Shown here: positions 1 through 64,000 of the stretch, one piece after another
Numbering within the stretch: the first letter of the stretch is position 1
How the letters are laid out: every line of letters starts with the position of its first letter
NCBI GenBank assembly: GCA_949840775.1
Contig: CATKXO010000009.1
Span: 25,388 to 89,387 of the forward strand
Direction of reading: 5' to 3'
DNA length: 64,000 nt
Source of the DNA: an uncultured bacterium
GTDB lineage: Bacteria; Bacillota; Clostridia; Oscillospirales; Oscillospiraceae
Notes under the pieces: generated by a model
Databases searched by the model: none
Seen by the model: the letters and a program-made list of their open reading frames with translations, nothing else
Told to the model about the DNA's origin: nothing
Translations under genes and position numbers: made by a program

Positions 1-528
1 GAGAGGGTGGCCTATGTCCCTGGAGCGGTCACTTACGACGAGCAGCCCCTCACCTGGGAGCAGTCCTTTACCCAGCGCCGCCGCTGGACCAGCGGCACCC
101 TCCAAGTGGCCCGGCGCTGCCTGCCTGCCCTGAACGAGGCCCAGGCCCACCAGCCCCGGCTGGCCCTCTTCGATTTTGAGACTACCCTCCTCCTGCCCGC
201 CTACCAACTGGCCGCTCTGGCGGGGCTGGTGTGCACCGCCCTGGCCTCCGCTCTGGGAGGGAGGACCCTGCTCCAGTCCCTGGTCCTTGGTTTGGCGGGG
301 GGCCTGGGAAACATTGCCTGGGCCGCGCTCACCGCCACCATTGCCGCCGGGGTGGTCCTCACCCTGGAGGGCAAGTGGGACCGCCGGCTGTGGAAGGGAC
401 TGTGCACCTACTGGCTGTTCCTACTCACCTGGCTGCCCATTACCGCCGTCAGCTTCTGGAAAAAGACCACCGTGTGGGAGGAGATTCGCCATACCCGCAC
501 CATGGCGCCCCAGCTGCCGGGGAGATAA
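1..528 (+). CDS. Membrane glycosyltransferase family 2, C-terminal part (partial)
   Basis: C-terminal part of an integral-membrane family 2 glycosyltransferase; the nucleotide-sugar binding core lies upstream of the window. The visible 175 residues contain QRRRW at visible residues 25-29, matching the Q-x-x-R-W motif of processive, cellulose-synthase-like GT2 enzymes, preceded by an acidic DEQ segment. Two to three strongly hydrophobic stretches and a basic tail follow, as expected for the membrane domain of such enzymes. The acceptor and product cannot be told from this fragment; exopolysaccharide or glycolipid synthesis would fit the family. It ends in TAA and runs convergently into the flavodiiron gene, with a shared terminator between them. 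Confidence 0.8.
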   Translation, partial: ERVAYVPGAVTYDEQPLTWEQSFTQRRRWTSGTLQVARRCLPALNEAQAHQPRLALFDFETTLLLPAYQLAALAGLVCTALASALGGRTLLQSLVLGLAGGLGNIAWAALTATIAAGVVLTLEGKWDRRLWKGLCTYWLFLLTWLPITAVSFWKKTTVWEEIRHTRTMAPQLPGR

Positions 529-533
529 AAAAG

Positions 534-562
534 AACCGCCGTCCCGTTTTGGGGCGGCGGTT
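534..562. terminator. Bidirectional rho-independent terminator
   Basis: Stem AACCGCCG/CGGCGGTT, extended by CCC/GGG, is followed by TTTT on the plus strand and by a U-rich tract (from AAAAAAG) on the minus strand. It lies between two convergent genes and can serve both. Confidence 0.8.
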
Positions 563-569
563 TTCAAGT

Positions 570-1919
570 TTACTGCACCGGCTCGAAGTCGGAGGCGGGG
601 CGGCGGCAGATGGGGCAGACGAAGTCCTCGGGGAGGGTGTCGCTCTCATAGATGAAGCCGCAGATTTTGCAGACGAAGCCGCGGGGCTTGGGGGCCTCCT
701 CCTGGACGGGAGCGGGCTGCTCGCCCTTGACGGACGCGGCCAGCGCCTGGGCCAGGGCCTCTAGCTCCTCCTCCTGTCCGGGGGACAGGGCGGATTTCAG
801 GGTGACAGGGGCCTCGATGACCTCCATGTTCTTCATACCGCCCAGGATTTCCGCCATCAGCTTGCCGCTGGCGGGGGCCCAGGAGCCGTTCTGGATGATC
901 GCCACCTTCCGGTTTTGCAGGTTGTGGTGCTGAAGGTCCCGGAGCAGGTGCTCCATGGCGTCGAATATGCCGTTGTTGAAGGTGGGGCAGGCAAAGACGA
1001 TGTGGCTGTACTTGAAGCAGTCGGACAGCACATAGGAGTAGTGGGTGACGGATACGTCGTACATCTCCACCGGCACGCCCAGCTCAGCCAGGCGGCAGGC
1101 CAGGATGTTGGCGGCGGTCTCGGTGTGGCCGTAGATGGAGGCGAAGGGGATGACCACGCCCTGGACCTCAGGCTCGTAGCTGGCCCACTTCACATACCGG
1201 TCGATGATTTGGTTGAAGTCCCTGCGCCACACGGGGCCGTGGAGGGGGCAGATCATCCGGATATCCAGAGCGGAGGCTTTTTTCAGCAGAGCCATCACCT
1301 GGGGTCCGTATTTGCCCACGATGTTGGTGTAGTACCGGCGGGCCTCATCCAGCCAGTCCCGCTCCCAGTCGATTTCGTCGGCGAAGAGCACGCCGTTCAG
1401 CGCCCCGAAGGAGCCGAAGCCGTCGGCGGAGAAGAGAATCTTGTCGGTGGAGTCGTAGCTCACCACCACCTCGGGCCAGTGGACCATGGGGGCGGCCACA
1501 AAGGTGAAATTGTGTTTGCCGGTGCAGAGGGTGTCCCCCTCGCCCACCAGGATGGCCCCCTTGGGGTCGGCGGCGTGGAACTGGCGGATCATGTTGATGG
1601 CCTTTCCGTTACACACGATGCGGGCCTCAGGGTGGCGGAGCATCAGGTCGCCTAGGGTGGCGGCGTGGTCGGGCTCCATGTGGTGGACGAAAATATAGTC
1701 CAGCTTGCGGCCGTTTAGGGCGTGCTCCAGATTCTCCATAAATTGGGACTGGACGGACCGGTCCACCGTGTCGAAGAGGACGGTCTTCTCGTCCAGCAGC
1801 AGGTAGGAGTTGTAGGACATCCCCTTGGGGACGGGGTGGGCGGCCTCAAAGACGGGGTGCTGGCGGTCGTTGGCGCCGATCCAGATGAGGTCGTCGGTAA
1901 TTTTGCGGGTACAGTACAT
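570..1919 (-). CDS. Flavodiiron protein (FprA family) with C-terminal rubredoxin-type domain
   Basis: Cytoplasmic A-type flavoprotein that reduces O2 to water and/or NO to N2O in anaerobes. The N-terminal metallo-beta-lactamase-like domain (about residues 1-250) has the diiron ligand motif H80-x-E82-x-D84-H85. A flavodoxin domain follows from about residue 255 (PFASIYGHTE, FMN-binding loop). The C-terminus adds a short rubredoxin-like knuckle with C417/C420 and C435/C438; the two pairs are closer together than in classical rubredoxin, more like the rubrerythrin type. The fusion provides a built-in electron donor. At 449 residues it is about 50 longer than stand-alone FprA. The divergent neighbour is trmD. 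A TATAAT-like box at 1946-1951 (minus strand) may be its -10, but no clear -35 was found. Confidence 0.95.
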   Translation of the reverse strand: MYCTRKITDDLIWIGANDRQHPVFEAAHPVPKGMSYNSYLLLDEKTVLFDTVDRSVQSQFMENLEHALNGRKLDYIFVHHMEPDHAATLGDLMLRHPEARIVCNGKAINMIRQFHAADPKGAILVGEGDTLCTGKHNFTFVAAPMVHWPEVVVSYDSTDKILFSADGFGSFGALNGVLFADEIDWERDWLDEARRYYTNIVGKYGPQVMALLKKASALDIRMICPLHGPVWRRDFNQIIDRYVKWASYEPEVQGVVIPFASIYGHTETAANILACRLAELGVPVEMYDVSVTHYSYVLSDCFKYSHIVFACPTFNNGIFDAMEHLLRDLQHHNLQNRKVAIIQNGSWAPASGKLMAEILGGMKNMEVIEAPVTLKSALSPGQEEELEALAQALAASVKGEQPAPVQEEAPKPRGFVCKICGFIYESDTLPEDFVCPICRRPASDFEPVQ

Positions 1920-2036
1920 GGGTAAAACCTCCCTTTCGTGCAGGAATTATATCGCCCCATAGTTTAGCATATTTTTCCCCAAAATGCGAGAGCATTTTAT
2001 GAACTGAGGAAAATTTTTCAGTTTGCCGGGAATCCG

Positions 2037-2065
2037 TTGAAAAAGGGGAAAGAATCCCGTATAAT
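2037..2065 (+). promoter_or_regulatory. Sigma-A promoter for trmD
   Basis: TTGAAA (2037-2042), 17-bp spacer, TATAAT (2060-2065), about 30 bp before the trmD start; an AGAAAGGCGGG-type ribosome site precedes the ATG. Confidence 0.8.
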
Positions 2066-2097
2066 ATTGCCGTAAGCAAGAGAAAGGCGGGACGGCG

Positions 2098-2838
2098 ATG
2101 TACCGTATTGATATTATGACATTATTCCCCGATGTGGTGGGAGATATGCTCTGCGAGTCAGTTTTGGGCCGGGGTCAGGAGCGGGGCTATATCCGGGTGG
2201 AGTGCCACCAGATCAGGGATTACACGGTCAACAGGCAGAAGCAGGTGGACGACTACCCCTACGGCGGGGGGCGGGGGGCGGTGATGCAGGCCGACCCCCT
2301 GTTCCGGTGCTGGGAGCACATCTGCCAGGAGGCGGGGGAGCGGGTCCACACCATCTACATGTCGCCGGCGGGGAGGACCTTCACCCAGTCCGACGCCCGG
2401 CGGCTCAAGGACGAGTACAGCCGCCTGATTCTGGTCTGCGGCCACTATGAGGGGATCGACGAGCGGTTTATTGAGGAGTGCGTGAACGAGGAAATTTCCA
2501 TCGGTGACTTTGTAATGACCGGGGGAGAGATTCCAGCCATGGCGGTGGCGGACGCGGTGTGCCGCCTGGTGCCCGGGGTGCTGTCCGACCCCTCCTGCTA
2601 CGAGAACGAGAGCCACTGGAACGGTATGCTGGAGGCCCCCCAGTACTCCCGGCCCGAGGTGTGGCACGACCGGGCGGTGCCTCCCGTCCTCCTGTCGGGC
2701 AACCACGCCAAGGTGGACCAGTGGCGCAGGAAGATGTCCATCCTCCGCACCAGGGAGCGCCGGCCCGACCTGTATGAGAAGCTGGATTTGTCCTCCAGAG
2801 AGGACCAGAAGCTGCTGCGGGAGCTGGAGGAGGGGTAG
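2098..2838 (+). CDS. trmD: tRNA (guanine-N1)-methyltransferase
   Basis: Methylates G37 of tRNAs using S-adenosylmethionine, which prevents +1 frameshifting. At 246 residues it has normal family length. Diagnostic blocks are the N-terminal DIMTLFPD, the DDYPYGGGRG segment, the trefoil-knot SAM site VCGHYEGIDER with GDFVMTGGE, and the C-terminal HWRRK-like SGNHAKVDQWR segment. In many Firmicutes trmD follows rpsP and rimM; here it stands alone behind its own strong promoter, with a flavodiiron gene upstream on the other strand. The next gene, degV, has a separate promoter, so trmD is probably monocistronic. No clear terminator was found after the stop codon. Confidence 0.97.
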   Translation: MYRIDIMTLFPDVVGDMLCESVLGRGQERGYIRVECHQIRDYTVNRQKQVDDYPYGGGRGAVMQADPLFRCWEHICQEAGERVHTIYMSPAGRTFTQSDARRLKDEYSRLILVCGHYEGIDERFIEECVNEEISIGDFVMTGGEIPAMAVADAVCRLVPGVLSDPSCYENESHWNGMLEAPQYSRPEVWHDRAVPPVLLSGNHAKVDQWRRKMSILRTRERRPDLYEKLDLSSREDQKLLRELEEG

Positions 2839-2918
2839 GGACCGCTGCCCTTCTTCCAAAAGACCTCCCCGCTGGGGCCGGCCGGGGGCGGCCTCCGCGA
2901 TATTTTCGGAAAATACCC

Positions 2919-2947
2919 TTTACATCTTCCCAAACCTATGGTAAACT
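2919..2947 (+). promoter_or_regulatory. Probable promoter for the degV gene
   Basis: TTTACA (2919-2924), 17-bp spacer, TAAACT (2942-2947), about 45 bp before the chosen start. A TTGACA at 2950-2955 has no good -10 at normal spacing. Confidence 0.55.
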
Positions 2948-2993
2948 ATTTGACATAATCTAATTTGAAATACCATGTCTGGAGTTGAAGCAT

Positions 2994-3827
2994 ATGAGTT
3001 TCAAAATTGTTGTGGACAGCTGCTGCGACCTGACCCCCGCCATGCTGAAGGACCCCGTCTTTGTCAAGGTGCCCCTGACCATCCGGTCCAACGGCAGCAC
3101 CTTTGTGGACGACGAGACCTTCGACCAGGCGGACCTGCTGTGGGCCATGCGCCAGAGCGAGGATGCGCCCTCTACCGCCTGCCCCTCCCCTCAGGCCTAT
3201 CTGGACGCCTACCAGGGGGCGGACGACGTGTATGTGGTCACCCTGACCGCCCTGCTCAGCGGCTCCCATAACAGCGCCGAGCAGGCCCGCCTGTTGCTGG
3301 AGGAGGAGCACCCGGAGGTCAACGTCCATGTGTTCAACTCCTGCTCCGCCGCCTCCGGCGAGCTGCTGGTGGCTATGGCCATCCACCGGCTGGCCTCCGC
3401 CGGGATGCCCTTCAAGCGGGTGGTCACGGAGGTGGAACAGTTTATCTACCAGATGCAGACCCTCTTTGTGCTGGAATCCCTGGAAAATCTGCGGAAAAAC
3501 GGCCGGCTCACCAAGCTCCAGGCGGTGATTACCGGGGCGCTGAAGATTAAGCTGCTGATGGCGGCTACTCCGGAGGGGGAAATCTGCAAGCTGGGCCAGG
3601 CCCTTACCATCAAACAGGCCCTGACCAAGATGGTGGATAAAATCGCCGCCGACGCCGCCCACGTGGGCCGCACCCTGGCCATTTGCCACTGCAACTGTCT
3701 GGAGCGGGCCTTTCAGGTGAAGGCCATGGTGGAGGCCAAGTGCAAATTTGCACACATCGTCATCACCGAGGCTGGAGGGATTACCTCCGTCTACGCCTAC
3801 GACGGCGGAATTGTGGTGGCCTATTGA
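2994..3827 (+). CDS. DegV family protein (fatty-acid-binding EDD domain)
   Basis: Soluble protein of the DegV/EDD family, whose better-known members bind fatty acids and some of which (FakB) present acyl chains to fatty acid kinase. It has 277 residues, the usual length. The N-terminal VVDSCCDLTP is the family signature, and LTALLSGSHNSAEQA matches the second conserved block. The final loop reads AGGITSVYAYDGG rather than the more usual H-x-G-P-G, so lipid preference is uncertain. The ATG at 2994 is chosen because GGAG lies 9 bp upstream; an in-frame TTG at 2985 sits too close to that site. A palindromic repeat follows directly after the stop codon. Confidence 0.9.
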   Translation: MSFKIVVDSCCDLTPAMLKDPVFVKVPLTIRSNGSTFVDDETFDQADLLWAMRQSEDAPSTACPSPQAYLDAYQGADDVYVVTLTALLSGSHNSAEQARLLLEEEHPEVNVHVFNSCSAASGELLVAMAIHRLASAGMPFKRVVTEVEQFIYQMQTLFVLESLENLRKNGRLTKLQAVITGALKIKLLMAATPEGEICKLGQALTIKQALTKMVDKIAADAAHVGRTLAICHCNCLERAFQVKAMVEAKCKFAHIVITEAGGITSVYAYDGGIVVAY

Positions 3828-3837
3828 GCTGTACCCA

Positions 3838-3972
3838 AAGGCCCCCTTCGCAAAGAGGGCTGTCAGCGAAGCTGACTGGGGGGTTTCCCTGAAAGAGATT
3901 GTTGCGTCTCGATGGGAGAAACCCTCCGTCATTTGCTTCGCAAATGCCACCTCCCTTTGCGAAGGGAGGCTT
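3838..3972 (+). repeat. MITE-like palindromic repeat, family 1, copy A
   Basis: 135-bp element with imperfect terminal inverted repeats (AAGGCCCCCTTCGCAAAG at the left, its near-complement CTTTGCGAAGGGAGGCTT at the right) and two internal hairpins, GTCAGCGAAGCTGAC and CATTTGCTTCGCAAATG. Related copies lie at 16770-16902, 16944-17076 and (inverted) 35380-35562. No target duplication is evident. It fills the degV-HD gene gap and supplies a spurious in-frame extension to the next gene. Confidence 0.85.
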
Positions 3973-3997
3973 AACACTATTTAGAGGAGGAATTGAT

Positions 3998-4579
3998 ATG
4001 GCTATGACCCGCGAGCAGGCGTGGAGCCTGCTGGCCCAATACAACAAGGAGCCCTTCCACCTGCGCCACGCCATTACGGTGGAGCACGTCATGGGCTGGT
4101 ACGCCCGGGAGCTGGGCTATGAGGATCAGGCGGAGTTCTGGTCCCTGGTGGGCCTGCTCCACGACCTGGATTTTGAGATGTGGCCCGAGGAGCACTGCAC
4201 CAAGTCTCAGGAGCTGATGCGGGAGGCAGGAGTGGAGGAGGAAATCGTCCGGGCCACCGCCAGCCACGGCTGGGGTCTGCGGGTGGATATCAAGCCCGAG
4301 CATGAGATGGAAAAGGTGCTCTACGCCTGCGATGAGCTCACCGGCCTCATTGGGGCGGCGGCCCTGATGCGGCCCTCCAAAAGTGTGGCGGACATGGAAC
4401 TGAAGTCCCTCAGGAAGAAGTTCAAGGATAAGAAGTTTGCCGCCGGCTGCTCCCGTGACGTTATCGCCAACGGAGCCCAGCTGTTAGGCTGGGAGCTGGA
4501 CAAGCTGCTGGACATGACGCTGAGAGCCATGCAGGCAGAGGAGGAGGCCATTGAGGGGGCCGTTGCGGCCCTGGGGTAA
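3998..4579 (+). CDS. HD-domain phosphohydrolase-like protein
   Basis: 193-residue soluble protein with an HD-domain pattern: an early histidine (HAITVEHV), the HD pair in GLLHDLDFE, and further conserved positions around SHGWG and the CDELTG segment. HD proteins of this size are metal-dependent phosphohydrolases or their relatives; the substrate is unknown. The ATG at 3998 follows TTAGAGGAGGAATTGAT, a strong ribosome site. Upstream in-frame codons lie within a repeat element and are rejected as coding. A bidirectional terminator follows immediately. Confidence 0.85.
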   Translation: MAMTREQAWSLLAQYNKEPFHLRHAITVEHVMGWYARELGYEDQAEFWSLVGLLHDLDFEMWPEEHCTKSQELMREAGVEEEIVRATASHGWGLRVDIKPEHEMEKVLYACDELTGLIGAAALMRPSKSVADMELKSLRKKFKDKKFAAGCSRDVIANGAQLLGWELDKLLDMTLRAMQAEEEAIEGAVAALG

Positions 4580-4587
4580 AAAACACG

Positions 4588-4617
4588 GCCGCCGCTCCAT
4601 CCGGAGCGGCGGCTTTT
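4588..4617. terminator. Bidirectional terminator
   Basis: 11-bp stem GCCGCCGCTCC/GGAGCGGCGGC with a 4-nt loop, TTTT after it on the plus strand and an A-tract (4578-4583) on the other side. It separates the convergent HD-domain and coiled-coil genes. Confidence 0.85.
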
Positions 4618-5361
4618 CTATGCCTGAACGCTGATTTCGGGGGCGGGGGCCGGTTCTGCCGATGCCGCGGCATACTGCTGGACGGCGGTATCCACCGCAG
4701 TCTGGGTCTGGCCGGCCAGCTGCTCCATCTGACGGTTCAGCTCCGCCTTGGAGGCGGCCAGCTGGTCCTGGAGGCGGTTGTCCACGTCGGCTTCCCGCAG
4801 GTAGCCGGATTCCCGGATCATCCGCATGGCCTGCTTGCTCCGCAGCTGGTGGCGCAGGCGTTTGGCCTCACGGGTACGCTTTTCCCGCTCTAGTTTGGCC
4901 TGGCGCTTGGCGGTGAGCTTCTCCTGAGAAATCTCCCGCTTCTTGCGCCCGGCCCGGTTCACCGCCTTTTGCAGCTGATTGATGGCTGCCTGGATGCGGT
5001 CGGCGTTTTCACTGTCGCTTCCCTTGGCAGCCCGCAGCCGGGCGATCTGACGGCGGGCGTAGCCTGATGCGGCGTCCACCTCCCCCAGGCTTCTGGCCCG
5101 GGCCAGCTTGGCGTAGGCTGTCATGGCGGCGTCGCCGTAGCGGCGGCTGTTCTTGGGAATCTGGAACATCTTCTCCCGCTGTTCCGCCTGCTCCCTGGCC
5201 TCCTTCATCATCTCGGTCAGGGTCTTGCGGTCCTCCTCCTCCAGGACACCAACCAGGGCGTTCTCCTCCTCCTGAACGGGAGCGGTTTGGCTGGGCACAT
5301 TTTGGCTGAGCGTGGTTTGCCCCTGATAGTATCCGCTGGCGCTTACTCCTGAAATGCCCAC
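4618..5361 (-). CDS. Coiled-coil protein of unknown function
   Basis: 247-residue protein not recognised as any named family. The first 30 residues are Ser/Gln/Thr-rich and without a signal peptide. Most of the rest is highly charged, rich in Lys/Arg/Glu/Gln with long heptad-like stretches (for example about residues 110-215), so an extended coiled coil is likely. The C-terminus is Ala/Pro-rich. The start is GTG at 5361, preceded by GGGGAGGGG at good spacing. It faces the HD-domain gene across a shared terminator. No enzymatic motif is visible, so the role is unknown; a structural or scaffold protein is only a guess. Confidence 0.75.
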   Translation of the reverse strand: MGISGVSASGYYQGQTTLSQNVPSQTAPVQEEENALVGVLEEEDRKTLTEMMKEAREQAEQREKMFQIPKNSRRYGDAAMTAYAKLARARSLGEVDAASGYARRQIARLRAAKGSDSENADRIQAAINQLQKAVNRAGRKKREISQEKLTAKRQAKLEREKRTREAKRLRHQLRSKQAMRMIRESGYLREADVDNRLQDQLAASKAELNRQMEQLAGQTQTAVDTAVQQYAAASAEPAPAPEISVQA

Positions 5362-5433
5362 AATATCCCCTCCCCGCAGGTAACTCTTTGTCTATTTTAT
5401 CGACCGGAACGGGGGAAACGATAAGGGCGCAGG

Positions 5434-5490
5434 GAAAAAAAGCCCCCCTCTGTGAGGGGGGGGGGCAGCGGCGAAGCCGCCGGCGGGGGG
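5434..5490 (-). terminator. Terminator of the LRR gene with a degenerate repeat-like hairpin
   Basis: On the minus strand a G/C hairpin (C-tract, CACAG, G-tract) is followed by seven T. Next to it lies CGGCGAAGCCG, the inner hairpin sequence of the family 1 repeats, so the terminator may derive from a decayed half-copy of that repeat. Confidence 0.6.
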
Positions 5491-5492
5491 AG

Positions 5493-6527
5493 TTAATTCG
5501 CCGCAAATTTACATTTCGCGCCGTTTTCAGCAATCTGCCGGTTTACATAACCCTCAATCACCGACCCGGCGGGGGCGTGGATGGTCACGGGCATGTCCAG
5601 TAGCCGGGAAACCCAATCATTCACATGGTCCATGTCCGTATCCCCCAGGAAGGTGACATCTGTCAGGGACTTGCAGCCGGCTAACGCATTTCCCTCTAAT
5701 TCTGTCACGCTGGCGGGGATGGTGATCTGGGTGATGGAAGCATTTAGAAACGCCGCGTCTCCTATGGACGTCACCCCATCGGGGATGGTGATTGAGGTCA
5801 GCCCATTTTCCTCAAAGGCAGCATAGCCAATCTCGGTCACGCTTTCAGGAATTTGAACGCTGGTCAGGCTGGAGCAACCAGAAAACATATACTCGGGAAT
5901 GCTGGTAAGATTTTGGGCCAGGGTAACACTACCCAAATTCCCGCAGTTCTGAAAAACGTGACCGCCAAGCTCTGTCACACTGTCTGGAACAGCAACGCTT
6001 GTAATTTGAGTGTTTGCAAACGCATCCTTGTCGATTTTCGTCACACTATCCGGGATGGCAATTTCCGTAATCGCGAGACCATAGAACGCACTGCTACCAA
6101 TCGCCATGACGCCGTCCTCAATGACCACCTTCTTGATTGCCTGCGTGCATTTCTTTTCATTCGTCTCAAAAATGGTATTTTTAATCACGTCGATATAGTC
6201 ACTGCTCTTAATCTCCCCGCCGCCGGAGCAGGTGAGGGTTCCGGTGGCGGCGTCGAAGGTGTAGGTCATCTCAGCGGGGACGGCGGGCTTCGCGGGCTGC
6301 TGGGGCTCGCTGGCCGCGGGCGGTTCGCTCTTGTCCGGGGTCTGGCTCTTGTCGGGTTCCACGCTCTTGTCCGGTTCATCGGGGATGGAGGCGCTGCCAC
6401 TGGCGGACAGGCCGCCGGCGCTGCTGGAGCTTTCGCCGCTGCCGGCAGCGGGCTTGTCCCCTCCGCCGCAGGCGGCCAGGGACAGGACCATGGCAAGGGC
6501 CAAGGTCAGGACTAGGGTTCGTTTCAC
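5493..6527 (-). CDS. Leucine-rich-repeat (BspA type) lipoprotein
   Basis: Secreted, lipid-anchored protein of 344 residues. The first 20 residues form a lipoprotein signal (LSLAAC, lipidated Cys20), followed by a Ser/Gly- and Pro/Asp/Lys-rich linker. The rest consists of about six BspA-like LRR_5 repeats of roughly 23 residues with the pattern IPDSVTxIxxxAFxxC, ending in a segment with TFLGDTDMDH. BspA repeats mediate surface adhesion or protein binding. The GTG at 6525-6527 is preferred because AAGAAGGAAA lies just upstream; an ATG 30 bp earlier lacks such a site. It follows a structured-RNA region at 6553-6816, and the first 60 bp upstream can form a long hairpin. Confidence 0.88.
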   Translation of the reverse strand: MKRTLVLTLALAMVLSLAACGGGDKPAAGSGESSSSAGGLSASGSASIPDEPDKSVEPDKSQTPDKSEPPAASEPQQPAKPAVPAEMTYTFDAATGTLTCSGGGEIKSSDYIDVIKNTIFETNEKKCTQAIKKVVIEDGVMAIGSSAFYGLAITEIAIPDSVTKIDKDAFANTQITSVAVPDSVTELGGHVFQNCGNLGSVTLAQNLTSIPEYMFSGCSSLTSVQIPESVTEIGYAAFEENGLTSITIPDGVTSIGDAAFLNASITQITIPASVTELEGNALAGCKSLTDVTFLGDTDMDHVNDWVSRLLDMPVTIHAPAGSVIEGYVNRQIAENGAKCKFAAN

Positions 6528-6552
6528 GGTGGTTTCCTTCTTTCCTGTTAAT

Positions 6553-6611
6553 CTCAACGGCGCCGCCCTGGGGGGCAGGTCCTCCCGGCCCCCGAAGGCG
6601 TCTCCGTCGAG
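6553..6611 (-). other. Long imperfect hairpin upstream of the LRR lipoprotein
   Basis: CTCGACGG at one end pairs with CCGTTGAG at the other, with further pairing of CGCC/GGCG and GGGGG/CCCCC inside. It lies between the candidate ncRNA and the LRR ribosome site. No T-tract follows it, so it is not a standard terminator; it could be a leader structure. Confidence 0.45.
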
Positions 6612-6816
6612 ACAACAAAAGCGGCGCAGGGCTGATAATCCCTACACCGCTTGAAGCTACGCACACGCCATACATTTTCCCGTTGATTATTGAGGGGAAA
6701 ACGGCTATAATGGCTTTTGGGCGCAGTAAACTGCTGTGTGGGAGGACCCTTCTCCTGCATAGGGGCGCGGGGGAGGTAGGAGTCCTCCGCGCCCTGCCTT
6801 ATGCTTCTGTTATCTC
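6608..6816 (-). ncRNA. Candidate structured RNA, 6S-like
   Basis: About 209 nt running from a near-perfect promoter. The predicted 5' end (6817-6803) pairs with the 3' end (6622-6608) in an uninterrupted 15-bp helix including two G-U pairs. A second helix GCAGGGC/GCCCUGC (6797-6791 with 6632-6626) continues it. Inside are a CACAC/GUGUG stem, a GCAGUUUACUGC hairpin and a GUUUUCCC/GGGAAAAU hairpin within GCCAU/AUGGC. Length, strong promoter, paired ends and a large internal open region are what 6S RNA looks like, but no conserved 6S sequence was recognised. Alternatives are a leader of the LRR gene or another RNA class. Some inner helices compete with a GGGCGCGG/CCGCGCCC hairpin. Confidence 0.5.
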
Positions 6817-6822
6817 GCTCCC

Positions 6823-6851
6823 ATTATAACCCACTTTCAAGCGGATTGCAA
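6823..6851 (-). promoter_or_regulatory. Strong promoter for the candidate ncRNA
   Basis: On the minus strand TTGCAA (6851-6846), 17-bp spacer, TATAAT (6828-6823). The expected start is near 6816, exactly where the 15-bp closing helix begins. Confidence 0.75.
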
Positions 6852-6873
6852 GTGGAAAACCGCCATTATCCGC

Positions 6874-6903
6874 AAAAAACCGCCGTCCTTTCGGGCGGCG
6901 GTT
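6874..6903 (-). terminator. Terminator of yebC
   Basis: Minus-strand stem AACCGCCGCCC/GG-ACGGCGGTT with a GAAA-type loop followed by six T. Confidence 0.85.
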
Positions 6904-6908
6904 CTGTG

Positions 6909-7637
6909 TTAATCCTGTTCCCAGTTGTGGTAGACATTTTGCACGTCGTCATTTTCCTCCAGCAGGTCAATGAGCTTTTCCATGTTCTTGATGTCACCCT
7001 CGTCGGTGAGCTTGACGTAGTTCTGGGGCACCATCTGCACGCCTGCCTCCAGGAAGGTGTAGCCTTTGGCTTCCAGGGCCTCGGTGACGGCGGCGAAGGA
7101 GTCCGGGTCGGTGTAGACCTCAAAGACCTCGTCGTCGGCCTGCATGTCGTCGGCTCCGGCCTCCAGGGCGTCCATCATTACGGTGTCCTCGTCCAGGTCC
7201 TCAGACTCGATGACGATCACGCCCTTCTTGTCGAAGGACCAGGACACGCAACCGGTGGCCCCCAGGCCCTTGCCGTACTTGTCCAGCAGGTGGCGGACCT
7301 CCGGTGCGGTGCGCTGGCGGTTGTCGGTGAGGGCCTCTACAATGACGGCCACGCCGTTGGGGCCGTAGCCCTCGTAGACCACATTCTCAAAGCTGTCGGT
7401 GTTGCCTGAGCCCAGGGCCTTGTCGATGGTGCGCTTGATGTTGTCGTTGGGCATGTTGGCCGCCTTGGCCTTGGCGATGACGGTGGCCAGCCGGGAGTTG
7501 TTGGCCGGGTCGCCGCTGCCGCCGGTCTTCACCGCCACGATCATCTCACGGGCGATTTTGGTAAAAATCTGGGAGCGCTTGGCGTCGGCTGCCCCCTTGG
7601 TCTTTTGTATGTTGTGCCACTTGGAATGTCCGGACAT
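6909..7637 (-). CDS. yebC: YebC/PmpR family protein (TACO1-like translation factor or regulator)
   Basis: 242-residue soluble protein with the family's invariant start MSGHSKWHNIQ and the KGAADAKR and AREM segments. It has full length with the three-domain pattern expected; the acidic C-terminus ends at the terminator. Members were described as DNA-binding regulators, and more recently as factors that relieve ribosome stalling at proline-rich stretches; the sequence does not say which applies here. It is transcribed alone from a TTGCAA-17-TATAAT promoter. The neighbours, rnpB and the 6S-like RNA, are also RNA or translation related. Confidence 0.95.
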   Translation of the reverse strand: MSGHSKWHNIQKTKGAADAKRSQIFTKIAREMIVAVKTGGSGDPANNSRLATVIAKAKAANMPNDNIKRTIDKALGSGNTDSFENVVYEGYGPNGVAVIVEALTDNRQRTAPEVRHLLDKYGKGLGATGCVSWSFDKKGVIVIESEDLDEDTVMMDALEAGADDMQADDEVFEVYTDPDSFAAVTEALEAKGYTFLEAGVQMVPQNYVKLTDEGDIKNMEKLIDLLEENDDVQNVYHNWEQD

Positions 7638-7672
7638 GAATATCTTCCCCTTTTTGTGTAGTAGGCGGAGGT

Positions 7673-7701
7673 ATTATATCACCCTTCCGCCTGATTTGCA
7701 A
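7673..7701 (-). promoter_or_regulatory. Promoter of yebC
   Basis: Minus strand: TTGCAA (7701-7696), 17-bp spacer, TATAAT (7678-7673), about 35 bp before the ATG. Confidence 0.8.
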
Positions 7702-7755
7702 GCCTTGTGAGACGTTTTTTTGTGCCTGCCGCCGGTTTGTTCCCCGCCGGAACCA

Positions 7756-7790
7756 TAAAAAGGGCCGCCCTCCCTGAGGACGGCGGCCTT
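7756..7790 (-). terminator. Terminator of rnpB
   Basis: Minus strand: GGCCGCC/GGGCGGCC stem followed by TTTTT, just after the RNase P RNA 3' end. Confidence 0.8.
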
Positions 7791-7794
7791 TTGG

Positions 7795-8148
7795 TGCAGT
7801 AAGCCTGTAAGCCGGGTTCTGTCTTTTAAGACAGCCATCTATCTCGACGCGCCATTGCTGACGTGCTCAAGCCGCCTCCCTGGGACGGCCGGGCCGGCCT
7901 GTATGTCCCTCCACGGCGTTGCTCCGGATAGAGTTTACAGCGATGGGCGCTTCCACGCCATCGGGTGAGCTTTTACCTCGCCTTTCCACCTGTGCCCGCC
8001 TGCTGGCAGACGGGCAGTCTATTTCTGTTGCACTTTTCCTAGGGTCGCCCCCGGCGGGTGTTACCCGTTATCCTTGCCCTGCGGAGCCCGGACTTTCCTC
8101 ACAGGCGGGCCTTTCGCCCCGCCCGCGCGGCTGTCCAGCTTACTGCCC
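7795..8148 (-). ncRNA. rnpB: RNase P RNA
   Basis: Catalytic RNA of RNase P, which matures tRNA 5' ends. On the minus strand the 5' core reads GAGGAAAGTCCGGGCTCC, the near-universal P4/CR-I region, and the 3' end has ACAGAACCCGGCTTAC, the matching CR-V segment. The ends pair as helix P1 (GCAGTAAGC with GGCTTACTGC), which sets the boundaries to within a few bases and gives about 354 nt. It has its own consensus promoter and terminator. The layout looks like the ancestral (type A) architecture rather than the Bacillus type, which is inferred, not folded in full. Confidence 0.96.
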
Positions 8149-8152
8149 AACT

Positions 8153-8181
8153 ATTTTACCGAAAAATGGGACGGATGTCAA
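8153..8181 (-). promoter_or_regulatory. Promoter of rnpB
   Basis: Minus strand: TTGACA (8181-8176), 17-bp spacer, TAAAAT (8158-8153), with the RNA start a few bases downstream. Confidence 0.85.
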
Positions 8182-8208
8182 ATGCCAGGAAAAAATTTCT
8201 TCTCCGGG

Positions 8209-8237
8209 TTGAGTATTAACGGCGAATGTGTTAGAAT
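8209..8237 (+). promoter_or_regulatory. Promoter of ddl-murF
   Basis: TTGAGT (8209-8214), 17-bp spacer, TAGAAT (8232-8237), about 55 bp before ddl and divergent from the rnpB promoter. Confidence 0.65.
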
Positions 8238-8293
8238 ACATTGTTATGATACAATGACGTAGGTATGCCCATCTTATTAAAGTGAGGTATTTT

Positions 8294-9343
8294 ATGAAAA
8301 TTTTAGTTCTGGCGGGCGGGCTCAGCCCGGAACGCAATGTCTCTCTGTCTTCGGGGGCCCTGGTGTGCCAGGCCCTGCGGGACCGGGGCCACCAGGTTGC
8401 GCTGATGGACCTGTTCTATGGCCTGGATGGCGCCCTGGATGGGGAAAACCTGTATGTGGCCCCCATTCCCGAGTCCTTCAAGCGGGTGGCTCGTGAGGCC
8501 CCCGACCTGGAGCAGGTGAGAGCCAGCCGGGGAGGGGAGAGCCCCTCCGCCATCGGGCCCGGTGTGCTGGAGATGTGTGCCAGGGCGGACGTGGTCTTTC
8601 TGGCCCTCCACGGCGCCTGCGGCGAGGACGGCCGCATCCAGGCCGCCCTGGAACTGCTGGGGGTGCCCTACACCGGCTCCGGCTGCCTGGGCTCCGCCAT
8701 CGCCATGGACAAGGACCTGACCAAGCGGCTGGTGGACGGTCTGGTGAAGACCCCCCAGTGGGAGACGGTGACCGTCACCGGGGAGAACATCCCCGAGCTG
8801 ACCGAACGGACCAGGCTCCCGGCGGTGGTAAAGCCCATTGCCAGCGGCTCCTCCATCGGAGTGTATATTGCCAAAAACAGGACGGAGCTGAAAAAAGCTC
8901 TGGAGGAGAGTGCCCGGCTGGGGGGCCGCACCGTGATCGAGGAGTACATCAAGGGGCGGGAAATCCAGGTGGCGGTGCTGGGAGACAGGGCCCTGCCCTC
9001 CATCGAGATCATCCCCAAGGAGGGCTTTTACAACTACGCCAACAAGTACCAGCCTGGCGCGGCCACGGAGGTCTGTCCCTCCCGCATCCCCCAGAAATGG
9101 GAACAGGACGTGGGCAGCGCGGCCCTTGCCGTCTTCCGGGCCATCGGCCTGTCGGTCTACGCCCGGGCGGACTTTATTGTCGCCTCCGACGGGACCCCCT
9201 ATTTCCTTGAAATCAATACGCTGCCCGGTATGACTCCCACCAGCCTGGTGCCCCAGGAGGCCGCCGCGGTGGGGCTGGACTATGGCAAGCTGTGCGAGAC
9301 CATCATCCAAATTTCCCTGGAGGCCCGGAAGGAGAGACTGTAA
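8294..9343 (+). CDS. ddl: D-alanine--D-alanine ligase
   Basis: ATP-grasp enzyme that joins two D-alanines for the peptidoglycan stem peptide. It has 349 residues, normal length. Visible motifs are the N-terminal LAGGLSPER (glycine-rich), HGACGEDGRIQ, the ATP-binding KPIASGSSIGV segment, EEYIKGREIQV, and the C-terminal EINTLPGMTPTSLVP that binds metal and D-Ala. The ATG at 8294 is chosen over GTG 8282 because GTGAGG is placed correctly for it. It overlaps murF by one base, so the two consecutive cytoplasmic steps are translationally coupled. A D-Ala-D-Lac or D-Ala-D-Ser variant cannot be excluded from motifs alone. Confidence 0.95.
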   Translation: MKILVLAGGLSPERNVSLSSGALVCQALRDRGHQVALMDLFYGLDGALDGENLYVAPIPESFKRVAREAPDLEQVRASRGGESPSAIGPGVLEMCARADVVFLALHGACGEDGRIQAALELLGVPYTGSGCLGSAIAMDKDLTKRLVDGLVKTPQWETVTVTGENIPELTERTRLPAVVKPIASGSSIGVYIAKNRTELKKALEESARLGGRTVIEEYIKGREIQVAVLGDRALPSIEIIPKEGFYNYANKYQPGAATEVCPSRIPQKWEQDVGSAALAVFRAIGLSVYARADFIVASDGTPYFLEINTLPGMTPTSLVPQEAAAVGLDYGKLCETIIQISLEARKERL

Positions 9344-10734
9344 TGGAGACCATTACCCTGGCCCAGCTGCTGGAGGCGGTAGACGGCCGTCTGCTGGGGG
9401 ATTTCGACCGCCTGGATGCCCCCATCTCCCAGGTGGAGACAGACAGCCGCGCCATCCACCCCGGTACCCTGTTCATTCCCCTGGTGGGAGACCGCTTCGA
9501 TGGTCACGCCTATATCGGCTCCGCCCTGGAGGGAGGGGCCGCCGGCTGCATCACCGCTTATGAGCGGGACACCTTCCTGCCGGGCAAATTCTATGTGAAG
9601 GTGGATGACACGGAAAAGGCCCTAGGCCGTCTGGCCGCCTGGTACAAAGACCGCTTTCCCATTCCCTTTATTGGCGTGACAGGCAGTGTGGGCAAGACCA
9701 CCGCTAAGGATATGCTGGCCGCTGTGCTGGGCGTAAAATACAAGGTGCTCAAGACAGAGGGCAACCACAACAACAACATCGGCCTGCCCCTTACCCTCCT
9801 GGAGTTGGACTCCAGCCACCAGATCGCTGTGCTGGAGATGGGGATGGACAAATTCGGGGAAATCGACTACCTGGCGGGTATCGTCCGGCCTGACGTAGGC
9901 GTGATTACCAACATCGGTGACGCCCACATTGAGCGGCTGGGCAGCCGGGAGAACATTTTCAAGGCCAAATGCGAGCTGCTGGCCCATGTGAAGAAGGATG
10001 GCCTTCTGATCCTCAATGGGGACGACTCCCTGTTGTCCACGCTGAAGGGAAACACCCCTGTCCCGGCGGTGTTTTGCGGCCAGGGAGAGGGGTGCGAATA
10101 CCGGGCCCAGGTCACCGGCGGCGACGGCGTCAGCCACATCCACTGCCGCCTCACCACCCCCCTTATGGACCGGGAGGTGAAGATCCCCGCCCTGGGGGAG
10201 CACATGATATACCCGGCCCTCATCGCGGCGGCGGTGGGGGAGCGGTTCGGCCTGACGCCCAGCCAGATTGAGGAGGGGATCAACCAGTTTGTCCCTACCC
10301 GGATGCGGATGAACGTGCTGCGCCGGGGGGAGGGGATTACCATCCTGGATGACACCTACAACGCCAATCCCCAGTCCATGCGGGCGGCCATCAGTGCCCT
10401 GGCCGGCAGCAGGGGGGGGCGCAAGGTGGCCATTTTGGGCGATATGCTGGAGCTGGGTCCTTTCGCCCCCGCCCTCCACAGCGGGGTAGGGGAGTGTTTG
10501 GGCGAGGCCCGCATCGACTGCCTGGTGGCCGTAGGCGAGCTGGCCCGGCACATCGCTGAGGGAGCCAGAGATGCGGGCGTCCCCCAGGTGATCCACTGCG
10601 CCGGCCTGGAGGAGGCCAGGGCAGTGCTCCCCCAGGTGATATGCCCGGACTGTACAGTGCTGGTGAAAGCCTCCCGGGGCATGAAGCTGGAGGAGCTGAC
10701 CGCCAGGCTGCTGGAGCTGACGGCGGAGGGGTAG
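9343..10734 (+). CDS. murF: UDP-MurNAc-tripeptide--D-alanyl-D-alanine ligase
   Basis: Mur ligase that adds the D-Ala-D-Ala dipeptide to the UDP-MurNAc-tripeptide. It has 463 residues with the three Mur domains: an N-terminal UDP-binding domain, a central ATPase domain with VTGSVGKTTAKDML (P-loop) and EGNHNNNIGLPLT, and a C-terminal domain with LDDTYNANPQSM and LGDMLELG. The ATG overlaps the ddl stop (TAATG), which fixes the start and implies coupling. Product of ddl is the substrate of MurF, so the pair is a functional module. It is followed by a family 2 palindromic repeat rather than a clear terminator. Confidence 0.96.
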   Translation: METITLAQLLEAVDGRLLGDFDRLDAPISQVETDSRAIHPGTLFIPLVGDRFDGHAYIGSALEGGAAGCITAYERDTFLPGKFYVKVDDTEKALGRLAAWYKDRFPIPFIGVTGSVGKTTAKDMLAAVLGVKYKVLKTEGNHNNNIGLPLTLLELDSSHQIAVLEMGMDKFGEIDYLAGIVRPDVGVITNIGDAHIERLGSRENIFKAKCELLAHVKKDGLLILNGDDSLLSTLKGNTPVPAVFCGQGEGCEYRAQVTGGDGVSHIHCRLTTPLMDREVKIPALGEHMIYPALIAAAVGERFGLTPSQIEEGINQFVPTRMRMNVLRRGEGITILDDTYNANPQSMRAAISALAGSRGGRKVAILGDMLELGPFAPALHSGVGECLGEARIDCLVAVGELARHIAEGARDAGVPQVIHCAGLEEARAVLPQVICPDCTVLVKASRGMKLEELTARLLELTAEG

Positions 10735-10746
10735 TGCGACGGATCA

Positions 10747-10897
10747 GGGGAGTGCCCTAACGCGCATTTTATCACTTCTTCTTGGGGCTTTGTAGGGGCG
10801 GATAGTATCCGCCCGCTGCTCCAGAGGTTTCGGCTTTTTCAGGGGCGGGCGGCTGATAGCCGCCCCTACATGAAACTCTGCAAAAAGGACACTCCCC
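10747..10897 (+). repeat. MITE-like repeat, family 2, complete copy
   Basis: 151-bp element bounded by GGGGAGTGCCC and GGACACTCCCC (imperfect inverted repeats). The core begins TGTAGGGGCGG and ends CCGCCCCTACA, and each half forms its own hairpin. The arm AGTGCCCTAACGCGCATTTT recurs, inverted, in the copy at 35597-35742, and the opposite arm (TCTGC-AAAAGGACA) also matches there. Confidence 0.8.
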
Positions 10898-10918
10898 GCA
10901 AAAAATGTCAGTTTGAAG

Positions 10919-11920
10919 TTACTTTGCCAGTCCCCGGTCAAAAGGGGGACGGAGTACCCCGCGCTCGGTGATGGCGGCGGTGAGCAGGTTGTGGGGCGTC
11001 ACATCGAAGGAGGGATTCCAGGTCTGAACCCCGGCGGGCCCGGTCCGGACCCCTGCGAAGCCGGTCACCTCGTCCCCGTCCCGCTGTTCCACCGGAATGT
11101 GGGAGCCGTCCGGGATGGACAGGTCGATGGTGGAGGAGGGCAGGGCGGTGTAGAAAGGGATGCCGTGGTGCCTGGCCAGGACGGCCAGGGAATAGGTGCC
11201 GATTTTATTGGCAAAGTCCCCGTTGGCGGCCATCCGGTCGCAGCCCACGATCACCAGGTCCACCTTGCCCTGGGCCATGAGGGCTCCTGCCATGTTATCG
11301 CAGATGAGGGTGACGGGAATCTGGTCCCGCACCAGCTCATAGGCGGTGAGCCGGGCCCCCTGGAGCAGGGGGCGGGTCTCATCGGCATAGACCATGGACA
11401 CCTTCCCCTGGGCGTGGGCCGCCCGGATGACCCCCAGGGCCGTTCCGTAGCCCCCGGTGGCCAGGGCCCCGGCGTTGCAGTGGGTGAGGATGCGGGCCCC
11501 CTGGGGCACCAGCTCCGCCCCCGCCTGGCCCATGGCCCGGTTCATCCGGATATCCTCCCGGTGAATGGCTTGGGCCTCCTCCTCCAGCCGGGACAGGTCG
11601 GGGCCGAAGGCAGTCCCGCACCGCTCCATGCGGTCCAGGGCCCAGAACAGGTTCACCGCCGTGGGACGGCTGGCGGCCAGGATTTCTTTGGCCCGGGACA
11701 TGGAGGCAGGGAAGTCTGCCTCGCCGGCGCATTCCCGGGCGGCCAGCACCATGGCGTAGCCGGCGGCGATGCCGATGGCGGGGGCCCCCCGGACCACCAT
11801 GGTCCGGATGGCCTGGGCCACCTCCCGGTAGTCGGTATACCGCAGCCAGGACTCAGCGGCGGGCAGGCGGGTCTGGTCCAGGAGCAGGAGGGCGTCGTGT
11901 TCCCAGCGGATGGCTTCCAT
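10919..11920 (-). CDS. mtnA: S-methyl-5-thioribose-1-phosphate isomerase
   Basis: Converts methylthioribose-1-phosphate to methylthioribulose-1-phosphate in methionine salvage or the related 5-deoxyribose disposal route. It has 333 residues, family length, with the eIF2B-like fold signatures VVRGAPAIG, the active-site cysteine in LTHCNAGALATGG, and GCDRMAANGDFANKIGT containing the catalytic aspartate. The ATG at 11918-11920 follows GAGGTCATTTT. Further upstream codons fall in a family 2 repeat core and are rejected. No mtnK or aldolase gene is adjacent, so the pathway partners must lie elsewhere. The gene is flanked on both sides by family 2 repeat sequences. Confidence 0.92.
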   Translation of the reverse strand: MEAIRWEHDALLLLDQTRLPAAESWLRYTDYREVAQAIRTMVVRGAPAIGIAAGYAMVLAARECAGEADFPASMSRAKEILAASRPTAVNLFWALDRMERCGTAFGPDLSRLEEEAQAIHREDIRMNRAMGQAGAELVPQGARILTHCNAGALATGGYGTALGVIRAAHAQGKVSMVYADETRPLLQGARLTAYELVRDQIPVTLICDNMAGALMAQGKVDLVIVGCDRMAANGDFANKIGTYSLAVLARHHGIPFYTALPSSTIDLSIPDGSHIPVEQRDGDEVTGFAGVRTGPAGVQTWNPSFDVTPHNLLTAAITERGVLRPPFDRGLAK

Positions 11921-11946
11921 AAAATGACCTCGTTTCTGAAATATTG

Positions 11947-11996
11947 TGTAGGGGCGGCTATTATCCGCCCGCGGGCGGCTGATAGCCGCCCCTACA
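11947..11996 (+). repeat. Family 2 repeat, core only
   Basis: 50-bp core beginning TGTAGGGGCGG and ending CCGCCCCTACA, with two hairpins (GGGCGGCTATTATCCGCCC and GGGCGGCTGATAGCCGCCC). It lies directly upstream of mtnA; the outer arms of the complete copies are missing. Confidence 0.75.
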
Positions 11997-12089
11997 TACA
12001 AGAACACCTCATTTTACCACAGAAGGGCCTCGTTTTACAAGTAGGGGGCGGCCTCTGCGCCGCCCCATGTGAGAAAAGAAGGTTTCCCT

Positions 12090-13637
12090 ATGATCTACGG
12101 CCGCGCCCCCTTCGCCGCCCATCTGGAGCGGTTGGAGAAGGAACTGAAAAAACAGGCATTTTGGAAGACCGCCCTCTTCGGGACGGTCCTGCTGGAGCGC
12201 CAGTGGCCGGTGTATGAGCGGCTGGCCGTGGGCCGGGAGTGGGGGGCTGCCAGGGAGGTCCGCAAGGTGCTGGATCGCCTCTGGAAGGGGGTCCCCACCG
12301 GAGTGCGCATCGGGGACAACTTCTGGCAGCTGCTGGAGGACAACCCGGTGGAGCCCGTCACCGAGCCCTGGGACCCGGTGGCGACGCTGATGATGGACAA
12401 CGCCCTGCACCTGATGAAGCTGTTCCGGGAGAAGGACGGCAAGGCGGCGGGGGAGCTGGCCCAGCGGAACCTGCTGTTTCTGGGACAGGCCCTGTCCGCC
12501 TGCGGGGAAGAGGGGAATTTCAGCCACCCCCTGTTCCAGGCGGAGCTGGACTTCCAGAACGCCCTGTGTGCCCGGCTGTGTCAGGTGCCAAACCAGGAGA
12601 AAGTGGAGTTTGTCAACACCTGTAAGGGAGAAACAGTTGACAGCATAATGGGAGAACTGTGGTTCCCCCATTACCCGGATTACAAGCCCTTGAAACGCAA
12701 GAAAAAGCAGGAGACGGTCCTGCGTTATACCTCTACACAGTATGATTCCCTTTTGGAAGAGAAGGGTAGGAGCGATTGGGAGCGCCGCCAGATGGATATT
12801 CAGGAGTATGAGCGGCTGCTGGATACGGGTTTCTGGCCTGATTGGGCGGACGGAACGCCAGGGCGGGCAATCACAGCATCCAATGTGATCTATGTTTACG
12901 ACGCTTTGCAGTGGGAGTACAGCGTGGGGGCAAAGGAGTGCCTGCTGTCCACCGGCGACGGAGTGTGGGCCAAGGCCCTCTATGGGCTGGCCGCTCAGAG
13001 CTGTGAGGCGCTTTTGTGTCTCATTGACAGGGGTTGGCCCACCGAAAAGCGGGGGACCGACGGCTTTGGCCGGGACCTGCTCTTTCCGGCCCAATGCGCC
13101 TATCTGGCGGGGGATATCCCTCTGACACTGAAACTGCTCCAGCGGAGCTGGACCACCGAGTACCAGGGGCCCAACTGCCAGATGCTTCGGGAACCGCAGA
13201 CGGGCTGGCTGGACCGGGAGGAGATTCGCGTCTTTTACGCGTTCCTGCGGAGAGAGGACGCCGAAGCGCAGACGCTGTTGGACGCCTGCGGCGACCCCTG
13301 GACGGAGCCATACCGTCTGCTGCTGGCCAGGGATGGGGCGGGCCTGCAAAAATATATTGTGAAGCAAATCCGCGTCCTGCGGGGACACTACGAATACCAG
13401 GCTTACCGTCCTACCGTGGCGTTTTCCAGTCTGGTTCTGCTGAAATTGACGCGGCAAAGGGAAGTAAAGGTGGAGGTTCCCCATGTGGTGGAGCTGCCGC
13501 CCGCTCTGCTGGACGACACCCCCGCAGACACAGAAAAATGGCCCCTGGCCGGGCGGGCACTTTTGAAGGAGGCCCTTGGCCCCAATGGGGACAAGGTTTT
13601 AGCGAAATTGAAGCTGCAAGAACGATTACAAAAATGA
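12090..13637 (+). CDS. DUF416-like protein with long uncharacterised C-terminal region
   Basis: 515-residue soluble protein. The N-terminal ~190 residues align by eye with DUF416 (E. coli YjaG type): LLERQWPVYERL and EVRKVLDRLWKGV match its CERMxPNY and RRILDLIWE blocks. The remainder is alpha-helical with a Trp/Leu-rich middle and a closing segment (AYRPTVAFSSLVLLKL ... VEVPHVVELPPALLDD) reminiscent of bacterial immunity proteins such as Imm49; that resemblance is weak and only suggestive. The ATG at 12090 is chosen for the AAGAAGG site. It ends 10 bp before an ABC-F gene and may be co-transcribed. The function is unknown. Confidence 0.7.
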   Translation: MIYGRAPFAAHLERLEKELKKQAFWKTALFGTVLLERQWPVYERLAVGREWGAAREVRKVLDRLWKGVPTGVRIGDNFWQLLEDNPVEPVTEPWDPVATLMMDNALHLMKLFREKDGKAAGELAQRNLLFLGQALSACGEEGNFSHPLFQAELDFQNALCARLCQVPNQEKVEFVNTCKGETVDSIMGELWFPHYPDYKPLKRKKKQETVLRYTSTQYDSLLEEKGRSDWERRQMDIQEYERLLDTGFWPDWADGTPGRAITASNVIYVYDALQWEYSVGAKECLLSTGDGVWAKALYGLAAQSCEALLCLIDRGWPTEKRGTDGFGRDLLFPAQCAYLAGDIPLTLKLLQRSWTTEYQGPNCQMLREPQTGWLDREEIRVFYAFLRREDAEAQTLLDACGDPWTEPYRLLLARDGAGLQKYIVKQIRVLRGHYEYQAYRPTVAFSSLVLLKLTRQREVKVEVPHVVELPPALLDDTPADTEKWPLAGRALLKEALGPNGDKVLAKLKLQERLQK

Positions 13638-13647
13638 GGACCAAGCA

Positions 13648-15567
13648 ATGATAGATATATCGGTATCCGGCCTTGTGAAGGAGTTCGAGGTCGGCAAAAA
13701 AATACTGGACGGGCTGACCTTCCAAGTGGACGCCGGGGAGCGGGTGGGCCTGCTGGGCCCCAACGGCTGCGGCAAGACCACCTTCCTGCGCATCCTCACC
13801 GGCGAGGTCCACCCCGACGAGGGGGACATCGTGGTGGCCCCCAACAAGCGGATGGGGCTGATCTCTCAGATTCCCGTCTACCCGGCGGGCTACACCGTGG
13901 AGGACGTGCTGGACACCGCCTTCGCCCCTCTCCACCAGATGGAGGAGGAGATGTCCACTATCTCCCAGCGGATGGCGGAGGGGGAAAGTGATTCCGCTTT
14001 ACTGTCCCGCTACGACAAGCTGTCCTCCGCCTTCCAGGCCGGGGGCGGCTATGAGACGGACACCGGCAAGAACAAGGTGTGCAGCGGCCTGTCCATTCCC
14101 CAGGACATGCGGGAGCGGCCCTTCGACATGCTGTCCGGCGGGGAGAAGACCCGGGTAAACCTGGCCCGGCTCATCCTGGAGGACACCGACATCCTCCTGC
14201 TGGACGAGCCCACCAACCATCTGGACCTGCGGGCCACCCAGTGGCTGGAGGAGTATCTGGACAAATTCAAAGGTACTGTCCTGGCCGTCTCCCACGACCG
14301 CTACTTCCTGGACAAGGTGGTCCGCCGGGTGGTGGAGATTCAGGAGGGCAGGGCGGAGTTTTACAGCGGCAATTACAGCTTCTATGCCGTGGAGAAGGAG
14401 CGGCGGTATGAGGAGAAGCTGCGGCAGTATGAGAAGGAGCAGGCCAAAATTCAGCAGCTGGAGAAGGCGGCGGAGCAGCTGCGCATCTGGGCCTACTCGG
14501 GCAACGACAAAATTTTTAAGCGGGCCCAGTCCATGGAAAAGCGGATTGAGCGCATCCGCCAGACGGACAAGCCCAAAAAGGATCGGAAAATGGCGGTCCG
14601 CTTTGGCGAGCGGGAGTTCCGGGGGGACGAGGTACTGTCCATCAAGGGCCTGGAGAAGGGCTTTGGCGGTCGGACGCTGTTTGCAGATGTAAACCTGGAG
14701 GTAGAGGGGGGCGAGCGCATCGCCCTGCTGGGGGACAACGGCACCGGCAAGTCCACCCTCATCAAAATCATCATGGGGGAGGAGGAGCCCGACGGGGGCA
14801 AGCTGAGAAAGGGGCCCACCGTCCGCATTGGATACCTGCCCCAGATTATCCACTTCGACCACCCGGAGCGGAATCTGGTGGACACCATGCTCTACGACCT
14901 GGACTGCACCGCCCAGACCGCCCGGAACCGGCTGGCCTCCTTCAAATTCCGGGGGGAGGACGTGTTCAAGCCGGTGTCCGCCCTGTCCGGCGGGGAGCAG
15001 TCCCGGCTGCGGCTGTGTATGCTCATGGACAGCAAGATTAATCTGCTGATTCTGGACGAGCCCACCAACCATCTGGACATCCAGAGCCGGGAGTGGATTG
15101 AGGAGGCGGTGGAGGACTACGAGGGCAACCTGCTCTTTGTCTCCCACGACCGCTATTTTATCAACCGCTTTGCCACCCGGATCTGGATGCTGGAGGACGG
15201 GAAAATCACTGATTTCAAGGGCACCTATCAGGAGTATCTGTCCGCCAAGGAGAAGGGGAAGCTAAATGGGGAAAATGTGGGGCCCGTCCCCTTGGGCGGG
15301 CCATCCGCCGCTCCGTCCAAAAAGGACAAGCCCAAGCGCCCCGGCGGCACCAAGAACCTGGAGAAGGAGGTCAACGCCGCCGAGCGGGCGGTGGCCGCCG
15401 CCGAGGAGCGGATGTACGACCTGGAGCAGGCCATTCAGGAGGCGTCGGCGGACTATTTAAAGCTCCAGGAGCTGTACCAGCAGCGTGAGGCCCTGGAGGA
15501 CGAGCTGGCCCACCTCTACGCGGTGTGGGAGGGGCTGGCGGCGGACCTGGAGGAGGCGCGGAGATGA
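13648..15567 (+). CDS. ABC-F family ATP-binding protein
   Basis: Soluble ATPase with two tandem ABC domains and no membrane segments; ABC-F proteins act on the ribosome (translation factors or antibiotic target protection). Domain 1 has GPNGCGKTT, LSGGEKTRVNLA and LLLDEPTNHLD; domain 2 has GDNGTGKST, LSGGEQSRLRL and LILDEPTNHLD. Between them lies the charged P-site-tRNA-interaction linker (about residues 240-310). The 639-residue length includes a C-terminal Lys/Glu-rich coiled coil like that of Uup. Uup/YdiF-type housekeeping function seems more likely than resistance, but sequence alone cannot decide. The stop codon overlaps the start of the YdcF gene (ATGA). Confidence 0.93.
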   Translation: MIDISVSGLVKEFEVGKKILDGLTFQVDAGERVGLLGPNGCGKTTFLRILTGEVHPDEGDIVVAPNKRMGLISQIPVYPAGYTVEDVLDTAFAPLHQMEEEMSTISQRMAEGESDSALLSRYDKLSSAFQAGGGYETDTGKNKVCSGLSIPQDMRERPFDMLSGGEKTRVNLARLILEDTDILLLDEPTNHLDLRATQWLEEYLDKFKGTVLAVSHDRYFLDKVVRRVVEIQEGRAEFYSGNYSFYAVEKERRYEEKLRQYEKEQAKIQQLEKAAEQLRIWAYSGNDKIFKRAQSMEKRIERIRQTDKPKKDRKMAVRFGEREFRGDEVLSIKGLEKGFGGRTLFADVNLEVEGGERIALLGDNGTGKSTLIKIIMGEEEPDGGKLRKGPTVRIGYLPQIIHFDHPERNLVDTMLYDLDCTAQTARNRLASFKFRGEDVFKPVSALSGGEQSRLRLCMLMDSKINLLILDEPTNHLDIQSREWIEEAVEDYEGNLLFVSHDRYFINRFATRIWMLEDGKITDFKGTYQEYLSAKEKGKLNGENVGPVPLGGPSAAPSKKDKPKRPGGTKNLEKEVNAAERAVAAAEERMYDLEQAIQEASADYLKLQELYQQREALEDELAHLYAVWEGLAADLEEARR

Positions 15568-16211
15568 TACAGAGAGCGCACAAACGGCCAAAGATCGAGG
15601 TGGCCAGCTATAAGGGAAAGCAGTTTTCTCTGTTGGTTAAGGCGTTCCTGGCCCTGATGCTGGCGGGGGCGCTGGTGTTCGGCGCTCTGCTGGGCCAGGT
15701 GCTGGGCGGCGCCCACGACGATATCAGCGGCGACCCCAAGGCCATGGTGATTTTGGGCTGCCTGCTCTACGACCGGGGGCCCTCTGTCATGCTCCAGGAC
15801 CGGCTGGACAAGGCGCTGGAGTATCTGGAGGACCACCCGGATATCACGGTGGTGGTGTCCGGCGGCCAGGGCCCGGAGGAGCCCACCTCCGAGGCCCAGG
15901 GGATGGCTGACTATCTGGCGGCTCGGGGTGTCGCCCAGGAGAGCATCATTCTGGAACCTCAGTCCCACAACACCTGGCAGAATCTGACCTACTCCGCCAA
16001 ATGCCTGGAGGAGGCGGGGATCGATATCAGGGACGGGGTGATTATCGTCTCCAACGGCTTCCACCTCAGCCGGGCCAAAATGCTGGCCGGGCGGATTGGC
16101 TATGAGAACGTATCCACTCTGGCCGCCCCCTCCAGCCATGTGCCCTCCCGCTTGAAAATGTATATCCGGGAGCCTTTGGCCTTGGTGAAATCCTTTGTGT
16201 TTGACCGCTAG
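15564..16211 (+). CDS. YdcF/SanA-like DUF218 membrane protein
   Basis: 215-residue protein with one N-terminal membrane segment (about residues 23-43) after a basic start, then an extracytoplasmic DUF218 domain: MVILGCLL, VVVSGGQGPEEPTSEAQ, and IVSNGFHLSRA are the usual conserved blocks. DUF218 proteins are linked to envelope functions (SanA, ElyC) but have no firmly established reaction. The ATG overlaps the ABC-F stop codon, so the two are translationally coupled. It converges on the small gene at 16208 with a few bases of overlap and no visible terminator. Confidence 0.88.
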   Translation: MIQRAHKRPKIEVASYKGKQFSLLVKAFLALMLAGALVFGALLGQVLGGAHDDISGDPKAMVILGCLLYDRGPSVMLQDRLDKALEYLEDHPDITVVVSGGQGPEEPTSEAQGMADYLAARGVAQESIILEPQSHNTWQNLTYSAKCLEEAGIDIRDGVIIVSNGFHLSRAKMLAGRIGYENVSTLAAPSSHVPSRLKMYIREPLALVKSFVFDR

Positions 16212-16459
16212 AGGCGGCTCAGCTCCAGGCCGATGGACAGGCCCGCCCGGAAAAACCGGCGTCCGCTCAGCCAGGACATGGTGGACAACCCATCTTTCAC
16301 CCGCTGGGCCTGGTCGCCGCAGCCCTTGGCCGTCAGCTCTTCCATGGCATGGCGTACCATGTTTTCGCACTGTATCTGTTCCCCACGGTCCTCCGGAGAT
16401 ATAGAGCCGCACCGGTTTTCTGCGGCGTAAATATAGAGGGCTTCAAATAAGGATTCCAT
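16208..16459 (-). CDS. Small protein, possibly DUF6809-like, divergent from a repressor
   Basis: 83-residue protein starting MESLFEALY and ending with FRAGLSIGLELSRL. The start and end resemble DUF6809-type small proteins of Clostridia, whose function is unknown; this match is tentative. The ATG at 16457-16459 has a perfect GGAGG 7 bp upstream. It is transcribed divergently from the XRE gene at 16549 through an intergenic region with two copies of one operator, so it is almost certainly controlled by that repressor. The arrangement resembles a regulator-target or toxin-antitoxin-like pair, but no toxin motif was recognised. Confidence 0.7.
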   Translation of the reverse strand: MESLFEALYIYAAENRCGSISPEDRGEQIQCENMVRHAMEELTAKGCGDQAQRVKDGLSTMSWLSGRRFFRAGLSIGLELSRL

Positions 16460-16479
16460 AGCATTACCTCCAAAACTTA

Positions 16480-16533
16480 CTTGCGTCAAATCCGACGCAA
16501 GTATATAATACACGTCAGATGTGACGTTGTCAA
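16480..16533. promoter_or_regulatory. Divergent promoters with two identical operators
   Basis: Two dyads share the 14-mer consensus CGTCARATSYGACG: 16484-16497 (inside CTTGCGTC-N6-GACGCAAG) and 16513-16526, starting 29 bp apart. Plus strand: TTGCGT (16481-16486), 17-bp spacer, TATAAT (16504-16509). Minus strand: TTGACA (16533-16528), 17-bp spacer, TATTAT (16510-16505). The first operator covers the plus -35 and the second fills the minus spacer, so both promoters can be repressed by one protein. Confidence 0.8.
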
Positions 16534-16548
16534 GAGGGTGTAAGAAAA

Positions 16549-16758
16549 ATGTCTGTTTTTTCTGAGCGATTGATTCAACTCCGTAAAGACAAGGGAATAT
16601 CTCAGGCCGCTTTTGCGAAAGAGATTGGCGTATCTCCCCGAACTTATCAGGATTACGAATATGGAAATCGGGAACCACAGGTGGCGATTTTTTCACGTAT
16701 CGCCGATTTTGGCGGTGTAAGTTTAGACTATCTTGCTGGGCGAACGGACACGCCCTAG
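16549..16758 (+). CDS. XRE (Cro/CI) family repressor
   Basis: 69-residue DNA-binding protein consisting almost only of a helix-turn-helix domain: LRKDKGISQAAFAKEIGV with recognition helix SPRTYQDYEYGNREP, then a C-terminal DYLAGRTD typical of phage-like repressors. It is moderately AT-richer than its neighbours. It probably binds the two CGTCARATSYGACG dyads in the 90-bp gap upstream, repressing itself and the divergent 83-residue protein. Two tandem family 1 repeats follow the stop codon. Confidence 0.9.
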   Translation: MSVFSERLIQLRKDKGISQAAFAKEIGVSPRTYQDYEYGNREPQVAIFSRIADFGGVSLDYLAGRTDTP

Positions 16759-16769
16759 AGGGCACCCCA

Positions 16770-16902
16770 AAGGCCCCCTTCGCAAAGGGGGCTCCCGGCG
16801 AAGCCGGGTGGGGGTTTCCCCAAGAAACAGGTGCGTTTCGATAGGAGAAAACCCTCCGTCATTTGCTTCGCAAATGCCACCTCCCTTTGCGAAGGGAGGC
16901 TT
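16770..16902 (+). repeat. Family 1 repeat, copy B
   Basis: 133-bp MITE-like element with the same terminal inverted repeats and hairpins (CCCGGCGAAGCCGGG and CATTTGCTTCGCAAATG) as copy A. With its right flank GCCCTGCGGGGGACGAGAG it is duplicated as copy C 174 bp downstream; only about three bases differ over some 154 bp. Confidence 0.88.
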
Positions 16903-16943
16903 GCCCTGCGGGGGACGAGAGAGCTTTTTTGAAGGCAGGTGAA

Positions 16944-17076
16944 AAGGCCCCCTTCGCAAAGGGGGCTCCCGGCGAAGCCGGGTGGGGGTTTCCCAAAGAG
17001 ACAGGTGCGTTTCGATAGGAGAAAACCCTCCGTCATTTGCTTCGCAAATGCCGCCTCCCTTTGCGAAGGGAGGCTT
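16944..17076 (+). repeat. Family 1 repeat, copy C (tandem duplicate of B)
   Basis: Near-identical to copy B including the 3' flank GCCCTGCGGGGGACGAGAG. Copies B and C fill the 353-bp gap between the XRE repressor and prfA. The prfA ribosome site lies just 3' of this copy. Confidence 0.88.
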
Positions 17077-17111
17077 GCCCTGCGGGGGACGAGAGAGAAG
17101 GAGGACTGTCC

Positions 17112-18170
17112 ATGCTGGACAAGCTGACCGCCATTGAGGCGAAATATTCCCAGATTGAGGCCCGGCTGGGGGCGTCGGAGACGTACAACGACCCGGAGCT
17201 GGTGGCCAAGCTGAATAAAGAACAGGCGGAGCTCCAGCCCCTGGTGGACGCCTTCCGGGCCTACCGGCGGACCCTGGACGCCAAGGCTCAGGCGGAGGAA
17301 ATGATGTCCGACCCGGAGCTGCGGGAGCTGGCCCAGGAGGAGTATCAGGCCGCCCTGGACGAGCTGCCCCGGCTGGAGCGGGAGCTGCAAATTCTGCTGC
17401 TGCCAAAGGACCCCAACGACGGCAGAAACGTCATTGTGGAAATCCGCGCCGGGGTAGGCGGCGAGGAGGCCGCCCTGTTTGCCCACTCCCTTTACCGGAT
17501 GTATACCATGTATGCCGAGGCCAAGGGGTGGCACACTGTAGTTGACTCCGCCAGCGAGACCGAGCTGGGGGGAATGAAGGAGACCGTCTTCACCGTAGAG
17601 GGGGACGGGGCCTGGTCCCGGTTCAAGTTTGAGAGCGGCGTCCACCGGGTCCAGCGGGTGCCCGAGACAGAGTCGGGGGGCCGGGTCCACACCTCCACCG
17701 TGACGGTGGCCGTCCTGCCCGAGATGGAGACGGCGGATGTCCGGCTCAACCCCGCCGATATCGAGATGCAGGTCTTCCGCTCCTCCGGGGCGGGGGGACA
17801 GCACGTGAATAAGACCTCCTCCGCCGTACGGCTCATCCACAGGCCCACCGGGACCGTGGTGGAGTGCCAGCAGGAGCGCAGCCAGTTCCAGAACCGGGAC
17901 AAGGCCATGCGCATTCTGGCCTCCCGGCTGTATGAGGCGGAGCAGGAGAAAATTTCCAGCGAATACACCCAGCAGCGCCGCAGTCAGGTGGGGTCGGGAA
18001 TGCGCAACGAGCGCATCCGCACCTACAACTTCCCCCAGGGGAGGGTCACCGACCACCGCATCGGCCTGACGCTGTATAAAATCGACCAGGTGATGGACGG
18101 GGCGCTGGACGAGATCATCGACGCCCTGGCCGCCGACCACCAGGCGGAGCTGCTGAAGGAGCAGGGGTGA
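17112..18170 (+). CDS. prfA: Peptide chain release factor 1
   Basis: Recognises UAA/UAG stop codons and triggers peptide release. It has 352 residues, normal length. The GGQ catalytic motif is at residues 228-230 (SSGAGGQHVNK). The codon-recognition loop reads PETESGGRVHTS, fitting the P-x-T motif of RF1 and not SPF of RF2. The ATG at 17112 is supported by AGAAGGAGGACTGTCC; in-frame codons further upstream belong to a repeat element. No prmC methyltransferase follows, unlike many Firmicutes; the next genes are a small protein, a phosphatase and sua5. Confidence 0.97.
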   Translation: MLDKLTAIEAKYSQIEARLGASETYNDPELVAKLNKEQAELQPLVDAFRAYRRTLDAKAQAEEMMSDPELRELAQEEYQAALDELPRLERELQILLLPKDPNDGRNVIVEIRAGVGGEEAALFAHSLYRMYTMYAEAKGWHTVVDSASETELGGMKETVFTVEGDGAWSRFKFESGVHRVQRVPETESGGRVHTSTVTVAVLPEMETADVRLNPADIEMQVFRSSGAGGQHVNKTSSAVRLIHRPTGTVVECQQERSQFQNRDKAMRILASRLYEAEQEKISSEYTQQRRSQVGSGMRNERIRTYNFPQGRVTDHRIGLTLYKIDQVMDGALDEIIDALAADHQAELLKEQG

Positions 18171-18190
18171 GCAAATTTTGAGAGGAACCC

Positions 18191-18305
18191 TGTAGGGGCG
18201 GCCTGTGGCCGCCTGTAGGACGGGTAGGTTTATATCGGGCGGCACAGAGGCCGCCCCCTACAATACGATACAAAAAATGTAGGGGCCGGCGCCCTCGCCG
18301 GCCCG
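18191..18305 (+). repeat. Family 2-like palindromic repeats
   Basis: TGTAGGGGCGGCC...CCGCCCCCTACA (18191-18262), followed by a further TGTAGGGGCCGGCG...CGCCGGCCCG half (18278-18305). These are core sequences of family 2 without the outer arms, located between prfA and the small gene at 18332. Confidence 0.65.
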
Positions 18306-18331
18306 TTCAAAAGTAAAAGGAGAATGATAGC

Positions 18332-18589
18332 ATGGAAATGTATATCCACTACAAATCCCTCCCGGAGGGAAAGAACCTCCACGACGTGGTGGGGGAGCTG
18401 AACGAGGTGCTGGAGGATGTGGGCTCCGTCTGCGGCGGCGAGGCCGGGCGGATTGACCTGGATCTGGAGGACGAGCGGGTCAATCCCAAGCACGCCCAGG
18501 TGGCGGTGAAGGCCTACCTCCAGCGGGCGGACTTTCCCCGGGATACCACCGTGGAAATCGGCTGCATGGAAATCGGCATTTATGAGTAA
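18332..18589 (+). CDS. Small acidic protein of unknown function
   Basis: 85-residue protein, MEMYIHYKSL to MEIGIYE, mixed alpha/beta in appearance and without signal peptide, membrane segment or recognised motif. It has a good ribosome site (AAAGGAGAATGATAGC). Its stop overlaps the start of the phosphatase gene, which supports a real, co-transcribed gene. The role is unknown; position in an operon with a phosphatase and Sua5 suggests only housekeeping context. Confidence 0.7.
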   Translation: MEMYIHYKSLPEGKNLHDVVGELNEVLEDVGSVCGGEAGRIDLDLEDERVNPKHAQVAVKAYLQRADFPRDTTVEIGCMEIGIYE

Positions 18590-19247
18590 TATGTACAAAT
18601 ACGTTATTTTTGACCTGGACGGCACCATTTTGAATACCCTGGAGGACTTGGCTGCCGCCACAAACTGGGTCTGTGCCCGCCACGGCTGGCCCGCCCACAC
18701 CCTGGAGGAGTACAAGCGCTTTGTGGGCAACGGCGCCCCCAAGCTGTTGGAGCGGGTGGTGCCGGAGGGGGTGCCCGTTACCGATGCGCTGCGCCGGGTG
18801 ACCCTGGAGGAGTTCACCCAGCGATACAATGCCCACAAGGAGGACAAGACCACCGCCTACCCCGGCGTACCGGAGCTGGTGCGGCGGCTGCGGGAGGCCG
18901 GGGTGACCCTGGCAGTCCTGTCCAACAAGCCCCACGAGGCAGCTTGGCCAGTGGTGGAGCGGTATTACCCCGGCCTGTTCCACAGGGTCCAGGGGGCGCT
19001 GCCCGATGTGCCCGTCAAGCCCGACCCCACCCTGCTCCGCCGGCTGATGGAGGACTTGGGGGCGTCACAGGAAGATACCCTCTTTGTGGGTGACAGCAAT
19101 GTGGACATCCGCACTGCCAAAAACGGCGGGCTCATCAGCTGCGGGGTGCTCTGGGGCTTCCGCACCCGGGCCGAGCTGGAGGCGGAGGGGGCGGACCATC
19201 TGGCCGCCGCCCCGGAAGAACTGGGAGATTTGATTTTGGGGCAGTGA
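18582..19247 (+). CDS. HAD family hydrolase, phosphoglycolate phosphatase-like
   Basis: 221-residue soluble HAD phosphatase. Motif I is FDLDGTILNT (nucleophile and acid/base aspartates), motif II VLSNKP, motif III the lysine in VPVKPDP, and motif IV VGDSNVDIRTAKN. The helical cap between motifs I and II is of the size seen in Gph and PpaX. The substrate is not determined by motifs. ATG 18582 overlaps the previous gene by 8 bp; ATG 18591 is an alternative start. It is followed after 10 bp by sua5, probably in one operon. Confidence 0.9.
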   Translation: MSNMYKYVIFDLDGTILNTLEDLAAATNWVCARHGWPAHTLEEYKRFVGNGAPKLLERVVPEGVPVTDALRRVTLEEFTQRYNAHKEDKTTAYPGVPELVRRLREAGVTLAVLSNKPHEAAWPVVERYYPGLFHRVQGALPDVPVKPDPTLLRRLMEDLGASQEDTLFVGDSNVDIRTAKNGGLISCGVLWGFRTRAELEAEGADHLAAAPEELGDLILGQ

Positions 19248-19257
19248 GGAGAACGCC

Positions 19258-20277
19258 ATGAAAACACAGCTTCTCAATCCAAACGACATTGAAAAGGCCG
19301 CCGGGATTATCCGTTCCGGGGGGCTGGTAGGCATCCCCACCGAGACGGTGTACGGTCTGGGAGCCAACGGCCTGGACCCGGCGGCGGTAAGCAGCATTTT
19401 CCGGGCCAAGGGCCGGCCCCAGGACAATCCGCTGATTCTCCACATCCCGGATGCCTCCTGGCTGGAGCGCTACTGTAAGGACATCCCCCCGTTGGCCTGG
19501 CGGCTGGCGGACCGGTTCTGGCCCGGACCGCTGACCATGATTCTCCGCCGCAGAAGCCTGGTGCCCGATGTGGTGACGGCAGGGCTGGATACGGTGGGAA
19601 TGCGCTGTCCCGCCCACTCCATGTGCCGGGCCATCATCCAGGCGGCGGAGGTGCCTGTTGCCGCCCCGTCCGGGAACACCTCCGGAAAGCCCAGTCCCAC
19701 CACCGCCCTCCACATGCTGGACGACATGGACGGCAAGATTGACGCCATCCTGGATGGCGGCTCCTGCCAGGTGGGGGTGGAGTCCACCATTGTGGACCTG
19801 ACCTGCAACCCGCCCTGTGTGCTCCGCCCCGGCGGCGTCACCCTGGAGGAACTGAGGGACCTGCTTCCGGAGGTGGAGCTGGACTCCGCCGTGACCCACC
19901 CCCTGGGGGAGGGGGAGCGCCCCCGGGCCCCCGGCATGAAGTACCGCCACTACGCCCCCAAAGCTCCGGTCACGGTGGTTCGGGGGGAGTCCCTGCGCAG
20001 TGCCCAGTACATTCTGGACCATGCGGGGGACAGCTACTGGGAGGGAATCATCTGCTTCGACGAGTTTGCCCACTGGTTCCAGGACCACCCGGTGGAGCGG
20101 CTGGGGGGCTCGCTGGACGGCTTTGAGCACGCCCGGCGGCTGTTCCGGGCGCTGCGGGCCATGGACAACAGCGGTGTGAAGCACATCTGGGTCCAGTGCC
20201 CCGGCGAGGCCGGCATGGGTCTGGCGGTGGTCAACCGGCTGAATAAGGCGTCGGGCTTTCACATCATAGACGCTTGA
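19258..20277 (+). CDS. sua5: L-threonylcarbamoyladenylate synthase (Sua5/YwlC type)
   Basis: Makes threonylcarbamoyl-AMP from threonine, bicarbonate and ATP for t6A modification of ANN-decoding tRNAs. The N-terminal YrdC-like domain has GLVGIPTETVYGLGANG and RAKGRPQDNPLILHI, and further blocks AAPSGNTSGKPSPT and STIVDLT. The extra ~130-residue C-terminal domain (from about residue 210, after PGMKYRHYAPKAPV) marks the long Sua5 form. It has 339 residues. Association with prfA and ywlC-type genes is a common Firmicute arrangement. Confidence 0.95.
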   Translation: MKTQLLNPNDIEKAAGIIRSGGLVGIPTETVYGLGANGLDPAAVSSIFRAKGRPQDNPLILHIPDASWLERYCKDIPPLAWRLADRFWPGPLTMILRRRSLVPDVVTAGLDTVGMRCPAHSMCRAIIQAAEVPVAAPSGNTSGKPSPTTALHMLDDMDGKIDAILDGGSCQVGVESTIVDLTCNPPCVLRPGGVTLEELRDLLPEVELDSAVTHPLGEGERPRAPGMKYRHYAPKAPVTVVRGESLRSAQYILDHAGDSYWEGIICFDEFAHWFQDHPVERLGGSLDGFEHARRLFRALRAMDNSGVKHIWVQCPGEAGMGLAVVNRLNKASGFHIIDA

Positions 20278-20324
20278 ATCCCTTGGGGGACAGGGCGCGC
20301 AACCTTACGTTGCGGCCAAAGTGC

Positions 20325-20353
20325 TTTACACGGACGCCCCTGAGCCTTACAAT
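20325..20353 (+). promoter_or_regulatory. Promoter of the membrane XRE regulator operon
   Basis: TTTACA (20325-20330), 17-bp spacer, TACAAT (20348-20353), 18 bp before the start. Confidence 0.7.
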
Positions 20354-20371
20354 ATCTGTGAGGTGACGGTC

Positions 20372-20947
20372 ATGACATTGGGTGAAAATCTGAAAAGGCT
20401 GCGCAGGGAGCGCGGGCTGTCCCAGGACGAGGTGGCCCAGAAGCTGTTTCTGTCCCGGCAGTCGGTATCCAAGTGGGAGAACGGCCAGGCGGAGCCGGGA
20501 GTGGAGAATCTGAAGACCCTGGCTAAGCTGTACGGCGTCACTGTAGACGCCCTGGTGGGGGCGGAGGAACTTCTGGAAAAGGAGACGCCGCCTGTTCCCG
20601 CAGACGGCGTCTATCTGCGGCTGCTGAAAGTCAGGCTGGCGGTGCTGGTTGTGGTGATGCTGTGTATGCTGGTGTCCGACACATTTTATGCTGACCTTCA
20701 GCTCCTCAGCGGTTGCCTGGTTCCGGGCACTGCGGCTATGCTGCTGGGGTATTGGGTGCGAAAAGAGTGGACCTGGGGTCTGCTCGTGTTCGGAGAGGCG
20801 TTCAGCGCACTGGTTATTGTGGCTTTTATAGCGGCCATATCCATGATGGTGCTCCCTCTGGCTTTTGTGGCGGGGGGCTGGTGGCTTTGGCGGCTGTGCC
20901 AGGAAGATATCCGGCAGATGTTCTATAAGGAGGATGAGATTCCATGA
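20372..20947 (+). CDS. XRE family regulator with C-terminal membrane region
   Basis: 191-residue protein. Residues 5-60 are a classic helix-turn-helix (LRRERGLSQDEVAQKL, SRQSVSKWENGQAEP) with DALVGAEE after it. Residues 85-170 form about three to four membrane helices. Such membrane-anchored Cro/CI proteins may sense envelope state, but no ligand is known. The ATG at 20372 has GTGAGGTGACGG upstream. The stop overlaps the coaE start (ATGA), so it heads the operon with coaE and the downstream lipoprotein. Confidence 0.85.
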   Translation: MTLGENLKRLRRERGLSQDEVAQKLFLSRQSVSKWENGQAEPGVENLKTLAKLYGVTVDALVGAEELLEKETPPVPADGVYLRLLKVRLAVLVVVMLCMLVSDTFYADLQLLSGCLVPGTAAMLLGYWVRKEWTWGLLVFGEAFSALVIVAFIAAISMMVLPLAFVAGGWWLWRLCQEDIRQMFYKEDEIP

Positions 20948-21540
20948 CCATCCTGGGCGTCACCGGCCCCACCGGGGCGGGGAAGACCACCCTGCTCCGG
21001 GAGGTGGAGAAGCTGGGGGGCGGCGTCATCGACTGCGACGCCGTCTACCACGAGCTGTTAAGGAGTGATCTTGCGTTACAGAGCGCTCTGGAGCGGGAGT
21101 TCGGCCCTCTGCGGGACGAGTCGGGGGCCATCGACCGGAAGAAGCTGGGGGCGGTTGTCTTCCGCGACGCCCAAAGGCTGGAGACCCTCAACGCCATCGC
21201 CTGGGAGGCGGTGGTGGCCCGCAGCCGGGCGCTGATTGAGGCGTGCCGGGAGCAGGGGAGAGGGCTGGTGGCGGTGGACGCCATCGCCCTGCTGGAGTGC
21301 CCCTTGAAGGAGTTATGTCAACTGACGGTGGCCGTCCTGGCCTCGCCTCAGGTCCGGGTGCGCCGCATCATGGCCCGGGAGGGGATTTCGGAGGATTACG
21401 CCTGGGCTCGGGTGAAGGCCCAGAAACCGGACGGGTATTTTATCCAAAACTGCGACCATGTTCTGGTGAACGACTGCGCGTCGGCGGAGGAGTTTGCCAT
21501 TTTGGCGAGAGACAAATTGAAGGAGTGGACCAAAAGATGA
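20944..21540 (+). CDS. coaE: Dephospho-CoA kinase
   Basis: Last step of coenzyme A synthesis: phosphorylates the 3'-hydroxyl of dephospho-CoA. It has 198 residues, normal size. The P-loop is GPTGAGKTT, somewhat different from the common G-x-I-G-S-GKS form. The acceptor region DCDAVYHELL and the lid segment RVRRIMAREGIS fit CoaE, as do KKLGAVVF and the C-terminal VLVND. It is coupled by 4-base overlaps to the XRE gene before and the lipoprotein gene after it. Confidence 0.9.
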   Translation: MTILGVTGPTGAGKTTLLREVEKLGGGVIDCDAVYHELLRSDLALQSALEREFGPLRDESGAIDRKKLGAVVFRDAQRLETLNAIAWEAVVARSRALIEACREQGRGLVAVDAIALLECPLKELCQLTVAVLASPQVRVRRIMAREGISEDYAWARVKAQKPDGYFIQNCDHVLVNDCASAEEFAILARDKLKEWTKR

Positions 21541-22583
21541 AAACGAAGCGCATTGCTGCCCTGGCCGTACTGGCCCTGGCACTGACAGCCTGCGGCGCAA
21601 AGCCGTCTCAGGAGCCGGTGTCCAGCGCCATGCCGCCGGCTGCCTCTCAGGGACCGGCGGTTTCTCAGGAACCGCAACAACCCAGCGTGGCAGATGGTAC
21701 CTGGGAACTGATCGAGGCCGATTACCAGCGGCCCACCCGGGAGGACCTTCTGGATACCATCGAAATCCCAGATTACAACGGCATGGACGAGAGCGCATTC
21801 TACGACAGGGCCTATGAGTTGGGTTTTCACTCCGAGGTGGGGCCTTATCCCATCTGGGCAGAGGGGATGCGGCTGTCCAACATCGGGCGGTATGTAGTTT
21901 ATGATTCCAACAAAGACTGCCTGGACCCGCCCAACTACACCGGGCGCTCCATCTTTCTGCTGGATGTGGCCACGGGAGAGGAAAAGGTTCTGCTCAGCGG
22001 GGCCGACGGGCACAGCTACGCCTGTATGAACTGGCTGGACGAGGAACATCTGCTTTGCTTTGATGAGGAGAGGAATTACTACCTGTGCAATGTGGACAGC
22101 GGGGCGATTCAGCTGGACCACCCCTTTGAGAGCCGTTGGGGCCCGGTGGGGTTCCGATACTCCACGTTTGTGGAGCAGGTGGATCAGGAGCTGCGCATGA
22201 TTCACATAGAACGTGACGGAACCGGCGCCGTTACCGAGCTGGCCCGGGCACCATTTGATGGAGAACAGGTCAAGACCTGTGCCATTTCCGACGACGGACG
22301 CTATGTCTGCTACATCCTGCAAAAGGATGTGATGTCCTTCGACCGCTATGTTGTGCTGTGGGACACGGCCACCGGTGAGATGACGGAGATCGAGCCGCCT
22401 CAGATGGCTGTGGGGGAGGACAACATGGGGGCAATCCGCGTGGAGCCGTGGTATTCCTACGCCTTTGCGGTGGAGTTCAGCGTGAACGATGCGCCGGATG
22501 TCAACGGGCACAATGAGCTGTGGACATACACCTGCGACGCTTTGGACATTCATGGAACCGTAAACTATGGTACAGGCAAATAA
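21537..22583 (+). CDS. Lipoprotein of unknown function, possible beta-propeller
   Basis: 348-residue secreted lipoprotein; the signal ends with LTAC (lipidated Cys19), followed by a Pro/Ser/Gln-rich linker. The mature part has repeated patterns of the type SIFLLDVATGEEK, YYLCNVDSGAIQL and YVVLWDTATGEMTEI, which look like blades of a WD/TolB-like beta-propeller. No catalytic motif is visible. The start overlaps the coaE stop (ATGA), implying translational coupling, although no functional link with CoA synthesis is evident. The function is unknown. Confidence 0.8.
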   Translation: MKTKRIAALAVLALALTACGAKPSQEPVSSAMPPAASQGPAVSQEPQQPSVADGTWELIEADYQRPTREDLLDTIEIPDYNGMDESAFYDRAYELGFHSEVGPYPIWAEGMRLSNIGRYVVYDSNKDCLDPPNYTGRSIFLLDVATGEEKVLLSGADGHSYACMNWLDEEHLLCFDEERNYYLCNVDSGAIQLDHPFESRWGPVGFRYSTFVEQVDQELRMIHIERDGTGAVTELARAPFDGEQVKTCAISDDGRYVCYILQKDVMSFDRYVVLWDTATGEMTEIEPPQMAVGEDNMGAIRVEPWYSYAFAVEFSVNDAPDVNGHNELWTYTCDALDIHGTVNYGTGK

Positions 22584-22618
22584 CTGCGGCAAATTGACAT
22601 ACAATAAGTGAAAAAGCA

Positions 22619-22672
22619 GGGGCCGGCCCGCTGACCGGTAACCCCAGGCCGCCGAGGGCGGCGGCCCCTACA
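22619..22672 (+). repeat. Family 2-like GC-rich palindromic repeat
   Basis: Starts GGGGCCGGCCCG and ends GGCGGCGGCCCCTACA; inner GGCCGCC/GGCGGCGG can pair. It resembles the family 2 core, inverted, and occupies the gap before the M18 peptidase gene. Confidence 0.55.
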
Positions 22673-22690
22673 AAGAAGGAGGAACATTCC

Positions 22691-24106
22691 ATGAGCGAGG
22701 AAAAGAAGGAACAGACCCGGGGCGAGCAGCTGCGCAAGGCGCTGCTCTACGACAAGAAAAATGGTTACGACCGGCTGGCCGAGGGCGAGCTGGAGGCCAT
22801 GGAAGCCTACTGTACCGGCTACAAGCAGTTCCTGGACGCGGGCAAGACCGAGCGGGAGTGCGTGGAGCGTGCGGTGGCCCTGGCGGAGCGGGCGGGGTTC
22901 AAGCCCTACGTCCGGGGCACAGAGGTGCGGCCCGGCGACAAGGTGTACCGGATCAACCGGGGCAAGGCGGTCACGCTGGCGGTCATCGGCAAAAAGCCCC
23001 TGTCGGAGGGGGCCAATATCGGTGCGGCCCACATCGACTCCCCCCGGCTGGACCTGAAACAGAATCCCCTCTACGAGGCGGAGGAGCTGGCTTACCTGAA
23101 AACCCACTACTACGGCGGTATCCGCAAGTACCAGTGGGTAACCATCCCCCTGGAGCTCCACGGGGTGGTGGCCCTCAAAGGGGGCCAAACCGTCCGGGTG
23201 TCCATCGGCGGGGGGGAAGGAGACCCCCTGTTTACCATCGGTGACCTGCTGCCCCACCTGGGGGTGGAGCAGTCCAAAAAGCCCCTGGGGGAGGCCATCC
23301 CCGGCGAGAGCCTGAATATCCTGGTGGGCAGCCGCCCCCTGGAGGGCGATGAGGGCAAGGACCGGGTGAAGCTGGCCGCCCTGGAGCTGCTCAACCGGAA
23401 GTACGGCATCACCGAGGAGGATTTTATCTCCGCCGAGCTGTGTGCCGTCCCGGCGTTTAACGCCTCCGACATCGGGTTTGACCGCTCCCTCATCGGTGCC
23501 TACGGCCACGACGACCGGGTGTGCGCCTACGCCTGCCTGGCTGCCCTCCTCCAGTTGGAGGCCCCGGAGTACACCGCCGTGTGTATGCTGGCCGACAAGG
23601 AGGAGATCGGCTCCGAGGGGGTGACTGGCATGAAGTCCGCCGCCTTCGATACCTTTATGGAGGACCTGTGCCAGTCCCAGGGGGTGTCTCTGCGCTCCTG
23701 CTATGAGCAGTCCTTCTGCCTGTCCGCCGACGTGACTGCCGCCTACGACCCCAACTTTGCCGACGTGTACGAGAAGCGCAACAGCGCTTTTGTCAACTAC
23801 GGCATGGGCCTGTGCAAGTACACCGGGGCCAGGGGCAAGTCCGGGGCCTCCGACGCCTCCGCCGAGGTGGTGGCCAAGGTCCGCCGGATTCTGGACGGCG
23901 CCGGCGTGGTGTGGCAGATGGCCGAGCTGGGCAAGGTGGACGCCGGCGGCGGCGGCACCGTGGCCGCCTATATGGCCGAGCGGAACATTGACACGCTGGA
24001 CGCCGGGGTCCCCGTCCTGTCCATGCACTCCCCCTTCGAGACGGTGGGCAAGCTGGACTGCTATATGACCTTCAAGGGCATGAAGGCGGTCTACGAGGCT
24101 GTTTAA
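22691..24106 (+). CDS. M18 family aminopeptidase
   Basis: Cytosolic, zinc-dependent aminopeptidase of the aspartyl-aminopeptidase family. It has 471 residues, the usual length. Metal-ligand regions are AAHIDSPRLDLK, YGHDDRVCAYA, ADKEEIGSEG and the C-terminal MHSPFE; the catalytic Glu pair is in KEEIGSE. The start ATG has AAGAAGGAGGAACATTCC upstream. It probably functions in peptide turnover and likely forms a large oligomer as other M18 enzymes do. It is monocistronic and ends in a strong terminator. Confidence 0.95.
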   Translation: MSEEKKEQTRGEQLRKALLYDKKNGYDRLAEGELEAMEAYCTGYKQFLDAGKTERECVERAVALAERAGFKPYVRGTEVRPGDKVYRINRGKAVTLAVIGKKPLSEGANIGAAHIDSPRLDLKQNPLYEAEELAYLKTHYYGGIRKYQWVTIPLELHGVVALKGGQTVRVSIGGGEGDPLFTIGDLLPHLGVEQSKKPLGEAIPGESLNILVGSRPLEGDEGKDRVKLAALELLNRKYGITEEDFISAELCAVPAFNASDIGFDRSLIGAYGHDDRVCAYACLAALLQLEAPEYTAVCMLADKEEIGSEGVTGMKSAAFDTFMEDLCQSQGVSLRSCYEQSFCLSADVTAAYDPNFADVYEKRNSAFVNYGMGLCKYTGARGKSGASDASAEVVAKVRRILDGAGVVWQMAELGKVDAGGGGTVAAYMAERNIDTLDAGVPVLSMHSPFETVGKLDCYMTFKGMKAVYEAV

Positions 24107-24119
24107 AGTGAAAATAGGC

Positions 24120-24158
24120 GCACCCAGGCGGCTGTTCAGGCTGCCTGGGTGCTTTTTT
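24120..24158 (+). terminator. Terminator of the M18 peptidase gene
   Basis: 13-bp stem GCACCCAGGCGGC/GCTGCCTGGGTGC (one mismatch) followed by six T. Confidence 0.9.
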
Positions 24159-24163
24159 AACGC

Positions 24164-25579
24164 TTATTCGCCGAGGGCGGCGGCAAAGCCGGGCGCTCTG
24201 CTGAAGGAGTCCGTCCCCACCTGGAACTCTCCGGATATGTTGGCCTTTTTGGCGGTATTCCAGGAGGAAATATCGTTGAAGTGCCACCACTCGGAGGCCA
24301 GCGGCTCCATGCCGGCCGCCACAAAAATATTTTGGAGCGTCTGCGCGCCCTCCGTCCAGTATTCGCTGTACTGAATGCTCCCCTTGGACAGGTCCGATTT
24401 CCAGGCATTGGACGTGTAAGGCGGCGTAGGTTTGTTGAAGGTCCCTGACAGGTAGGACAGCTCGTGCATGGGCGTGGGCATCCAGGCGCTGGTGTTGTCC
24501 GGAAGGCCGTGGCGGGAGCGCTGGGCGGAGGAGAATTGGATTCCTTCCGAGTCGCCGGTCAGGATGGCCCCGTAGGAGTATTCGGAAAACTGGGCGGGGA
24601 TGGAGGCGGTGTTTCCGTGGAAGGAATGCTCCTCCCAGCGGGACACCTGAGCCAGGCTGACATCTACCGCGGAGCCCATCTGGTGGCTGGAAATGCCGGT
24701 ATTGATATAGTAAGCGATGTTAAAGCCGTTTTTGCGGATGGATGCGCTGGTGTCCCTGTTCTGCCGGGACAGCTGCTGGAGGGCTTCGGCAACCAGCGCC
24801 TGGGTCTCATAGGGCCGGAAGCCCTCGTAGAGGACGATGGAGAGGTTTTGTGCCTTGGCTGTTTTCTGGGCCTCCATGATCTTCTGGGCCATCCGGTACT
24901 GGACCGGCATGATGAACTCCTCCCGTTCCAGCTTTTCATTATAGACCCTGGACTCGTACAGGACCTGCCCGGTGATTCCCTCCAGGTCCATGCCCAGGTT
25001 CTTCATCAGGGAGCTCTCCGCATTGCTGTTCCTGTAGATGATGGATGGAATCAGGTCCGGAAGGTTGACCATGATATAGTCCTTGTCCACCCAACCCATG
25101 CGCTCGTCCCCAAAGAGGGCCAGAACCCGGGTTTCACCCTCCTTAAGGATGGTGAAGGGGAGGCCGGCGGCTGCGATTGAGCTGGAAGAAGCGCCAGACT
25201 CCTCCGGGTGGATTTTCAGGTTTACCATAATCATGCCGTGGGGCCCCTGAATGGGGAGCTCAAAGCCGCTGGTGTTTTCTACCACCGTCTGGGGTTCCTG
25301 GGGGGGAGCGGGGGGCGGCTCGGGTTCCGGTTTGCTGGGGGGCTCGATGTTGGGCCGGTCCGGTTTTACCGGCTCTGTCTGCTGGGGGACAGAGGCGTCG
25401 GAGGTCTGCCGTTTTGCCTCCCATAGCTGGGGTATGGCCCCGATGAGCCTTGCCGCCAGAAAGCCGGCCAGGAGCAGGGCAATAAAAGCTGCCAGCCACA
25501 ATAAGTACCGGGGCCTTCGCCGTCCCCGGTATCGGGCGCCTTGATACCGCACGCTGCGACGACGCATATTGATCACCAT
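24164..25579 (-). CDS. M15 family D-Ala-D-Ala carboxypeptidase/dipeptidase (VanY-like), membrane-anchored
   Basis: 471-residue envelope protein. A basic Arg-rich N-terminus (about residues 1-24) precedes one membrane helix (about 26-46), then a Pro/Glu/Lys linker, a small domain of about 100 residues, and a C-terminal M15 peptidase domain. Zinc and catalytic motifs are visible: LYEGFRPYETQ, SSHQMGSAVDVS (His and Asp ligands) and EWWHFND (catalytic Glu and His ligand). It probably trims peptidoglycan stem peptides outside the cell. It overlaps the 73-residue gene upstream by a few bases, so the two are likely co-transcribed. Vancomycin resistance is not implied, as no vanHA or vanS genes are near. 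Confidence 0.9.
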   Translation of the reverse strand: MVINMRRRSVRYQGARYRGRRRPRYLLWLAAFIALLLAGFLAARLIGAIPQLWEAKRQTSDASVPQQTEPVKPDRPNIEPPSKPEPEPPPAPPQEPQTVVENTSGFELPIQGPHGMIMVNLKIHPEESGASSSSIAAAGLPFTILKEGETRVLALFGDERMGWVDKDYIMVNLPDLIPSIIYRNSNAESSLMKNLGMDLEGITGQVLYESRVYNEKLEREEFIMPVQYRMAQKIMEAQKTAKAQNLSIVLYEGFRPYETQALVAEALQQLSRQNRDTSASIRKNGFNIAYYINTGISSHQMGSAVDVSLAQVSRWEEHSFHGNTASIPAQFSEYSYGAILTGDSEGIQFSSAQRSRHGLPDNTSAWMPTPMHELSYLSGTFNKPTPPYTSNAWKSDLSKGSIQYSEYWTEGAQTLQNIFVAAGMEPLASEWWHFNDISSWNTAKKANISGEFQVGTDSFSRAPGFAAALGE

Positions 25580-25794
25580 TCCCGTTTGATTTCGGATTCC
25601 TCCACGTGATACCGGCTCAGAAATTCCTGAAGGTCCCGGCTGTCACGCAGGAGCATCAGCTCCTCAAATTTTCCGCTGACAGGGTCCTTGAAGCCTGCAA
25701 CCTGTTCTCCTGTGCAGATACTGGAACGGATCACGGGGATTTTACCGTCTCTGTTGTAGGGGACGGTTCTCTCTTTTTTTCGTCTGCCAAACAT
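25573..25794 (-). CDS. Small conserved-looking protein of unknown function
   Basis: 73-residue protein beginning with a basic patch (MFGRRKKER) and ending in an acidic helical segment (DLQEFLSRYHVEESEIKREW). The ATG at 25792-25794 has AGGAGAAGC upstream. No signal or membrane segment is present. It is immediately upstream of, and overlapping with, the M15 peptidase gene, so it may be a partner of that enzyme, but this rests on position only. Confidence 0.7.
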   Translation of the reverse strand: MFGRRKKERTVPYNRDGKIPVIRSSICTGEQVAGFKDPVSGKFEELMLLRDSRDLQEFLSRYHVEESEIKREW

Positions 25795-25977
25795 AATTGC
25801 TTCTCCTGTTGCAGTAAAGAATCTGCCGGCTCCGGTGCGGCACAGCCGTATTATACCATAGCCGGGCCCTGATTTCCATATGGATTTGAGGGTCCTGTTG
25901 AAATATTTTCCAGGCCGGGCCTGTCCCAATCCGCCGGAGGAAAGGCGGCAGAGCGCCCTTCAAATCCGGAGCGGCTG

Positions 25978-26811
25978 TCATTCCAGCAGCCGCACAGAGA
26001 TCATGGAGGCCGCATTTTTTTCCACTGCGTTGAGGATAAACCCGGCCAAATCGCAGGCATAGAAATTTCCGGTTGTTTTCAGCCCCTGTTCAAGGATACA
26101 GCGGTTGAGGACGGCATACCCCTCCGAGATGTCCCAGCGGCCCCGGCAGCAGAGATACAGATACTTCCCAGCGGGCTTCTCCATATAATAGGGTAAGTCC
26201 GCTTTTTCTTTGATCCGGGTGTAGAGATGGCTGATGGCTCCCGGCCCGCCCTGTTGCTCCGCCTGGTGGATGGCGCCCAGCTGAAAATCGGTCTGTATCC
26301 CATACTGGCCGCACAGTGTTTGGCACCGCTCCAGGACAAGGATCAGCATTTCATCCTCATTGGACGCGGAAGACATCAGTCCCTCCAGCTCCCCAACGGG
26401 GAGGGCCAGCAGGTGTTCCCTCTGAAACCAGGCGGTTTGGGGGACCATGTCCGGGCCCGGGCCAAACTCCAGATTGCGCAGGGCTCCGGACAGTACAAAG
26501 TCCATGTGCTCCAGCTTTTGCCGCTCCGCCTCCAGCCGGTTCTTCTGTTCCCGCAGCAGTTCTATGGTTGCAGAAGTGTCCTGTCCCCGCAGGCAGCGGC
26601 GGATTTCCTCCAGGGGGGTGCCTGTCTGGCGGAAGATGGAGATGGCGTAAAAATCGTAGAACTGCTCCACGTCGTAGTAAAAGTAGCTGTTGCTTCCCTG
26701 GTGGGCAGGCAGCAGCAGTCCCACGTTCTTGTAGTGGCGCAGCGTCTCCTTGGTGGTGCCGCATAAAGCCGCAAAGGCGCCGGAGGTCAGCCACCCCTTT
26801 TTCTGCTCCAT
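25978..26811 (-). CDS. MerR family regulator with effector-binding domain
   Basis: 277-residue transcription activator. Residues 7-75 form the MerR winged helix (SGAFAALCGTTKETLRHYKNVGLL ... in two parts, with YFYYDVEQFYDFYAI as wing), followed by a dimerisation coil (about 85-120) and a GyrI/BmrR-like ligand domain (about 125-270). The ligand is unknown but such domains usually bind hydrophobic or multidrug-type compounds. No efflux gene is adjacent. An inverted repeat at 26896-26932 lies about 90 bp upstream of its start and could be an operator. Confidence 0.88.
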   Translation of the reverse strand: MEQKKGWLTSGAFAALCGTTKETLRHYKNVGLLLPAHQGSNSYFYYDVEQFYDFYAISIFRQTGTPLEEIRRCLRGQDTSATIELLREQKNRLEAERQKLEHMDFVLSGALRNLEFGPGPDMVPQTAWFQREHLLALPVGELEGLMSSASNEDEMLILVLERCQTLCGQYGIQTDFQLGAIHQAEQQGGPGAISHLYTRIKEKADLPYYMEKPAGKYLYLCCRGRWDISEGYAVLNRCILEQGLKTTGNFYACDLAGFILNAVEKNAASMISVRLLE

Positions 26812-26895
26812 AACAGTTCCTCTTTCTATTTCTCGGCCCCAAATGCCCTTGTGATTCCCGCCCCTGGGGGGCAGGAACGTGAAGGAAGAAGGATT

Positions 26896-26932
26896 GGGAT
26901 ATCGTTAAAACACTTATTATTTATGATATCCC
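26896..26932. promoter_or_regulatory. Inverted repeat in the MerR-histidine kinase gap
   Basis: GGGATATC (26896-26903) and GATATCCC (26925-26932) flank an AT-rich 21-bp centre. It could be an operator for the MerR protein. The rest of the 324-bp gap holds only the kinase promoter; nothing else was recognised. Confidence 0.4.
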
Positions 26933-27006
26933 CTGTTGGGCGTGATTGCAAGCCAAAGGGACAAAAAAGAATCAAAGCAGACAGAACAAGCCAGGCGATG
27001 TTGTAG

Positions 27007-27035
27007 TTGAAAACGGGAAAAAAATATGCTACTAT
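27007..27035 (+). promoter_or_regulatory. Promoter of the hybrid histidine kinase operon
   Basis: TTGAAA (27007-27012), 17-bp spacer, TACTAT (27030-27035), about 100 bp before the start. Confidence 0.65.
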
Positions 27036-27135
27036 AGCCCTGGTAACAGCAAGGTTAGGCGCCGGCCGCCGGGGAGGCTGAAGGGTCTTTTAGCAGACCG
27101 GCTGCGGCAGCTGGTTTTCAGGATGGGGATTGTGA

Positions 27136-29331
27136 ATGAAAGAACAGGCAGCAAAGCAGGAAAAGCGAAAGGACAAATCCTTGTTTCTTTCTATCATACT
27201 GGTCTTCTGCATTTTGGGTACGATCGTTTACACTGTTTCACAGAAAATTTCCCAGGAGATGTCCTCGTCGGCGATTCAGAATTTGAGCGAAAGCCTGGAC
27301 CTGATTCAGTGTACCATCGAGGCGATTCTGAGGAATGAGGCGGAGTTCCAGACGCTGATCGCCCAGGAGATTGCCCGGACGGAGGACCCGGAGGAATACA
27401 TCTGCGTCTATGAGAGGAACCAGACCATTGTCCGGATGTCCTTTATCCTGTCCGGAAAGACGGAGGGCCTTTCCAACACGGGGGAGCCGTTTACCGAGGA
27501 GGGACTGGATTTTTCAGCGGGGGGAACGGTAAACGGGCTGCCGGTCTCCCAGTCCTACCTGAACTATATGGGCACATGGGCCTACACCATCAAGTGTCCG
27601 GTGGAGCGGGAGGGGAAAGAAATCGGAACCCTTTACATCGAGTATGTGTATGATACGATTGACCGCTCCCTGCCGAGAGACGGCTTTTATAACAAGCAGG
27701 CGTCGCTGTATATCATGGATGCGGAGAGCGAGCGGTTTGTCCTGAAGCCCAAGGGGATGGGGATGCGCAGTGCGGGCCACCTGAATCTGGACGATTTCTA
27801 TCGGGCCAACAACATCCAGGACCCGGCAATCCGGGAGGAGGTGGCGGCCTGCCTGGAGGAGGGGCGGAATATCCTGTTTTATCACGACGTACGGGATGTG
27901 CAGGCCCTGAATTACATGTGGCCCATCAACGATGGGACCATCTTTATGGTGGGCTATGTGCCCGTTGAGGCGATCCAGCAGGAGGGGCGGACGGTCAATC
28001 AGAACATTGTCATTGTGGTGGTCACTATGCTGTCTGCGTTTTTCCTGTGTATCCTGCTGTACTACCTCAACTGGAGGCAGCAGGACAAGGTCCGCAGGGA
28101 GCGGGAGGAGGAGCGCAGAGTCCACAGCCAGCAGCTGGCGGAGGCCCTCCAGGCCGCACAGGTTGCCAGCGAGTCGAAAACCACCTTCCTGTCCAATATG
28201 TCCCACGATATCCGCACGCCGATGAACGCGGTGCTGGGCTTTACGACCCTGTTGAACAGAGACGCGGAGGACCCGGCCAAGGTCCGGGAGTACACCGGTA
28301 AGATTATGGCCTCCGGACAGCACCTGCTCAGTTTGATTAACGACATCCTGGATGTCTCCAAGATCGAGAGCGGGAAGGTTGTGCTCAACTATGAGGAGTT
28401 TTCCCTCAGCAGCGCGGCCGCGGCGGTATGTGCGATTATCCAGCCCATGGCTGAGGCCAAGGGGCAGACCTTCCAGGCGGAGGTGACCGGTGTCCGCAAC
28501 GACTGCCTGGTGGGAGACGAAACCCGGATTAACCAGGTGCTCATCAACCTGCTCTCCAACGCCATGAAGTACACGCCGGAGGGCGGACATATCTGGCTCC
28601 GGATTACGGGGCTCAAGCAGCGGTCCGGCCAATATGAGCACATCCGGATCGAGGTGGAGGACGACGGCTATGGCATGACGCCGGAGTACCTGAAAATCAT
28701 CTTCGACGCCTTTACCCGGGCGGAGAACAGTACGACCAACAAGGTACAGGGCACCGGATTGGGCATGGCCATCACCAAGAGCATCGTGGAGCTCATGGGG
28801 GGCAGTATTGAGGTGTTCAGCCAGGTAGACCAGGGTTCCCTGTTCCGGGTGGATATTGAACTGCGCATTGCAGAGCAGCAGACGAAGGCGCCCCAGCCGG
28901 TCTCCGCCCCGGAGACCGGGGAGGAGTACAGCCTGGAGGGGCTGCGCTTCCTGGTTGCGGAGGACAACGAGATCAATGCCGAGATTTTGCAGGAGCTTCT
29001 TGGCATGGAGGGGGCCTCCTGCGAAATTGCGGCCGACGGGCGGCTGGCGGTGGAGCGCTTCCGGCGCTCGGAGCCCGGCGAGTTCGACGCTGTCCTGATG
29101 GATGTTCAGATGCCGGTGATGAACGGGCACGACGCTGCAAGGGCCATCCGGGAGCTGGAGCGGGAAAAAGGGGGAAGGATTCCCATCATCGCCATGACGG
29201 CAAACGCATTTGCGGAGGACGAGAAGGCGGCGCTGGACGCCGGTATGGACGCCCATGTGGCAAAGCCCCTGGATGTCAGGCTGCTGAAAAGGGTGATCCG
29301 CAAGCATATCGAAAGGAGAGACGCGAGATGA
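27136..29331 (+). CDS. Hybrid sensor histidine kinase/response regulator
   Basis: 731-residue membrane sensor. A membrane helix at about 15-34 and a second at about 290-312 enclose a roughly 255-residue extracytoplasmic domain, probably a Cache-type sensor. A short coil leads to the HisKA domain with the phospho-acceptor in NMSHDIRTPMN (His357), then an HATPase domain (NALKYTPEGG-like N box: NAMKYTPEGG; DDGYGMTPEY; GTGLGMAITKSIVELM), and a C-terminal receiver with LMDVQMPVMNG (Asp656) and a KPLD lysine. There is no DNA-binding output domain, so the signal must pass on to another protein. Its stop overlaps the start of a solute-binding lipoprotein (ATGA). Confidence 0.95.
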   Translation: MKEQAAKQEKRKDKSLFLSIILVFCILGTIVYTVSQKISQEMSSSAIQNLSESLDLIQCTIEAILRNEAEFQTLIAQEIARTEDPEEYICVYERNQTIVRMSFILSGKTEGLSNTGEPFTEEGLDFSAGGTVNGLPVSQSYLNYMGTWAYTIKCPVEREGKEIGTLYIEYVYDTIDRSLPRDGFYNKQASLYIMDAESERFVLKPKGMGMRSAGHLNLDDFYRANNIQDPAIREEVAACLEEGRNILFYHDVRDVQALNYMWPINDGTIFMVGYVPVEAIQQEGRTVNQNIVIVVVTMLSAFFLCILLYYLNWRQQDKVRREREEERRVHSQQLAEALQAAQVASESKTTFLSNMSHDIRTPMNAVLGFTTLLNRDAEDPAKVREYTGKIMASGQHLLSLINDILDVSKIESGKVVLNYEEFSLSSAAAAVCAIIQPMAEAKGQTFQAEVTGVRNDCLVGDETRINQVLINLLSNAMKYTPEGGHIWLRITGLKQRSGQYEHIRIEVEDDGYGMTPEYLKIIFDAFTRAENSTTNKVQGTGLGMAITKSIVELMGGSIEVFSQVDQGSLFRVDIELRIAEQQTKAPQPVSAPETGEEYSLEGLRFLVAEDNEINAEILQELLGMEGASCEIAADGRLAVERFRRSEPGEFDAVLMDVQMPVMNGHDAARAIRELEREKGGRIPIIAMTANAFAEDEKAALDAGMDAHVAKPLDVRLLKRVIRKHIERRDAR

Positions 29332-30641
29332 AGCAGTGCAGCAAGAGGGGGGTCCGGCGCTGGGCAGCAGCCTGCCTGGCGGCGCTGATGGTCCTGGCGC
29401 TGGCATCCTGCGGCGGCGGGGAGCCCCCCACAAACCTGGTTACGTCAGACAAGGAGGAGGGGCGGGATGTCAACCTGTTCAGCCCCATGGAGAAGACCGA
29501 CCCCAACGCGGAGAACGTGGCCCGGACCGCCTCGGACCTGACGGTAGCCATGGCGGAGGAAAAGCTGGGAGTCACGGTGGCCTATCGGACCTATACGGCG
29601 GAGACCTATCAGGACAGGACCTATGACGACGTTGCCCTGGACCGGGCCCGGAGCAATATGGACGACCTGTATCTGCTCAACCCGGATACGATTATGACGC
29701 TGGGCTTGGAGGGCAAGCTGGCCGACCTGTCCGGGCTGGACAGCGCAAAAAATCTGCGGGACATCATCTTCACTGCCAATGTGGTGGATGGCAAGCTGGT
29801 GGCCATTCCCCAGGAGGTGGTGGCCTACGGCCTGTTCGTCAATGTGGACATGTTCAAGCAGTACGGCCTGGAGCTGCCCAACACCCCGGAGGAGTTTTTG
29901 GAGTGCTGCCGGGTGTTCAAGGAGAATGGGATCAGCACCCCCATCGGGGCCAACCGCTGGTGGCTGGAGACCTTCGTCTTTGCCCAGGCCTACGCCGGCC
30001 TGTATAACGGCGGGAACACGGAGGAGGAGATTGCGGCCCTCAACAGCGGCGAGGCCAAATACAGCGACTATATGCGTCCCGGATTTGAGTTCCTTCAAAC
30101 CCTGATTGATGAGGGCTATGTCGATGCGGAGAAGGCCCTGGTCAGCGAGGCCATTGAGGCGGAGGGGCCGGACTTCCTGGCCCAGAGGACCCCCATTGTC
30201 ATGGCTTACTGGGGGGCGGCCAACTCCGAGACCGCATACGCCAAGACGGACTTTGAGATGCAGGTCATCGGCTTCCCCAGCAGCTGGGGCCAGATGCCGG
30301 TGATGCCCATGACCGGCTGGGGCGTGGGCGCCCAGGCGGAGCATCTGGAGGACGCCATGAAGGTCATCGACGTAATCACCTCCGACGAGGCCCTCCGCCT
30401 TTATTCCGAGCACAACCGGGTCATTTCCCCCTCAAAAAACGTGAAGGTGGACTGCGTCCCCGCCCTGCGTCCCCTCAACGACCGGATTGAGGAGGGCGTT
30501 TACGTGCTGGGCTCCAACGCGGGAATGAAGGTGGAGCAGTGGGGCAACACCTGCCAGATTGTGCAGAAGCTGTTGGGCGGTGCGACGGTGGACGAGTGCA
30601 TGGCCGCCTTTGACGAGCTGCAGGCGGATACGCTGGGCTGA
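29328..30641 (+). CDS. Extracellular solute-binding lipoprotein (ABC type) without permease
   Basis: 437-residue lipoprotein; signal with LASC (lipidated Cys28). The mature part has features of family 1 sugar/peptide-type binding proteins: LGLEGKLADLSGL, NVVDGKLVAIPQEVVAYGLFVNVDMF, and MTGWGVGA. It is coupled by a 4-base overlap to the hybrid histidine kinase upstream, and no permease or ATPase gene is adjacent. This suggests that it delivers ligand to the kinase sensor domain instead of to a transporter, though it might also serve a permease elsewhere. The ligand is unknown; carbohydrate is the most common for the family. Confidence 0.88.
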   Translation: MKQCSKRGVRRWAAACLAALMVLALASCGGGEPPTNLVTSDKEEGRDVNLFSPMEKTDPNAENVARTASDLTVAMAEEKLGVTVAYRTYTAETYQDRTYDDVALDRARSNMDDLYLLNPDTIMTLGLEGKLADLSGLDSAKNLRDIIFTANVVDGKLVAIPQEVVAYGLFVNVDMFKQYGLELPNTPEEFLECCRVFKENGISTPIGANRWWLETFVFAQAYAGLYNGGNTEEEIAALNSGEAKYSDYMRPGFEFLQTLIDEGYVDAEKALVSEAIEAEGPDFLAQRTPIVMAYWGAANSETAYAKTDFEMQVIGFPSSWGQMPVMPMTGWGVGAQAEHLEDAMKVIDVITSDEALRLYSEHNRVISPSKNVKVDCVPALRPLNDRIEEGVYVLGSNAGMKVEQWGNTCQIVQKLLGGATVDECMAAFDELQADTLG

Positions 30642-30669
30642 ACAGATGAGAACGAAGGAGGCGCTCCCT

Positions 30670-31428
30670 GTGAATATGCCGCTTATTGAGGGCTGTGTGG
30701 ACTCCTATGCCTCCTGTGCCGCCGCCTGCCGGGCGGGCGCGGACAGGCTGGAGCTGTGCGCCAACCTGTCCATCGGCGGGACGACCCCCTCTCTCAGCCT
30801 GTTCCGGCAGGTACGGCGGGACTTTTCGGTGCCGGTCAACGTCCTGATCCGTCCCCGCTTCGGCGATTTCCTCTACTCCCGGCAGGAGCTGGAGGAGATG
30901 GGGGAGGACATCCGCCGGTTTCGGGAGCTGGGGGCCGGCGGCGTGGTGATTGGCGCCCTCACACCGGAGGGGGCGCTGGACGGGGAGGCCCTTGCCTCTT
31001 TGATGGACTGCGCCGGGGGGCTGCCCGTTACCCTTCACCGGGCCTTTGACATGACCCGGGACCCGGTGGCCGCACTGGAGGAGGCGGTCCGCCTTGGATT
31101 TCGTACCATCCTGACCTCCGGCCAGGCCCGAAGCGCGGCGGAGGGGAAGGAGGTCCTGCGGCAGCTGTTCTGTCAGGCCCAGGGGCGGATCAGTATTATG
31201 GCGGGCTGCGGCGTTAAGAAGGAGAATATTTTGGAGCTTTACCGGCACACCGGCATCCGGGTGTTCCACACCACCGGACGGAGGGGGCCTGTAGACAGCG
31301 GGATGCGCTACCGGAAGGAGGGCGTCTCCATGGGACTGCCCTCCCTGTCGGAGTATGAGCTCTGGCGGACGGACGAGGAGGAGTTCCGGGCCTGCGCGGA
31401 GATTGTCCACGCCCTGGGCCGAACATGA
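30670..31428 (+). CDS. cutC: CutC family protein
   Basis: 252-residue TIM-barrel protein historically linked to copper homeostasis; its enzymatic role is not established. Motifs are EGCVDSYASCAAACRAGADR, LELCANLSIGGTTPS, NVLIRPRFGDF, ADRIT-like LTSGQARSAAEG, and MAGCGVKKENI. The GTG at 30670 is preferred because AAGGAGG is 8 bp upstream; an ATG at 30646 has no good ribosome site. It lies 28 bp after the solute-binding gene and may be the third gene of that operon. Confidence 0.92.
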   Translation: MNMPLIEGCVDSYASCAAACRAGADRLELCANLSIGGTTPSLSLFRQVRRDFSVPVNVLIRPRFGDFLYSRQELEEMGEDIRRFRELGAGGVVIGALTPEGALDGEALASLMDCAGGLPVTLHRAFDMTRDPVAALEEAVRLGFRTILTSGQARSAAEGKEVLRQLFCQAQGRISIMAGCGVKKENILELYRHTGIRVFHTTGRRGPVDSGMRYRKEGVSMGLPSLSEYELWRTDEEEFRACAEIVHALGRT

Positions 31429-31478
31429 CGGGGCCTGGAGGCAGGTCCTGCCAAAATCGTGGTAATCATTCTGCCGTT

Positions 31479-31514
31479 TCATGAATTTTCAGCAATTTTC
31501 TTAAAAATTCATGA
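31479..31514. promoter_or_regulatory. Inverted-repeat operator candidate
   Basis: TCATGAATTTT (31479-31489) and AAAATTCATGA (31504-31514), a perfect 11-bp dyad with a 14-bp centre, located 44-79 bp before the XRE gene start. It is a plausible autoregulatory site. Confidence 0.55.
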
Positions 31515-31557
31515 TTTCGTCACACATATTCGTCATAATGGTCCCGAGGTGATGATT

Positions 31558-31881
31558 GTGACATTCAGTGATAGGCTCCGGCAGCTGCGGCAGGAGAAAA
31601 AAATGACCCAGGCGGTCCTGGGCCGCGCCATCGACGTATCCCCACGGATGATCAGCTTCTATGAGAGCGGGAACCACTTTCCGCGGGATGAGATTATCCT
31701 CAAACGGATTGCCGGCCTGTTTGATGTGAGCATTGATTATCTTCTGGGCTATTCTGACCTGCGGGAGGAAGCCTCACTGAAGAAGCTGTGTGTCACCTAC
31801 CGGAGCCTGCCTGGCCCGGCCCGCAGGACGGCCATGGATTTTATGGAATTTCTTGCAGCAAAGGATTCTGCCAGCGACTGA
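31558..31881 (+). CDS. XRE family transcriptional regulator
   Basis: 107-residue DNA-binding protein: helix-turn-helix LRQEKKMTQAVLGRAIDV with SPRMISFYESGNHFP, then IDYLLGYSDL and a short C-terminal helical tail. The GTG at 31558 is chosen because the GAGGTGA site then has normal spacing; ATG 31552 would overlap that site. A perfect dyad (31479-31514) upstream may be its operator. It is followed by a terminator and a small gene on the other strand. Confidence 0.85.
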   Translation: MTFSDRLRQLRQEKKMTQAVLGRAIDVSPRMISFYESGNHFPRDEIILKRIAGLFDVSIDYLLGYSDLREEASLKKLCVTYRSLPGPARRTAMDFMEFLAAKDSASD

Positions 31882-31886
31882 AAATG

Positions 31887-31912
31887 CCCCACCGGTCTCC
31901 CGGTGGGGTTTC
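31887..31912 (+). terminator. Terminator after the XRE gene
   Basis: 9-bp stem CCCCACCGG/CCGGTGGGG, then TTTCGTTC. It lies between convergent genes. Confidence 0.75.
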
Positions 31913-31918
31913 GTTCGC

Positions 31919-32074
31919 TCATTTTTCCCGGCACAGCAGTTCAAAGACGGCTCCGTCCGCCATGGTGACGGTGAGCAGATTGTGTCTGTCGTCCACGGTG
32001 ATGTCGGCCAGGTCCAGCTCGTCGCTCTCGTTCAGAATATCGAACAGCTTGTCCTTGAAATAATTTAGGTCCAT
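31919..32074 (-). CDS. Small acidic protein, 51 residues
   Basis: Short acidic protein, MDLNYFKDKLFDILNES to FELLCREK, with a DELDLADITVDD core. Strong ribosome site GGAAGGAGGATTTATT before ATG 32074 supports expression. No known domain was recognised. It is divergent from the small XRE gene at 32165, sharing a 90-bp regulatory gap. Function unknown. Confidence 0.7.
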   Translation of the reverse strand: MDLNYFKDKLFDILNESDELDLADITVDDRHNLLTVTMADGAVFELLCREK

Positions 32075-32101
32075 AATAAATCCTCCTTCCGGTATAGGGC
32101 G

Positions 32102-32167
32102 CATACGCACAAGGAAATTATAAACTACTACCAATTAAAATGCAAGAAGAAGGTGGTAGTGCGTATG
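32102..32167. promoter_or_regulatory. Nested inverted repeats covering the XRE ribosome site and start codon
   Basis: Left arms CATACGCAC (32102-32110) and CTACTACC (32125-32132) are complementary to the continuous right arm GGTGGTAGTGCGTATG (32152-32167), which contains part of the ribosome site and the ATG of the next gene. It may be an operator dyad or an RNA structure that hides the start. Confidence 0.55.
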
Positions 32168-32374
32168 ATAAAATATGACCGCTTATGGTCTACCTTAAAG
32201 GAAAAAGGTATCAGTCAATATAGACTGATTGAGGATTACGGAGTCGATACAGCTCAGCTTCACCGGCTGAGGCATAACATGGTCATTAAGACGATTACGA
32301 TTGACAACCTCTGCCGGATATTAGACTGCCGGGTTGAGGATATCATGGAATATATTCCGGACGGCAAAGAGTAA
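32165..32374 (+). CDS. Cro/CI-type small regulator
   Basis: 69-residue helix-turn-helix protein of the YozG/Cro type: MIKYDRLWSTLKEKGISQYRL start, DTAQLHRLRHN recognition region, and the typical C-terminal CRILDCRVEDIMEYIPD. Proteins of this kind are common as small repressors in Clostridia mobile or accessory regions. The ATG at 32165 lies inside the right arm of an inverted repeat; GTG 32153 is an alternative. It ends in a terminator. Confidence 0.88.
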   Translation: MIKYDRLWSTLKEKGISQYRLIEDYGVDTAQLHRLRHNMVIKTITIDNLCRILDCRVEDIMEYIPDGKE

Positions 32375-32415
32375 GAGGCGTTTCCAAGGGTAAAACTTTT
32401 GGAGGCGCTCTTTTT
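32375..32415 (+). terminator. Terminator after the small regulator
   Basis: Stem GAGGCGTTTCCAA/TTGGAGGCGCTC with G-U pairs, then TTTTT. The remaining 200 bp before gdhA are AT-richer; TTGACT near 32527 and a CCACA/TGTGG hairpin around 32563-32580 are seen, but no convincing promoter could be fixed. Confidence 0.7.
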
Positions 32416-32622
32416 ATGCGGACGGGGATCAGAAAAAATTCCACGTCAAAATGACGAAAGTATTTCCACGGCGCACTAATACTTTAATGAATTAAACAAA
32501 CTTGCAAAATGCAGGAGATAAAAGCTTGACTTGCAAAAAGCGGCGTGGTAAGGTGGTAATGTCCACATTGGAAGTGTGGAGGGAGAAGGATTTGACAAAT
32601 TATCTTTCGGGAGGAAACAAAT

Positions 32623-33969
32623 ATGAGCATTCAGAATGAATATTTAAGCGATTTGATGGAGCGGGTCGTCAAGCGCGACCCCGGTGAGAAGGAGTTTCAC
32701 CAGGCGGTGCGGGAGGTCCTTACCTCTCTGGCTCCCGTGGCCAACGCCCGCCCTGAGCTGATAAAAGAAGGTGTGATGGACTGTCTGGTGGAGCCTGAGC
32801 GCACCATCAAGTTCCGGGTGCCCTGGGAGGACGATCAGGGCAACATCCACGTCAACCGGGGTTACCGCATCCAGTTCAACAGCGCCATCGGCCCCTACAA
32901 GGGGGGCCTGCGGTTCCATCCTTCCGTCAACGAGAGCATCATCAAGTTCCTGGGCTTTGAGCAGACCTTTAAGAACAGCCTCACCGGCCTGCCCATCGGC
33001 GGCGGCAAGGGCGGCTCCGACTTTGACCCAAAGGGTAAGAGCGAGGCCGAGGTCATGCGCTTCTGCCAGTCCTTCATGAACGAGCTGTTCAAGTATATCG
33101 GCCCCGACACCGACGTGCCTGCCGGCGACATCGGCGTGGGCGCCCGGGAAATTGGCTACCTGTTCGGCCAGTATAAGCGCCTGCGCAACGAGTTCACCGG
33201 CGTGCTCACCGGCAAGGGGCTCACCTACGGCGGCTCTCTGGCCCGGAAGGAGGCCACCGGATACGGCCTGTGCTACCTGGCCGACTGCCTGCTCAAGGAC
33301 AACGGCAAGAGCTTTGAGGGGTCCACCGTGGTGGTGTCCGGCTCAGGCAACGTGGCCATCTACGCCTGCGACAAGGCCACCCAGCTGGGGGGCAAGGTGG
33401 TGGCCATGTCCGACTCCAACGGCTACGTCTACGACAAGGACGGCATCGACCTGGACCTGATGAAGCAGATCAAAGAAGTGGAGCGGGGCCGCATCAAGGA
33501 GTACGCCGCCCGCAAGCCCGGCGTGGAGTACCACGAGGGCTGCGTGAACATCTGGAACGTGCCCTGTGACATCGCCCTGCCCTGCGCCACCCAGAACGAG
33601 CTGCCCCTGGAGGGGGCCAAGGCCCTGATGAAGAATGGCTGCTTCGCCGTTGTCGAGGGGGCCAACATGCCCTCCACCCCCGACGCCATGGATGCCCTCC
33701 AGGAGGCCGGTGTGCTCTTCGCCCCCTCTAAGGCCGCCAACGCCGGCGGCGTGGCGGTGTCCGCCCTGGAGATGAGCCAGAACTCCATGCGCTTCTCCTG
33801 GACCTTCCAGGAGGTGGACGACCGCCTCAAGACCATCATGACTGACCTGTACCACAACGCCGCCCGGGCCGCAGAGCAGTTCGGTATGAAGGGCAACCTG
33901 GTGGCGGGCGCCAATATCGCCGGCTTCCTGAAGGTGGCCGACTCCATGCTGGCCTACGGCCTGGTGTAA
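32623..33969 (+). CDS. gdhA: Glutamate dehydrogenase (catalytically complete copy)
   Basis: Hexameric enzyme interconverting glutamate and 2-oxoglutarate plus ammonia. It has 448 residues. All key residues are present: Lys93 (GPYKGG), Lys117 (EQTFKN), the catalytic Lys129 in PIGGGKGGSDFDP, Asp169 (PAGDIGVG) and the NAGGVAVSALEM segment. The dinucleotide-binding motif is VSGSGNVA with AMSDSNGY, as in NADP-type enzymes like E. coli GdhA. The ribosome site is GGGAGGAAACAAAT. A paralogue follows after 12 bp in the same direction, probably on the same mRNA. Confidence 0.95.
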   Translation: MSIQNEYLSDLMERVVKRDPGEKEFHQAVREVLTSLAPVANARPELIKEGVMDCLVEPERTIKFRVPWEDDQGNIHVNRGYRIQFNSAIGPYKGGLRFHPSVNESIIKFLGFEQTFKNSLTGLPIGGGKGGSDFDPKGKSEAEVMRFCQSFMNELFKYIGPDTDVPAGDIGVGAREIGYLFGQYKRLRNEFTGVLTGKGLTYGGSLARKEATGYGLCYLADCLLKDNGKSFEGSTVVVSGSGNVAIYACDKATQLGGKVVAMSDSNGYVYDKDGIDLDLMKQIKEVERGRIKEYAARKPGVEYHEGCVNIWNVPCDIALPCATQNELPLEGAKALMKNGCFAVVEGANMPSTPDAMDALQEAGVLFAPSKAANAGGVAVSALEMSQNSMRFSWTFQEVDDRLKTIMTDLYHNAARAAEQFGMKGNLVAGANIAGFLKVADSMLAYGLV

Positions 33970-33981
33970 GGAGGGACCCCT

Positions 33982-35325
33982 ATGAACAACTACGCAGCCC
34001 GCGTATTGGAGCGGCTCCGCCAGAAATACTCCAACGAGTCGGAGTACCTCCAGTCGGTGCAGACCTGGCTGGAGATGATTGACCCCGCCCTGGACGACCC
34101 CCGCTATGAGAAGCTGGACCTGCTCACCCGCATGGTGGAGCCGGAGCGGATGGTCACCTTCCTGGTGCCCTGGGTGGACGACAAGGGCAACGCCCACACC
34201 AACCACGGTTACCGGGTGCAGTTCAACAGCGCCATCGGTCCCTACAAGGGGGGCCTGCGGTTCCACCCCTCGGTGGACGAGAGCGTGGTGAAGTTCCTGG
34301 GCTTTGAGCAGACCTATAAAAACGCCCTCACCGGCCTGCCCATCGGCGGCGCCTCGGGCGGGGCCGACTTCGACCCCCGGGGCAAGTCCGACCGGGAGAT
34401 TATGCGGTTCTGCCAGTCCTTCATGAACGCCCTGTACCGCTATATCGGCGCCGACACCGACATCCCCGCCGGCGACATCGGCGTGGGGGCCAAGGAGATC
34501 GGTTACCTCTACGGCCAGTACAAGCGCCTGCTGGGCAAGGCGGAGAGCTCCGCCCTCACCGGCAAGGGGCTGACCTACGGCGGCAGCAAGGTCCGCCTGG
34601 AGGCCGCCGGGTCCGGTACCGTCTACTTCCTGGCCCGGATGCTGGAGAGCAAGGGGGATTCCCTGGAGGGCAAGACCATCGCCGTGTCCGGTTTCGGCAA
34701 CATGAGCTGGGGTGTGTGCCGCAAGGCGGCGGAGCTGGGGGCCAAGGTGGTCACCCTCTCCGGTCCCGACGGCTACGTCTACGACCCCGACGGCGTTGCC
34801 ACCCAGGAGAAGCTGGACTTCCTGCTGGAGATGCGGGACAGCGGCAAGGACAAGGTGTCCGCCTACGCCCGCCAGTTCGGCGTGGAGTTCTTCCCCGGCA
34901 AGAAGCCCTGGGAGGTCAAGACCGACATCGTCATCCCCTGCGCCACCCAGAACGAGCTGGATGTGGAGGACGCCATCTGCATCCTGGCCAACGACGTGCG
35001 CTACTACGTGGAGGGGGCCAATATGCCCGCCACCGCCGAGGCCCTGAAGCTGCTGCGCCTCAGCCCCAAGATTCTCACCGCGGGGGCGAAAGCCTCCGGT
35101 TCCGGCGGCGTGGCGGTGTCCGCCCTGGAGATGGCCCAGAACTCCATCCGGTACAACTGGAAGCGGTCCGAGGTGGACGACAAGCTCCGCCAGATTATGG
35201 GCGCAATCTACGACGCCTCCGCCGCGGCGGCTGCCGAGTACGGCCTGGGGGACGACCTCATCGCCGGCAACGACATCGCCGCCTTCAAGAAGATTTCCGA
35301 GGCTATGATCGCCCAGGGCCTGTAA
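33982..35325 (+). CDS. Glutamate dehydrogenase paralogue lacking the catalytic lysine
   Basis: 447-residue paralogue of the gene before it. Numbering happens to match Clostridium symbiosum GDH: Lys89, Lys113 and Asp165 are kept, but the position of the catalytic Lys125 is serine (IGGASGG, codons GCC TCG at 34351-34356). The NAGGV segment reads SGSGGV. The cofactor site is SGFGNMSWGV with LSGPDGYVYDP, which resembles the Bacteroides-type enzymes. The rest of the fold and reading frame are intact, so it is not a decaying pseudogene. It may have a changed reaction, act as a regulatory partner of the first enzyme, or be inactive. A ribosome site AAGGAGGGACCCCT precedes it. Confidence 0.9.
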   Translation: MNNYAARVLERLRQKYSNESEYLQSVQTWLEMIDPALDDPRYEKLDLLTRMVEPERMVTFLVPWVDDKGNAHTNHGYRVQFNSAIGPYKGGLRFHPSVDESVVKFLGFEQTYKNALTGLPIGGASGGADFDPRGKSDREIMRFCQSFMNALYRYIGADTDIPAGDIGVGAKEIGYLYGQYKRLLGKAESSALTGKGLTYGGSKVRLEAAGSGTVYFLARMLESKGDSLEGKTIAVSGFGNMSWGVCRKAAELGAKVVTLSGPDGYVYDPDGVATQEKLDFLLEMRDSGKDKVSAYARQFGVEFFPGKKPWEVKTDIVIPCATQNELDVEDAICILANDVRYYVEGANMPATAEALKLLRLSPKILTAGAKASGSGGVAVSALEMAQNSIRYNWKRSEVDDKLRQIMGAIYDASAAAAAEYGLGDDLIAGNDIAAFKKISEAMIAQGL

Positions 35326-35339
35326 AACGTATTTTGAAA

Positions 35340-35368
35340 GGGACGCGCCGGTTGGCGCGCCCTTTTTT
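35340..35368 (+). terminator. Terminator after the gdh pair
   Basis: Stem GGGACGCGCC/GGCGCGCCC (one bulge) with GGTT loop, then TTTTTT. The same GCGCGCC-GGTT-type hairpin ends the gene at 39382. Confidence 0.9.
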
Positions 35369-35379
35369 GGTTTTGCCAA

Positions 35380-35562
35380 AAGCCTCCCTTCGCAAAGGGA
35401 GGTGTCATTTGCGAAGCAAATGACGGAGGGTTTTCTCTGTGATAGCTCCGCTTCTTGCAGGAAAACCCCCACCCGGCTTCGCCGGGAGCGTCCCTACCCC
35501 CTTTGTCGCTTCGCGACATTTCCCCCTGACAGGGGGAATCGGCCCTTTGCGAAGGGGGCCTT
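35380..35562 (-). repeat. Family 1 repeat, copy D (inverted, with insertion)
   Basis: Inverted relative to copies A-C and 183 bp long. The ends (AAGCCTCCCTTCGCAAAGGG ... GCGAAGGGGGCCTT) and the hairpins match. About 50 bp extra near 35490-35540, containing CCCCCTGACAGGGGG and GTCGCTTCGCGAC, looks like a second palindromic unit inserted in it. Together with the family 2 copy next to it, it fills most of the 539-bp gap before the stalk-domain gene. Confidence 0.85.
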
Positions 35563-35596
35563 TGCCGCCTGCGGGCGGGACGGGGGACTTTCTCGA

Positions 35597-35742
35597 GGGA
35601 TTGTCCTTTTCGCAGATTTAAATGTAGGGGCCGCCGCCCTCGGCGGCCTACCAACGTGCAACCTTTTCCCTGGTTTCGGGCCGCCCAAGGGGGCGGCCCC
35701 TACAGATAATCTCTGGATAAAATGCGCGTTAGGGCACTTCCC
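35597..35742 (-). repeat. Family 2 repeat, complete copy (inverted)
   Basis: 146-bp element, inverted relative to 10747-10897. The core runs from TGTAGGGGCCGCC (35623) to GGCGGCCCCTACA (35704). The outer arm ATAAAATGCGCGTTAGGGCA and the opposite arm TGTCCTTTTCGCAGA match the other complete copy, and the ends GGGATTGTCC/GGGCACTTCCC are imperfect inverted repeats. Confidence 0.8.
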
Positions 35743-35757
35743 TTTCTCGAAAAGGAC

Positions 35758-35786
35758 TTGCATTTCAGCGGCGTTTGCGGTAGAAT
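35758..35786 (+). promoter_or_regulatory. Promoter of the stalk-domain gene
   Basis: TTGCAT (35758-35763), 17-bp spacer, TAGAAT (35781-35786). Six bases lie between the -10 and the first leader hairpin. Confidence 0.75.
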
Positions 35787-35792
35787 ACAGGC

Positions 35793-35830
35793 AGGACGTA
35801 CGTCCTATCGTTTCCTTCTCAGGAAACGAT
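35793..35830 (+). promoter_or_regulatory. Tandem-hairpin 5' leader, instance 1
   Basis: Hairpin 1 AGGAC-GTAC-GTCCT (35793-35806) abuts hairpin 2 ATCGTTTCC-TTCTCA-GGAAACGAT (35807-35830), followed by AAG.TG..TTCAA and the ribosome site. The same arrangement, at the same distance from the -10 and with different bases but kept pairing, precedes the gene at 38443. Confidence 0.75.
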
Positions 35831-35864
35831 AAGTGCGTTCAATTTGAAGAAGGAGACAGAGATT

Positions 35865-36728
35865 ATGAGAAAGAAAATCTTATCCCTCGCCCTGGCCTTG
35901 GCGTTGTGCCTGGGGCTGACCATCCCCACAGTGGCAGCAGGGAACGAAACGTACACCCAAACTTTTCGCGATGGCACCACCGCTACTATTACGGCCGGGC
36001 CAAATGGAATGACGATAATTTACAATGGAGTTACCGCTACCGCCACGCCAGGGCCGAACGGGAAGATGACAATAGACTGTACAGGTACGGGAGTGTTCAC
36101 ATATTTTCATCTGGTAGAGCCAGTAGCATGTGCTTTTTGTGAGCCGGGTGGTACAATCTCAATCAATTTGGGGCCTGGTGTTGTATTGGAGGAGAGCGCA
36201 GATTTTGAGGAGTTATTAAGAGAACTTAAAGACATCGGCATTACCGTCAAAATCAACTCCAGCGTCCTGGTCCAGCCTGAGCAGTCCCAGCAGCCCGCAG
36301 GGACGGCGGCCGCTCCCACCAACGACAAGCTGGAGGTCAACGGGAACGCCGCCGACCCCACCGTTTACAAGATTAACGGCAGCAACTACTTCAAAATCCG
36401 TGACGTGGCCGCTCTGCTGAACGGGACGGAGAAGCAGTTCGCCGTGGGCTACGACGGGGCGAAGAACGCCGTCACCGCCACCACCGGCCAGGGCTATGAA
36501 AAGCAGCCCGGCGACCTGGCCGGGGCGGCCAAGGGCGGCGACCAGAGCGCCAACCCCAGCAACGACGCGATTTACGTCAACGGTGAGAAAATCACCGCCG
36601 AGGTCTACAAGATTGACGGCTCCAACTACTTCAAGCTCCGGGACCTAGGCAAGGCCCTGGACTTCTACGTGGGGTGGAGCGCGGACCGGGGCGTGTACAT
36701 CGAAACAGATAAGCCCTACAGCGAATAA
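35865..36728 (+). CDS. Secreted protein with two copper-amine-oxidase-like stalk domains
   Basis: 287-residue exported protein: signal peptide (about residues 1-23, ending TVAA), a Gly/Thr-rich region of short beta repeats ([27 protein letters not shown]), then two copies of a stalk-like motif, [21 protein letters not shown] and [19 protein letters not shown] (each as part of a longer repeat). Such domains occur in surface proteins of Firmicutes; no catalytic role is implied. The middle third is AT-richer than the rest. The ATG at 35865 follows AGAAGGAGACAGAGATT. Its leader carries two adjacent hairpins shared with the gene at 38443. Confidence 0.85.
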
Positions 36729-36735
36729 GCAGAGA

Positions 36736-36768
36736 CAGCGGGTGGCCGGCAGGCCGCCCGCTGTTTTT
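36736..36768 (+). terminator. Terminator after the stalk-domain gene
   Basis: Stem CAGCGGGTGGCC/GGCCGCCCGCTG (T:G mismatch region) followed by TTTTT. Confidence 0.85.
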
Positions 36769-36774
36769 CCGCCC

Positions 36775-36803
36775 TTGTTTTTTCCCCGCGACGGCGGTAT
36801 AAT
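36775..36803 (+). promoter_or_regulatory. Promoter of glpK
   Basis: TTGTTT (36775-36780), 17-bp spacer, TATAAT (36798-36803). The block CCCTTGTTTTTTCC around the -35 is repeated at 39421-39434 before another gene. Confidence 0.75.
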
Positions 36804-36831
36804 AAGGAAAACGAAAGAAAAGGGGAAGGTT

Positions 36832-38316
36832 ATGGAAAAGCGCTATATCGCCGCCCTGGACCAGGGGACCACCAGCAGCCGCTGCATCCTCTTTGACCGG
36901 GAGCAGAACATCGTGGCCATGGCCCAAAAGGAATTTACCCAGTGCTACCCCCAGCCCGGCTGGGTGGAGCACGACCCCATGGAAATCTGGTCCAGCCAGT
37001 ACGGGGTGCTCATGGAGGTGCTGGCCCAGAGCGGGGTGGATGTCCGGGAGCTGGCCGGCATCGGCATCACCAACCAGCGGGAGACGGCCATCCTCTGGGA
37101 CCGGGACACGGGAAAGCCGGTGTACAACGCCATTGTGTGGCAGTGCCGGCGCACCGCCGGGCTGTGCGAGGAGCTGAAACGGGACCGGGCCTTTGTGGAC
37201 TACGTGAAGGACCGCACCGGCCTGCTCATCGACGCCTACTTCTCCGCCACCAAGATACGCTGGGTGCTGGACAACGTCCCGGCCGCCCGGAAAAAGGCGG
37301 AGGAGGGGAAGCTCCTTTTCGGCACAGTGGACAGCTGGCTCATCTGGAAGCTCACCGGGGGGAAGGTCCACGTCACCGACCAGACCAACGCCAGCCGGAC
37401 TATGCTGTATGACATCAAAAACCTGCGCTGGGACGAGGGCATCTGCAAACGGCTGGAGATTCCCATGTCCATCCTGCCCCAGGTCCGGTCCTCCAGCGAA
37501 ATTTACGGCTATGTGAACATCCAGGGAGTGGAGGTGCCCGTCGCCGGCATCGCCGGCGACCAGCAGGCGGCCCTCTTTGGCCAGACCTGCTTTGCGCCGG
37601 GGGAGGCCAAAAACACCTACGGCACCGGCTGCTTCCTGCTGATGAACACCGGGAAGACCCCCTTCGTCAGCAAAAACGGCCTGCTCACCACCATCGCCAT
37701 CGGCCTGGACGGGGCGGTGACTTACGCTCTGGAGGGAAGCATCTTCGTGGGCGGGGCGGTGGTCCAGTGGCTCCGGGACGAGCTGGGGCTCATCTCCGAC
37801 TCCGCCGACACCGAGTATTTCGCCGAGAAGGTGGGAGACACCGCCGGGGTCTATGTGGTGCCCGCCTTTACCGGCCTGGGAGCGCCCCACTGGGACATGA
37901 ACGCCCGGGGGGCCATCCTGGGCCTGACCCGGGGGGCGGGGCGCAACCACATCATCCGGGCGGCTCTGGAGTCTATCGCCTACCAGACCGCCGACGTGCT
38001 CCGGGCCATGGAGGAGGACACCGGCATCCCCCTGCGGGAGCTGCGGGTGGACGGCGGGGCCTCCGCCAACAATTTCCTGATGCAGTTCCAGGCGGACATT
38101 GTGGACCGGCCTCTGTCCCGCCCGAAAATCCGGGAGACCACCGCCCTGGGGGCCGCCTGCCTGGCCGGGCTGGCCACGGGAGTGTGGAAGAGCCTGGAGG
38201 ACATCCGGGGCAGCTGGACTCTGGACCGGCTCTATCAGCCCGGTATGGAGGCGGACCGGCGGAAAAATCTGCTGAACGGCTGGCACGAGGCGGTGGACCG
38301 GGTGAGGAGCCGGTGA
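36832..38316 (+). CDS. glpK: Glycerol kinase
   Basis: Phosphorylates glycerol to sn-glycerol-3-phosphate. It has 494 residues with the FGGY-family signatures [13 protein letters not shown] (phosphate 1 motif), [50 protein letters not shown] and [17 protein letters not shown]. The ATG at 36832 has AGGGGAAGGTT upstream. It stands alone: no glpF facilitator or glpD/glpO dehydrogenase is adjacent. An internal regulatory phosphorylation or FBP site was not judged. Confidence 0.96.
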
Positions 38317-38345
38317 GACAGGGAAACACTGTGCGGACAGCATAG

Positions 38346-38374
38346 TTGCAATCATTAGCTGATTGTGGTATCAT
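38346..38374 (+). promoter_or_regulatory. Promoter of the 53-residue protein gene
   Basis: TTGCAA (38346-38351), 17-bp spacer, TATCAT (38369-38374), six bases before the first leader hairpin. Confidence 0.75.
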
Positions 38375-38380
38375 AAATGT

Positions 38381-38417
38381 AAACGGGTACCCGTTTATCC
38401 TTTGCAATGCAAAGGAT
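38381..38417 (+). promoter_or_regulatory. Tandem-hairpin 5' leader, instance 2
   Basis: Hairpin 1 AAACGG-GTAC-CCGTTT (38381-38396) abuts hairpin 2 ATCCTTTGC-AAT-GCAAAGGAT (38397-38417), then AAGGTGTTCAAGAAGGAGG. Layout equals 35793-35830, including the GTAC loop and the first/last three bases (ATC/GAT) of hairpin 2. Confidence 0.75.
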
Positions 38418-38442
38418 AAGGTGTTCAAGAAGGAGGATTTTT

Positions 38443-38604
38443 ATGACAATGAATGAAGAAGAATTTCGTCAGTACCTGTTGGATGAGATTTATGCCGGCG
38501 CCTTTTCCGGTCTGGAGGCCATGATTCTGGATGCGGACGAAGTCCGCCGGGCCAGCCCGGAGGAGCTGGTGGAGATTGCCCAGAGGTATGGGATGATTCA
38601 ATAA
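38443..38604 (+). CDS. Small acidic helical protein, 53 residues
   Basis: Short acidic protein MTMNEEEFRQYLLDEIYAG to EIAQRYGMIQ, predicted all-helical, without signal or membrane segment. The ATG at 38443 follows AAGAAGGAGGATTTTT. It has a strong promoter and a two-hairpin leader shared with the secreted stalk-domain gene 2.6 kb upstream. A membrane protein gene follows after 13 bp and is probably in the same transcript. Function unknown. Confidence 0.75.
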   Translation: MTMNEEEFRQYLLDEIYAGAFSGLEAMILDADEVRRASPEELVEIAQRYGMIQ

Positions 38605-38617
38605 GGGGGAAAGAAAC

Positions 38618-39382
38618 ATGAAAATTTATGCTGCTGCTATCGGCCTGGTATGGTTTGTATTTACTATTATTTGGTTTAGCTATAAAAAGGAGGGCGGTTT
38701 CCTGGGAAACTTCCTTTTGTATATTGTCATAAGCGTAGGAATTAATATGGGGGGTATAGTGATAGGCGCGCTGGCTATGACCTCTCCAACTCTAATGATC
38801 ATGGGTATCGGATGTCTTGTAATCTTCTTTTTTGCGCTTGCGGGCGGTAAGATTGTTGGTTTTTTTAATAAAGTGGGTACCAGAACAACAATTAAAGAAT
38901 ATGAGGCATGTAAAAAATATAAAAGTGTCCGGCAAGTGTCCAGCAAGGAATTGCTGAAAGAACTGTCTGGTGTGCGAAAAGGACAAGTGATTCGCTTTGG
39001 TTTTTATGATTGGAAGGTGCTGGATGTACAGGACGACCGTGCCTTGCTGTTTGTAGAGCAAATAATTGGGATGGATAAAATTTATGATCAATGGGACAAC
39101 TTTAATATTTGGAAGTATCTTGAGAATACAGTGAATACAAGCTTCGGTACAGGTGAACGCTCGCTGATCCTCGATAACAAATTGTTCTTGTTGTCTCAGC
39201 AAGAGGTCGAGTTGTATATTCCTCAGGAGCAGCGTGTATTGAAAGTGGGCAGCAAGTACATTGATTGGTGGCTCAAAGAGTGGCCCTTTGCGGTGGATGG
39301 TAATAGCGGCAGATTCAAACGGCTGCCTGGGGACAAGACGGTTTGCGGCATCCGTCCTGCTATGTGGGTGAAAATCAAATAA
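38618..39382 (+). CDS. Membrane protein with DUF6273-like C-terminal domain
   Basis: 254-residue protein. Two to three membrane helices occupy about residues 1-75; a basic linker leads to a soluble domain with FGFYDWKVLDVQDDRALLF, WWLKEWPF and a final CGIRPAMWVKI, the pattern of DUF6273 (often found in Clostridia surface or secreted proteins). Its coding sequence is visibly AT-richer than all flanking genes, so recent acquisition is likely. It is downstream of the 53-residue gene and ends in a strong terminator. Function unknown. Confidence 0.75.
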   Translation: MKIYAAAIGLVWFVFTIIWFSYKKEGGFLGNFLLYIVISVGINMGGIVIGALAMTSPTLMIMGIGCLVIFFFALAGGKIVGFFNKVGTRTTIKEYEACKKYKSVRQVSSKELLKELSGVRKGQVIRFGFYDWKVLDVQDDRALLFVEQIIGMDKIYDQWDNFNIWKYLENTVNTSFGTGERSLILDNKLFLLSQQEVELYIPQEQRVLKVGSKYIDWWLKEWPFAVDGNSGRFKRLPGDKTVCGIRPAMWVKIK

Positions 39383-39390
39383 GACCGAGG

Positions 39391-39418
39391 GGCGCGCCGG
39401 TTGGCGCGCCTTCTTTTA
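39391..39418 (+). terminator. Terminator after the DUF6273-like gene
   Basis: Perfect stem GGCGCGCC-GGTT-GGCGCGCC, then TTCTTTTA. Confidence 0.85.
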
Positions 39419-39423
39419 TACCC

Positions 39424-39452
39424 TTGTTTTTTCCACAAGCCGGCTGTATAAT
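39424..39452 (+). promoter_or_regulatory. Promoter of the cysteine-rich protein/thioesterase operon
   Basis: TTGTTT (39424-39429), 17-bp spacer, TATAAT (39447-39452); shares the CCCTTGTTTTTTCC block with the glpK promoter. Confidence 0.75.
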
Positions 39453-39484
39453 AGAGACAGTTTACAACAAGGAGCAGCATAACG

Positions 39485-40096
39485 ATGGTACAAGAGACAA
39501 AGCGGTTTTTATCCTATATCTGCCCCCACTGTATGCAGTCGGTGATCGTGGAGCGGGACCTGTTTTCCCTGGCGGCGGCCCCGGCCCACATCAAGTGCCC
39601 CTGCGGCAAGTCGGAGCTGGGGGTGGAGTTCAAGCCCAACCGGGTCCAGCTGACGGTGCCCTGCCTGTTCTGCGGCCGGGAGCACACGGTGTCCTGCTCC
39701 TCCCACGCCTTCATCCGTGAGAAGGCCCTGGCCTTCTCCTGCGCCGCCTCCGGGCTGGACTGCTGCTATGTGGGGGAGGAGGGCCCGGTGTACGCCGCCA
39801 CCGCCCGGCTGGAGCAGGCGGTGGACAAGCTGGGGGAGGACGCCGCGGACAACGGGGCCTTTCTGGACGAGCTCGTCATGGAGGAGGTCCTCTCCGAGCT
39901 GAGAGACATCGCCCGGAGAGGGGGCATCTCCTGCACCTGCGGCAGCAGGAGGTGGGGCTTCGATGTGCATTTCAGCTCAGTGGACCTGATTTGCCAGGAC
40001 TGCGGCGGAAAGTACCGCATTCCCGCAGCCACCGCCGATGACATCGACGATCTGTGCTGCAAAACTTCAATTTTGATTCGAGGCAAGGAAAAATGA
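39485..40096 (+). CDS. Cysteine-rich (zinc-ribbon-like) protein of unknown function
   Basis: 203-residue cytoplasmic protein with repeated metal-binding-type cysteine pairs: CPHC near residue 13, CPCG near 39, CLFCG near 60, CTCG near 165 and CQDCG near 182. They could form two or three zinc ribbons. The middle is helical and acidic. No enzymatic motif is visible. The start of the acyl-ACP thioesterase gene overlaps its stop (ATGA), suggesting co-expression. Its role is unknown; nucleic-acid binding or a structural zinc role would be guesses. Confidence 0.75.
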   Translation: MVQETKRFLSYICPHCMQSVIVERDLFSLAAAPAHIKCPCGKSELGVEFKPNRVQLTVPCLFCGREHTVSCSSHAFIREKALAFSCAASGLDCCYVGEEGPVYAATARLEQAVDKLGEDAADNGAFLDELVMEEVLSELRDIARRGGISCTCGSRRWGFDVHFSSVDLICQDCGGKYRIPAATADDIDDLCCKTSILIRGKEK

Positions 40097-40836
40097 GCAT
40101 GTTTTTTGAGTACGAAATTCGTTTAAACGGCCTGGACGTGGACGGCCGGAACCAGTGCAAGGCGTCGGCCCTGCTCAACCACCTGCAAAACGCCGCCACC
40201 CTGGCGGCGGAGGACGGGGGCTTCTCCCGGGACGTGCTGGTGGAGCGGTACGGGGCCTTCTGGATGCTGGCCCGGTCCTGGTACCGGCTGTCCAAGCCCC
40301 TGCGGTATGAGGACAAGCTGACCGTCCGCACCTGGCACCGGGGGGGCAAGGGGGCCATCATGTACCGGGACTACGACATCCTGGCCAACGGCCAGCCGGT
40401 GGGGGAGTCGGTATCCGCCTGGGTGCTGGCCAGCCTGGACAGCCACAAGCTGGTGCGGCTGTCTGCCATCCCCGAGCTGGAGGGCACCGGCGGCGGGGCC
40501 CTGTGCAAGACCATGACCCTGGCCAAGCTCCGCCAGCCCGGCGATTTGGCGGAGGCGGAGCGCCGGCCCATGCGGTACAGCGACTGTGACCTCAACGGCC
40601 ACGTGAACAACACCCGGTACGCCGACTTCGCCTGCGACGCGGTGGGGATGGAGCGCCTGGCCGGCGACCGCTACCTGGCCGAGATGCAGATCGGCTACCT
40701 GGCCGAGTGCCGCCCGGGGGAGGTGCTCTCCATCCAGACCAGCGGCTTGGGGGACAGCCGGTTCGTCCGGGGGGTGGACATGGAGGGCAAGGCCCGGTTT
40801 GAGTCTGTTTTGATTTTCGGAGAAACGCCGGTTTAA
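40093..40836 (+). CDS. Acyl-ACP thioesterase family protein
   Basis: 247-residue double hot-dog protein of the FatA/bacterial acyl-ACP thioesterase type, which releases fatty acids from acyl carrier protein. The N-terminal domain has a YEIRLNGLDVDGR start, the catalytic-region ARSWYRLSKPLRYED and TWHRGGKG; the second hot-dog has RYSDCDLNGHVNNTRYADF with the conserved Asp-x-Asn-x-His. The start ATG overlaps the previous gene by 4 bp; ATG 40099 is an alternative. Together with the DegV protein elsewhere in the window it hints at free fatty acid handling, which is inference only. Confidence 0.9.
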   Translation: MSMFFEYEIRLNGLDVDGRNQCKASALLNHLQNAATLAAEDGGFSRDVLVERYGAFWMLARSWYRLSKPLRYEDKLTVRTWHRGGKGAIMYRDYDILANGQPVGESVSAWVLASLDSHKLVRLSAIPELEGTGGGALCKTMTLAKLRQPGDLAEAERRPMRYSDCDLNGHVNNTRYADFACDAVGMERLAGDRYLAEMQIGYLAECRPGEVLSIQTSGLGDSRFVRGVDMEGKARFESVLIFGETPV

Positions 40837-40849
40837 GGGGGGGTATGGG

Positions 40850-41152
40850 ATGAGGGTCAGTCCTTATATCAGTGGCGCGGTGCGGCAGTTTGCCTATTGG
40901 TTTGCCCACGGGACGCTGGGGTATCCGTTGCTGGAGGGCGTCGAATATTTGGACGATACTCTGAAGGAAGAGAGCAGCTTTGCCGAAACAGCCTTTGCTA
41001 TTTTCATGAACAACCTGGAGCTGGACAAGGCCGGAAAAGTGACCAATTACAAATACTGCGAGCGGCGGGCCGCACAGTATATCAAGTGCTATTTTGAGCC
41101 CGAATATCAGGTGGAACCGCCCTTTGAGGAATGGGAAGTGGAGTTGTATTGA
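40850..41152 (+). CDS. Small protein of unknown function (possibly DUF7677-like)
   Basis: 100-residue protein MRVSPYISGAVRQFAYWF to FEEWEVELY, aromatic- and acid-rich, no signal peptide. The ending EPPFEEWEVEL and the sequence YPLLEGVEY recall small DUF7677-type proteins found next to polymorphic-toxin or accessory genes, but this is from memory and uncertain. GC is lower than in the thioesterase gene upstream. A GC-rich palindromic repeat begins directly after the stop. Confidence 0.65.
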   Translation: MRVSPYISGAVRQFAYWFAHGTLGYPLLEGVEYLDDTLKEESSFAETAFAIFMNNLELDKAGKVTNYKYCERRAAQYIKCYFEPEYQVEPPFEEWEVELY

Positions 41153-41153
41153 A

Positions 41154-42856
<1,703 letters not shown>

Positions 42857-42864
42857 TAAAAAGA

Positions 42865-42898
42865 GCCCGAGGCGATTGGCCATTGCCTCGGGCTTTTT
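42865..42898 (+). terminator. Terminator of guaB
   Basis: 9-bp stem GCCCGAGGC/GCCTCGGGC, then TTTTT. Confidence 0.9.
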
Positions 42899-42921
42899 CC
42901 GTAGGAAGGAGAAAAACCGGC

Positions 42922-44067
42922 ATGAATCAAAAAGAGGTAAGTGAGCTCCGCCGCAGGTGGCGGCTGGAGAAAAACGCGGTTAGCCGTATTTATGGCTGCT
43001 TTGTCAACGCCAACAAGGAGATTGTCGCCGATCTGGACGAGTCTCTGGGCATGATGTCCCAGGAGGAGGGGGAGCAGTACCTGAGCCTGCTGAAAAAGAC
43101 CCTCTCCGGAACGCTGGGGAAAAATCTGATCGACATCGTCTTTTCCACCCAGCAGGTCATGGACAGCCCGGAGCACCGCCGGCTGATGGCCCTGCGCTCC
43201 AGCGGACTGAAGGACAATGAGACCCGGCAGGATTTTTACCGCACAGTGATCGACAGCCTGGACATGGGAGGCAGCGGCTATCTGCTGCTGATGGCTTTCG
43301 ATACATACGACGTGCCCCGCCGGGGGCGGGACGGCGAGCTCCAGGAGGACGACGCCCAGGAGGTGTTTTCTTATTTCCTCTGCGGCGTCTTCCCCTTAAA
43401 GCTGGGCAAGCCGGAGCTGAACTACTACCCAGGCGACAACGAGTTCCACTGTGCGGCCAGCCAGACGGTGGCCCCGCCTGAGCTGGGGTTCCTTTTCCCG
43501 GCCTTTGACGACCGGGCGGCCAACATCTACAACGCACTGTTCTACTCCCGCAAAGCGGACGAGCTGCACCAGGAGTTCATCGACGCGGTCTTCCACACCG
43601 AGCCCCCCATGTCCGCCGCGGAGCAGAAGGAGACCTTTCAGAATGTCCTGGCGGAGGCGCTGGAGGAGGGCTTCAACATGGAGCTTGTCCAGGCCGTCCA
43701 CGAGCGGCTGACGGACCGCATTCTCCGGCACAAGGAGAGCAAAGACCCGGAGCCCCTGGCTTTGACCGCCCGGGAGATGGGGAGCATCCTCCAGGACTGC
43801 GGCGTGGCCCGGGAGCGGGTGGAGAACTTTCAGGAGCGGTGCGGCGAGCAGTTTGGCTCAGACGCCGCCCTCAGTCCCGCCAACCTGATCGACGCCGGCC
43901 GGTTCCAGCTGAAAACCTCCCAGGCCACCGTGTCCGTGGCCCCGGAAAACAGCTATCTGGTGGAGACCAAGACCATCAACGGCAGAAAGTACATCCTGGT
44001 TCCCGCAGAAGAGGACGTGGAGGTCAACGGCCTGGCCGTCCGCTTTGCGGCAGATTCCGATGTTTAA
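42922..44067 (+). CDS. DUF4317 family protein
   Basis: 381-residue soluble protein of the DUF4317 family, common in Clostridia and functionally uncharacterised. Family-like features are the start MNQKEVSELRRRW, the RIYGCFVN segment, VIDSLDMGGSGYLLLMAFDTYDVP, and the closing ETKTINGRKYILVPAEEDVEVNG. The ATG at 42922 follows GGAAGGAGAAAAACC. It overlaps addB by 8 bp and is therefore likely co-expressed with the AddAB machinery. A link to recombination is suggested only by this position. Confidence 0.88.
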   Translation: MNQKEVSELRRRWRLEKNAVSRIYGCFVNANKEIVADLDESLGMMSQEEGEQYLSLLKKTLSGTLGKNLIDIVFSTQQVMDSPEHRRLMALRSSGLKDNETRQDFYRTVIDSLDMGGSGYLLLMAFDTYDVPRRGRDGELQEDDAQEVFSYFLCGVFPLKLGKPELNYYPGDNEFHCAASQTVAPPELGFLFPAFDDRAANIYNALFYSRKADELHQEFIDAVFHTEPPMSAAEQKETFQNVLAEALEEGFNMELVQAVHERLTDRILRHKESKDPEPLALTAREMGSILQDCGVARERVENFQERCGEQFGSDAALSPANLIDAGRFQLKTSQATVSVAPENSYLVETKTINGRKYILVPAEEDVEVNGLAVRFAADSDV

Positions 44068-47000
44068 GCTGCTGTTGGGCCGGGCGGGGAGCGGAAAGAC
44101 CACAGCGGTACTGAACCGTCTGTGCAAAATGGGACAGGACCGTCCCCAAGTACTGCTGGTCCCCGAACAGCAGTCCCATGAGACGGAGCGAGCGCTGTGC
44201 ACCGTCGGCGGTCCCCAGGCCAGCCTGTACGCCGAGGTGCTGTCCTTCAGCCGGCTGGCCAACCGCGTTTTTCAGACGGCGGGGGGGCTGGGGGAGGAGG
44301 AGCTGGACCCTGGCGGACGGCTGCTGCTGATGTACCGGGCGGTGCAGAGCGTCTCCGCCCGGCTGACCGTCTACGCCCGCCCCTCCCGGCGGCCCGCCTT
44401 TCTTGTCTCGCTGCTGGATACGGCGGACGAGCTGAAAAGCTGCTGCGTCCCCCCAGAGACCCTGGTCCGGGCGGGGGAGGAGGCTCCCGGCCCCGAGGGG
44501 GATAAGCTCCGGGACCTGGGGCTGATTTTTGGGGAGTACGAGGCCCTCACCGCCCGGACAGCCCTGGACCCCCGTGACCGGCTCACCCGGGCGGCGGAGA
44601 AGCTGCGAACCTGCGGCTGGGCCCAGGGGAAGGACTTCTGGCTGGACGGTTTTACCGACTTCACCCCCCAGCAGAGGGAGCTGCTGCGGCTGATTATGGC
44701 CCAGTCCCACTCCATGACCGTTGTCCTCACCTGCGACCGTCTGGAGGAGGACGAGGAGGGGACGGGGATTTTTTCTCCTGCCCGCTGCACCGCCAACACT
44801 CTGCTGCGGCTGGCCGGAGAGGAATATATTTCCTGTGAAGTGGAACACCTTGCCACCCCATCTGCCGGTAAAGAGGAGGCCCTGGTCCATTTGGAACGGT
44901 CGCTCTTTGCCGGGGAGAATCCCCAGCCCATGCCCTGCGGCGGGAGGGTGGAGCTGTTTCAGGCATCTACCCTCCGGGGAGAGGTGGAGTGGACCGCCGC
45001 CCGCATCTTGCAGCTGGTCCGGGAGGAGGGCTGCCGCTTCCGGGACATCGGCGTGGCCGCCCGGAGCTACGGGACCTACCGGGACCTGGTGGAGTCCGTC
45101 TTTGGACGGTACGGGGTGCCGGTCTTTTCCTCCGCCATGACGGACATTCTGGAAAAGCCGGTGATGGCCCTGGTCACCGCCGCCCTGGACGTGACTGCCG
45201 GGGGCTACCGCTATGACGATGTCTTCCGCTACTTAAAGACCGGCCTCACCGGACTGTCCCGGGAGGACGTGGATTTGCTGGAGAACTACGTCCTGAAGTG
45301 GGACATCAAGGGCAGCCGCTGGACCCAGGGGAAGGACTGGAGCTGGCACCCCAAGGGCTACGGCATGAAGTGGACGAAGGAGGATAAAGCCTTTCTGGCT
45401 CGGGTGGACGGTGCCCGGCGGCAGGTGGCCGCCCCCCTGGAGGCTCTGCGTAAGCATAAGAACCGGACGGGGCGGGGGCAGGCGGAGGCCCTTTACACCT
45501 TTATGGAGGAGATCGGCCTGCCCGCCCGGCTGGAGGAGCGGGTGGAGCTGCTGGCCAACCGGGGCCAGCCCACTCTGTCAGAGGAGTACCGCCAGCTGTG
45601 GGATATCCTGTGCGGCGGACTGGAGCAGTGCGCCCTCCTGCTGGGGGACGCCCCCATGGAGCTGGAGGAGTTTGCCCAGCTGTTCAAGCTGGTTCTGTCC
45701 CAGTACGACGTGGGCACCATCCCCGTCTCCCTGGACCGGGTGACGGCGGGAGAGACCACCCGTCAGACCGGACACCGGGTAAAGGTGCTCTTCCTCCTGG
45801 GAGCGGATGACGCCTCCCTGCCCCAGGCGGGAACCTCCCCCGGCCTGCTGTCCGACGACGACCGGGCCCTGCTGTCCGCCTACGGGCTGGAGCTGGCCCA
45901 GTCCCAGCGTGACCTGCTCTACCGGGAGATGACCACCATCTATCAGATCTGCGCCCGGCCCAGTCAGCGGCTGGCAGTGACTTGGTCTGCCCAGGGGGTG
46001 GGAGGGGAGGAGCGCCGCCCCAGCTTTCTGGTCCAGCGGCTGCGGCTGTTGTTCAGCGATTTGATGCCGGTGCAGGAGGAGGAGCTGAAGGGCTCCTTCC
46101 GCCTGGAGGCCCCCTTGCCCGCCCTGGAGCAGGCGGGGCGGGACCGGAACGTCCGCCGGGCCATGGAGCGCCTGCCCGGTTTTCAGGACCGGGTGGCCCG
46201 GCTGGACCGGGCCGCCTCCTGGGAGCGTGGAAGGCTGTCCCGCCAGGCGGTGGACCGGCTGTACGGCAAGCAGGTGGCCATGTCCGCATCCCGGATGGAC
46301 AAGTATAAATCCTGCCACTTCTCCTATTTCATGCGCTACGGCCTGGAGGCGGAGCCCCGCAAGCCTGCCGGATTTACAGCGCCTGAGTACGGCACCTTTG
46401 TCCACTACGTGCTGGAGCATGTCCTCCAGGACAGGATGTTTGCAAAAGACACCCCCGCCCCCCAGGGGGAGGAGGAGCTGGCCGCCTGGAAAAAGAAGCT
46501 CCGCAGGCTGACCAAAAAGGCGGTGGACCGCTATGTGGCGGAGGAGCTGGGGGGGCTGGAAGGCCAGAGCGCCCGGTTCCGGTATCTGTTCCGCCGCCTG
46601 CTCCGGTCGGTCCAGGCGGTGGTGGACAACGTGGCCGAGGAGCTGGCCTGTTCCCAGTTCAAGCCCGTCTCCTTTGAGCTGGGCTTCGGCAGGAGCAAAG
46701 AGGACGACGGGGAGCTGTCCCTGCCCCCGGTGGAGCTGACCTGTCAGGGCGTGACCATCAGCATTACCGGCTTTGTGGACCGGGTGGACGGCTGGGAGGA
46801 GGACGGGCGCCTCCACCTGCGGGTGGTGGACTACAAGACAGGCCGGAAGACCTTTGACCTCACTGAGGTGTGGAACGGCCTGGGACTGCAAATGCTGTTA
46901 TACCTGTTCACCCTGGAGGAGAAGGGCCGGGAGCTCTACGGCCTGCCGGTGGAGGGGGACGGTGTGCTCTACCTCCCCGCTCGTGAGGCGGTCATCCGGG

Positions 47001-47425
47001 CCGGCCGGTCCATCAGCGACGGAGAGCTGCAAAAGCGGGTGGACAAGGAGCTGACCCGCAGCGGTCTGGTGGTGGATAACCGGAAGGTGCTGGATGCCAT
47101 GGAGCCCCAAGGCCCGGGGGGCTACCGGTTCCTGCCCCTGCGGGTGAGTGGCGGACAGGTCACCGGGGAGGCGCTGGCCTCTGCCGAGCGGCTGGGCAAG
47201 CTGGGCAGGCATGTCCGGCGGGTGCTGGAGGATATCTGCCGGGAGCTGGCGGGGGGCAACATCGCCGCCGATCCCTTCTGGCGTGGGCCGGACAAAAATG
47301 CCTGCCGTTTCTGTGACTACGCCGCCGCCTGCCACTTTGAGCCTGGCCGGGGGGGCGACTGCAAGCGCTGGCTGCCCGGCCTGGACGCGGATACATTTTG
47401 GGGACAGATCGAGGAAGAGGGTTAA
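44060..47425 (+). CDS. addB: ATP-dependent helicase/nuclease subunit B
   Basis: Subunit of the AddAB double-strand-break resection complex. It has 1121 residues. The N-terminus has a P-loop LGRAGSGKTT (residues 6-15); the middle is an inactivated helicase fold that reads Chi in relatives. The C-terminal RecB-like nuclease has VVDYKTGRKTFD, and a 4Fe-4S staple is indicated by Cys in SCHFSYFMRYGL and CRFCDYAAACHF. ATG 44060 overlaps the DUF4317 stop. Unusually, addA does not follow directly: two unrelated genes of 1.7 kb lie in between. Confidence 0.95.
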   Translation: MFKLLLGRAGSGKTTAVLNRLCKMGQDRPQVLLVPEQQSHETERALCTVGGPQASLYAEVLSFSRLANRVFQTAGGLGEEELDPGGRLLLMYRAVQSVSARLTVYARPSRRPAFLVSLLDTADELKSCCVPPETLVRAGEEAPGPEGDKLRDLGLIFGEYEALTARTALDPRDRLTRAAEKLRTCGWAQGKDFWLDGFTDFTPQQRELLRLIMAQSHSMTVVLTCDRLEEDEEGTGIFSPARCTANTLLRLAGEEYISCEVEHLATPSAGKEEALVHLERSLFAGENPQPMPCGGRVELFQASTLRGEVEWTAARILQLVREEGCRFRDIGVAARSYGTYRDLVESVFGRYGVPVFSSAMTDILEKPVMALVTAALDVTAGGYRYDDVFRYLKTGLTGLSREDVDLLENYVLKWDIKGSRWTQGKDWSWHPKGYGMKWTKEDKAFLARVDGARRQVAAPLEALRKHKNRTGRGQAEALYTFMEEIGLPARLEERVELLANRGQPTLSEEYRQLWDILCGGLEQCALLLGDAPMELEEFAQLFKLVLSQYDVGTIPVSLDRVTAGETTRQTGHRVKVLFLLGADDASLPQAGTSPGLLSDDDRALLSAYGLELAQSQRDLLYREMTTIYQICARPSQRLAVTWSAQGVGGEERRPSFLVQRLRLLFSDLMPVQEEELKGSFRLEAPLPALEQAGRDRNVRRAMERLPGFQDRVARLDRAASWERGRLSRQAVDRLYGKQVAMSASRMDKYKSCHFSYFMRYGLEAEPRKPAGFTAPEYGTFVHYVLEHVLQDRMFAKDTPAPQGEEELAAWKKKLRRLTKKAVDRYVAEELGGLEGQSARFRYLFRRLLRSVQAVVDNVAEELACSQFKPVSFELGFGRSKEDDGELSLPPVELTCQGVTISITGFVDRVDGWEEDGRLHLRVVDYKTGRKTFDLTEVWNGLGLQMLLYLFTLEEKGRELYGLPVEGDGVLYLPAREAVIRAGRSISDGELQKRVDKELTRSGLVVDNRKVLDAMEPQGPGGYRFLPLRVSGGQVTGEALASAERLGKLGRHVRRVLEDICRELAGGNIAADPFWRGPDKNACRFCDYAAACHFEPGRGGDCKRWLPGLDADTFWGQIEEEG

Positions 47426-47431
47426 AACGCA

Positions 47432-48265
47432 ATGGAAAACAGTAAAAACATTCTCATTATCAACGACATGCCCGGCTACGGCAAGGTGGCACTGGCAGCG
47501 ATGCTGCCTATCCTGTCCAACATGGGACACAGCATCTATAACCTGCCCACCGCCTTGGTGTCCAACACCCTGGACTATGGAACGTTCACGATCCTGGACA
47601 CCACCGATTATATGGTCAAGGCCATTGAGGTGTGGAAGGAGCTGGGCTTTCAATTCGACTGCATCACCACCGGCTTTTTGGCTTCGGCGGCCCAGGTGGG
47701 CATCATCCGGGACTTTATCGCCAGTCAGAAGAAGGAGGGGCTGCTGGTGATGACCGACCCCATCATGGGGGACGACGGCAAGCTGTACAACGGTGTTACG
47801 GAGGAGACCATCGGGAACATGCGGCGGCTCATCGGGGTGGCGGATGTGATTGTTCCCAATCTGACGGAGGGGGAGTTCCTCACCGGGCTGTACCAGGGCA
47901 AAGAGGCCCTGACAAAGGAGGAGGCCCGCCGGGTGGTGGATGGCCTGCTGGCCTACGGCCCCCGTTCCGTGGTGGTCACCAGCGGCCAGGAGGCGGAGAC
48001 GGGCCAGCATGTGGTCTGGGGCTTTGACCACGCCTCGGGAGAATATTTCACCATCCCCTACCGCTTTATCAAGGTCCACTTTCCGGGCACCGGAGATATG
48101 TTCTCCGCCGTACTTACCGGCGAGCTGCTGGCGGGCAGGACCTTCCCCCAGGCCGTCAAGCGGGCCATGGATGTGCTGGAGCGGCTCATCTTCCTGGAGC
48201 AGGACGAGATTGAAAAGAACAAGGGCATCCGTGTGGAAAAGTATTTAAGCGTATTAACGGAGTAA
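47432..48265 (+). CDS. Pyridoxamine/pyridoxal kinase (PdxY/ThiD-like)
   Basis: 277-residue ribokinase-fold kinase that likely phosphorylates pyridoxamine or pyridoxal in the vitamin B6 salvage path. Characteristic segments are the start NILIINDMPGYGKVAL, TDPIMGDDGKLYNG, VIVPNLTEGEFLTG, and the anion-hole motif PGTGDMFSAVLTGELL with catalytic Asp. It lies 7 bp after addB, so it is in the same operon, but has no obvious tie to recombination. ThiD activity is less likely from the MGDDGKLY block. Confidence 0.88.
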   Translation: MENSKNILIINDMPGYGKVALAAMLPILSNMGHSIYNLPTALVSNTLDYGTFTILDTTDYMVKAIEVWKELGFQFDCITTGFLASAAQVGIIRDFIASQKKEGLLVMTDPIMGDDGKLYNGVTEETIGNMRRLIGVADVIVPNLTEGEFLTGLYQGKEALTKEEARRVVDGLLAYGPRSVVVTSGQEAETGQHVVWGFDHASGEYFTIPYRFIKVHFPGTGDMFSAVLTGELLAGRTFPQAVKRAMDVLERLIFLEQDEIEKNKGIRVEKYLSVLTE

Positions 48266-48288
48266 CCAGCATTGAGAGGTTTATATTT

Positions 48289-49113
48289 ATGAGAAACATA
48301 AAACGGGTGATTTTATCTGCCTTTGTTTTCACGTTGATAATTTTAGTTGTTGGTGGCGGCTGCAGTACTGACGGCAATTACAGCGAGGAAGAAAATGAAC
48401 AAGTCGAATCTGACGAATCTATTGTTGCGTTAATTCCTGAACCTAAACCGAATGAGTCTGTGTCTGAGATTACGTCAGAGCCTGTGTCAGAGGAGCAGGA
48501 TCGCCGGCAAGAGGATTTTGACAGATTGGTCAGTGCAGAGGATGTTATTGTATTTGCGGAAAATGGATGGCCGAGCCATCTTCTCAGCGATAAAAGCTTG
48601 TTCCGAATGAAAGTTACAGATGTGACATGCAATGAGAGGGGTATCATAGAATACCTTTTAAACAAATATGATAAGGCATACCTGATGAATACAATAAATT
48701 TCAATTCAAAATTCGAGAGGTATGATGCACTGCGGGAGCTGGCAGGCATTGATTCAGGAGACAATCATGTCGCATTTTGTAAAATCAATATGGAGGTTGA
48801 GCGCATTTGGACCTATGACAATGAAAACACATTGTCTTTGGACAGAGGACTTTTCAGCGCAAAATACTATAGCGAGATTCTTGGTGAATACTCTGGCACT
48901 GCATTCGATTCAAGCACAACACTGTTTCTTGCAGATGATTCGAAAACAGATGAATTGCAATTTAGTGAAGACAAAAATTCTTATCAGGTTGAAGTAATTA
49001 CAGTCGTTCACTATGATGAATATAGTAATAATTATGATGATTACAATGTGATGTTTAGCGACACTATTGTAAACAATGGAAGGTTCAACATAAGAGATTT
49101 AAACGGAGGTTGA
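48289..49113 (+). CDS. AT-rich lipoprotein of unknown function
   Basis: 274-residue lipoprotein: signal ending VGGGC (lipidated Cys25), a Glu/Ser/Pro-rich linker (about 30-75), and an unrecognised globular domain with SKFERYDALRELAG and a Tyr/Asn/Asp-rich tail. Its coding sequence is strikingly AT-rich (many AAA, GAT, ATT codons) compared with addB, the kinase and addA around it, so it looks recently acquired into the operon. No mobile-element ends were found around it. Function unknown. Confidence 0.8.
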   Translation: MRNIKRVILSAFVFTLIILVVGGGCSTDGNYSEEENEQVESDESIVALIPEPKPNESVSEITSEPVSEEQDRRQEDFDRLVSAEDVIVFAENGWPSHLLSDKSLFRMKVTDVTCNERGIIEYLLNKYDKAYLMNTINFNSKFERYDALRELAGIDSGDNHVAFCKINMEVERIWTYDNENTLSLDRGLFSAKYYSEILGEYSGTAFDSSTTLFLADDSKTDELQFSEDKNSYQVEVITVVHYDEYSNNYDDYNVMFSDTIVNNGRFNIRDLNGG

Positions 49114-49115
49114 CC

Positions 49116-52100
49116 ATGCCCTTTCCACTGACAGAGGAACAACGGAACATCGTAGATGACCGGGGCGGGGAGCTGCTGGTATCGGCGGCGGCGGGGTCGG
49201 GCAAGACCCGTGTGCTGGTGGAGCGGCTGCTGGACCGGGTGACCAGGGAGGGGCTGGACATCGACCGCTTTCTGGTGATTACATACACCAAGGCGGCGGC
49301 GGCGGAGCTCCTTGGCCGCATTGCCCAGGAGCTGTCCGACCGGCTGGCTCAGACGCCCAACGACCGCCACCTCCGCCGCCAGGCCACTCTGGTTTACCGG
49401 ACCCAGATATCCACCATCCATTCCTTCTGCGCCGCCCTCCTCCGGGAGAGCGGCCACCTGCTGGACCTGGACCCGGACTTCCGCCTGTGCGACGAGGGGG
49501 AGAGCCGCGTCCTCATGGCCCAGGTGCTGGAGGAGCTGCTGGACAGCCGGTATGAGGACCTGGCAGAGGACAGCCCGTTTGCCCTGCTGGTGGACACCCT
49601 GTCCGCCGGCAGGGACGACAGCCGTCTGGCCCAGATTGTGGTGGATATCTTCGGCCAGGTGCAGAGCCACCCGGACCCCGCCTGCTGGCTGGAGGAGCAG
49701 AAGGAGCTGTGGCGGCTGGAGGGAATCGGCGACCTGACCCAGACCCCCTGGGGCGCGCCCCTGCTGGAGGACGCCAAACGGCAGGCCCGGGCCTGCCGGG
49801 ACCGGCTGCTCCAGGCCCTGGAGCTGGTCCGGTCCGACGAGCTGCTGGGGATGAACTATGCCCCCTCTCTCTCTGCCACTGTGGAGGCGCTGGAGGGCCT
49901 GCTCCGGGAAAACACCTGGGACGGGGTTTGCGCCCGTCTGCCCATCCCCTTCCCAAGGCCCGGCGGGAAGAAGAAGCGGACGACGGAGCTCAGCCCCTTT
50001 GAGGAGGAGCGGGCCCTATGGGCCAGAGAGCGGATCAAGGCCGTTCGGGACCGGAGCAAAAAGGCCCTGGAGAAGATGGCGGTCCCCTTTGAAGGAAACA
50101 CCGCCGCCCAGCTGGAGGAGCTGGCCCTTTCCGCCCCGGCGGTGGGGGCGCTGATGGATCTGGTGCTGGACTTTCAGGAGCGGTTTTCCCGGGAAAAGGT
50201 CCGCCGGGGCGTGCTGGACTTCTCCGACCTGGAGCACTTTGCCGTAAAGCTGCTCACCGGCGGGGAGGGGAAGCCCTCCGACCTGGCCCGGTACTGGGGC
50301 GCCCGGTATGACGAGGTGCTGGTGGACGAGTATCAGGACACCAATGCGGTACAAAACGCCATTTTTAACGCCATCTCCGGCGGCGGGCTGAACCTATTCC
50401 AGGTGGGGGACGTGAAGCAGTCCATCTACCGCTTCCGCCTGGCTGACCCGTCCATTTTCCTGGACAAGTACCGCCGCTTTTCCGGAGGGGACCAGGCGGT
50501 GGAGGGCCAGCCCCGGAAACGGACGCTGTCCCAAAACTTCCGCTCACGGCCCCAGGTGCTGGAGGGGTGCAACGACCTGTTTCGGAGCATTATGTCAACT
50601 GAATTTGGCGAGCTGGACTACACGGATGACCAGGCTCTGGTGCCGGGGAAAGAATTTCCGGAAAACGGTGGGCCGTTCGGTTCCTATGCCCTGGAGTTGG
50701 ATGTCCTGGACCTGTCCTTCCTGGGGGGCCAGGAGGGGGAGAAGGCGGACAAGAACCTGCTGGAGGCCCGCTTTGCCGCCCGGCGCATCCGGGCGCTGCT
50801 GGATGACCCCCTGATGGTGGAGGAGGGAGGCGCCCTGCGGCCCCTGCGCCCGTCCGACGTGATGATCCTTCTGCGCAGCCCCGGTCCGGTGCTGCCCCAC
50901 TACCTCCGGGCCCTCAGCGAGGAGGGCATCCCCTGGACGGCCGGGGGCGGGGAGGACTTTTTCGAGACCACCGAGGTCAATGTGGCTCTGGCCCTCCTCC
51001 AGATCGTAGACAACCCCCGGCAGGATGTGCCCCTCATTGCGGCCTTGCGCTCCCCGGTGTACGGCTTCTCTGGAGACAAGCTTGCCCTCCTCCGGGCAGG
51101 CGGCAAGGGGGATTTTTACAGCGCCCTGGTCCATGCCGCCGAAAATGGGGATGGGGACTGCCGGGACTTTTTGGACAGTCTGGAGGAGCTGCGCTTTGGG
51201 GCGGGAGACCGGACCTGCCGCCAGCTCATGTGGCACATCTTTGAGAAGACCAATCTGTTGGGAATCTTCGGGGCCATGCCCGGGGGAGGGGAGCGGCAGG
51301 ACAACCTTTTGGCCCTCTATGCCCTGGCCGGCCAGCTGGAGGACAGCGGCTGCCTCACGCTGTTCCAGTTTCTTCTGCGGCTGGAGCGGCTGAAAAGTAC
51401 CGGTTCCCGCCTGGGCGCCGCCTCCGGGAAGGGCCGGGAGGGGGAGGGGGTATCGGTCCTGTCCATCCACCGGGCCAAGGGGCTGGAGAAGCCGCTGGTG
51501 CTGGTGTGCGGCCTCACCCGCCGGCTGAACCGGGACAACCTGATGCGCCCTGTCCTCTTCCACCCGGAGCTGGGGGTGGGCCCCCGCGGGCTGGACCGGG
51601 AGCGGATGGTGGAGTACCCCACCCTGGCCCGGCAGGCGGTGGCCCGCCAGCTGGAGCGGGAGATGATGGCGGAGGAGCTCCGCCTGCTCTACGTGGCCAT
51701 GACCCGGGCCCGGGAGAAACTGATCCTTACTGCGGCCGTTGTCGAGGGGGCGGACGCCCTGGCCCGGCTGGGGGAGAGTCTGCCCATCTCCCCTCTGTCC
51801 CTGGAGCAGCAGCAGAGCGTGGGGGCCTGGGTGCTCCTCCACGCCCTCACCCGCCCGGAGGGAGATGCCCTGCGGGCACTGGCCGGTCTGCCGGAACAGG
51901 CGGCGGAAAATCTGGGCCCCGCCTGGGATATCTGTTGGGTGAACGGGACCTCCCTGGGGGAGGAGCATAAAGCGGAGGGCCATTACACCAGCTGGCCCAC
52001 GGAGGAGGGGGCAGAGGTTGACCTGTCTGCCCGGCTGAGCTGGACCTACCCCCATATGGCTGCGGCCAACATCCCATCCAAGCTGACAGCCACCCAGATC

Positions 52101-52763
52101 AAGGGCCGCGCCCTGGACCGGGAGGCGACAGAGGACGCTGTCCCCCCTGCCAGGAGAGGCCAGCCCATCACCCGGCCCAGCTTTATTGCGGAGGAACGGG
52201 GGCTGACACCCGCCCAGCGGGGTACCGCCCTCCACCTGGCCATGCAGTATCTGCCCCTGGACATGGAGGGCACCCCACAGGCGGTGGCCGCCGGGCTGGA
52301 CCGGCTCACCCAGGCGGGTTTTCTCACCAGGCTCCAGCGTGAGGCGGTGGCCCCGGAGCGGCTGGCCGCCTTTCTCAACAGTCCCCTGGGCCGGGCCATG
52401 GCTGCGGCAGGGGAGAAGTGCCGCCGGGAGTTCAAGTTCTCGGTGCTCACCTCCGCGCTGGACTATTTTCCGGAGGGAAAGGGGGAGGAGGTCCTCCTCC
52501 AGGGGGTCATTGACGCCTGGTTTGAGGGGGAGGACGGCTCAGTCACTGTGGTGGACTTCAAGAGCGACCGGGTGGCCCCCGGCGGGGAGCCGGCCCGGGC
52601 CGAGGAGTACCGCCCCCAGCTGGCCGCCTACAGCCAGGCCCTGTCCGCCATCCTGGGCAGGCCCGTCAACCGCCAGGTGCTGTGGTTTTTTGCCACAGAT
52701 ACGGTGGTGGAGCTGTCCGCCGGCCATCCGCAGCAGGGACAGGAAAAGATATCGGAAAACTGA
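49116..52763 (+). CDS. addA: ATP-dependent helicase/nuclease subunit A
   Basis: UvrD-like helicase with a C-terminal RecB nuclease domain; partner of AddB in double-strand-break repair. It has 1215 residues. Motif I is VSAAAGSGKTRV (Lys30), motif Ia TYTKAAAAEL, motif II VDEYQDTN, motif III QVGDVKQSIYRFR, motif V/VI VLSIHRAKGLE and LYVAMTRAREKL; the nuclease has VVDFKSDRV. The ATG at 49116 follows CGGAGG; a TTG 6 bp upstream overlaps the lipoprotein stop. It is the last gene of the DUF4317-addB-kinase-lipoprotein-addA cluster. Confidence 0.96.
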   Translation: MPFPLTEEQRNIVDDRGGELLVSAAAGSGKTRVLVERLLDRVTREGLDIDRFLVITYTKAAAAELLGRIAQELSDRLAQTPNDRHLRRQATLVYRTQISTIHSFCAALLRESGHLLDLDPDFRLCDEGESRVLMAQVLEELLDSRYEDLAEDSPFALLVDTLSAGRDDSRLAQIVVDIFGQVQSHPDPACWLEEQKELWRLEGIGDLTQTPWGAPLLEDAKRQARACRDRLLQALELVRSDELLGMNYAPSLSATVEALEGLLRENTWDGVCARLPIPFPRPGGKKKRTTELSPFEEERALWARERIKAVRDRSKKALEKMAVPFEGNTAAQLEELALSAPAVGALMDLVLDFQERFSREKVRRGVLDFSDLEHFAVKLLTGGEGKPSDLARYWGARYDEVLVDEYQDTNAVQNAIFNAISGGGLNLFQVGDVKQSIYRFRLADPSIFLDKYRRFSGGDQAVEGQPRKRTLSQNFRSRPQVLEGCNDLFRSIMSTEFGELDYTDDQALVPGKEFPENGGPFGSYALELDVLDLSFLGGQEGEKADKNLLEARFAARRIRALLDDPLMVEEGGALRPLRPSDVMILLRSPGPVLPHYLRALSEEGIPWTAGGGEDFFETTEVNVALALLQIVDNPRQDVPLIAALRSPVYGFSGDKLALLRAGGKGDFYSALVHAAENGDGDCRDFLDSLEELRFGAGDRTCRQLMWHIFEKTNLLGIFGAMPGGGERQDNLLALYALAGQLEDSGCLTLFQFLLRLERLKSTGSRLGAASGKGREGEGVSVLSIHRAKGLEKPLVLVCGLTRRLNRDNLMRPVLFHPELGVGPRGLDRERMVEYPTLARQAVARQLEREMMAEELRLLYVAMTRAREKLILTAAVVEGADALARLGESLPISPLSLEQQQSVGAWVLLHALTRPEGDALRALAGLPEQAAENLGPAWDICWVNGTSLGEEHKAEGHYTSWPTEEGAEVDLSARLSWTYPHMAAANIPSKLTATQIKGRALDREATEDAVPPARRGQPITRPSFIAEERGLTPAQRGTALHLAMQYLPLDMEGTPQAVAAGLDRLTQAGFLTRLQREAVAPERLAAFLNSPLGRAMAAAGEKCRREFKFSVLTSALDYFPEGKGEEVLLQGVIDAWFEGEDGSVTVVDFKSDRVAPGGEPARAEEYRPQLAAYSQALSAILGRPVNRQVLWFFATDTVVELSAGHPQQGQEKISEN

Positions 52764-52772
52764 AAAAAACAC

Positions 52773-52803
52773 TTGACTCTTCCGTAACGTCAAATGATAG
52801 TAT
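52773..52803 (+). promoter_or_regulatory. MerR-type promoter with 19-bp spacer
   Basis: TTGACT (52773-52778), 19-bp spacer, TAGTAT (52798-52803). The dyad TTGAC-N11-GTCAA (52773-52777, 52789-52793) lies inside it. A 19-bp spacer with a central dyad is what MerR-family activators require, so the following regulator probably controls itself. Confidence 0.65.
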
Positions 52804-52825
52804 CCCAAGCAGGAGGTGATTGGGC

Positions 52826-53584
52826 GTGGAATATTCCATTCAACAGCTGTCGCGCCTGTCCGGGGTGACCACTCGCACTCTGCGCTGGTACGATGAGATC
52901 GGTCTGCTGACGCCACGGGGCCGGAGAAAAAACGGCTACCGTTTCTACGGCCCGGCGGAGGTGGACCGGCTCCAGGATATCCTGTATTACCGGGCCCTCG
53001 GGGTGGAGCTGGCCCAGGTGAAGGCGTTCCTGGACGATCCCTCCTATGACCGTTTAGCCGTTCTCCGCGGCCACCTTGCCGCACTGGAAGAGGAGCGGAG
53101 ACGGCTCCAAAGGCTGATCGACTCTGTAAAAGAGACGGTCCGGACACAAGAAAGGGATGAAATCATGTCTGACGAGAAGAAATTTGAGGCCTTCAAGCGC
53201 CAGTTTGTGGAGGAGAAGGAGCGGCTCTACGGGGCTGAGATTCGGGAGAAGTACGGTGACGCCGAGGTGGACGCCTCCAACGCCCGGGTGATGGGAGTCA
53301 CGCTGGAGCAGTACACCGGGTGGGAGAATCTGGGACAGGAAATCCTGGATAAGCTGTCCGCCGCCGTAACCGCTGGGGCCGACCCGGCGGGGGAAGCCGG
53401 GCAGGAAATCACCGCCCTCCACCGCCGCTGGCTCAACGTTATGGGGGACAAGTATGATGCCCGGCGCCAGCGGGGGCTGGCAGAACTATATGTACAGGAT
53501 GAGCGCTTTACAGCCTACTACGACCGGGAGACGCCCGGCTGCGCCCGTTTCCTCCGGGACGCGGTGCTCCACTGGGCTGACTAG
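52826..53584 (+). CDS. MerR family regulator, TipA-like
   Basis: 252-residue regulator. Residues 1-70 are the winged helix (SIQQLSRLSGVTTRTLRWYDEIGLL in two parts, GYRFYGPAEVDRLQDI), then a dimerisation coil (about 75-110), and a C-terminal TipAS-type domain (about 115-250, HRRWLNVMGDKYDA, YVQDERFTAYYD), which in TipA binds thiopeptide-like drugs. The GTG at 52826 has a perfect AGGAGGTGAT upstream. No efflux or resistance gene is adjacent; the promoter shows self-control. Confidence 0.92.
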   Translation: MEYSIQQLSRLSGVTTRTLRWYDEIGLLTPRGRRKNGYRFYGPAEVDRLQDILYYRALGVELAQVKAFLDDPSYDRLAVLRGHLAALEEERRRLQRLIDSVKETVRTQERDEIMSDEKKFEAFKRQFVEEKERLYGAEIREKYGDAEVDASNARVMGVTLEQYTGWENLGQEILDKLSAAVTAGADPAGEAGQEITALHRRWLNVMGDKYDARRQRGLAELYVQDERFTAYYDRETPGCARFLRDAVLHWAD

Positions 53585-53593
53585 AGCCGCCTG

Positions 53594-53631
53594 AAAATCC
53601 GTCCCTGCGGCAGCCGCAGGGACGGATTTTT
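53594..53631 (+). terminator. Terminator after the TipA-like gene
   Basis: Long perfect stem AAATCCGTCCCTGCGG-CAG-CCGCAGGGACGGATTT followed by T. Confidence 0.92.
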
Positions 53632-53682
53632 GTGCCATGTTAAGAAAATGTATAAATGATGTGGAAGCACCGGGCAGTGCCC

Positions 53683-53710
53683 TTGACTTTGCGGGGAGAG
53701 TTGTTATAAT
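53683..53710 (+). promoter_or_regulatory. Promoter of the ATP synthase operon
   Basis: TTGACT (53683-53688), 16-bp spacer, TATAAT (53705-53710), about 60 bp before atpB. Confidence 0.8.
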
Positions 53711-53771
53711 GTGGGAGGAATCATGGCGTCCTGCGGATGCCGTTTCAGTTGTTGTAAAGAGAAGGGATGTT

Positions 53772-54596
53772 ATGAAGCAACATAAGAAAGCCTTGGCCCT
53801 GTGGATTGTGGTGACCCTGGCACTGCTGGCCGGGGCGCTGCTGGCCGGCTCCCCCGGCAGGGCGGAGACCGTTCAGGAGGCCATGCGGGATGCCGTCCTG
53901 CACGATGTCAATCAGGTCAGCCTGTTCGGCCTCAGGCCGGTGGCTCCAGGTATGATCTCCGCGTTTCTGGTGACAGCGGTCCTGTTGCTGGCAGCGGCTG
54001 CGGTCCGGATTTTCGCCATTCCCCGGTTCCGGTATATACCGGGCAAGCTCCAGCTGGTGCTGGAGGAGGCGGTGGGGCTCTTTGACCACATGGCCAAAAA
54101 CAGCAGTCCGCACCGGAACGGCTTTGTAGGGGCCTACATCTTCGCTGCCGGTGCCTACATCTTTGTGGGGACCCTCTTTGAGCTGCTGGGGCTTCAGGCC
54201 ATTACGGTCCACGGCCACCCGATCACCCTGCCTGCCCCGCTGTCCGATGTCAACGCCGCCATCGCCCTGGGCACCCTGTCCTACCTGGTGATCCTCTCCG
54301 GAGGCATCGCCGCCAACGGCGTGAGGGGAGTGGGCAAGACACTGAAGGAGTTCTCCCTGCCCATCTCTATGAGCTTCCGCCTTTTTGGCGCACTGCTCAG
54401 CGGCCTGCTGGTGACGGAGCTGGTATACTATTATGTTAACCTCAGCTTTGTTCTTCCGGTGGTTGTGGGCGTATTGTTTACGCTGCTCCACGCTCTGATC
54501 CAGACCTACGTGCTTACCATGCTGGTGTCAATGTACTATGGCGAGGTGTCTGAGCCTGGTGAACCAAAGAAAAAAGCGCGTGCCGCGCAGATATAA
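53772..54596 (+). CDS. atpB: F1Fo ATP synthase subunit a
   Basis: Membrane stator subunit with the ion half-channels. It has 274 residues and about six hydrophobic segments, the first (about 8-27) possibly signal-like. The essential arginine is in SMSFRLFGALLSG (helix 4 equivalent); the usual RLFGN asparagine is alanine here. The C-terminal helix has ALIQTYVLTMLVSMYYGE, with the conserved Gln. The ATG at 53772 follows GAAGGGATGTT. It opens the operon atpB-E-F-delta/A-G-D-C; no atpI gene precedes it. Confidence 0.93.
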   Translation: MKQHKKALALWIVVTLALLAGALLAGSPGRAETVQEAMRDAVLHDVNQVSLFGLRPVAPGMISAFLVTAVLLLAAAAVRIFAIPRFRYIPGKLQLVLEEAVGLFDHMAKNSSPHRNGFVGAYIFAAGAYIFVGTLFELLGLQAITVHGHPITLPAPLSDVNAAIALGTLSYLVILSGGIAANGVRGVGKTLKEFSLPISMSFRLFGALLSGLLVTELVYYYVNLSFVLPVVVGVLFTLLHALIQTYVLTMLVSMYYGEVSEPGEPKKKARAAQI

Positions 54597-54610
54597 AATA
54601 GGGGGTTTTT

Positions 54611-54970
54611 ATGATGAAACAGATGATGAAGAGAATTTTTGTTCTGGCCGGGGCCCTGGTACTGACCCTGTCCCTGGCCGCGCCCGCCTTTGCCGCCGAG
54701 GCGCCCGCCGCCGGAGGTGAGACCGCCGCCGTCCAGGAGGACAACACCATCGGCCTGAAAGCCATCGCTGCCGGTATCGCCGTGGGTGTTGCCGCCGCCG
54801 GCGGCGCAGTGGGCATGGGCCTGGCCACCGCCAAGTCCACCGAGAGCATCGCCCGCCAGCCCGAGGCCGAGGGCAAGGTCCGCACCACCCTGATGCTGGG
54901 CCTGGTCTTTATCGAGACGGCCATCATCTATGCGCTGCTGGTGGTCATTCTGATTATCTTTGTACTGTAA
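54611..54970 (+). CDS. atpE: ATP synthase subunit c with N-terminal signal-like extension
   Basis: 119 residues, about 35-40 more than a usual c subunit. Residues 1-29 look like a cleavable signal (basic start, hydrophobic core, AFA|AE), then a short Ala/Gly/Glu linker and the normal two-helix hairpin: helix 1, the loop ARQPEAEG, and helix 2 with the ion-binding carboxylate Glu102 in VFIETAIIYALL. The position of the Gln used by sodium-type rings is Met69 (GMGLATAK), which argues for proton coupling, although Thr103 and Tyr107 are like those of sodium types. Confidence 0.92.
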   Translation: MMKQMMKRIFVLAGALVLTLSLAAPAFAAEAPAAGGETAAVQEDNTIGLKAIAAGIAVGVAAAGGAVGMGLATAKSTESIARQPEAEGKVRTTLMLGLVFIETAIIYALLVVILIIFVL

Positions 54971-54984
54971 GGCAGGTGTGAGAC

Positions 54985-55467
54985 ATGCCGCTGAATATTG
55001 ATTGGCAGCAGATTCTGCTGCACTGGATGAATCTGGCCATCCTCACCGGCGGGCTGTACTTTCTGCTCTTTAAGCCGGTGAAGGCGTTCATGGCCAAGCG
55101 GGAGGAGCATTACCGCCAGCTGGACCGCCAGGCGGCGGACAAGCTGGCCCAGGCCCAGCAGCTGGAGGCCCAGGCCAAGGCCAAGCTGGAGGCGGCGGAC
55201 GACGAGATCCACGAAGAGCGGATGCGCGCCCAGCAGTCTATCCAGCAGTCCACCGAGGAGCAGCTGGCCCAGGCCCGGGAGCAGGCCCGGCAGATTGTGG
55301 AGCACGCCCAGGCCGAGGCGGAAAACAGCCGGGAGCGGGCGCTGCGTGACTCCCAGCGGGAGCTGCGGAAGCTGGCCGCTCAGGCCACCAAGAAGCTGGC
55401 TTTCCACGCCGACCCCTTCGACCAGTTCTTAGACCTGGCTGAGGAGGGAGAAGAGTATGAGGAGTGA
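54985..55467 (+). CDS. atpF: ATP synthase subunit b
   Basis: 160-residue peripheral-stalk subunit: one N-terminal membrane helix (about 10-30, LLHWMNLAILTGGLYFLLF), then a long charged coiled coil rich in Ala/Gln/Glu/Lys (about 35-140) and a short acidic C-terminus. A single b gene suggests a homodimeric stalk. It overlaps the delta-alpha fusion gene by 11 bp. Because that fusion lacks the delta N-terminal domain, the way this stalk contacts F1 must differ from the textbook case. Confidence 0.93.
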   Translation: MPLNIDWQQILLHWMNLAILTGGLYFLLFKPVKAFMAKREEHYRQLDRQAADKLAQAQQLEAQAKAKLEAADDEIHEERMRAQQSIQQSTEEQLAQAREQARQIVEHAQAEAENSRERALRDSQRELRKLAAQATKKLAFHADPFDQFLDLAEEGEEYEE

Positions 55468-57217
55468 CAGAAGCCGCCTGACGGCGGAGCTGCGCAGTGC
55501 CAAGGAGCCCTCTACCGAACAGAAGCAGCGTTTTTCCGAGTTTCTGGCCAAAAAGTACAGGCGCAAGGTGCCCATGCGCTGGGAGCAGGACGACTCTCTC
55601 AAGTCCGGCTTCCGTTTGCAGGTGGGGTCCGATGTCTACGACTGGAGCCTGGATGGCCGCATCCGCCAGTTCCAGGACTACCTGCGCCAGCTCCAGCCGG
55701 GGCAGCAGGACCTGATGCCCCTGATGCGCCAGGCCGTAGAGGACTGGTCACTGGCCGTGGTGCCTGAAGAGATTGGCACAGTGCTCACGGTAGACAGCGA
55801 GATTGCCACCATAGGCGGCCTGGAGCACGCCCAGTACGGCGAGATACTCCTCTTTACCGGCGGGATCAGGGGAATGGTCCAGGACCTGCGCCGGGGAGAG
55901 CTGAGCTGCGTGATTTTTGGCGACGCTGAGGAGATCAGCGCCGGCAGCATTGTCCGCCGCACCAAGAAGACTGCCGGTATGCCCGTGGGCGACGGCTTTT
56001 TGGGCCGGGTGGTGGACGCCCTGGGCGTTCCCATCGACGGCAAGGGCCGCATCCAACCGGAGGGCCGCCGGCCCATTGAGGCCCCCGCGCCCGGCATCCT
56101 GGACCGCCAGCCCGTCAACACCCCCATGGAGACCGGCCTGCTGGCCATCGACTCCATGTTTCCCATCGGCCGGGGCCAGCGTGAGCTGATTATCGGTGAC
56201 CGCCAGACGGGCAAGACCGCCATCGCCCTGGACACCATCCTGAACCAGAAGGGGAAGGATGTGGTGTGCATCTACGTGGCCATTGGGCAGAAGACCAGCT
56301 CCGTCGCCCAGATGGTGGAAAACCTGTCCCGGCGGGGGGCCATGGAGTATACCACCGTCATCAGCGCCCCGGCGGGGGCGTCGGCCGCCATGCAGTATAT
56401 CGCCCCCTACGCCGGCTGCGCCCTGGGGGAGCACTTTATGTATCACGGCCGGGACGTGCTGATTATTTACGACGACCTGTCCAAGCACGCCGTGGCCTAC
56501 CGGGCCCTGTCCCTGCTGATGGGCCGGTCCCCCGGCCGTGAGGCCTACCCCGGCGACGTGTTCTACCTCCACTCCCGGCTGCTGGAGCGGGCCGCCCACC
56601 TCAGCGACGAGCTGGGCGGGGGCAGCATGACCGCCCTGCCCATCGCCGAGACCCAGGCGGGGGACGTGTCCGCCTATATCCCCACCAACATCATCTCCAT
56701 CACCGACGGGCAGATCTTCCTGGAGAGCGATCTGTTTTTCTCCGGCCAGCGGCCCGCCGTCAACGTGGGTCTGTCCGTCTCCCGCGTGGGTGGCGACGCC
56801 CAGACCAGGGCCATGAAGAAAGCGGCGGGCACCCTCCGCCTGGAGCTGGCCCAGTACCGGGAGATGGAGGTCTTTACCCAGTTCTCCAGCGATCTGGATG
56901 AGGCCACCAAGCGCCAGCTGGTCTACGGCCAGGGGCTGATGCGGCTGCTGCGCCAGCCCCAATATGCCCCGCTGGCCCAGCACCAGCAGGTGATTCTGCT
57001 GGTGTCCGCCCTGAACCACGTGTTGCAGGATGTCCCGCTGGACGACATCGACCGCTTTGAGGAGGGCCTGCTGGCCTTTATGGAGGAGCAGGTCCAGGAC
57101 CTGTGCCGGCGGATCGACATGACCGGCCAGCTGGAGCAGGAGGACCGGGAGGAGATCGTGGAGCTGGCCAGAGAGTTCCTGGAGGACTGGAAGTCCGGCG
57201 GAAAGCGCGGTGGCTGA
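55457..57217 (+). CDS. atpA: ATP synthase delta C-terminal domain fused to subunit alpha
   Basis: 586 residues, about 80 more than a normal alpha subunit. Residues about 20-75 match the C-terminal domain of delta/OSCP: RFSEFLAKKYRRKVPMRWE, SLKSGFRLQVGSDVYDWSL and DGRIRQFQDYL (compare E. coli delta KVKLNCKIDKS... and DGSVRGRLERL). From about residue 95 it is a standard alpha subunit: EIGTVLTVDSEIATIGGL, P-loop GDRQTGKT (247-254, offset 78 from E. coli), DDLSKHAVAYR and SVSRVGGDAQT with the arginine finger. No separate atpH exists in the operon and the delta N-terminal six-helix domain is absent. GAGGAGGGAGAAGAGT precedes the ATG. Confidence 0.93.
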   Translation: MRSDRSRLTAELRSAKEPSTEQKQRFSEFLAKKYRRKVPMRWEQDDSLKSGFRLQVGSDVYDWSLDGRIRQFQDYLRQLQPGQQDLMPLMRQAVEDWSLAVVPEEIGTVLTVDSEIATIGGLEHAQYGEILLFTGGIRGMVQDLRRGELSCVIFGDAEEISAGSIVRRTKKTAGMPVGDGFLGRVVDALGVPIDGKGRIQPEGRRPIEAPAPGILDRQPVNTPMETGLLAIDSMFPIGRGQRELIIGDRQTGKTAIALDTILNQKGKDVVCIYVAIGQKTSSVAQMVENLSRRGAMEYTTVISAPAGASAAMQYIAPYAGCALGEHFMYHGRDVLIIYDDLSKHAVAYRALSLLMGRSPGREAYPGDVFYLHSRLLERAAHLSDELGGGSMTALPIAETQAGDVSAYIPTNIISITDGQIFLESDLFFSGQRPAVNVGLSVSRVGGDAQTRAMKKAAGTLRLELAQYREMEVFTQFSSDLDEATKRQLVYGQGLMRLLRQPQYAPLAQHQQVILLVSALNHVLQDVPLDDIDRFEEGLLAFMEEQVQDLCRRIDMTGQLEQEDREEIVELAREFLEDWKSGGKRGG

Positions 57218-57218
57218 G

Positions 57219-59519
<2,301 letters not shown>

Positions 59520-59520
<1 letters not shown>

Positions 59521-59933
59521 TGGAGACCTTTCAGGTACACATTCTGGCTGCGGACCACACCTTTTACGAGGGTCCCTGCGTCAGCCTGACCATCCCCACC
59601 AGCGACGGGGAGCAGGGCATTCTGGCCCACCACAGCAGCATGATCGCCGCCGTCCGACCGGGCACTCTGCGCTACCAGGTGCCGGGGGAAGAGCCCCGGC
59701 TGGCCGCGGTCTCGCCGGGCATGGTGAAGGTGGAGGACAACGACGTGCTGGTGCTGGTGGACTCCGCCGAGCGGCCGGAGGAGATTGACGTGGTCCGGGC
59801 CCAACGGGAGATTGAGGAGGCCCGGGAGGCGCTGCTGCAAAAGCGGAGCCGCCAGGAGCACCAGATCGCCCAGGCCACCATGGCCCGGGCGCTGAACCGC
59901 CTGCGGGTGAAGAATATGGGCATCGGACGGTAA
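59520..59933 (+). CDS. atpC: ATP synthase subunit epsilon
   Basis: 137-residue F1 subunit: N-terminal beta-sandwich (FQVHILAADHTFYEG, DGEQGILAHHSSMIAAVRPG) and a C-terminal two-helix hairpin (about 90-135, EEARE...QATMARALNRLRVKN) that inhibits ATP hydrolysis in relatives. Starts within the atpD stop codon and ends the ATP synthase operon; the next gene is 15 bp downstream, without a terminator. Confidence 0.94.
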
Positions 59934-59947
59934 CAGAAGGGGGACCT

Positions 59948-60775
59948 ATGGACCAGCAGGGCAGAAAAATTCTCTATCACTATACCGACTTTCAGGCTGT
60001 AGACGGCATTTTGAGCCAGGCACAGCTCCGGGTCAATAATGTGCTGCGCATGAACGACTCGGCAGAGATGCGCCACTTTATGAACGGGCTGTGTACTGCG
60101 GTGGCCCAGCGGCTGGAGGAGGACGGAGACAGGGAGCGGGCCGGACAGGTCCGGACCCTGTTCCGGGAGGAGATGAAAAAAGAGTACTCTGCCTTTGCCG
60201 CCTGCTTCTCCTTCCACCGGGACGACGCCGCCCAGTGGGAGCGGTACGGCAACCGGGGGCGGGGGGTGTGCATCGCTTTCCGCCGGGAGTATTTGGAAAA
60301 GATGGCGGTGGGCGCCCTGTCTCTCCAGCTGGTCTTCTATCAAAACGATATGGCCGGCCACCCCATGGTGGAGGTATTTTACAAGCTGGCTAAGGGAGGG
60401 GCGGACTTGGCCGGGGAGGAGGTCCGGCGGGCCATGTACGACGCCTGGGCCTGTTCGGTGTCCTTTAAGCACCCCTCTTTCCGCTCAGAGTATGAGATGC
60501 GGCTGGTGGTTTCCCCCTTTGACAAGGAGGAGTTGGACATCCAGCCCTGCTACCACGTGTCCAAGGAGCGGATCAAGAAGTACTACCCCCTGGATTTGCG
60601 GGCCATGTGTGAGAAAATCGGGATCGGGCTGGAGGATTTGGTCACTGAGCTTATCATCGGGCCGGACTCCACCCAGTCTGCGGCCATTTTTCAGGACTAT
60701 CTCCGGGACCACGGCCTGCACCGGCTGGCGGAGCGGGTATCCCTGTCGGACTGCCCCCTGCGGGTGTCGATTTGA
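59948..60775 (+). CDS. DUF2971 family protein
   Basis: 275-residue protein of the DUF2971 family, function unknown. Typical blocks are LYHYTDFQAVDGIL, NNVLRMNDSAEMRHF, FAACFSFHRDDAAQWERYGN with GRGVCIAF, and the later HPSFRSEYEMRLVV; conserved His, Arg and Glu in these blocks resemble ADP-ribosyltransferase-like folds, which is a suggestion only. Such genes are often seen in accessory or defence-associated regions. Here the start lies 15 bp after atpC with AGAAGGGGGACCT, so it may be read through from the ATP synthase operon. Confidence 0.85.
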   Translation: MDQQGRKILYHYTDFQAVDGILSQAQLRVNNVLRMNDSAEMRHFMNGLCTAVAQRLEEDGDRERAGQVRTLFREEMKKEYSAFAACFSFHRDDAAQWERYGNRGRGVCIAFRREYLEKMAVGALSLQLVFYQNDMAGHPMVEVFYKLAKGGADLAGEEVRRAMYDAWACSVSFKHPSFRSEYEMRLVVSPFDKEELDIQPCYHVSKERIKKYYPLDLRAMCEKIGIGLEDLVTELIIGPDSTQSAAIFQDYLRDHGLHRLAERVSLSDCPLRVSI

Positions 60776-60797
60776 GCCTGAAAACATGTATCCGGAC

Positions 60798-60840
60798 TGG
60801 CGGCCGTTGCTTGACAATAACCGCCGGCCGTTTGTTTTTG
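60798..60840 (+). terminator. Probable terminator after the DUF2971 gene
   Basis: GGCGG-CC-GTT pairs with AAC-CGCC across a loop, then a GGCCG remnant and TTTGTTTTT. The stem is bulged. Confidence 0.5.
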
Positions 60841-60841
60841 C

Positions 60842-60870
60842 TTGACATTTTCACCATAGCGCCCTAAACT
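60842..60870 (+). promoter_or_regulatory. Promoter of the ROK gene, with structured leader
   Basis: TTGACA (60842-60847), 17-bp spacer, TAAACT (60865-60870). The 130-nt leader that follows contains TTCCCGCC/GGCGGGGAA and a perfect 11-bp hairpin AAGGCGCTGGA-AATC-TCCAGCGCCTT (60952-60977) without a T-tract. Confidence 0.7.
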
Positions 60871-61004
60871 AAAGATAAATAAAAGTTCCCGCCCCAATCG
60901 AGGCGGGGAAAGGCTGTTTCGTCTTTCGGCGGACAGTGACCAAATATCGGGAAGGCGCTGGAAATCTCCAGCGCCTTGAGACGGAAAAGAGGAGGCTGAA
61001 GTCG

Positions 61005-62108
61005 GTGGAGCCGATGATGGCGAAGTCGGTGCAGCGGCAGACAGACCGCCGGCATATTTACCAGTATATTTATGACAGCGGCCAGCCGGTGACCAGCGAG
61101 GATCTGGCGGAGGTGCTGTCTCTGGAGCCGGATGCGGTGGAGCAGGGCCTGGCCAGTCTGCTGGAGGAGGGTATGATCCTTCCTGCTGGCGGCGGAGCCT
61201 ATGAGCTGGAACCCCAGGGCCGGGTGGCGGTGGGAATCACCGTCCAGCGGGACGAGGTTCGCCTGCTGGCTATTGACATGCGGGCGCAGGAGCTGGGCTG
61301 CCGGGAAATACGGCTGCCCTTTGCCCACACAGCCGAATACTATAAAAGGCTATCCCAATACCTGGAAGAGTTTCTGGATGATTTTCATCTCGAGCGAAAC
61401 CGGCTGCTGGGTGTGGGCGTTACCCTGCCAGGCATCATCGACCAGACGGCGAGCAAGCTGGTGATGGCGCCCACTCTGGAGCTGTGGGATGTCCCCCTGG
61501 AGGAGCTGTACCACTATTTTTCCCGCTATCCGGTCTTTATTGAGAACGACGCCAATGCCAGCGGCTACGCCGAGCGGTGGATGAACAAAGCGCGCAGCAA
61601 TATGGTCTACCTGGCTCTGGAGCGGGGCATTGGCGGGGCGATTTTCTGGGAGGATAAGCAGTATACTGGGGATAACGGCCGTAGCGGCGAGTTTGGCCAC
61701 CTGTGCATCGTTCCCAAGGGCAAGCTGTGCCATTGCGGACGGCGGGGCTGTCTGGAGGCTTACTGTTCCATCTCCCGGCTCAGCGACGATTTGGGCCTCA
61801 CCCTGGACGAGTTCTTTTCCGCCCTGCGGGAGGGAGACCAACAGATAGCCGCCATTTGGGAGGAGTACCGGGACCATCTTACCGACGCATTGGCGAACCT
61901 CCGCACCAATTTTGACTGCGACATTGTGCTGGGCGGCACCCTGTCCCCCTACCTGGAGGGGCTGCTCCCGGAGATCTGCTGGGAGCTGGGGGAGAAGACC
62001 CTCTTCGACGGGGACAACTTCTTTCTCCATCTGGACCACTTTGGCCCCCACGGCGCCTGCGCCGGCACAGCCTTGCGGTTTATCGGAGACTTCCTGCTGA
62101 CCTATTGA
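61005..62108 (+). CDS. ROK family transcriptional regulator/sugar kinase-like protein
   Basis: 367-residue protein with an N-terminal winged-helix domain (about residues 5-65, RQTDRRHIYQYIYDSGQPV) and a ROK domain. The ROK part has the sugar-binding ENDANASGYAERW and GRSGEFGHLC, and the zinc motif CHCGRRGCLEAYCS. NagC/XylR-type repressors have this plan; the inducer is probably a sugar. The GTG at 61005 has GAGGAGG 9 bp upstream; further upstream codons lie in the leader. No sugar operon is adjacent, as the mobile element begins right after it. Confidence 0.9.
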   Translation: MEPMMAKSVQRQTDRRHIYQYIYDSGQPVTSEDLAEVLSLEPDAVEQGLASLLEEGMILPAGGGAYELEPQGRVAVGITVQRDEVRLLAIDMRAQELGCREIRLPFAHTAEYYKRLSQYLEEFLDDFHLERNRLLGVGVTLPGIIDQTASKLVMAPTLELWDVPLEELYHYFSRYPVFIENDANASGYAERWMNKARSNMVYLALERGIGGAIFWEDKQYTGDNGRSGEFGHLCIVPKGKLCHCGRRGCLEAYCSISRLSDDLGLTLDEFFSALREGDQQIAAIWEEYRDHLTDALANLRTNFDCDIVLGGTLSPYLEGLLPEICWELGEKTLFDGDNFFLHLDHFGPHGACAGTALRFIGDFLLTY

Positions 62109-62221
62109 AACGGGAAAAGGCCCCCAAAGGCGGGGTACTGATAAAGAACCTTATGAAATCCCAAAAAAGTTGAGCAGTTACCGAAAAAAGCAAGACTTTG
62201 TGACAAAAATCAATACCCCCG

Positions 62222-62252
62222 AAAAGCACGATTTTAGGATCGTGCTTTTTTA
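62222..62252 (+). terminator. Terminator at the element left end
   Basis: Perfect 11-bp stem AAAAGCACGAT-TTTAGG-ATCGTGCTTTT followed by TT, 23 bp before repA. The 113 bp between the ROK stop and this site are AT-richer than the chromosome and hold no recognised gene; the element boundary probably lies here. Confidence 0.8.
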
Positions 62253-62274
62253 CGCCCAGAAGGAGGCAACGACT

Positions 62275-63219
62275 ATGCCAGAGGCCATCCTATCAGATTA
62301 TTTTTACGGCGACGAATCCGAGCAATTTGTATTCTTCAAAATCCCCCGCCAGCTTATCACCGACCCAAAATTCAAGCATGTCTCCACCGACGCAAAACTG
62401 CTGTATGGTATGCTGCTGGACCGCATGAGCCTGTCCGCCAAACACGGCTGGTACGACGATACCGGACGTGTCTACATCTACTACACAGTGGACGAGATAT
62501 GCGGGGACATGGTATGCGGGCGGGATAAGGCCATGAAGCTGCTGGCCGAGCTGGACAACAAAAAGGGTATTGACCTGATCGAGCGTGTCAGGCAGGGCCT
62601 GGGCCGCCCCTCGAAAATCTATGTCAGGCGATTTACTACCCGGACAGCGCCTCCAAAACCGGCCCCGCCACCCCCTGAGCCTTTTGTGTCTATTTCTGAG
62701 GTCGATTTTTCCGACGTTCAGAAGTCGGAAAATCCGACCTCAAAAGGTCGGAAAAATCCACGTCAAGAGGTCGAAGAAATCGACCCAAGTTATACTAAGA
62801 GAATCCAAACTGATTTTATCCAGCCTTATCCATCCATCTCCCCCCGACAGCCCCCCGAGGGGTCAATGGGGATAGATCGATACGAGCAGAGAGAGGTCAT
62901 CAAAGAAAATATCGGCTATGAACAGCTCCAACGGGAGATTCCGTTTGACGATGTGGAAAGCCTTCTGGAACTGATCGTGGACGTGATATGCAGCACCGCC
63001 TCCACCATGCGGATCGGCGGTGAGGTCCTGCCAGTGGAGGCTGTCAAGCAGCGTTTTCAGCAGCTCGACGGTGGGCATATCAGATATGTCGTTGAATCCA
63101 TGCGGCAGACCACCACAAAAATCAATAATATCCGGGCCTATCTGTTGACGGCGCTTTACAATGCGCCGGTGACGATAGGCCCTTACTATACCGCCGCTGT
63201 GCGGCACGACTTCGGGTAA
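62275..63219 (+). CDS. Replication initiator RepA_N family (integrative element or plasmid)
   Basis: 314-residue initiator. Residues about 1-115 are a RepA_N domain: FFKIPRQLITDPKFKHVSTDAKLLYGMLLDRM and TVDEICGDMVCGRDKAMKLLAEL (shown here as parts) are its hallmark. A Pro- and Ser-rich linker with SDVQKSENPTSK follows, and the C-terminal part (about 200-314) resembles the DUF6017 domain usual in such proteins. This protein is typical for conjugative plasmids and integrative elements of gut Clostridia. The ATG at 62275 has AGAAGGAGGCAACGACT upstream. It lies just after a sharp drop in GC. Confidence 0.93.
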   Translation: MPEAILSDYFYGDESEQFVFFKIPRQLITDPKFKHVSTDAKLLYGMLLDRMSLSAKHGWYDDTGRVYIYYTVDEICGDMVCGRDKAMKLLAELDNKKGIDLIERVRQGLGRPSKIYVRRFTTRTAPPKPAPPPPEPFVSISEVDFSDVQKSENPTSKGRKNPRQEVEEIDPSYTKRIQTDFIQPYPSISPRQPPEGSMGIDRYEQREVIKENIGYEQLQREIPFDDVESLLELIVDVICSTASTMRIGGEVLPVEAVKQRFQQLDGGHIRYVVESMRQTTTKINNIRAYLLTALYNAPVTIGPYYTAAVRHDFG

Positions 63220-63220
63220 A

Positions 63221-63357
63221 TGAAATCCCACCGTGGGACGCAATTCCAGCCCAAATTACAACTTTGTGTTAAATATTCAAATCTCACCATGAGACGCAAA
63301 TCCAGTCCAGTTATATTTCGCCCGACAGAGAATGAAATCTCACCGTGAGACGCAAAT
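63221..63357 (+). repeat. Three 25-bp repeats at an exact 56-bp period (candidate parS or iterons)
   Basis: Copies at 63221-63245, 63277-63301 and 63333-63357 follow TGAAATCYCACCRTGRGACGCAAW; each has the short dyad CTCAC-CGTGAG at its centre. Flanks TCCAGYCCA after copies 1 and 2 extend the similarity. Start-to-start distance is 56 bp twice. Located between repA and parB, they fit a centromere-like or replication site. Confidence 0.85.
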
Positions 63358-63392
63358 TTTAACAAATACATGCCATAAAGGAGGTAAATTGA

Positions 63393-64000
63393 ATGGCAAA
63401 TGAAAACAGCAAACCCCAAGCGCAGACCATTCCCCTGGCAAAAGTCCATGACCTGCCCGGCGTGTTCATCAGCAAGCAGCCGGACAAAGCCTACGGCGGC
63501 CTCGTCACCAGCATCCAGGCAAACGGTGTCAGAGAGCCAGTAATTCTCCGGCTCCGGGAGGACGGCGAGTACCAGCTTGTGACAGGCTATCGCCGCTACC
63601 GGGCCAGTGAGCTGGCAAAGAGACAGGACATCCCCGCGCTGGTGTATGAGATGACCCCACAGGAGGCCGTCAACTACCGCCGGCAAGTGCAGAGCAAGCC
63701 TGATCTTCCCGTCCCCGGCAAGCTAGTCGAATCCCCCGTTTTGGACAGTAAGCCGCAGAAACCCGACATCAAGGGTGCGGAAAATCCGACTGCTAGGCCC
63801 CAAGAAATGGACAAGCCCAAGGAGGCCCCGGCCCCCGCTGACCCGGCCAAGGATAGCAAGGCCCAGGAGGCCACCGTACCCAAGGCTGGAGAGAAAACCG
63901 CTACTTTACTCTCGCACGCCCCCCCTTTCGGAAAGTTTCAGAAAATCCCGCAGCAACTGGTTCTCCATCCGCAGCCTCTTAAGCTCTGCGGCCTCGCTTT
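63393..64000 (+). CDS. ParB/Srx-type partition protein (partial or truncated at the window edge)
   Basis: Open frame of at least 202 codons to the window edge. Residues about 10-95 form a ParB N-terminal domain: IPLAKVHDLPGVF, YGGLVTSIQANGVREPV and GYRRYRASELAKRQDIPALV. A Pro/Lys/Ala-rich linker follows from about residue 115. Strong ribosome site AAAGGAGGTAAATTG. From about 63900 the plus-frame protein (LLSHAPPFGKFQKIP) no longer looks like this family, while the minus strand shows a plausible reading frame, so the gene may be cut there. Partner of repA in maintenance of the element. Confidence 0.85.
   Translation, partial: MANENSKPQAQTIPLAKVHDLPGVFISKQPDKAYGGLVTSIQANGVREPVILRLREDGEYQLVTGYRRYRASELAKRQDIPALVYEMTPQEAVNYRRQVQSKPDLPVPGKLVESPVLDSKPQKPDIKGAENPTARPQEMDKPKEAPAPADPAKDSKAQEATVPKAGEKTATLLSHAPPFGKFQKIPQQLVLHPQPLKLCGLA
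63906..64000 (-). CDS. C-terminal end of a minus-strand gene, IS3 OrfA-like tail (partial)
   Basis: The minus strand has an open frame entering from the window edge and ending at TAA (63906-63908). Its last residues read ELKRLRMENQLLRDFLKL, a leucine-zipper-like pattern similar to the tails of IS3-family OrfA transposase subunits, then SERGGVRE. No OrfB follows on the minus strand, so it is either a stand-alone helix-turn-helix protein or a remnant. Confidence 0.35.
   Translation of the reverse strand, partial: SEAAELKRLRMENQLLRDFLKLSERGGVRE

Follow-up and report, generated by a model that had tools for sequence, protein, structure and literature searches.

The textbook FoF1 ATP synthase has one peripheral stalk and one ion channel per rotor. 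In the enzyme of Bacillus PS3, the N-terminal domain (NTD) of the delta subunit occupies the crown's three-fold axis and allows only one stalk, according to the parts of Ueno et al. 2025 drawn on here (PMC12229609). In that work, the NTD was removed and delta residues 105–178 were fused to the N-terminus of alpha. The resulting deltaDeltaN-alpha enzyme is described as carrying b2 stalks and a-subunits in up to three copies each, about two on average, with an H+/ATP ratio of 5.8 (PMC12229609). The same parts of the paper name natural delta-alpha fusions without the NTD in Acidaminococcus fermentans and in UniProt entries G4Q3K6 and A0A1I2C5T3, so a fusion that the original prediction for this locus had called unfamiliar was already in print (PMC12229609). 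No second paper on such fusions was found among the titles and abstracts listed by searches of an open-licence library. The kind is known but barely described. Among other departures from the canonical arrangement, b-delta fusions are reported from Gordonia and some Mycobacterium (PMC5709465, in part), N-ATPases reportedly have no delta (PMC5706428, in part), and A- and V-type enzymes have two or three peripheral stalks (PMC5376962, in part).

The fused alpha gene and its operon

The window (the whole stretch of 64,000 nucleotides that was analysed) contains an F-type operon of the order a-c-b-(CTD)alpha-gamma-beta-epsilon, in which delta is present only as its C-terminal domain (CTD), fused to alpha. 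Its features are as follows.

53772..54596, plus strand: atpB, a subunit (PF00119, E 8e-18); an ORF start is possible at 53637
54611..54970, plus strand: atpE, c subunit, extended at its N-terminus by a signal-peptide-like segment (PF00137, E 5.8e-15, residues 52–115)
54985..55467, plus strand: atpF, b subunit, 160 aa (PF00430, E 6.7e-15); 11-nt overlap with the alpha start
55442..55447, plus strand: Shine-Dalgarno-like AGGAGG of the fused alpha gene, 9 nt upstream of its ATG
55457..57217, plus strand: delta CTD-alpha fusion gene, 586 aa (ORF, Pfam and NCBIfam profiles)
55460..55684, plus strand: delta/OSCP C-terminal domain, residues 2–76 (PF00213 positions 97–172, E 6.2e-12)
55706..57214, plus strand: alpha proper, residues 84–586 (TIGR00962 over residues 84–575; PF02874, PF00006, PF00306)
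57210..58109, plus strand: atpG, gamma (PF00231, E 1.5e-85)
58117..59520, plus strand: atpD, beta (PF00006, E 9e-72)
59520..59933, plus strand: atpC, epsilon (PF02823, E 1.5e-20; PF00401, E 1.3e-9)

There is no room for atpH, because the end of atpF at 55467 overlaps the start of alpha at 55457, and an operon without this gene had indeed been predicted. An Rfam search of positions 52700–60000 gave no match.

The whole fused alpha was retrieved with the delta/OSCP profile PF00213 (E 1.5e-10; 41.9 bits, cut-off 22.3), its residues 2–75 aligning with profile positions 97–171 of 172. Residues 1–100 searched alone matched positions 97–172 (46.4 bits), that is, the CTD without the NTD rather than a full delta/OSCP protein. 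The OSCP profile search proposed in the original prediction was thus significant, and the assignment of the first 75 or so residues of alpha to the delta CTD holds. The NCBIfam listing for residues 1–100 comprised 15 families, among them 13 delta, b-delta or alternate-b models (best E 1.5e-10); none of these 13 exceeded its curated cut-off, the cut-offs being set for whole proteins. The remainder is an ordinary alpha, scoring 716.8 bits against a curated TIGR00962 cut-off of 484.45 (E 1.4e-215). The P-loop lysine is residue 253, against K175 in E. coli alpha, which reproduces the predicted shift of 78 positions.

In an alignment of 44 fusions, the other 43 share 57–91% identity with the window protein, and 45 aligned N-terminal parts show 38–86% identity. 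Residues G51, F52, L54, G57, Y61, D62, W63 and Q71 are invariant in both sets. From the GG...D motif of canonical delta, the CTD-alpha class keeps the second G and the D, while the first G is mostly lost. Judging from these alignments, the delta CTD in the fused alpha is under constraint. An AlphaFold2 model gives the CTD part as strand-helix-three strands-helix (predicted strands at residues 10–14, 40–44, 53–56 and 59–62, helices at 20–34 and 65–78), with a pLDDT near 80 at residues 11–60 and of 65 overall. The delta NTD, for comparison, is a helical fold.

The delta NTD and other genes of the genome

The genome to which the window belongs (2.61 Mb in 64 contigs, 97.2% complete) contains no second PF00213 match, the fused alpha being the only one. 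No complete atpH, a gene on whose absence the original prediction depended, was found elsewhere in this genome. A profile built from 12 delta NTD sequences, seven of them taken from full delta-alpha fusions, likewise gave no match at E≤10. Seven of eight control genomes were matched by this profile, six convincingly (E 6.8e-32 to 3.0e-7); these six include G128, a genome of the window's genus from which one profile sequence had been taken. The seventh match appears fortuitous (E 0.23, in a frame of 886 aa); the one genome that stayed blank carries CTD-alpha itself. The predicted lack of the delta NTD therefore extends, in these searches, from the operon to the genome.

The same genome has genes that in our reading resemble those of a V/A-type ATPase (L228). 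Two matches to RnfC exceed the curated cut-off in this genome, and Rnf could plausibly supply a small gradient. Given these further genes, what the F-type enzyme does in the physiology of the cell is something that we infer.

Fusion architectures in related bacteria

Among 150 genomes of the family, an OSCP match was found in 85 and an alpha above the TIGR00962 cut-off in 82, so F-type enzymes are patchy in this family. The matches listed include 22 CTD-only places besides the window, in frames of 583–619 aa (one of these, in G081, is a b-CTD-alpha fusion cut by a contig end), as well as nine longer OSCP matches in frames of 664–706 aa and seven CTD matches in frames of 741–815 aa. A survey of long alphas in Oscillospiraceae had been suggested with the original prediction, and the fusion proved to be recurrent. 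At least seven family genomes carry a separate full-length delta together with a non-canonical gene (G008, G043, G053, G081, G099, G100 and G148). The window's own genus includes CTD-alpha (the window), full delta-alpha (G128, L014) and a genome without an F-type alpha above the cut-off (G039). Two NTD-only OSCP matches below the cut-off (G052:C4 and G092:C91) are probably not delta; in the stretches examined around them (L224, L225), no neighbouring ATP synthase gene was found.

We assigned genes by profile in 80 mostly non-canonical loci from the family and its order, 79 of which contained alpha. CTD-alpha was found in 36 of the 79, including L022, in which the N-terminus is long and any NTD is beyond recognition. 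A further 16 loci encode a b-CTD-alpha triple fusion, ten a full delta-alpha fusion, ten a stand-alone CTD with a plain alpha (two being the two operons of one genome, G098), three a separate full delta (one, L032, cut by a contig end) and two a b-CTD with a plain alpha; two tandem CTDs on alpha, and CTD-alpha with a further b-CTD gene, occur once each. These counts are not frequencies, because the loci were chosen mostly for non-canonical matches. Pfam assignments agreed for the architecture variants checked.

In the phylum sample, OSCP was detected in 334 of 398 genomes, and the best matches, those listed, were near full length in frames of about 178–239 aa, as for a separate delta. A second search covered 23 phylum genomes selected because their matches were weak or multiple; 20 stretches were fetched from them, and 13 contained alpha. 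Nine of these 13 picked loci are CTD-alpha, two are N-ATPase-like operons with a long b ending in a CTD (L136, L137) and two have CTDs in their own gene beside a plain alpha.

Integrity of the fusion

Sequencing errors can create fusions, and the gene could in principle be an assembly or annotation artefact in which the stop codon between atpH and atpA was lost. A scan of named genomes with eight close fusions as the query found 98 relatives, of which 80 were kept, and CTD and alpha lay in one open frame in all 80. The carriers include Flintibacter muris DSM 110149, Faecalibacterium gallinarum JCM 17207, Colidextribacter, Oscillibacter sp. ER4, Faecalibacterium sp. An122 and Anaeromassilibacillus senegalensis, and many of the 80 loci are from metagenome-assembled genomes. 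The result is one of breadth and not of frequency, since a query built from fusions is biased towards the window's own subtype. An indel would, moreover, leave the missing NTD unexplained. The related loci refute the artefact, to which we assign a negligible probability.

The CTD could also be cleaved off after translation, skipped by an internal start in part of the alpha pool or be vestigial, in which case fewer than three alphas would carry it. Stand-alone CTD genes of 73–80 aa beside an ordinary alpha in related operons indicate that a free CTD is tolerated; the lineage in which they occur also has the CTD fused to alpha or b. Of 69 fusion ORFs, 61 lack any in-frame start in the junction region that is preceded by a Shine-Dalgarno match of at least five bases, and nine contain no start codon in this region. 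A match of five bases or more precedes an in-frame start in the other eight (four of the 69 are repeats of a gene already counted, and the eight include one of these four), and the positions of these starts differ except between L039 and L048 and between L105 and L106. L039 and L048, which lie closest to the window in the tree, share a GTG at the same place after the CTD; the window's GTG at this position is preceded by a weaker, 4-base match. The window's candidates comprise two ATG and two GTG codons, with matches of at most four bases. The scan was able to see strong starts, as it picked up AAGGAGG 8 nt upstream of an ATG inside two gamma-beta ORFs. An internal start was rejected as a general route to a mixed alpha pool, since none is conserved across the 69 ORFs, and the product of the window's GTG is unlikely because the N-terminal helix of alpha would be missing from it as well. 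The CTD is strongly conserved and shares one open frame with alpha in all 80 named loci, which argues in the same direction, and we regard cleavage, skipping or decay of the domain as improbable.

Lineages of NTD-less alphas

The alpha tree started from 120 sequences with a span of 380 residues or more; 14 that were identical to others or contained in them were removed, so that 106 cores entered the analysis. The type labels of L001, L022 and L028 were set by hand, and L040, L051 and L105–L107 were placed in lineage II after the tree was inspected. Alphas without the NTD occupy three lineages. Constraining all 66 of them to one clade was rejected (p-AU 0.00093), and parsimony on this quick tree gave six changes of NTD state. 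Loss of the NTD is thus scattered and repeated on the alpha tree.

In lineage I, that of the window, the CTD-alpha group is surrounded by full delta-alpha fusions, together with a small number of operons that have a separate delta, and several inner forks have SH-aLRT values of 80–92. This topology suggests that fusion came first and NTD loss second. Lineage II is dominated by stand-alone CTDs (9 of 16), with CTD-alpha and b-CTD nested within, which suggests that the NTD was lost first and the CTD welded later. Lineage III contains the 16 b-CTD-alpha fusions of the tree and the L028 operon, which has both b-CTD and CTD-alpha. The direction of change is to be read as our inference, because the tree is quick and its midpoint root serves for drawing only.

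Multi-stalk F-type ATPases may be widespread in Oscillospiraceae-like gut bacteria, with at least three origins through loss of the delta NTD, a proposal that we hold to be evenly balanced. It comprises three routes. In the window's line, the whole delta would have fused to alpha and then lost its NTD; in a second, delta would have been reduced to a free CTD before this domain was joined to alpha or b; in a third, the b-CTD-alpha fusion would make three membrane-anchored stalks obligatory.

Number of stalks

All 16 b-CTD-alpha proteins have a hydrophobic peak 157–175 residues before the CTD. Its height is 1.96–2.66 in 15 of them and a borderline 1.60 in L029, where a stricter hydrophobicity scan left it unmarked. 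Pfam finds b, OSCP and alpha in both of the proteins tested (n=2). By simple arithmetic, the 157–175-residue segment would span some 200 Å as a helix. Each alpha would, from its sequence, be covalently tied to a membrane-anchored stalk strand, and three such chains per F1 would give three anchored strands unless they are cut. The 16 operons all carry a second, separate b gene as well. These relatives are the strongest pointer to several stalks.

In the enzyme of the window, the delta CTD, the clasp of the b dimer tip, would form the covalent N-terminus of alpha. Since F1 contains three alphas, three CTD copies, one per alpha, would be expected in it, as had been predicted; the stoichiometry would be 3:3, and b2 could dock at any of three equivalent sites on the crown. 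Once the NTD has gone from the three-fold axis, the enzyme would no longer be limited to one stalk. Each b2 stalk may be able to bring its own a-subunit and, following the half-channel argument, additional a-subunits would raise the number of H+ (or Na+) ions per ATP and would allow the enzyme to operate when the motive force is low. Our main reading is that the window encodes a complete F-type ATP synthase or ATPase that has lost the delta NTD, carries the CTD on alpha and most likely has more than one b2 stalk (probability of about 0.65). Of the original interpretation, the identity of the CTD, the lack of an NTD in the operon and in the genome searches, and the three expected copies stand. 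The fusion is less unfamiliar than had been supposed (PMC12229609), and the use of one of the three sites by a single b dimer is a conjecture that we rate below several stalks.

Several stalks are likely in the window but not forced, since b is a separate gene and the supply of a or b could hold the enzyme at a single stalk. Three CTDs would then form redundant sites, with the b dimer on one of the three as in the original prediction; a single b2 and a single a would be assembled, whether because a or b is limiting or because the native c-ring makes a second a sterically or energetically unfavourable. The parts of Ueno et al. consulted state that every ATP synthase known to date has a single a-subunit and that triple-stalk particles were rare in the engineered enzyme (PMC12229609), both in keeping with such an arrangement. 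Against it, no site differs from the other two once the NTD is gone, and in the same account about two of the three were occupied on average in the engineered enzyme. The b-CTD-alpha relatives, furthermore, cannot pick one of three sites unless they are cleaved, and NTD-less alphas occupy three lineages. We consider a single stalk the less probable outcome, though a serious one.

Implications

If these enzymes have two or three stalks and ion channels, there is a second evolvable ion/ATP gear, the number of a-subunits times the c-ring size. The number of stalks and a-subunits would then evolve as a gear in the way that c-ring size does, and ATP synthesis under the usual threshold would come within reach of gut fermenters that have only a weak ion gradient to draw on. 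A design of the engineered type appears to have arisen several times among related bacteria. For the b-CTD-alpha relatives, a three-stalk arrangement would be hard to escape on the sequence evidence. The natural fusion genes, some of them from cultured strains, are substrates for testing what only the engineered enzyme has shown.

Comparison with known systems

Like the window, the deltaDeltaN-alpha PS3 enzyme has the CTD on the N-terminus of alpha, no NTD and a separate b. We equated PDB 9jc1 with this enzyme by its molecule name; chain 9jc1_I (580 aa) aligns to the window protein (586 aa) over residues 14–564. Among 60 of the 68 PDB chains found, it is the only one whose alignment starts inside the CTD, the other 59 starting at residue 76 or later. 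However, the PS3 enzyme is man-made and, in the source as consulted, its epsilon C-terminal domain has been removed (PMC12229609), whereas the window's epsilon is whole, as its PF00401 match indicates. The A. fermentans protein, G4Q3K6 and A0A1I2C5T3 resemble the window in having delta on alpha without the NTD, a likeness that follows the description in the consulted parts of that paper and concerns other organisms.

Actinobacterial b-delta (PDB 7jg5 chain d) is comparable in that delta has merged with a neighbouring stator subunit, and its CTD matches that of the window (E 0.00024). However, delta is fused there to b, whereas the window has the CTD on alpha and b as a separate gene of 160 aa, with no chain combining b and delta. 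The matched chain has 445 aa, and b-delta of this type keeps the NTD. In the N-ATPase-like operons L136 and L137, an OSCP CTD match lies on the long b and no NTD was seen in either. N-ATPase operons begin with beta-epsilon, in the order beta-epsilon-...-a-c-b-alpha-gamma, and have the CTD on b and a plain alpha, in contrast to the a-c-b-alpha-gamma-beta-epsilon order of the window with its CTD on alpha, and the window's alpha stays below the N-ATPase cut-off (TIGR03324, 612.8 bits against 750.5). Eukaryotic V-ATPases have several peripheral stalks, as we propose for the window, but these are built of different stalk proteins and serve one a-subunit. The spread of the fusion, its intermediates and the b-CTD-alpha form go beyond the published account of natural delta-alpha fusions in the parts consulted (PMC12229609).

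N-terminal extension of the c subunit

The c subunit gene of the window encodes an extended N-terminus.

54611-54970, c subunit gene, with a signal-peptide-like N-terminal extension of about 40 residues

CTD-alpha operons, in which alpha carries the delta C-terminal domain (CTD) without the N-terminal domain (NTD), tend to share such an extension. A median of 91 residues preceded the ARQPE motif of c in these operons (95 loci), versus 37-46.5 in the other classes with at least two loci, all medians being taken on stop-to-stop frames and 80 of the approximately 95 CTD-alpha loci coming from the named-genome scan, which is biased to the window's own subtype.

Variant operons

Unbroken frames of 767-795 aa joining gamma and beta were found at four loci, and also in L038, whose contig contains Ns.

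L036, 1719-4022, minus strand, single open gamma-beta frame
L041, 1284-3584, minus strand, single open gamma-beta frame; complete gamma and beta by Pfam
L112, 1191-3575, minus strand, single open gamma-beta frame; complete gamma and beta by Pfam
L116, single open gamma-beta frame
L038, single open gamma-beta frame (contig with Ns)

Such a chain would tether the rotor to the stator. According to PMC3536650, cross-linking the C-terminus of gamma to the bearing does not abolish rotation. A start-site scan located AAGGAGG 8 nt 5' of the internal beta ATG in L036 and L041.

Duplication of the CTD was seen in a 299-aa protein preceding alpha, the NTD part of which was detected by the OSCP search alone.

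L139, 5165-6061, plus strand, 299-aa protein with a tandem pair of delta CTDs after the NTD part

A delta of 261 aa at another locus (L226) also has an additional CTD. In genome G037, the a-subunit frame upstream of atpE reaches 614 aa (L034); membrane segments recur in its long N-terminal part, and they include a further weak match to a. Genome G098 encodes two ATP synthase operons of identical layout, and alpha of the second (L045) is broken into two frames (76 and 445 aa).

Matches to delta domains in small proteins and on b

Matches to the delta NTD only were retrieved in small proteins (L134, L135 and L142; frames of 113-164 aa), and no F-type alpha was found in the fetched stretches around them. 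Good CTD matches occurred in proteins of 132-171 aa (L124-L126 and L231), three of them lying within 5 kb in a single genome; their fetched stretches yielded no ATP synthase genes.

In two N-ATPase-like operons, the C-terminal end of a long b matched the OSCP CTD.

L136, 5471-6313, minus strand, long b with C-terminal OSCP CTD match (Pfam, 22.3 bits, exactly the cut-off)
L137, long b with C-terminal OSCP CTD match

N-ATPases, described in the literature as lacking delta, may therefore be missing only its NTD rather than the whole subunit.
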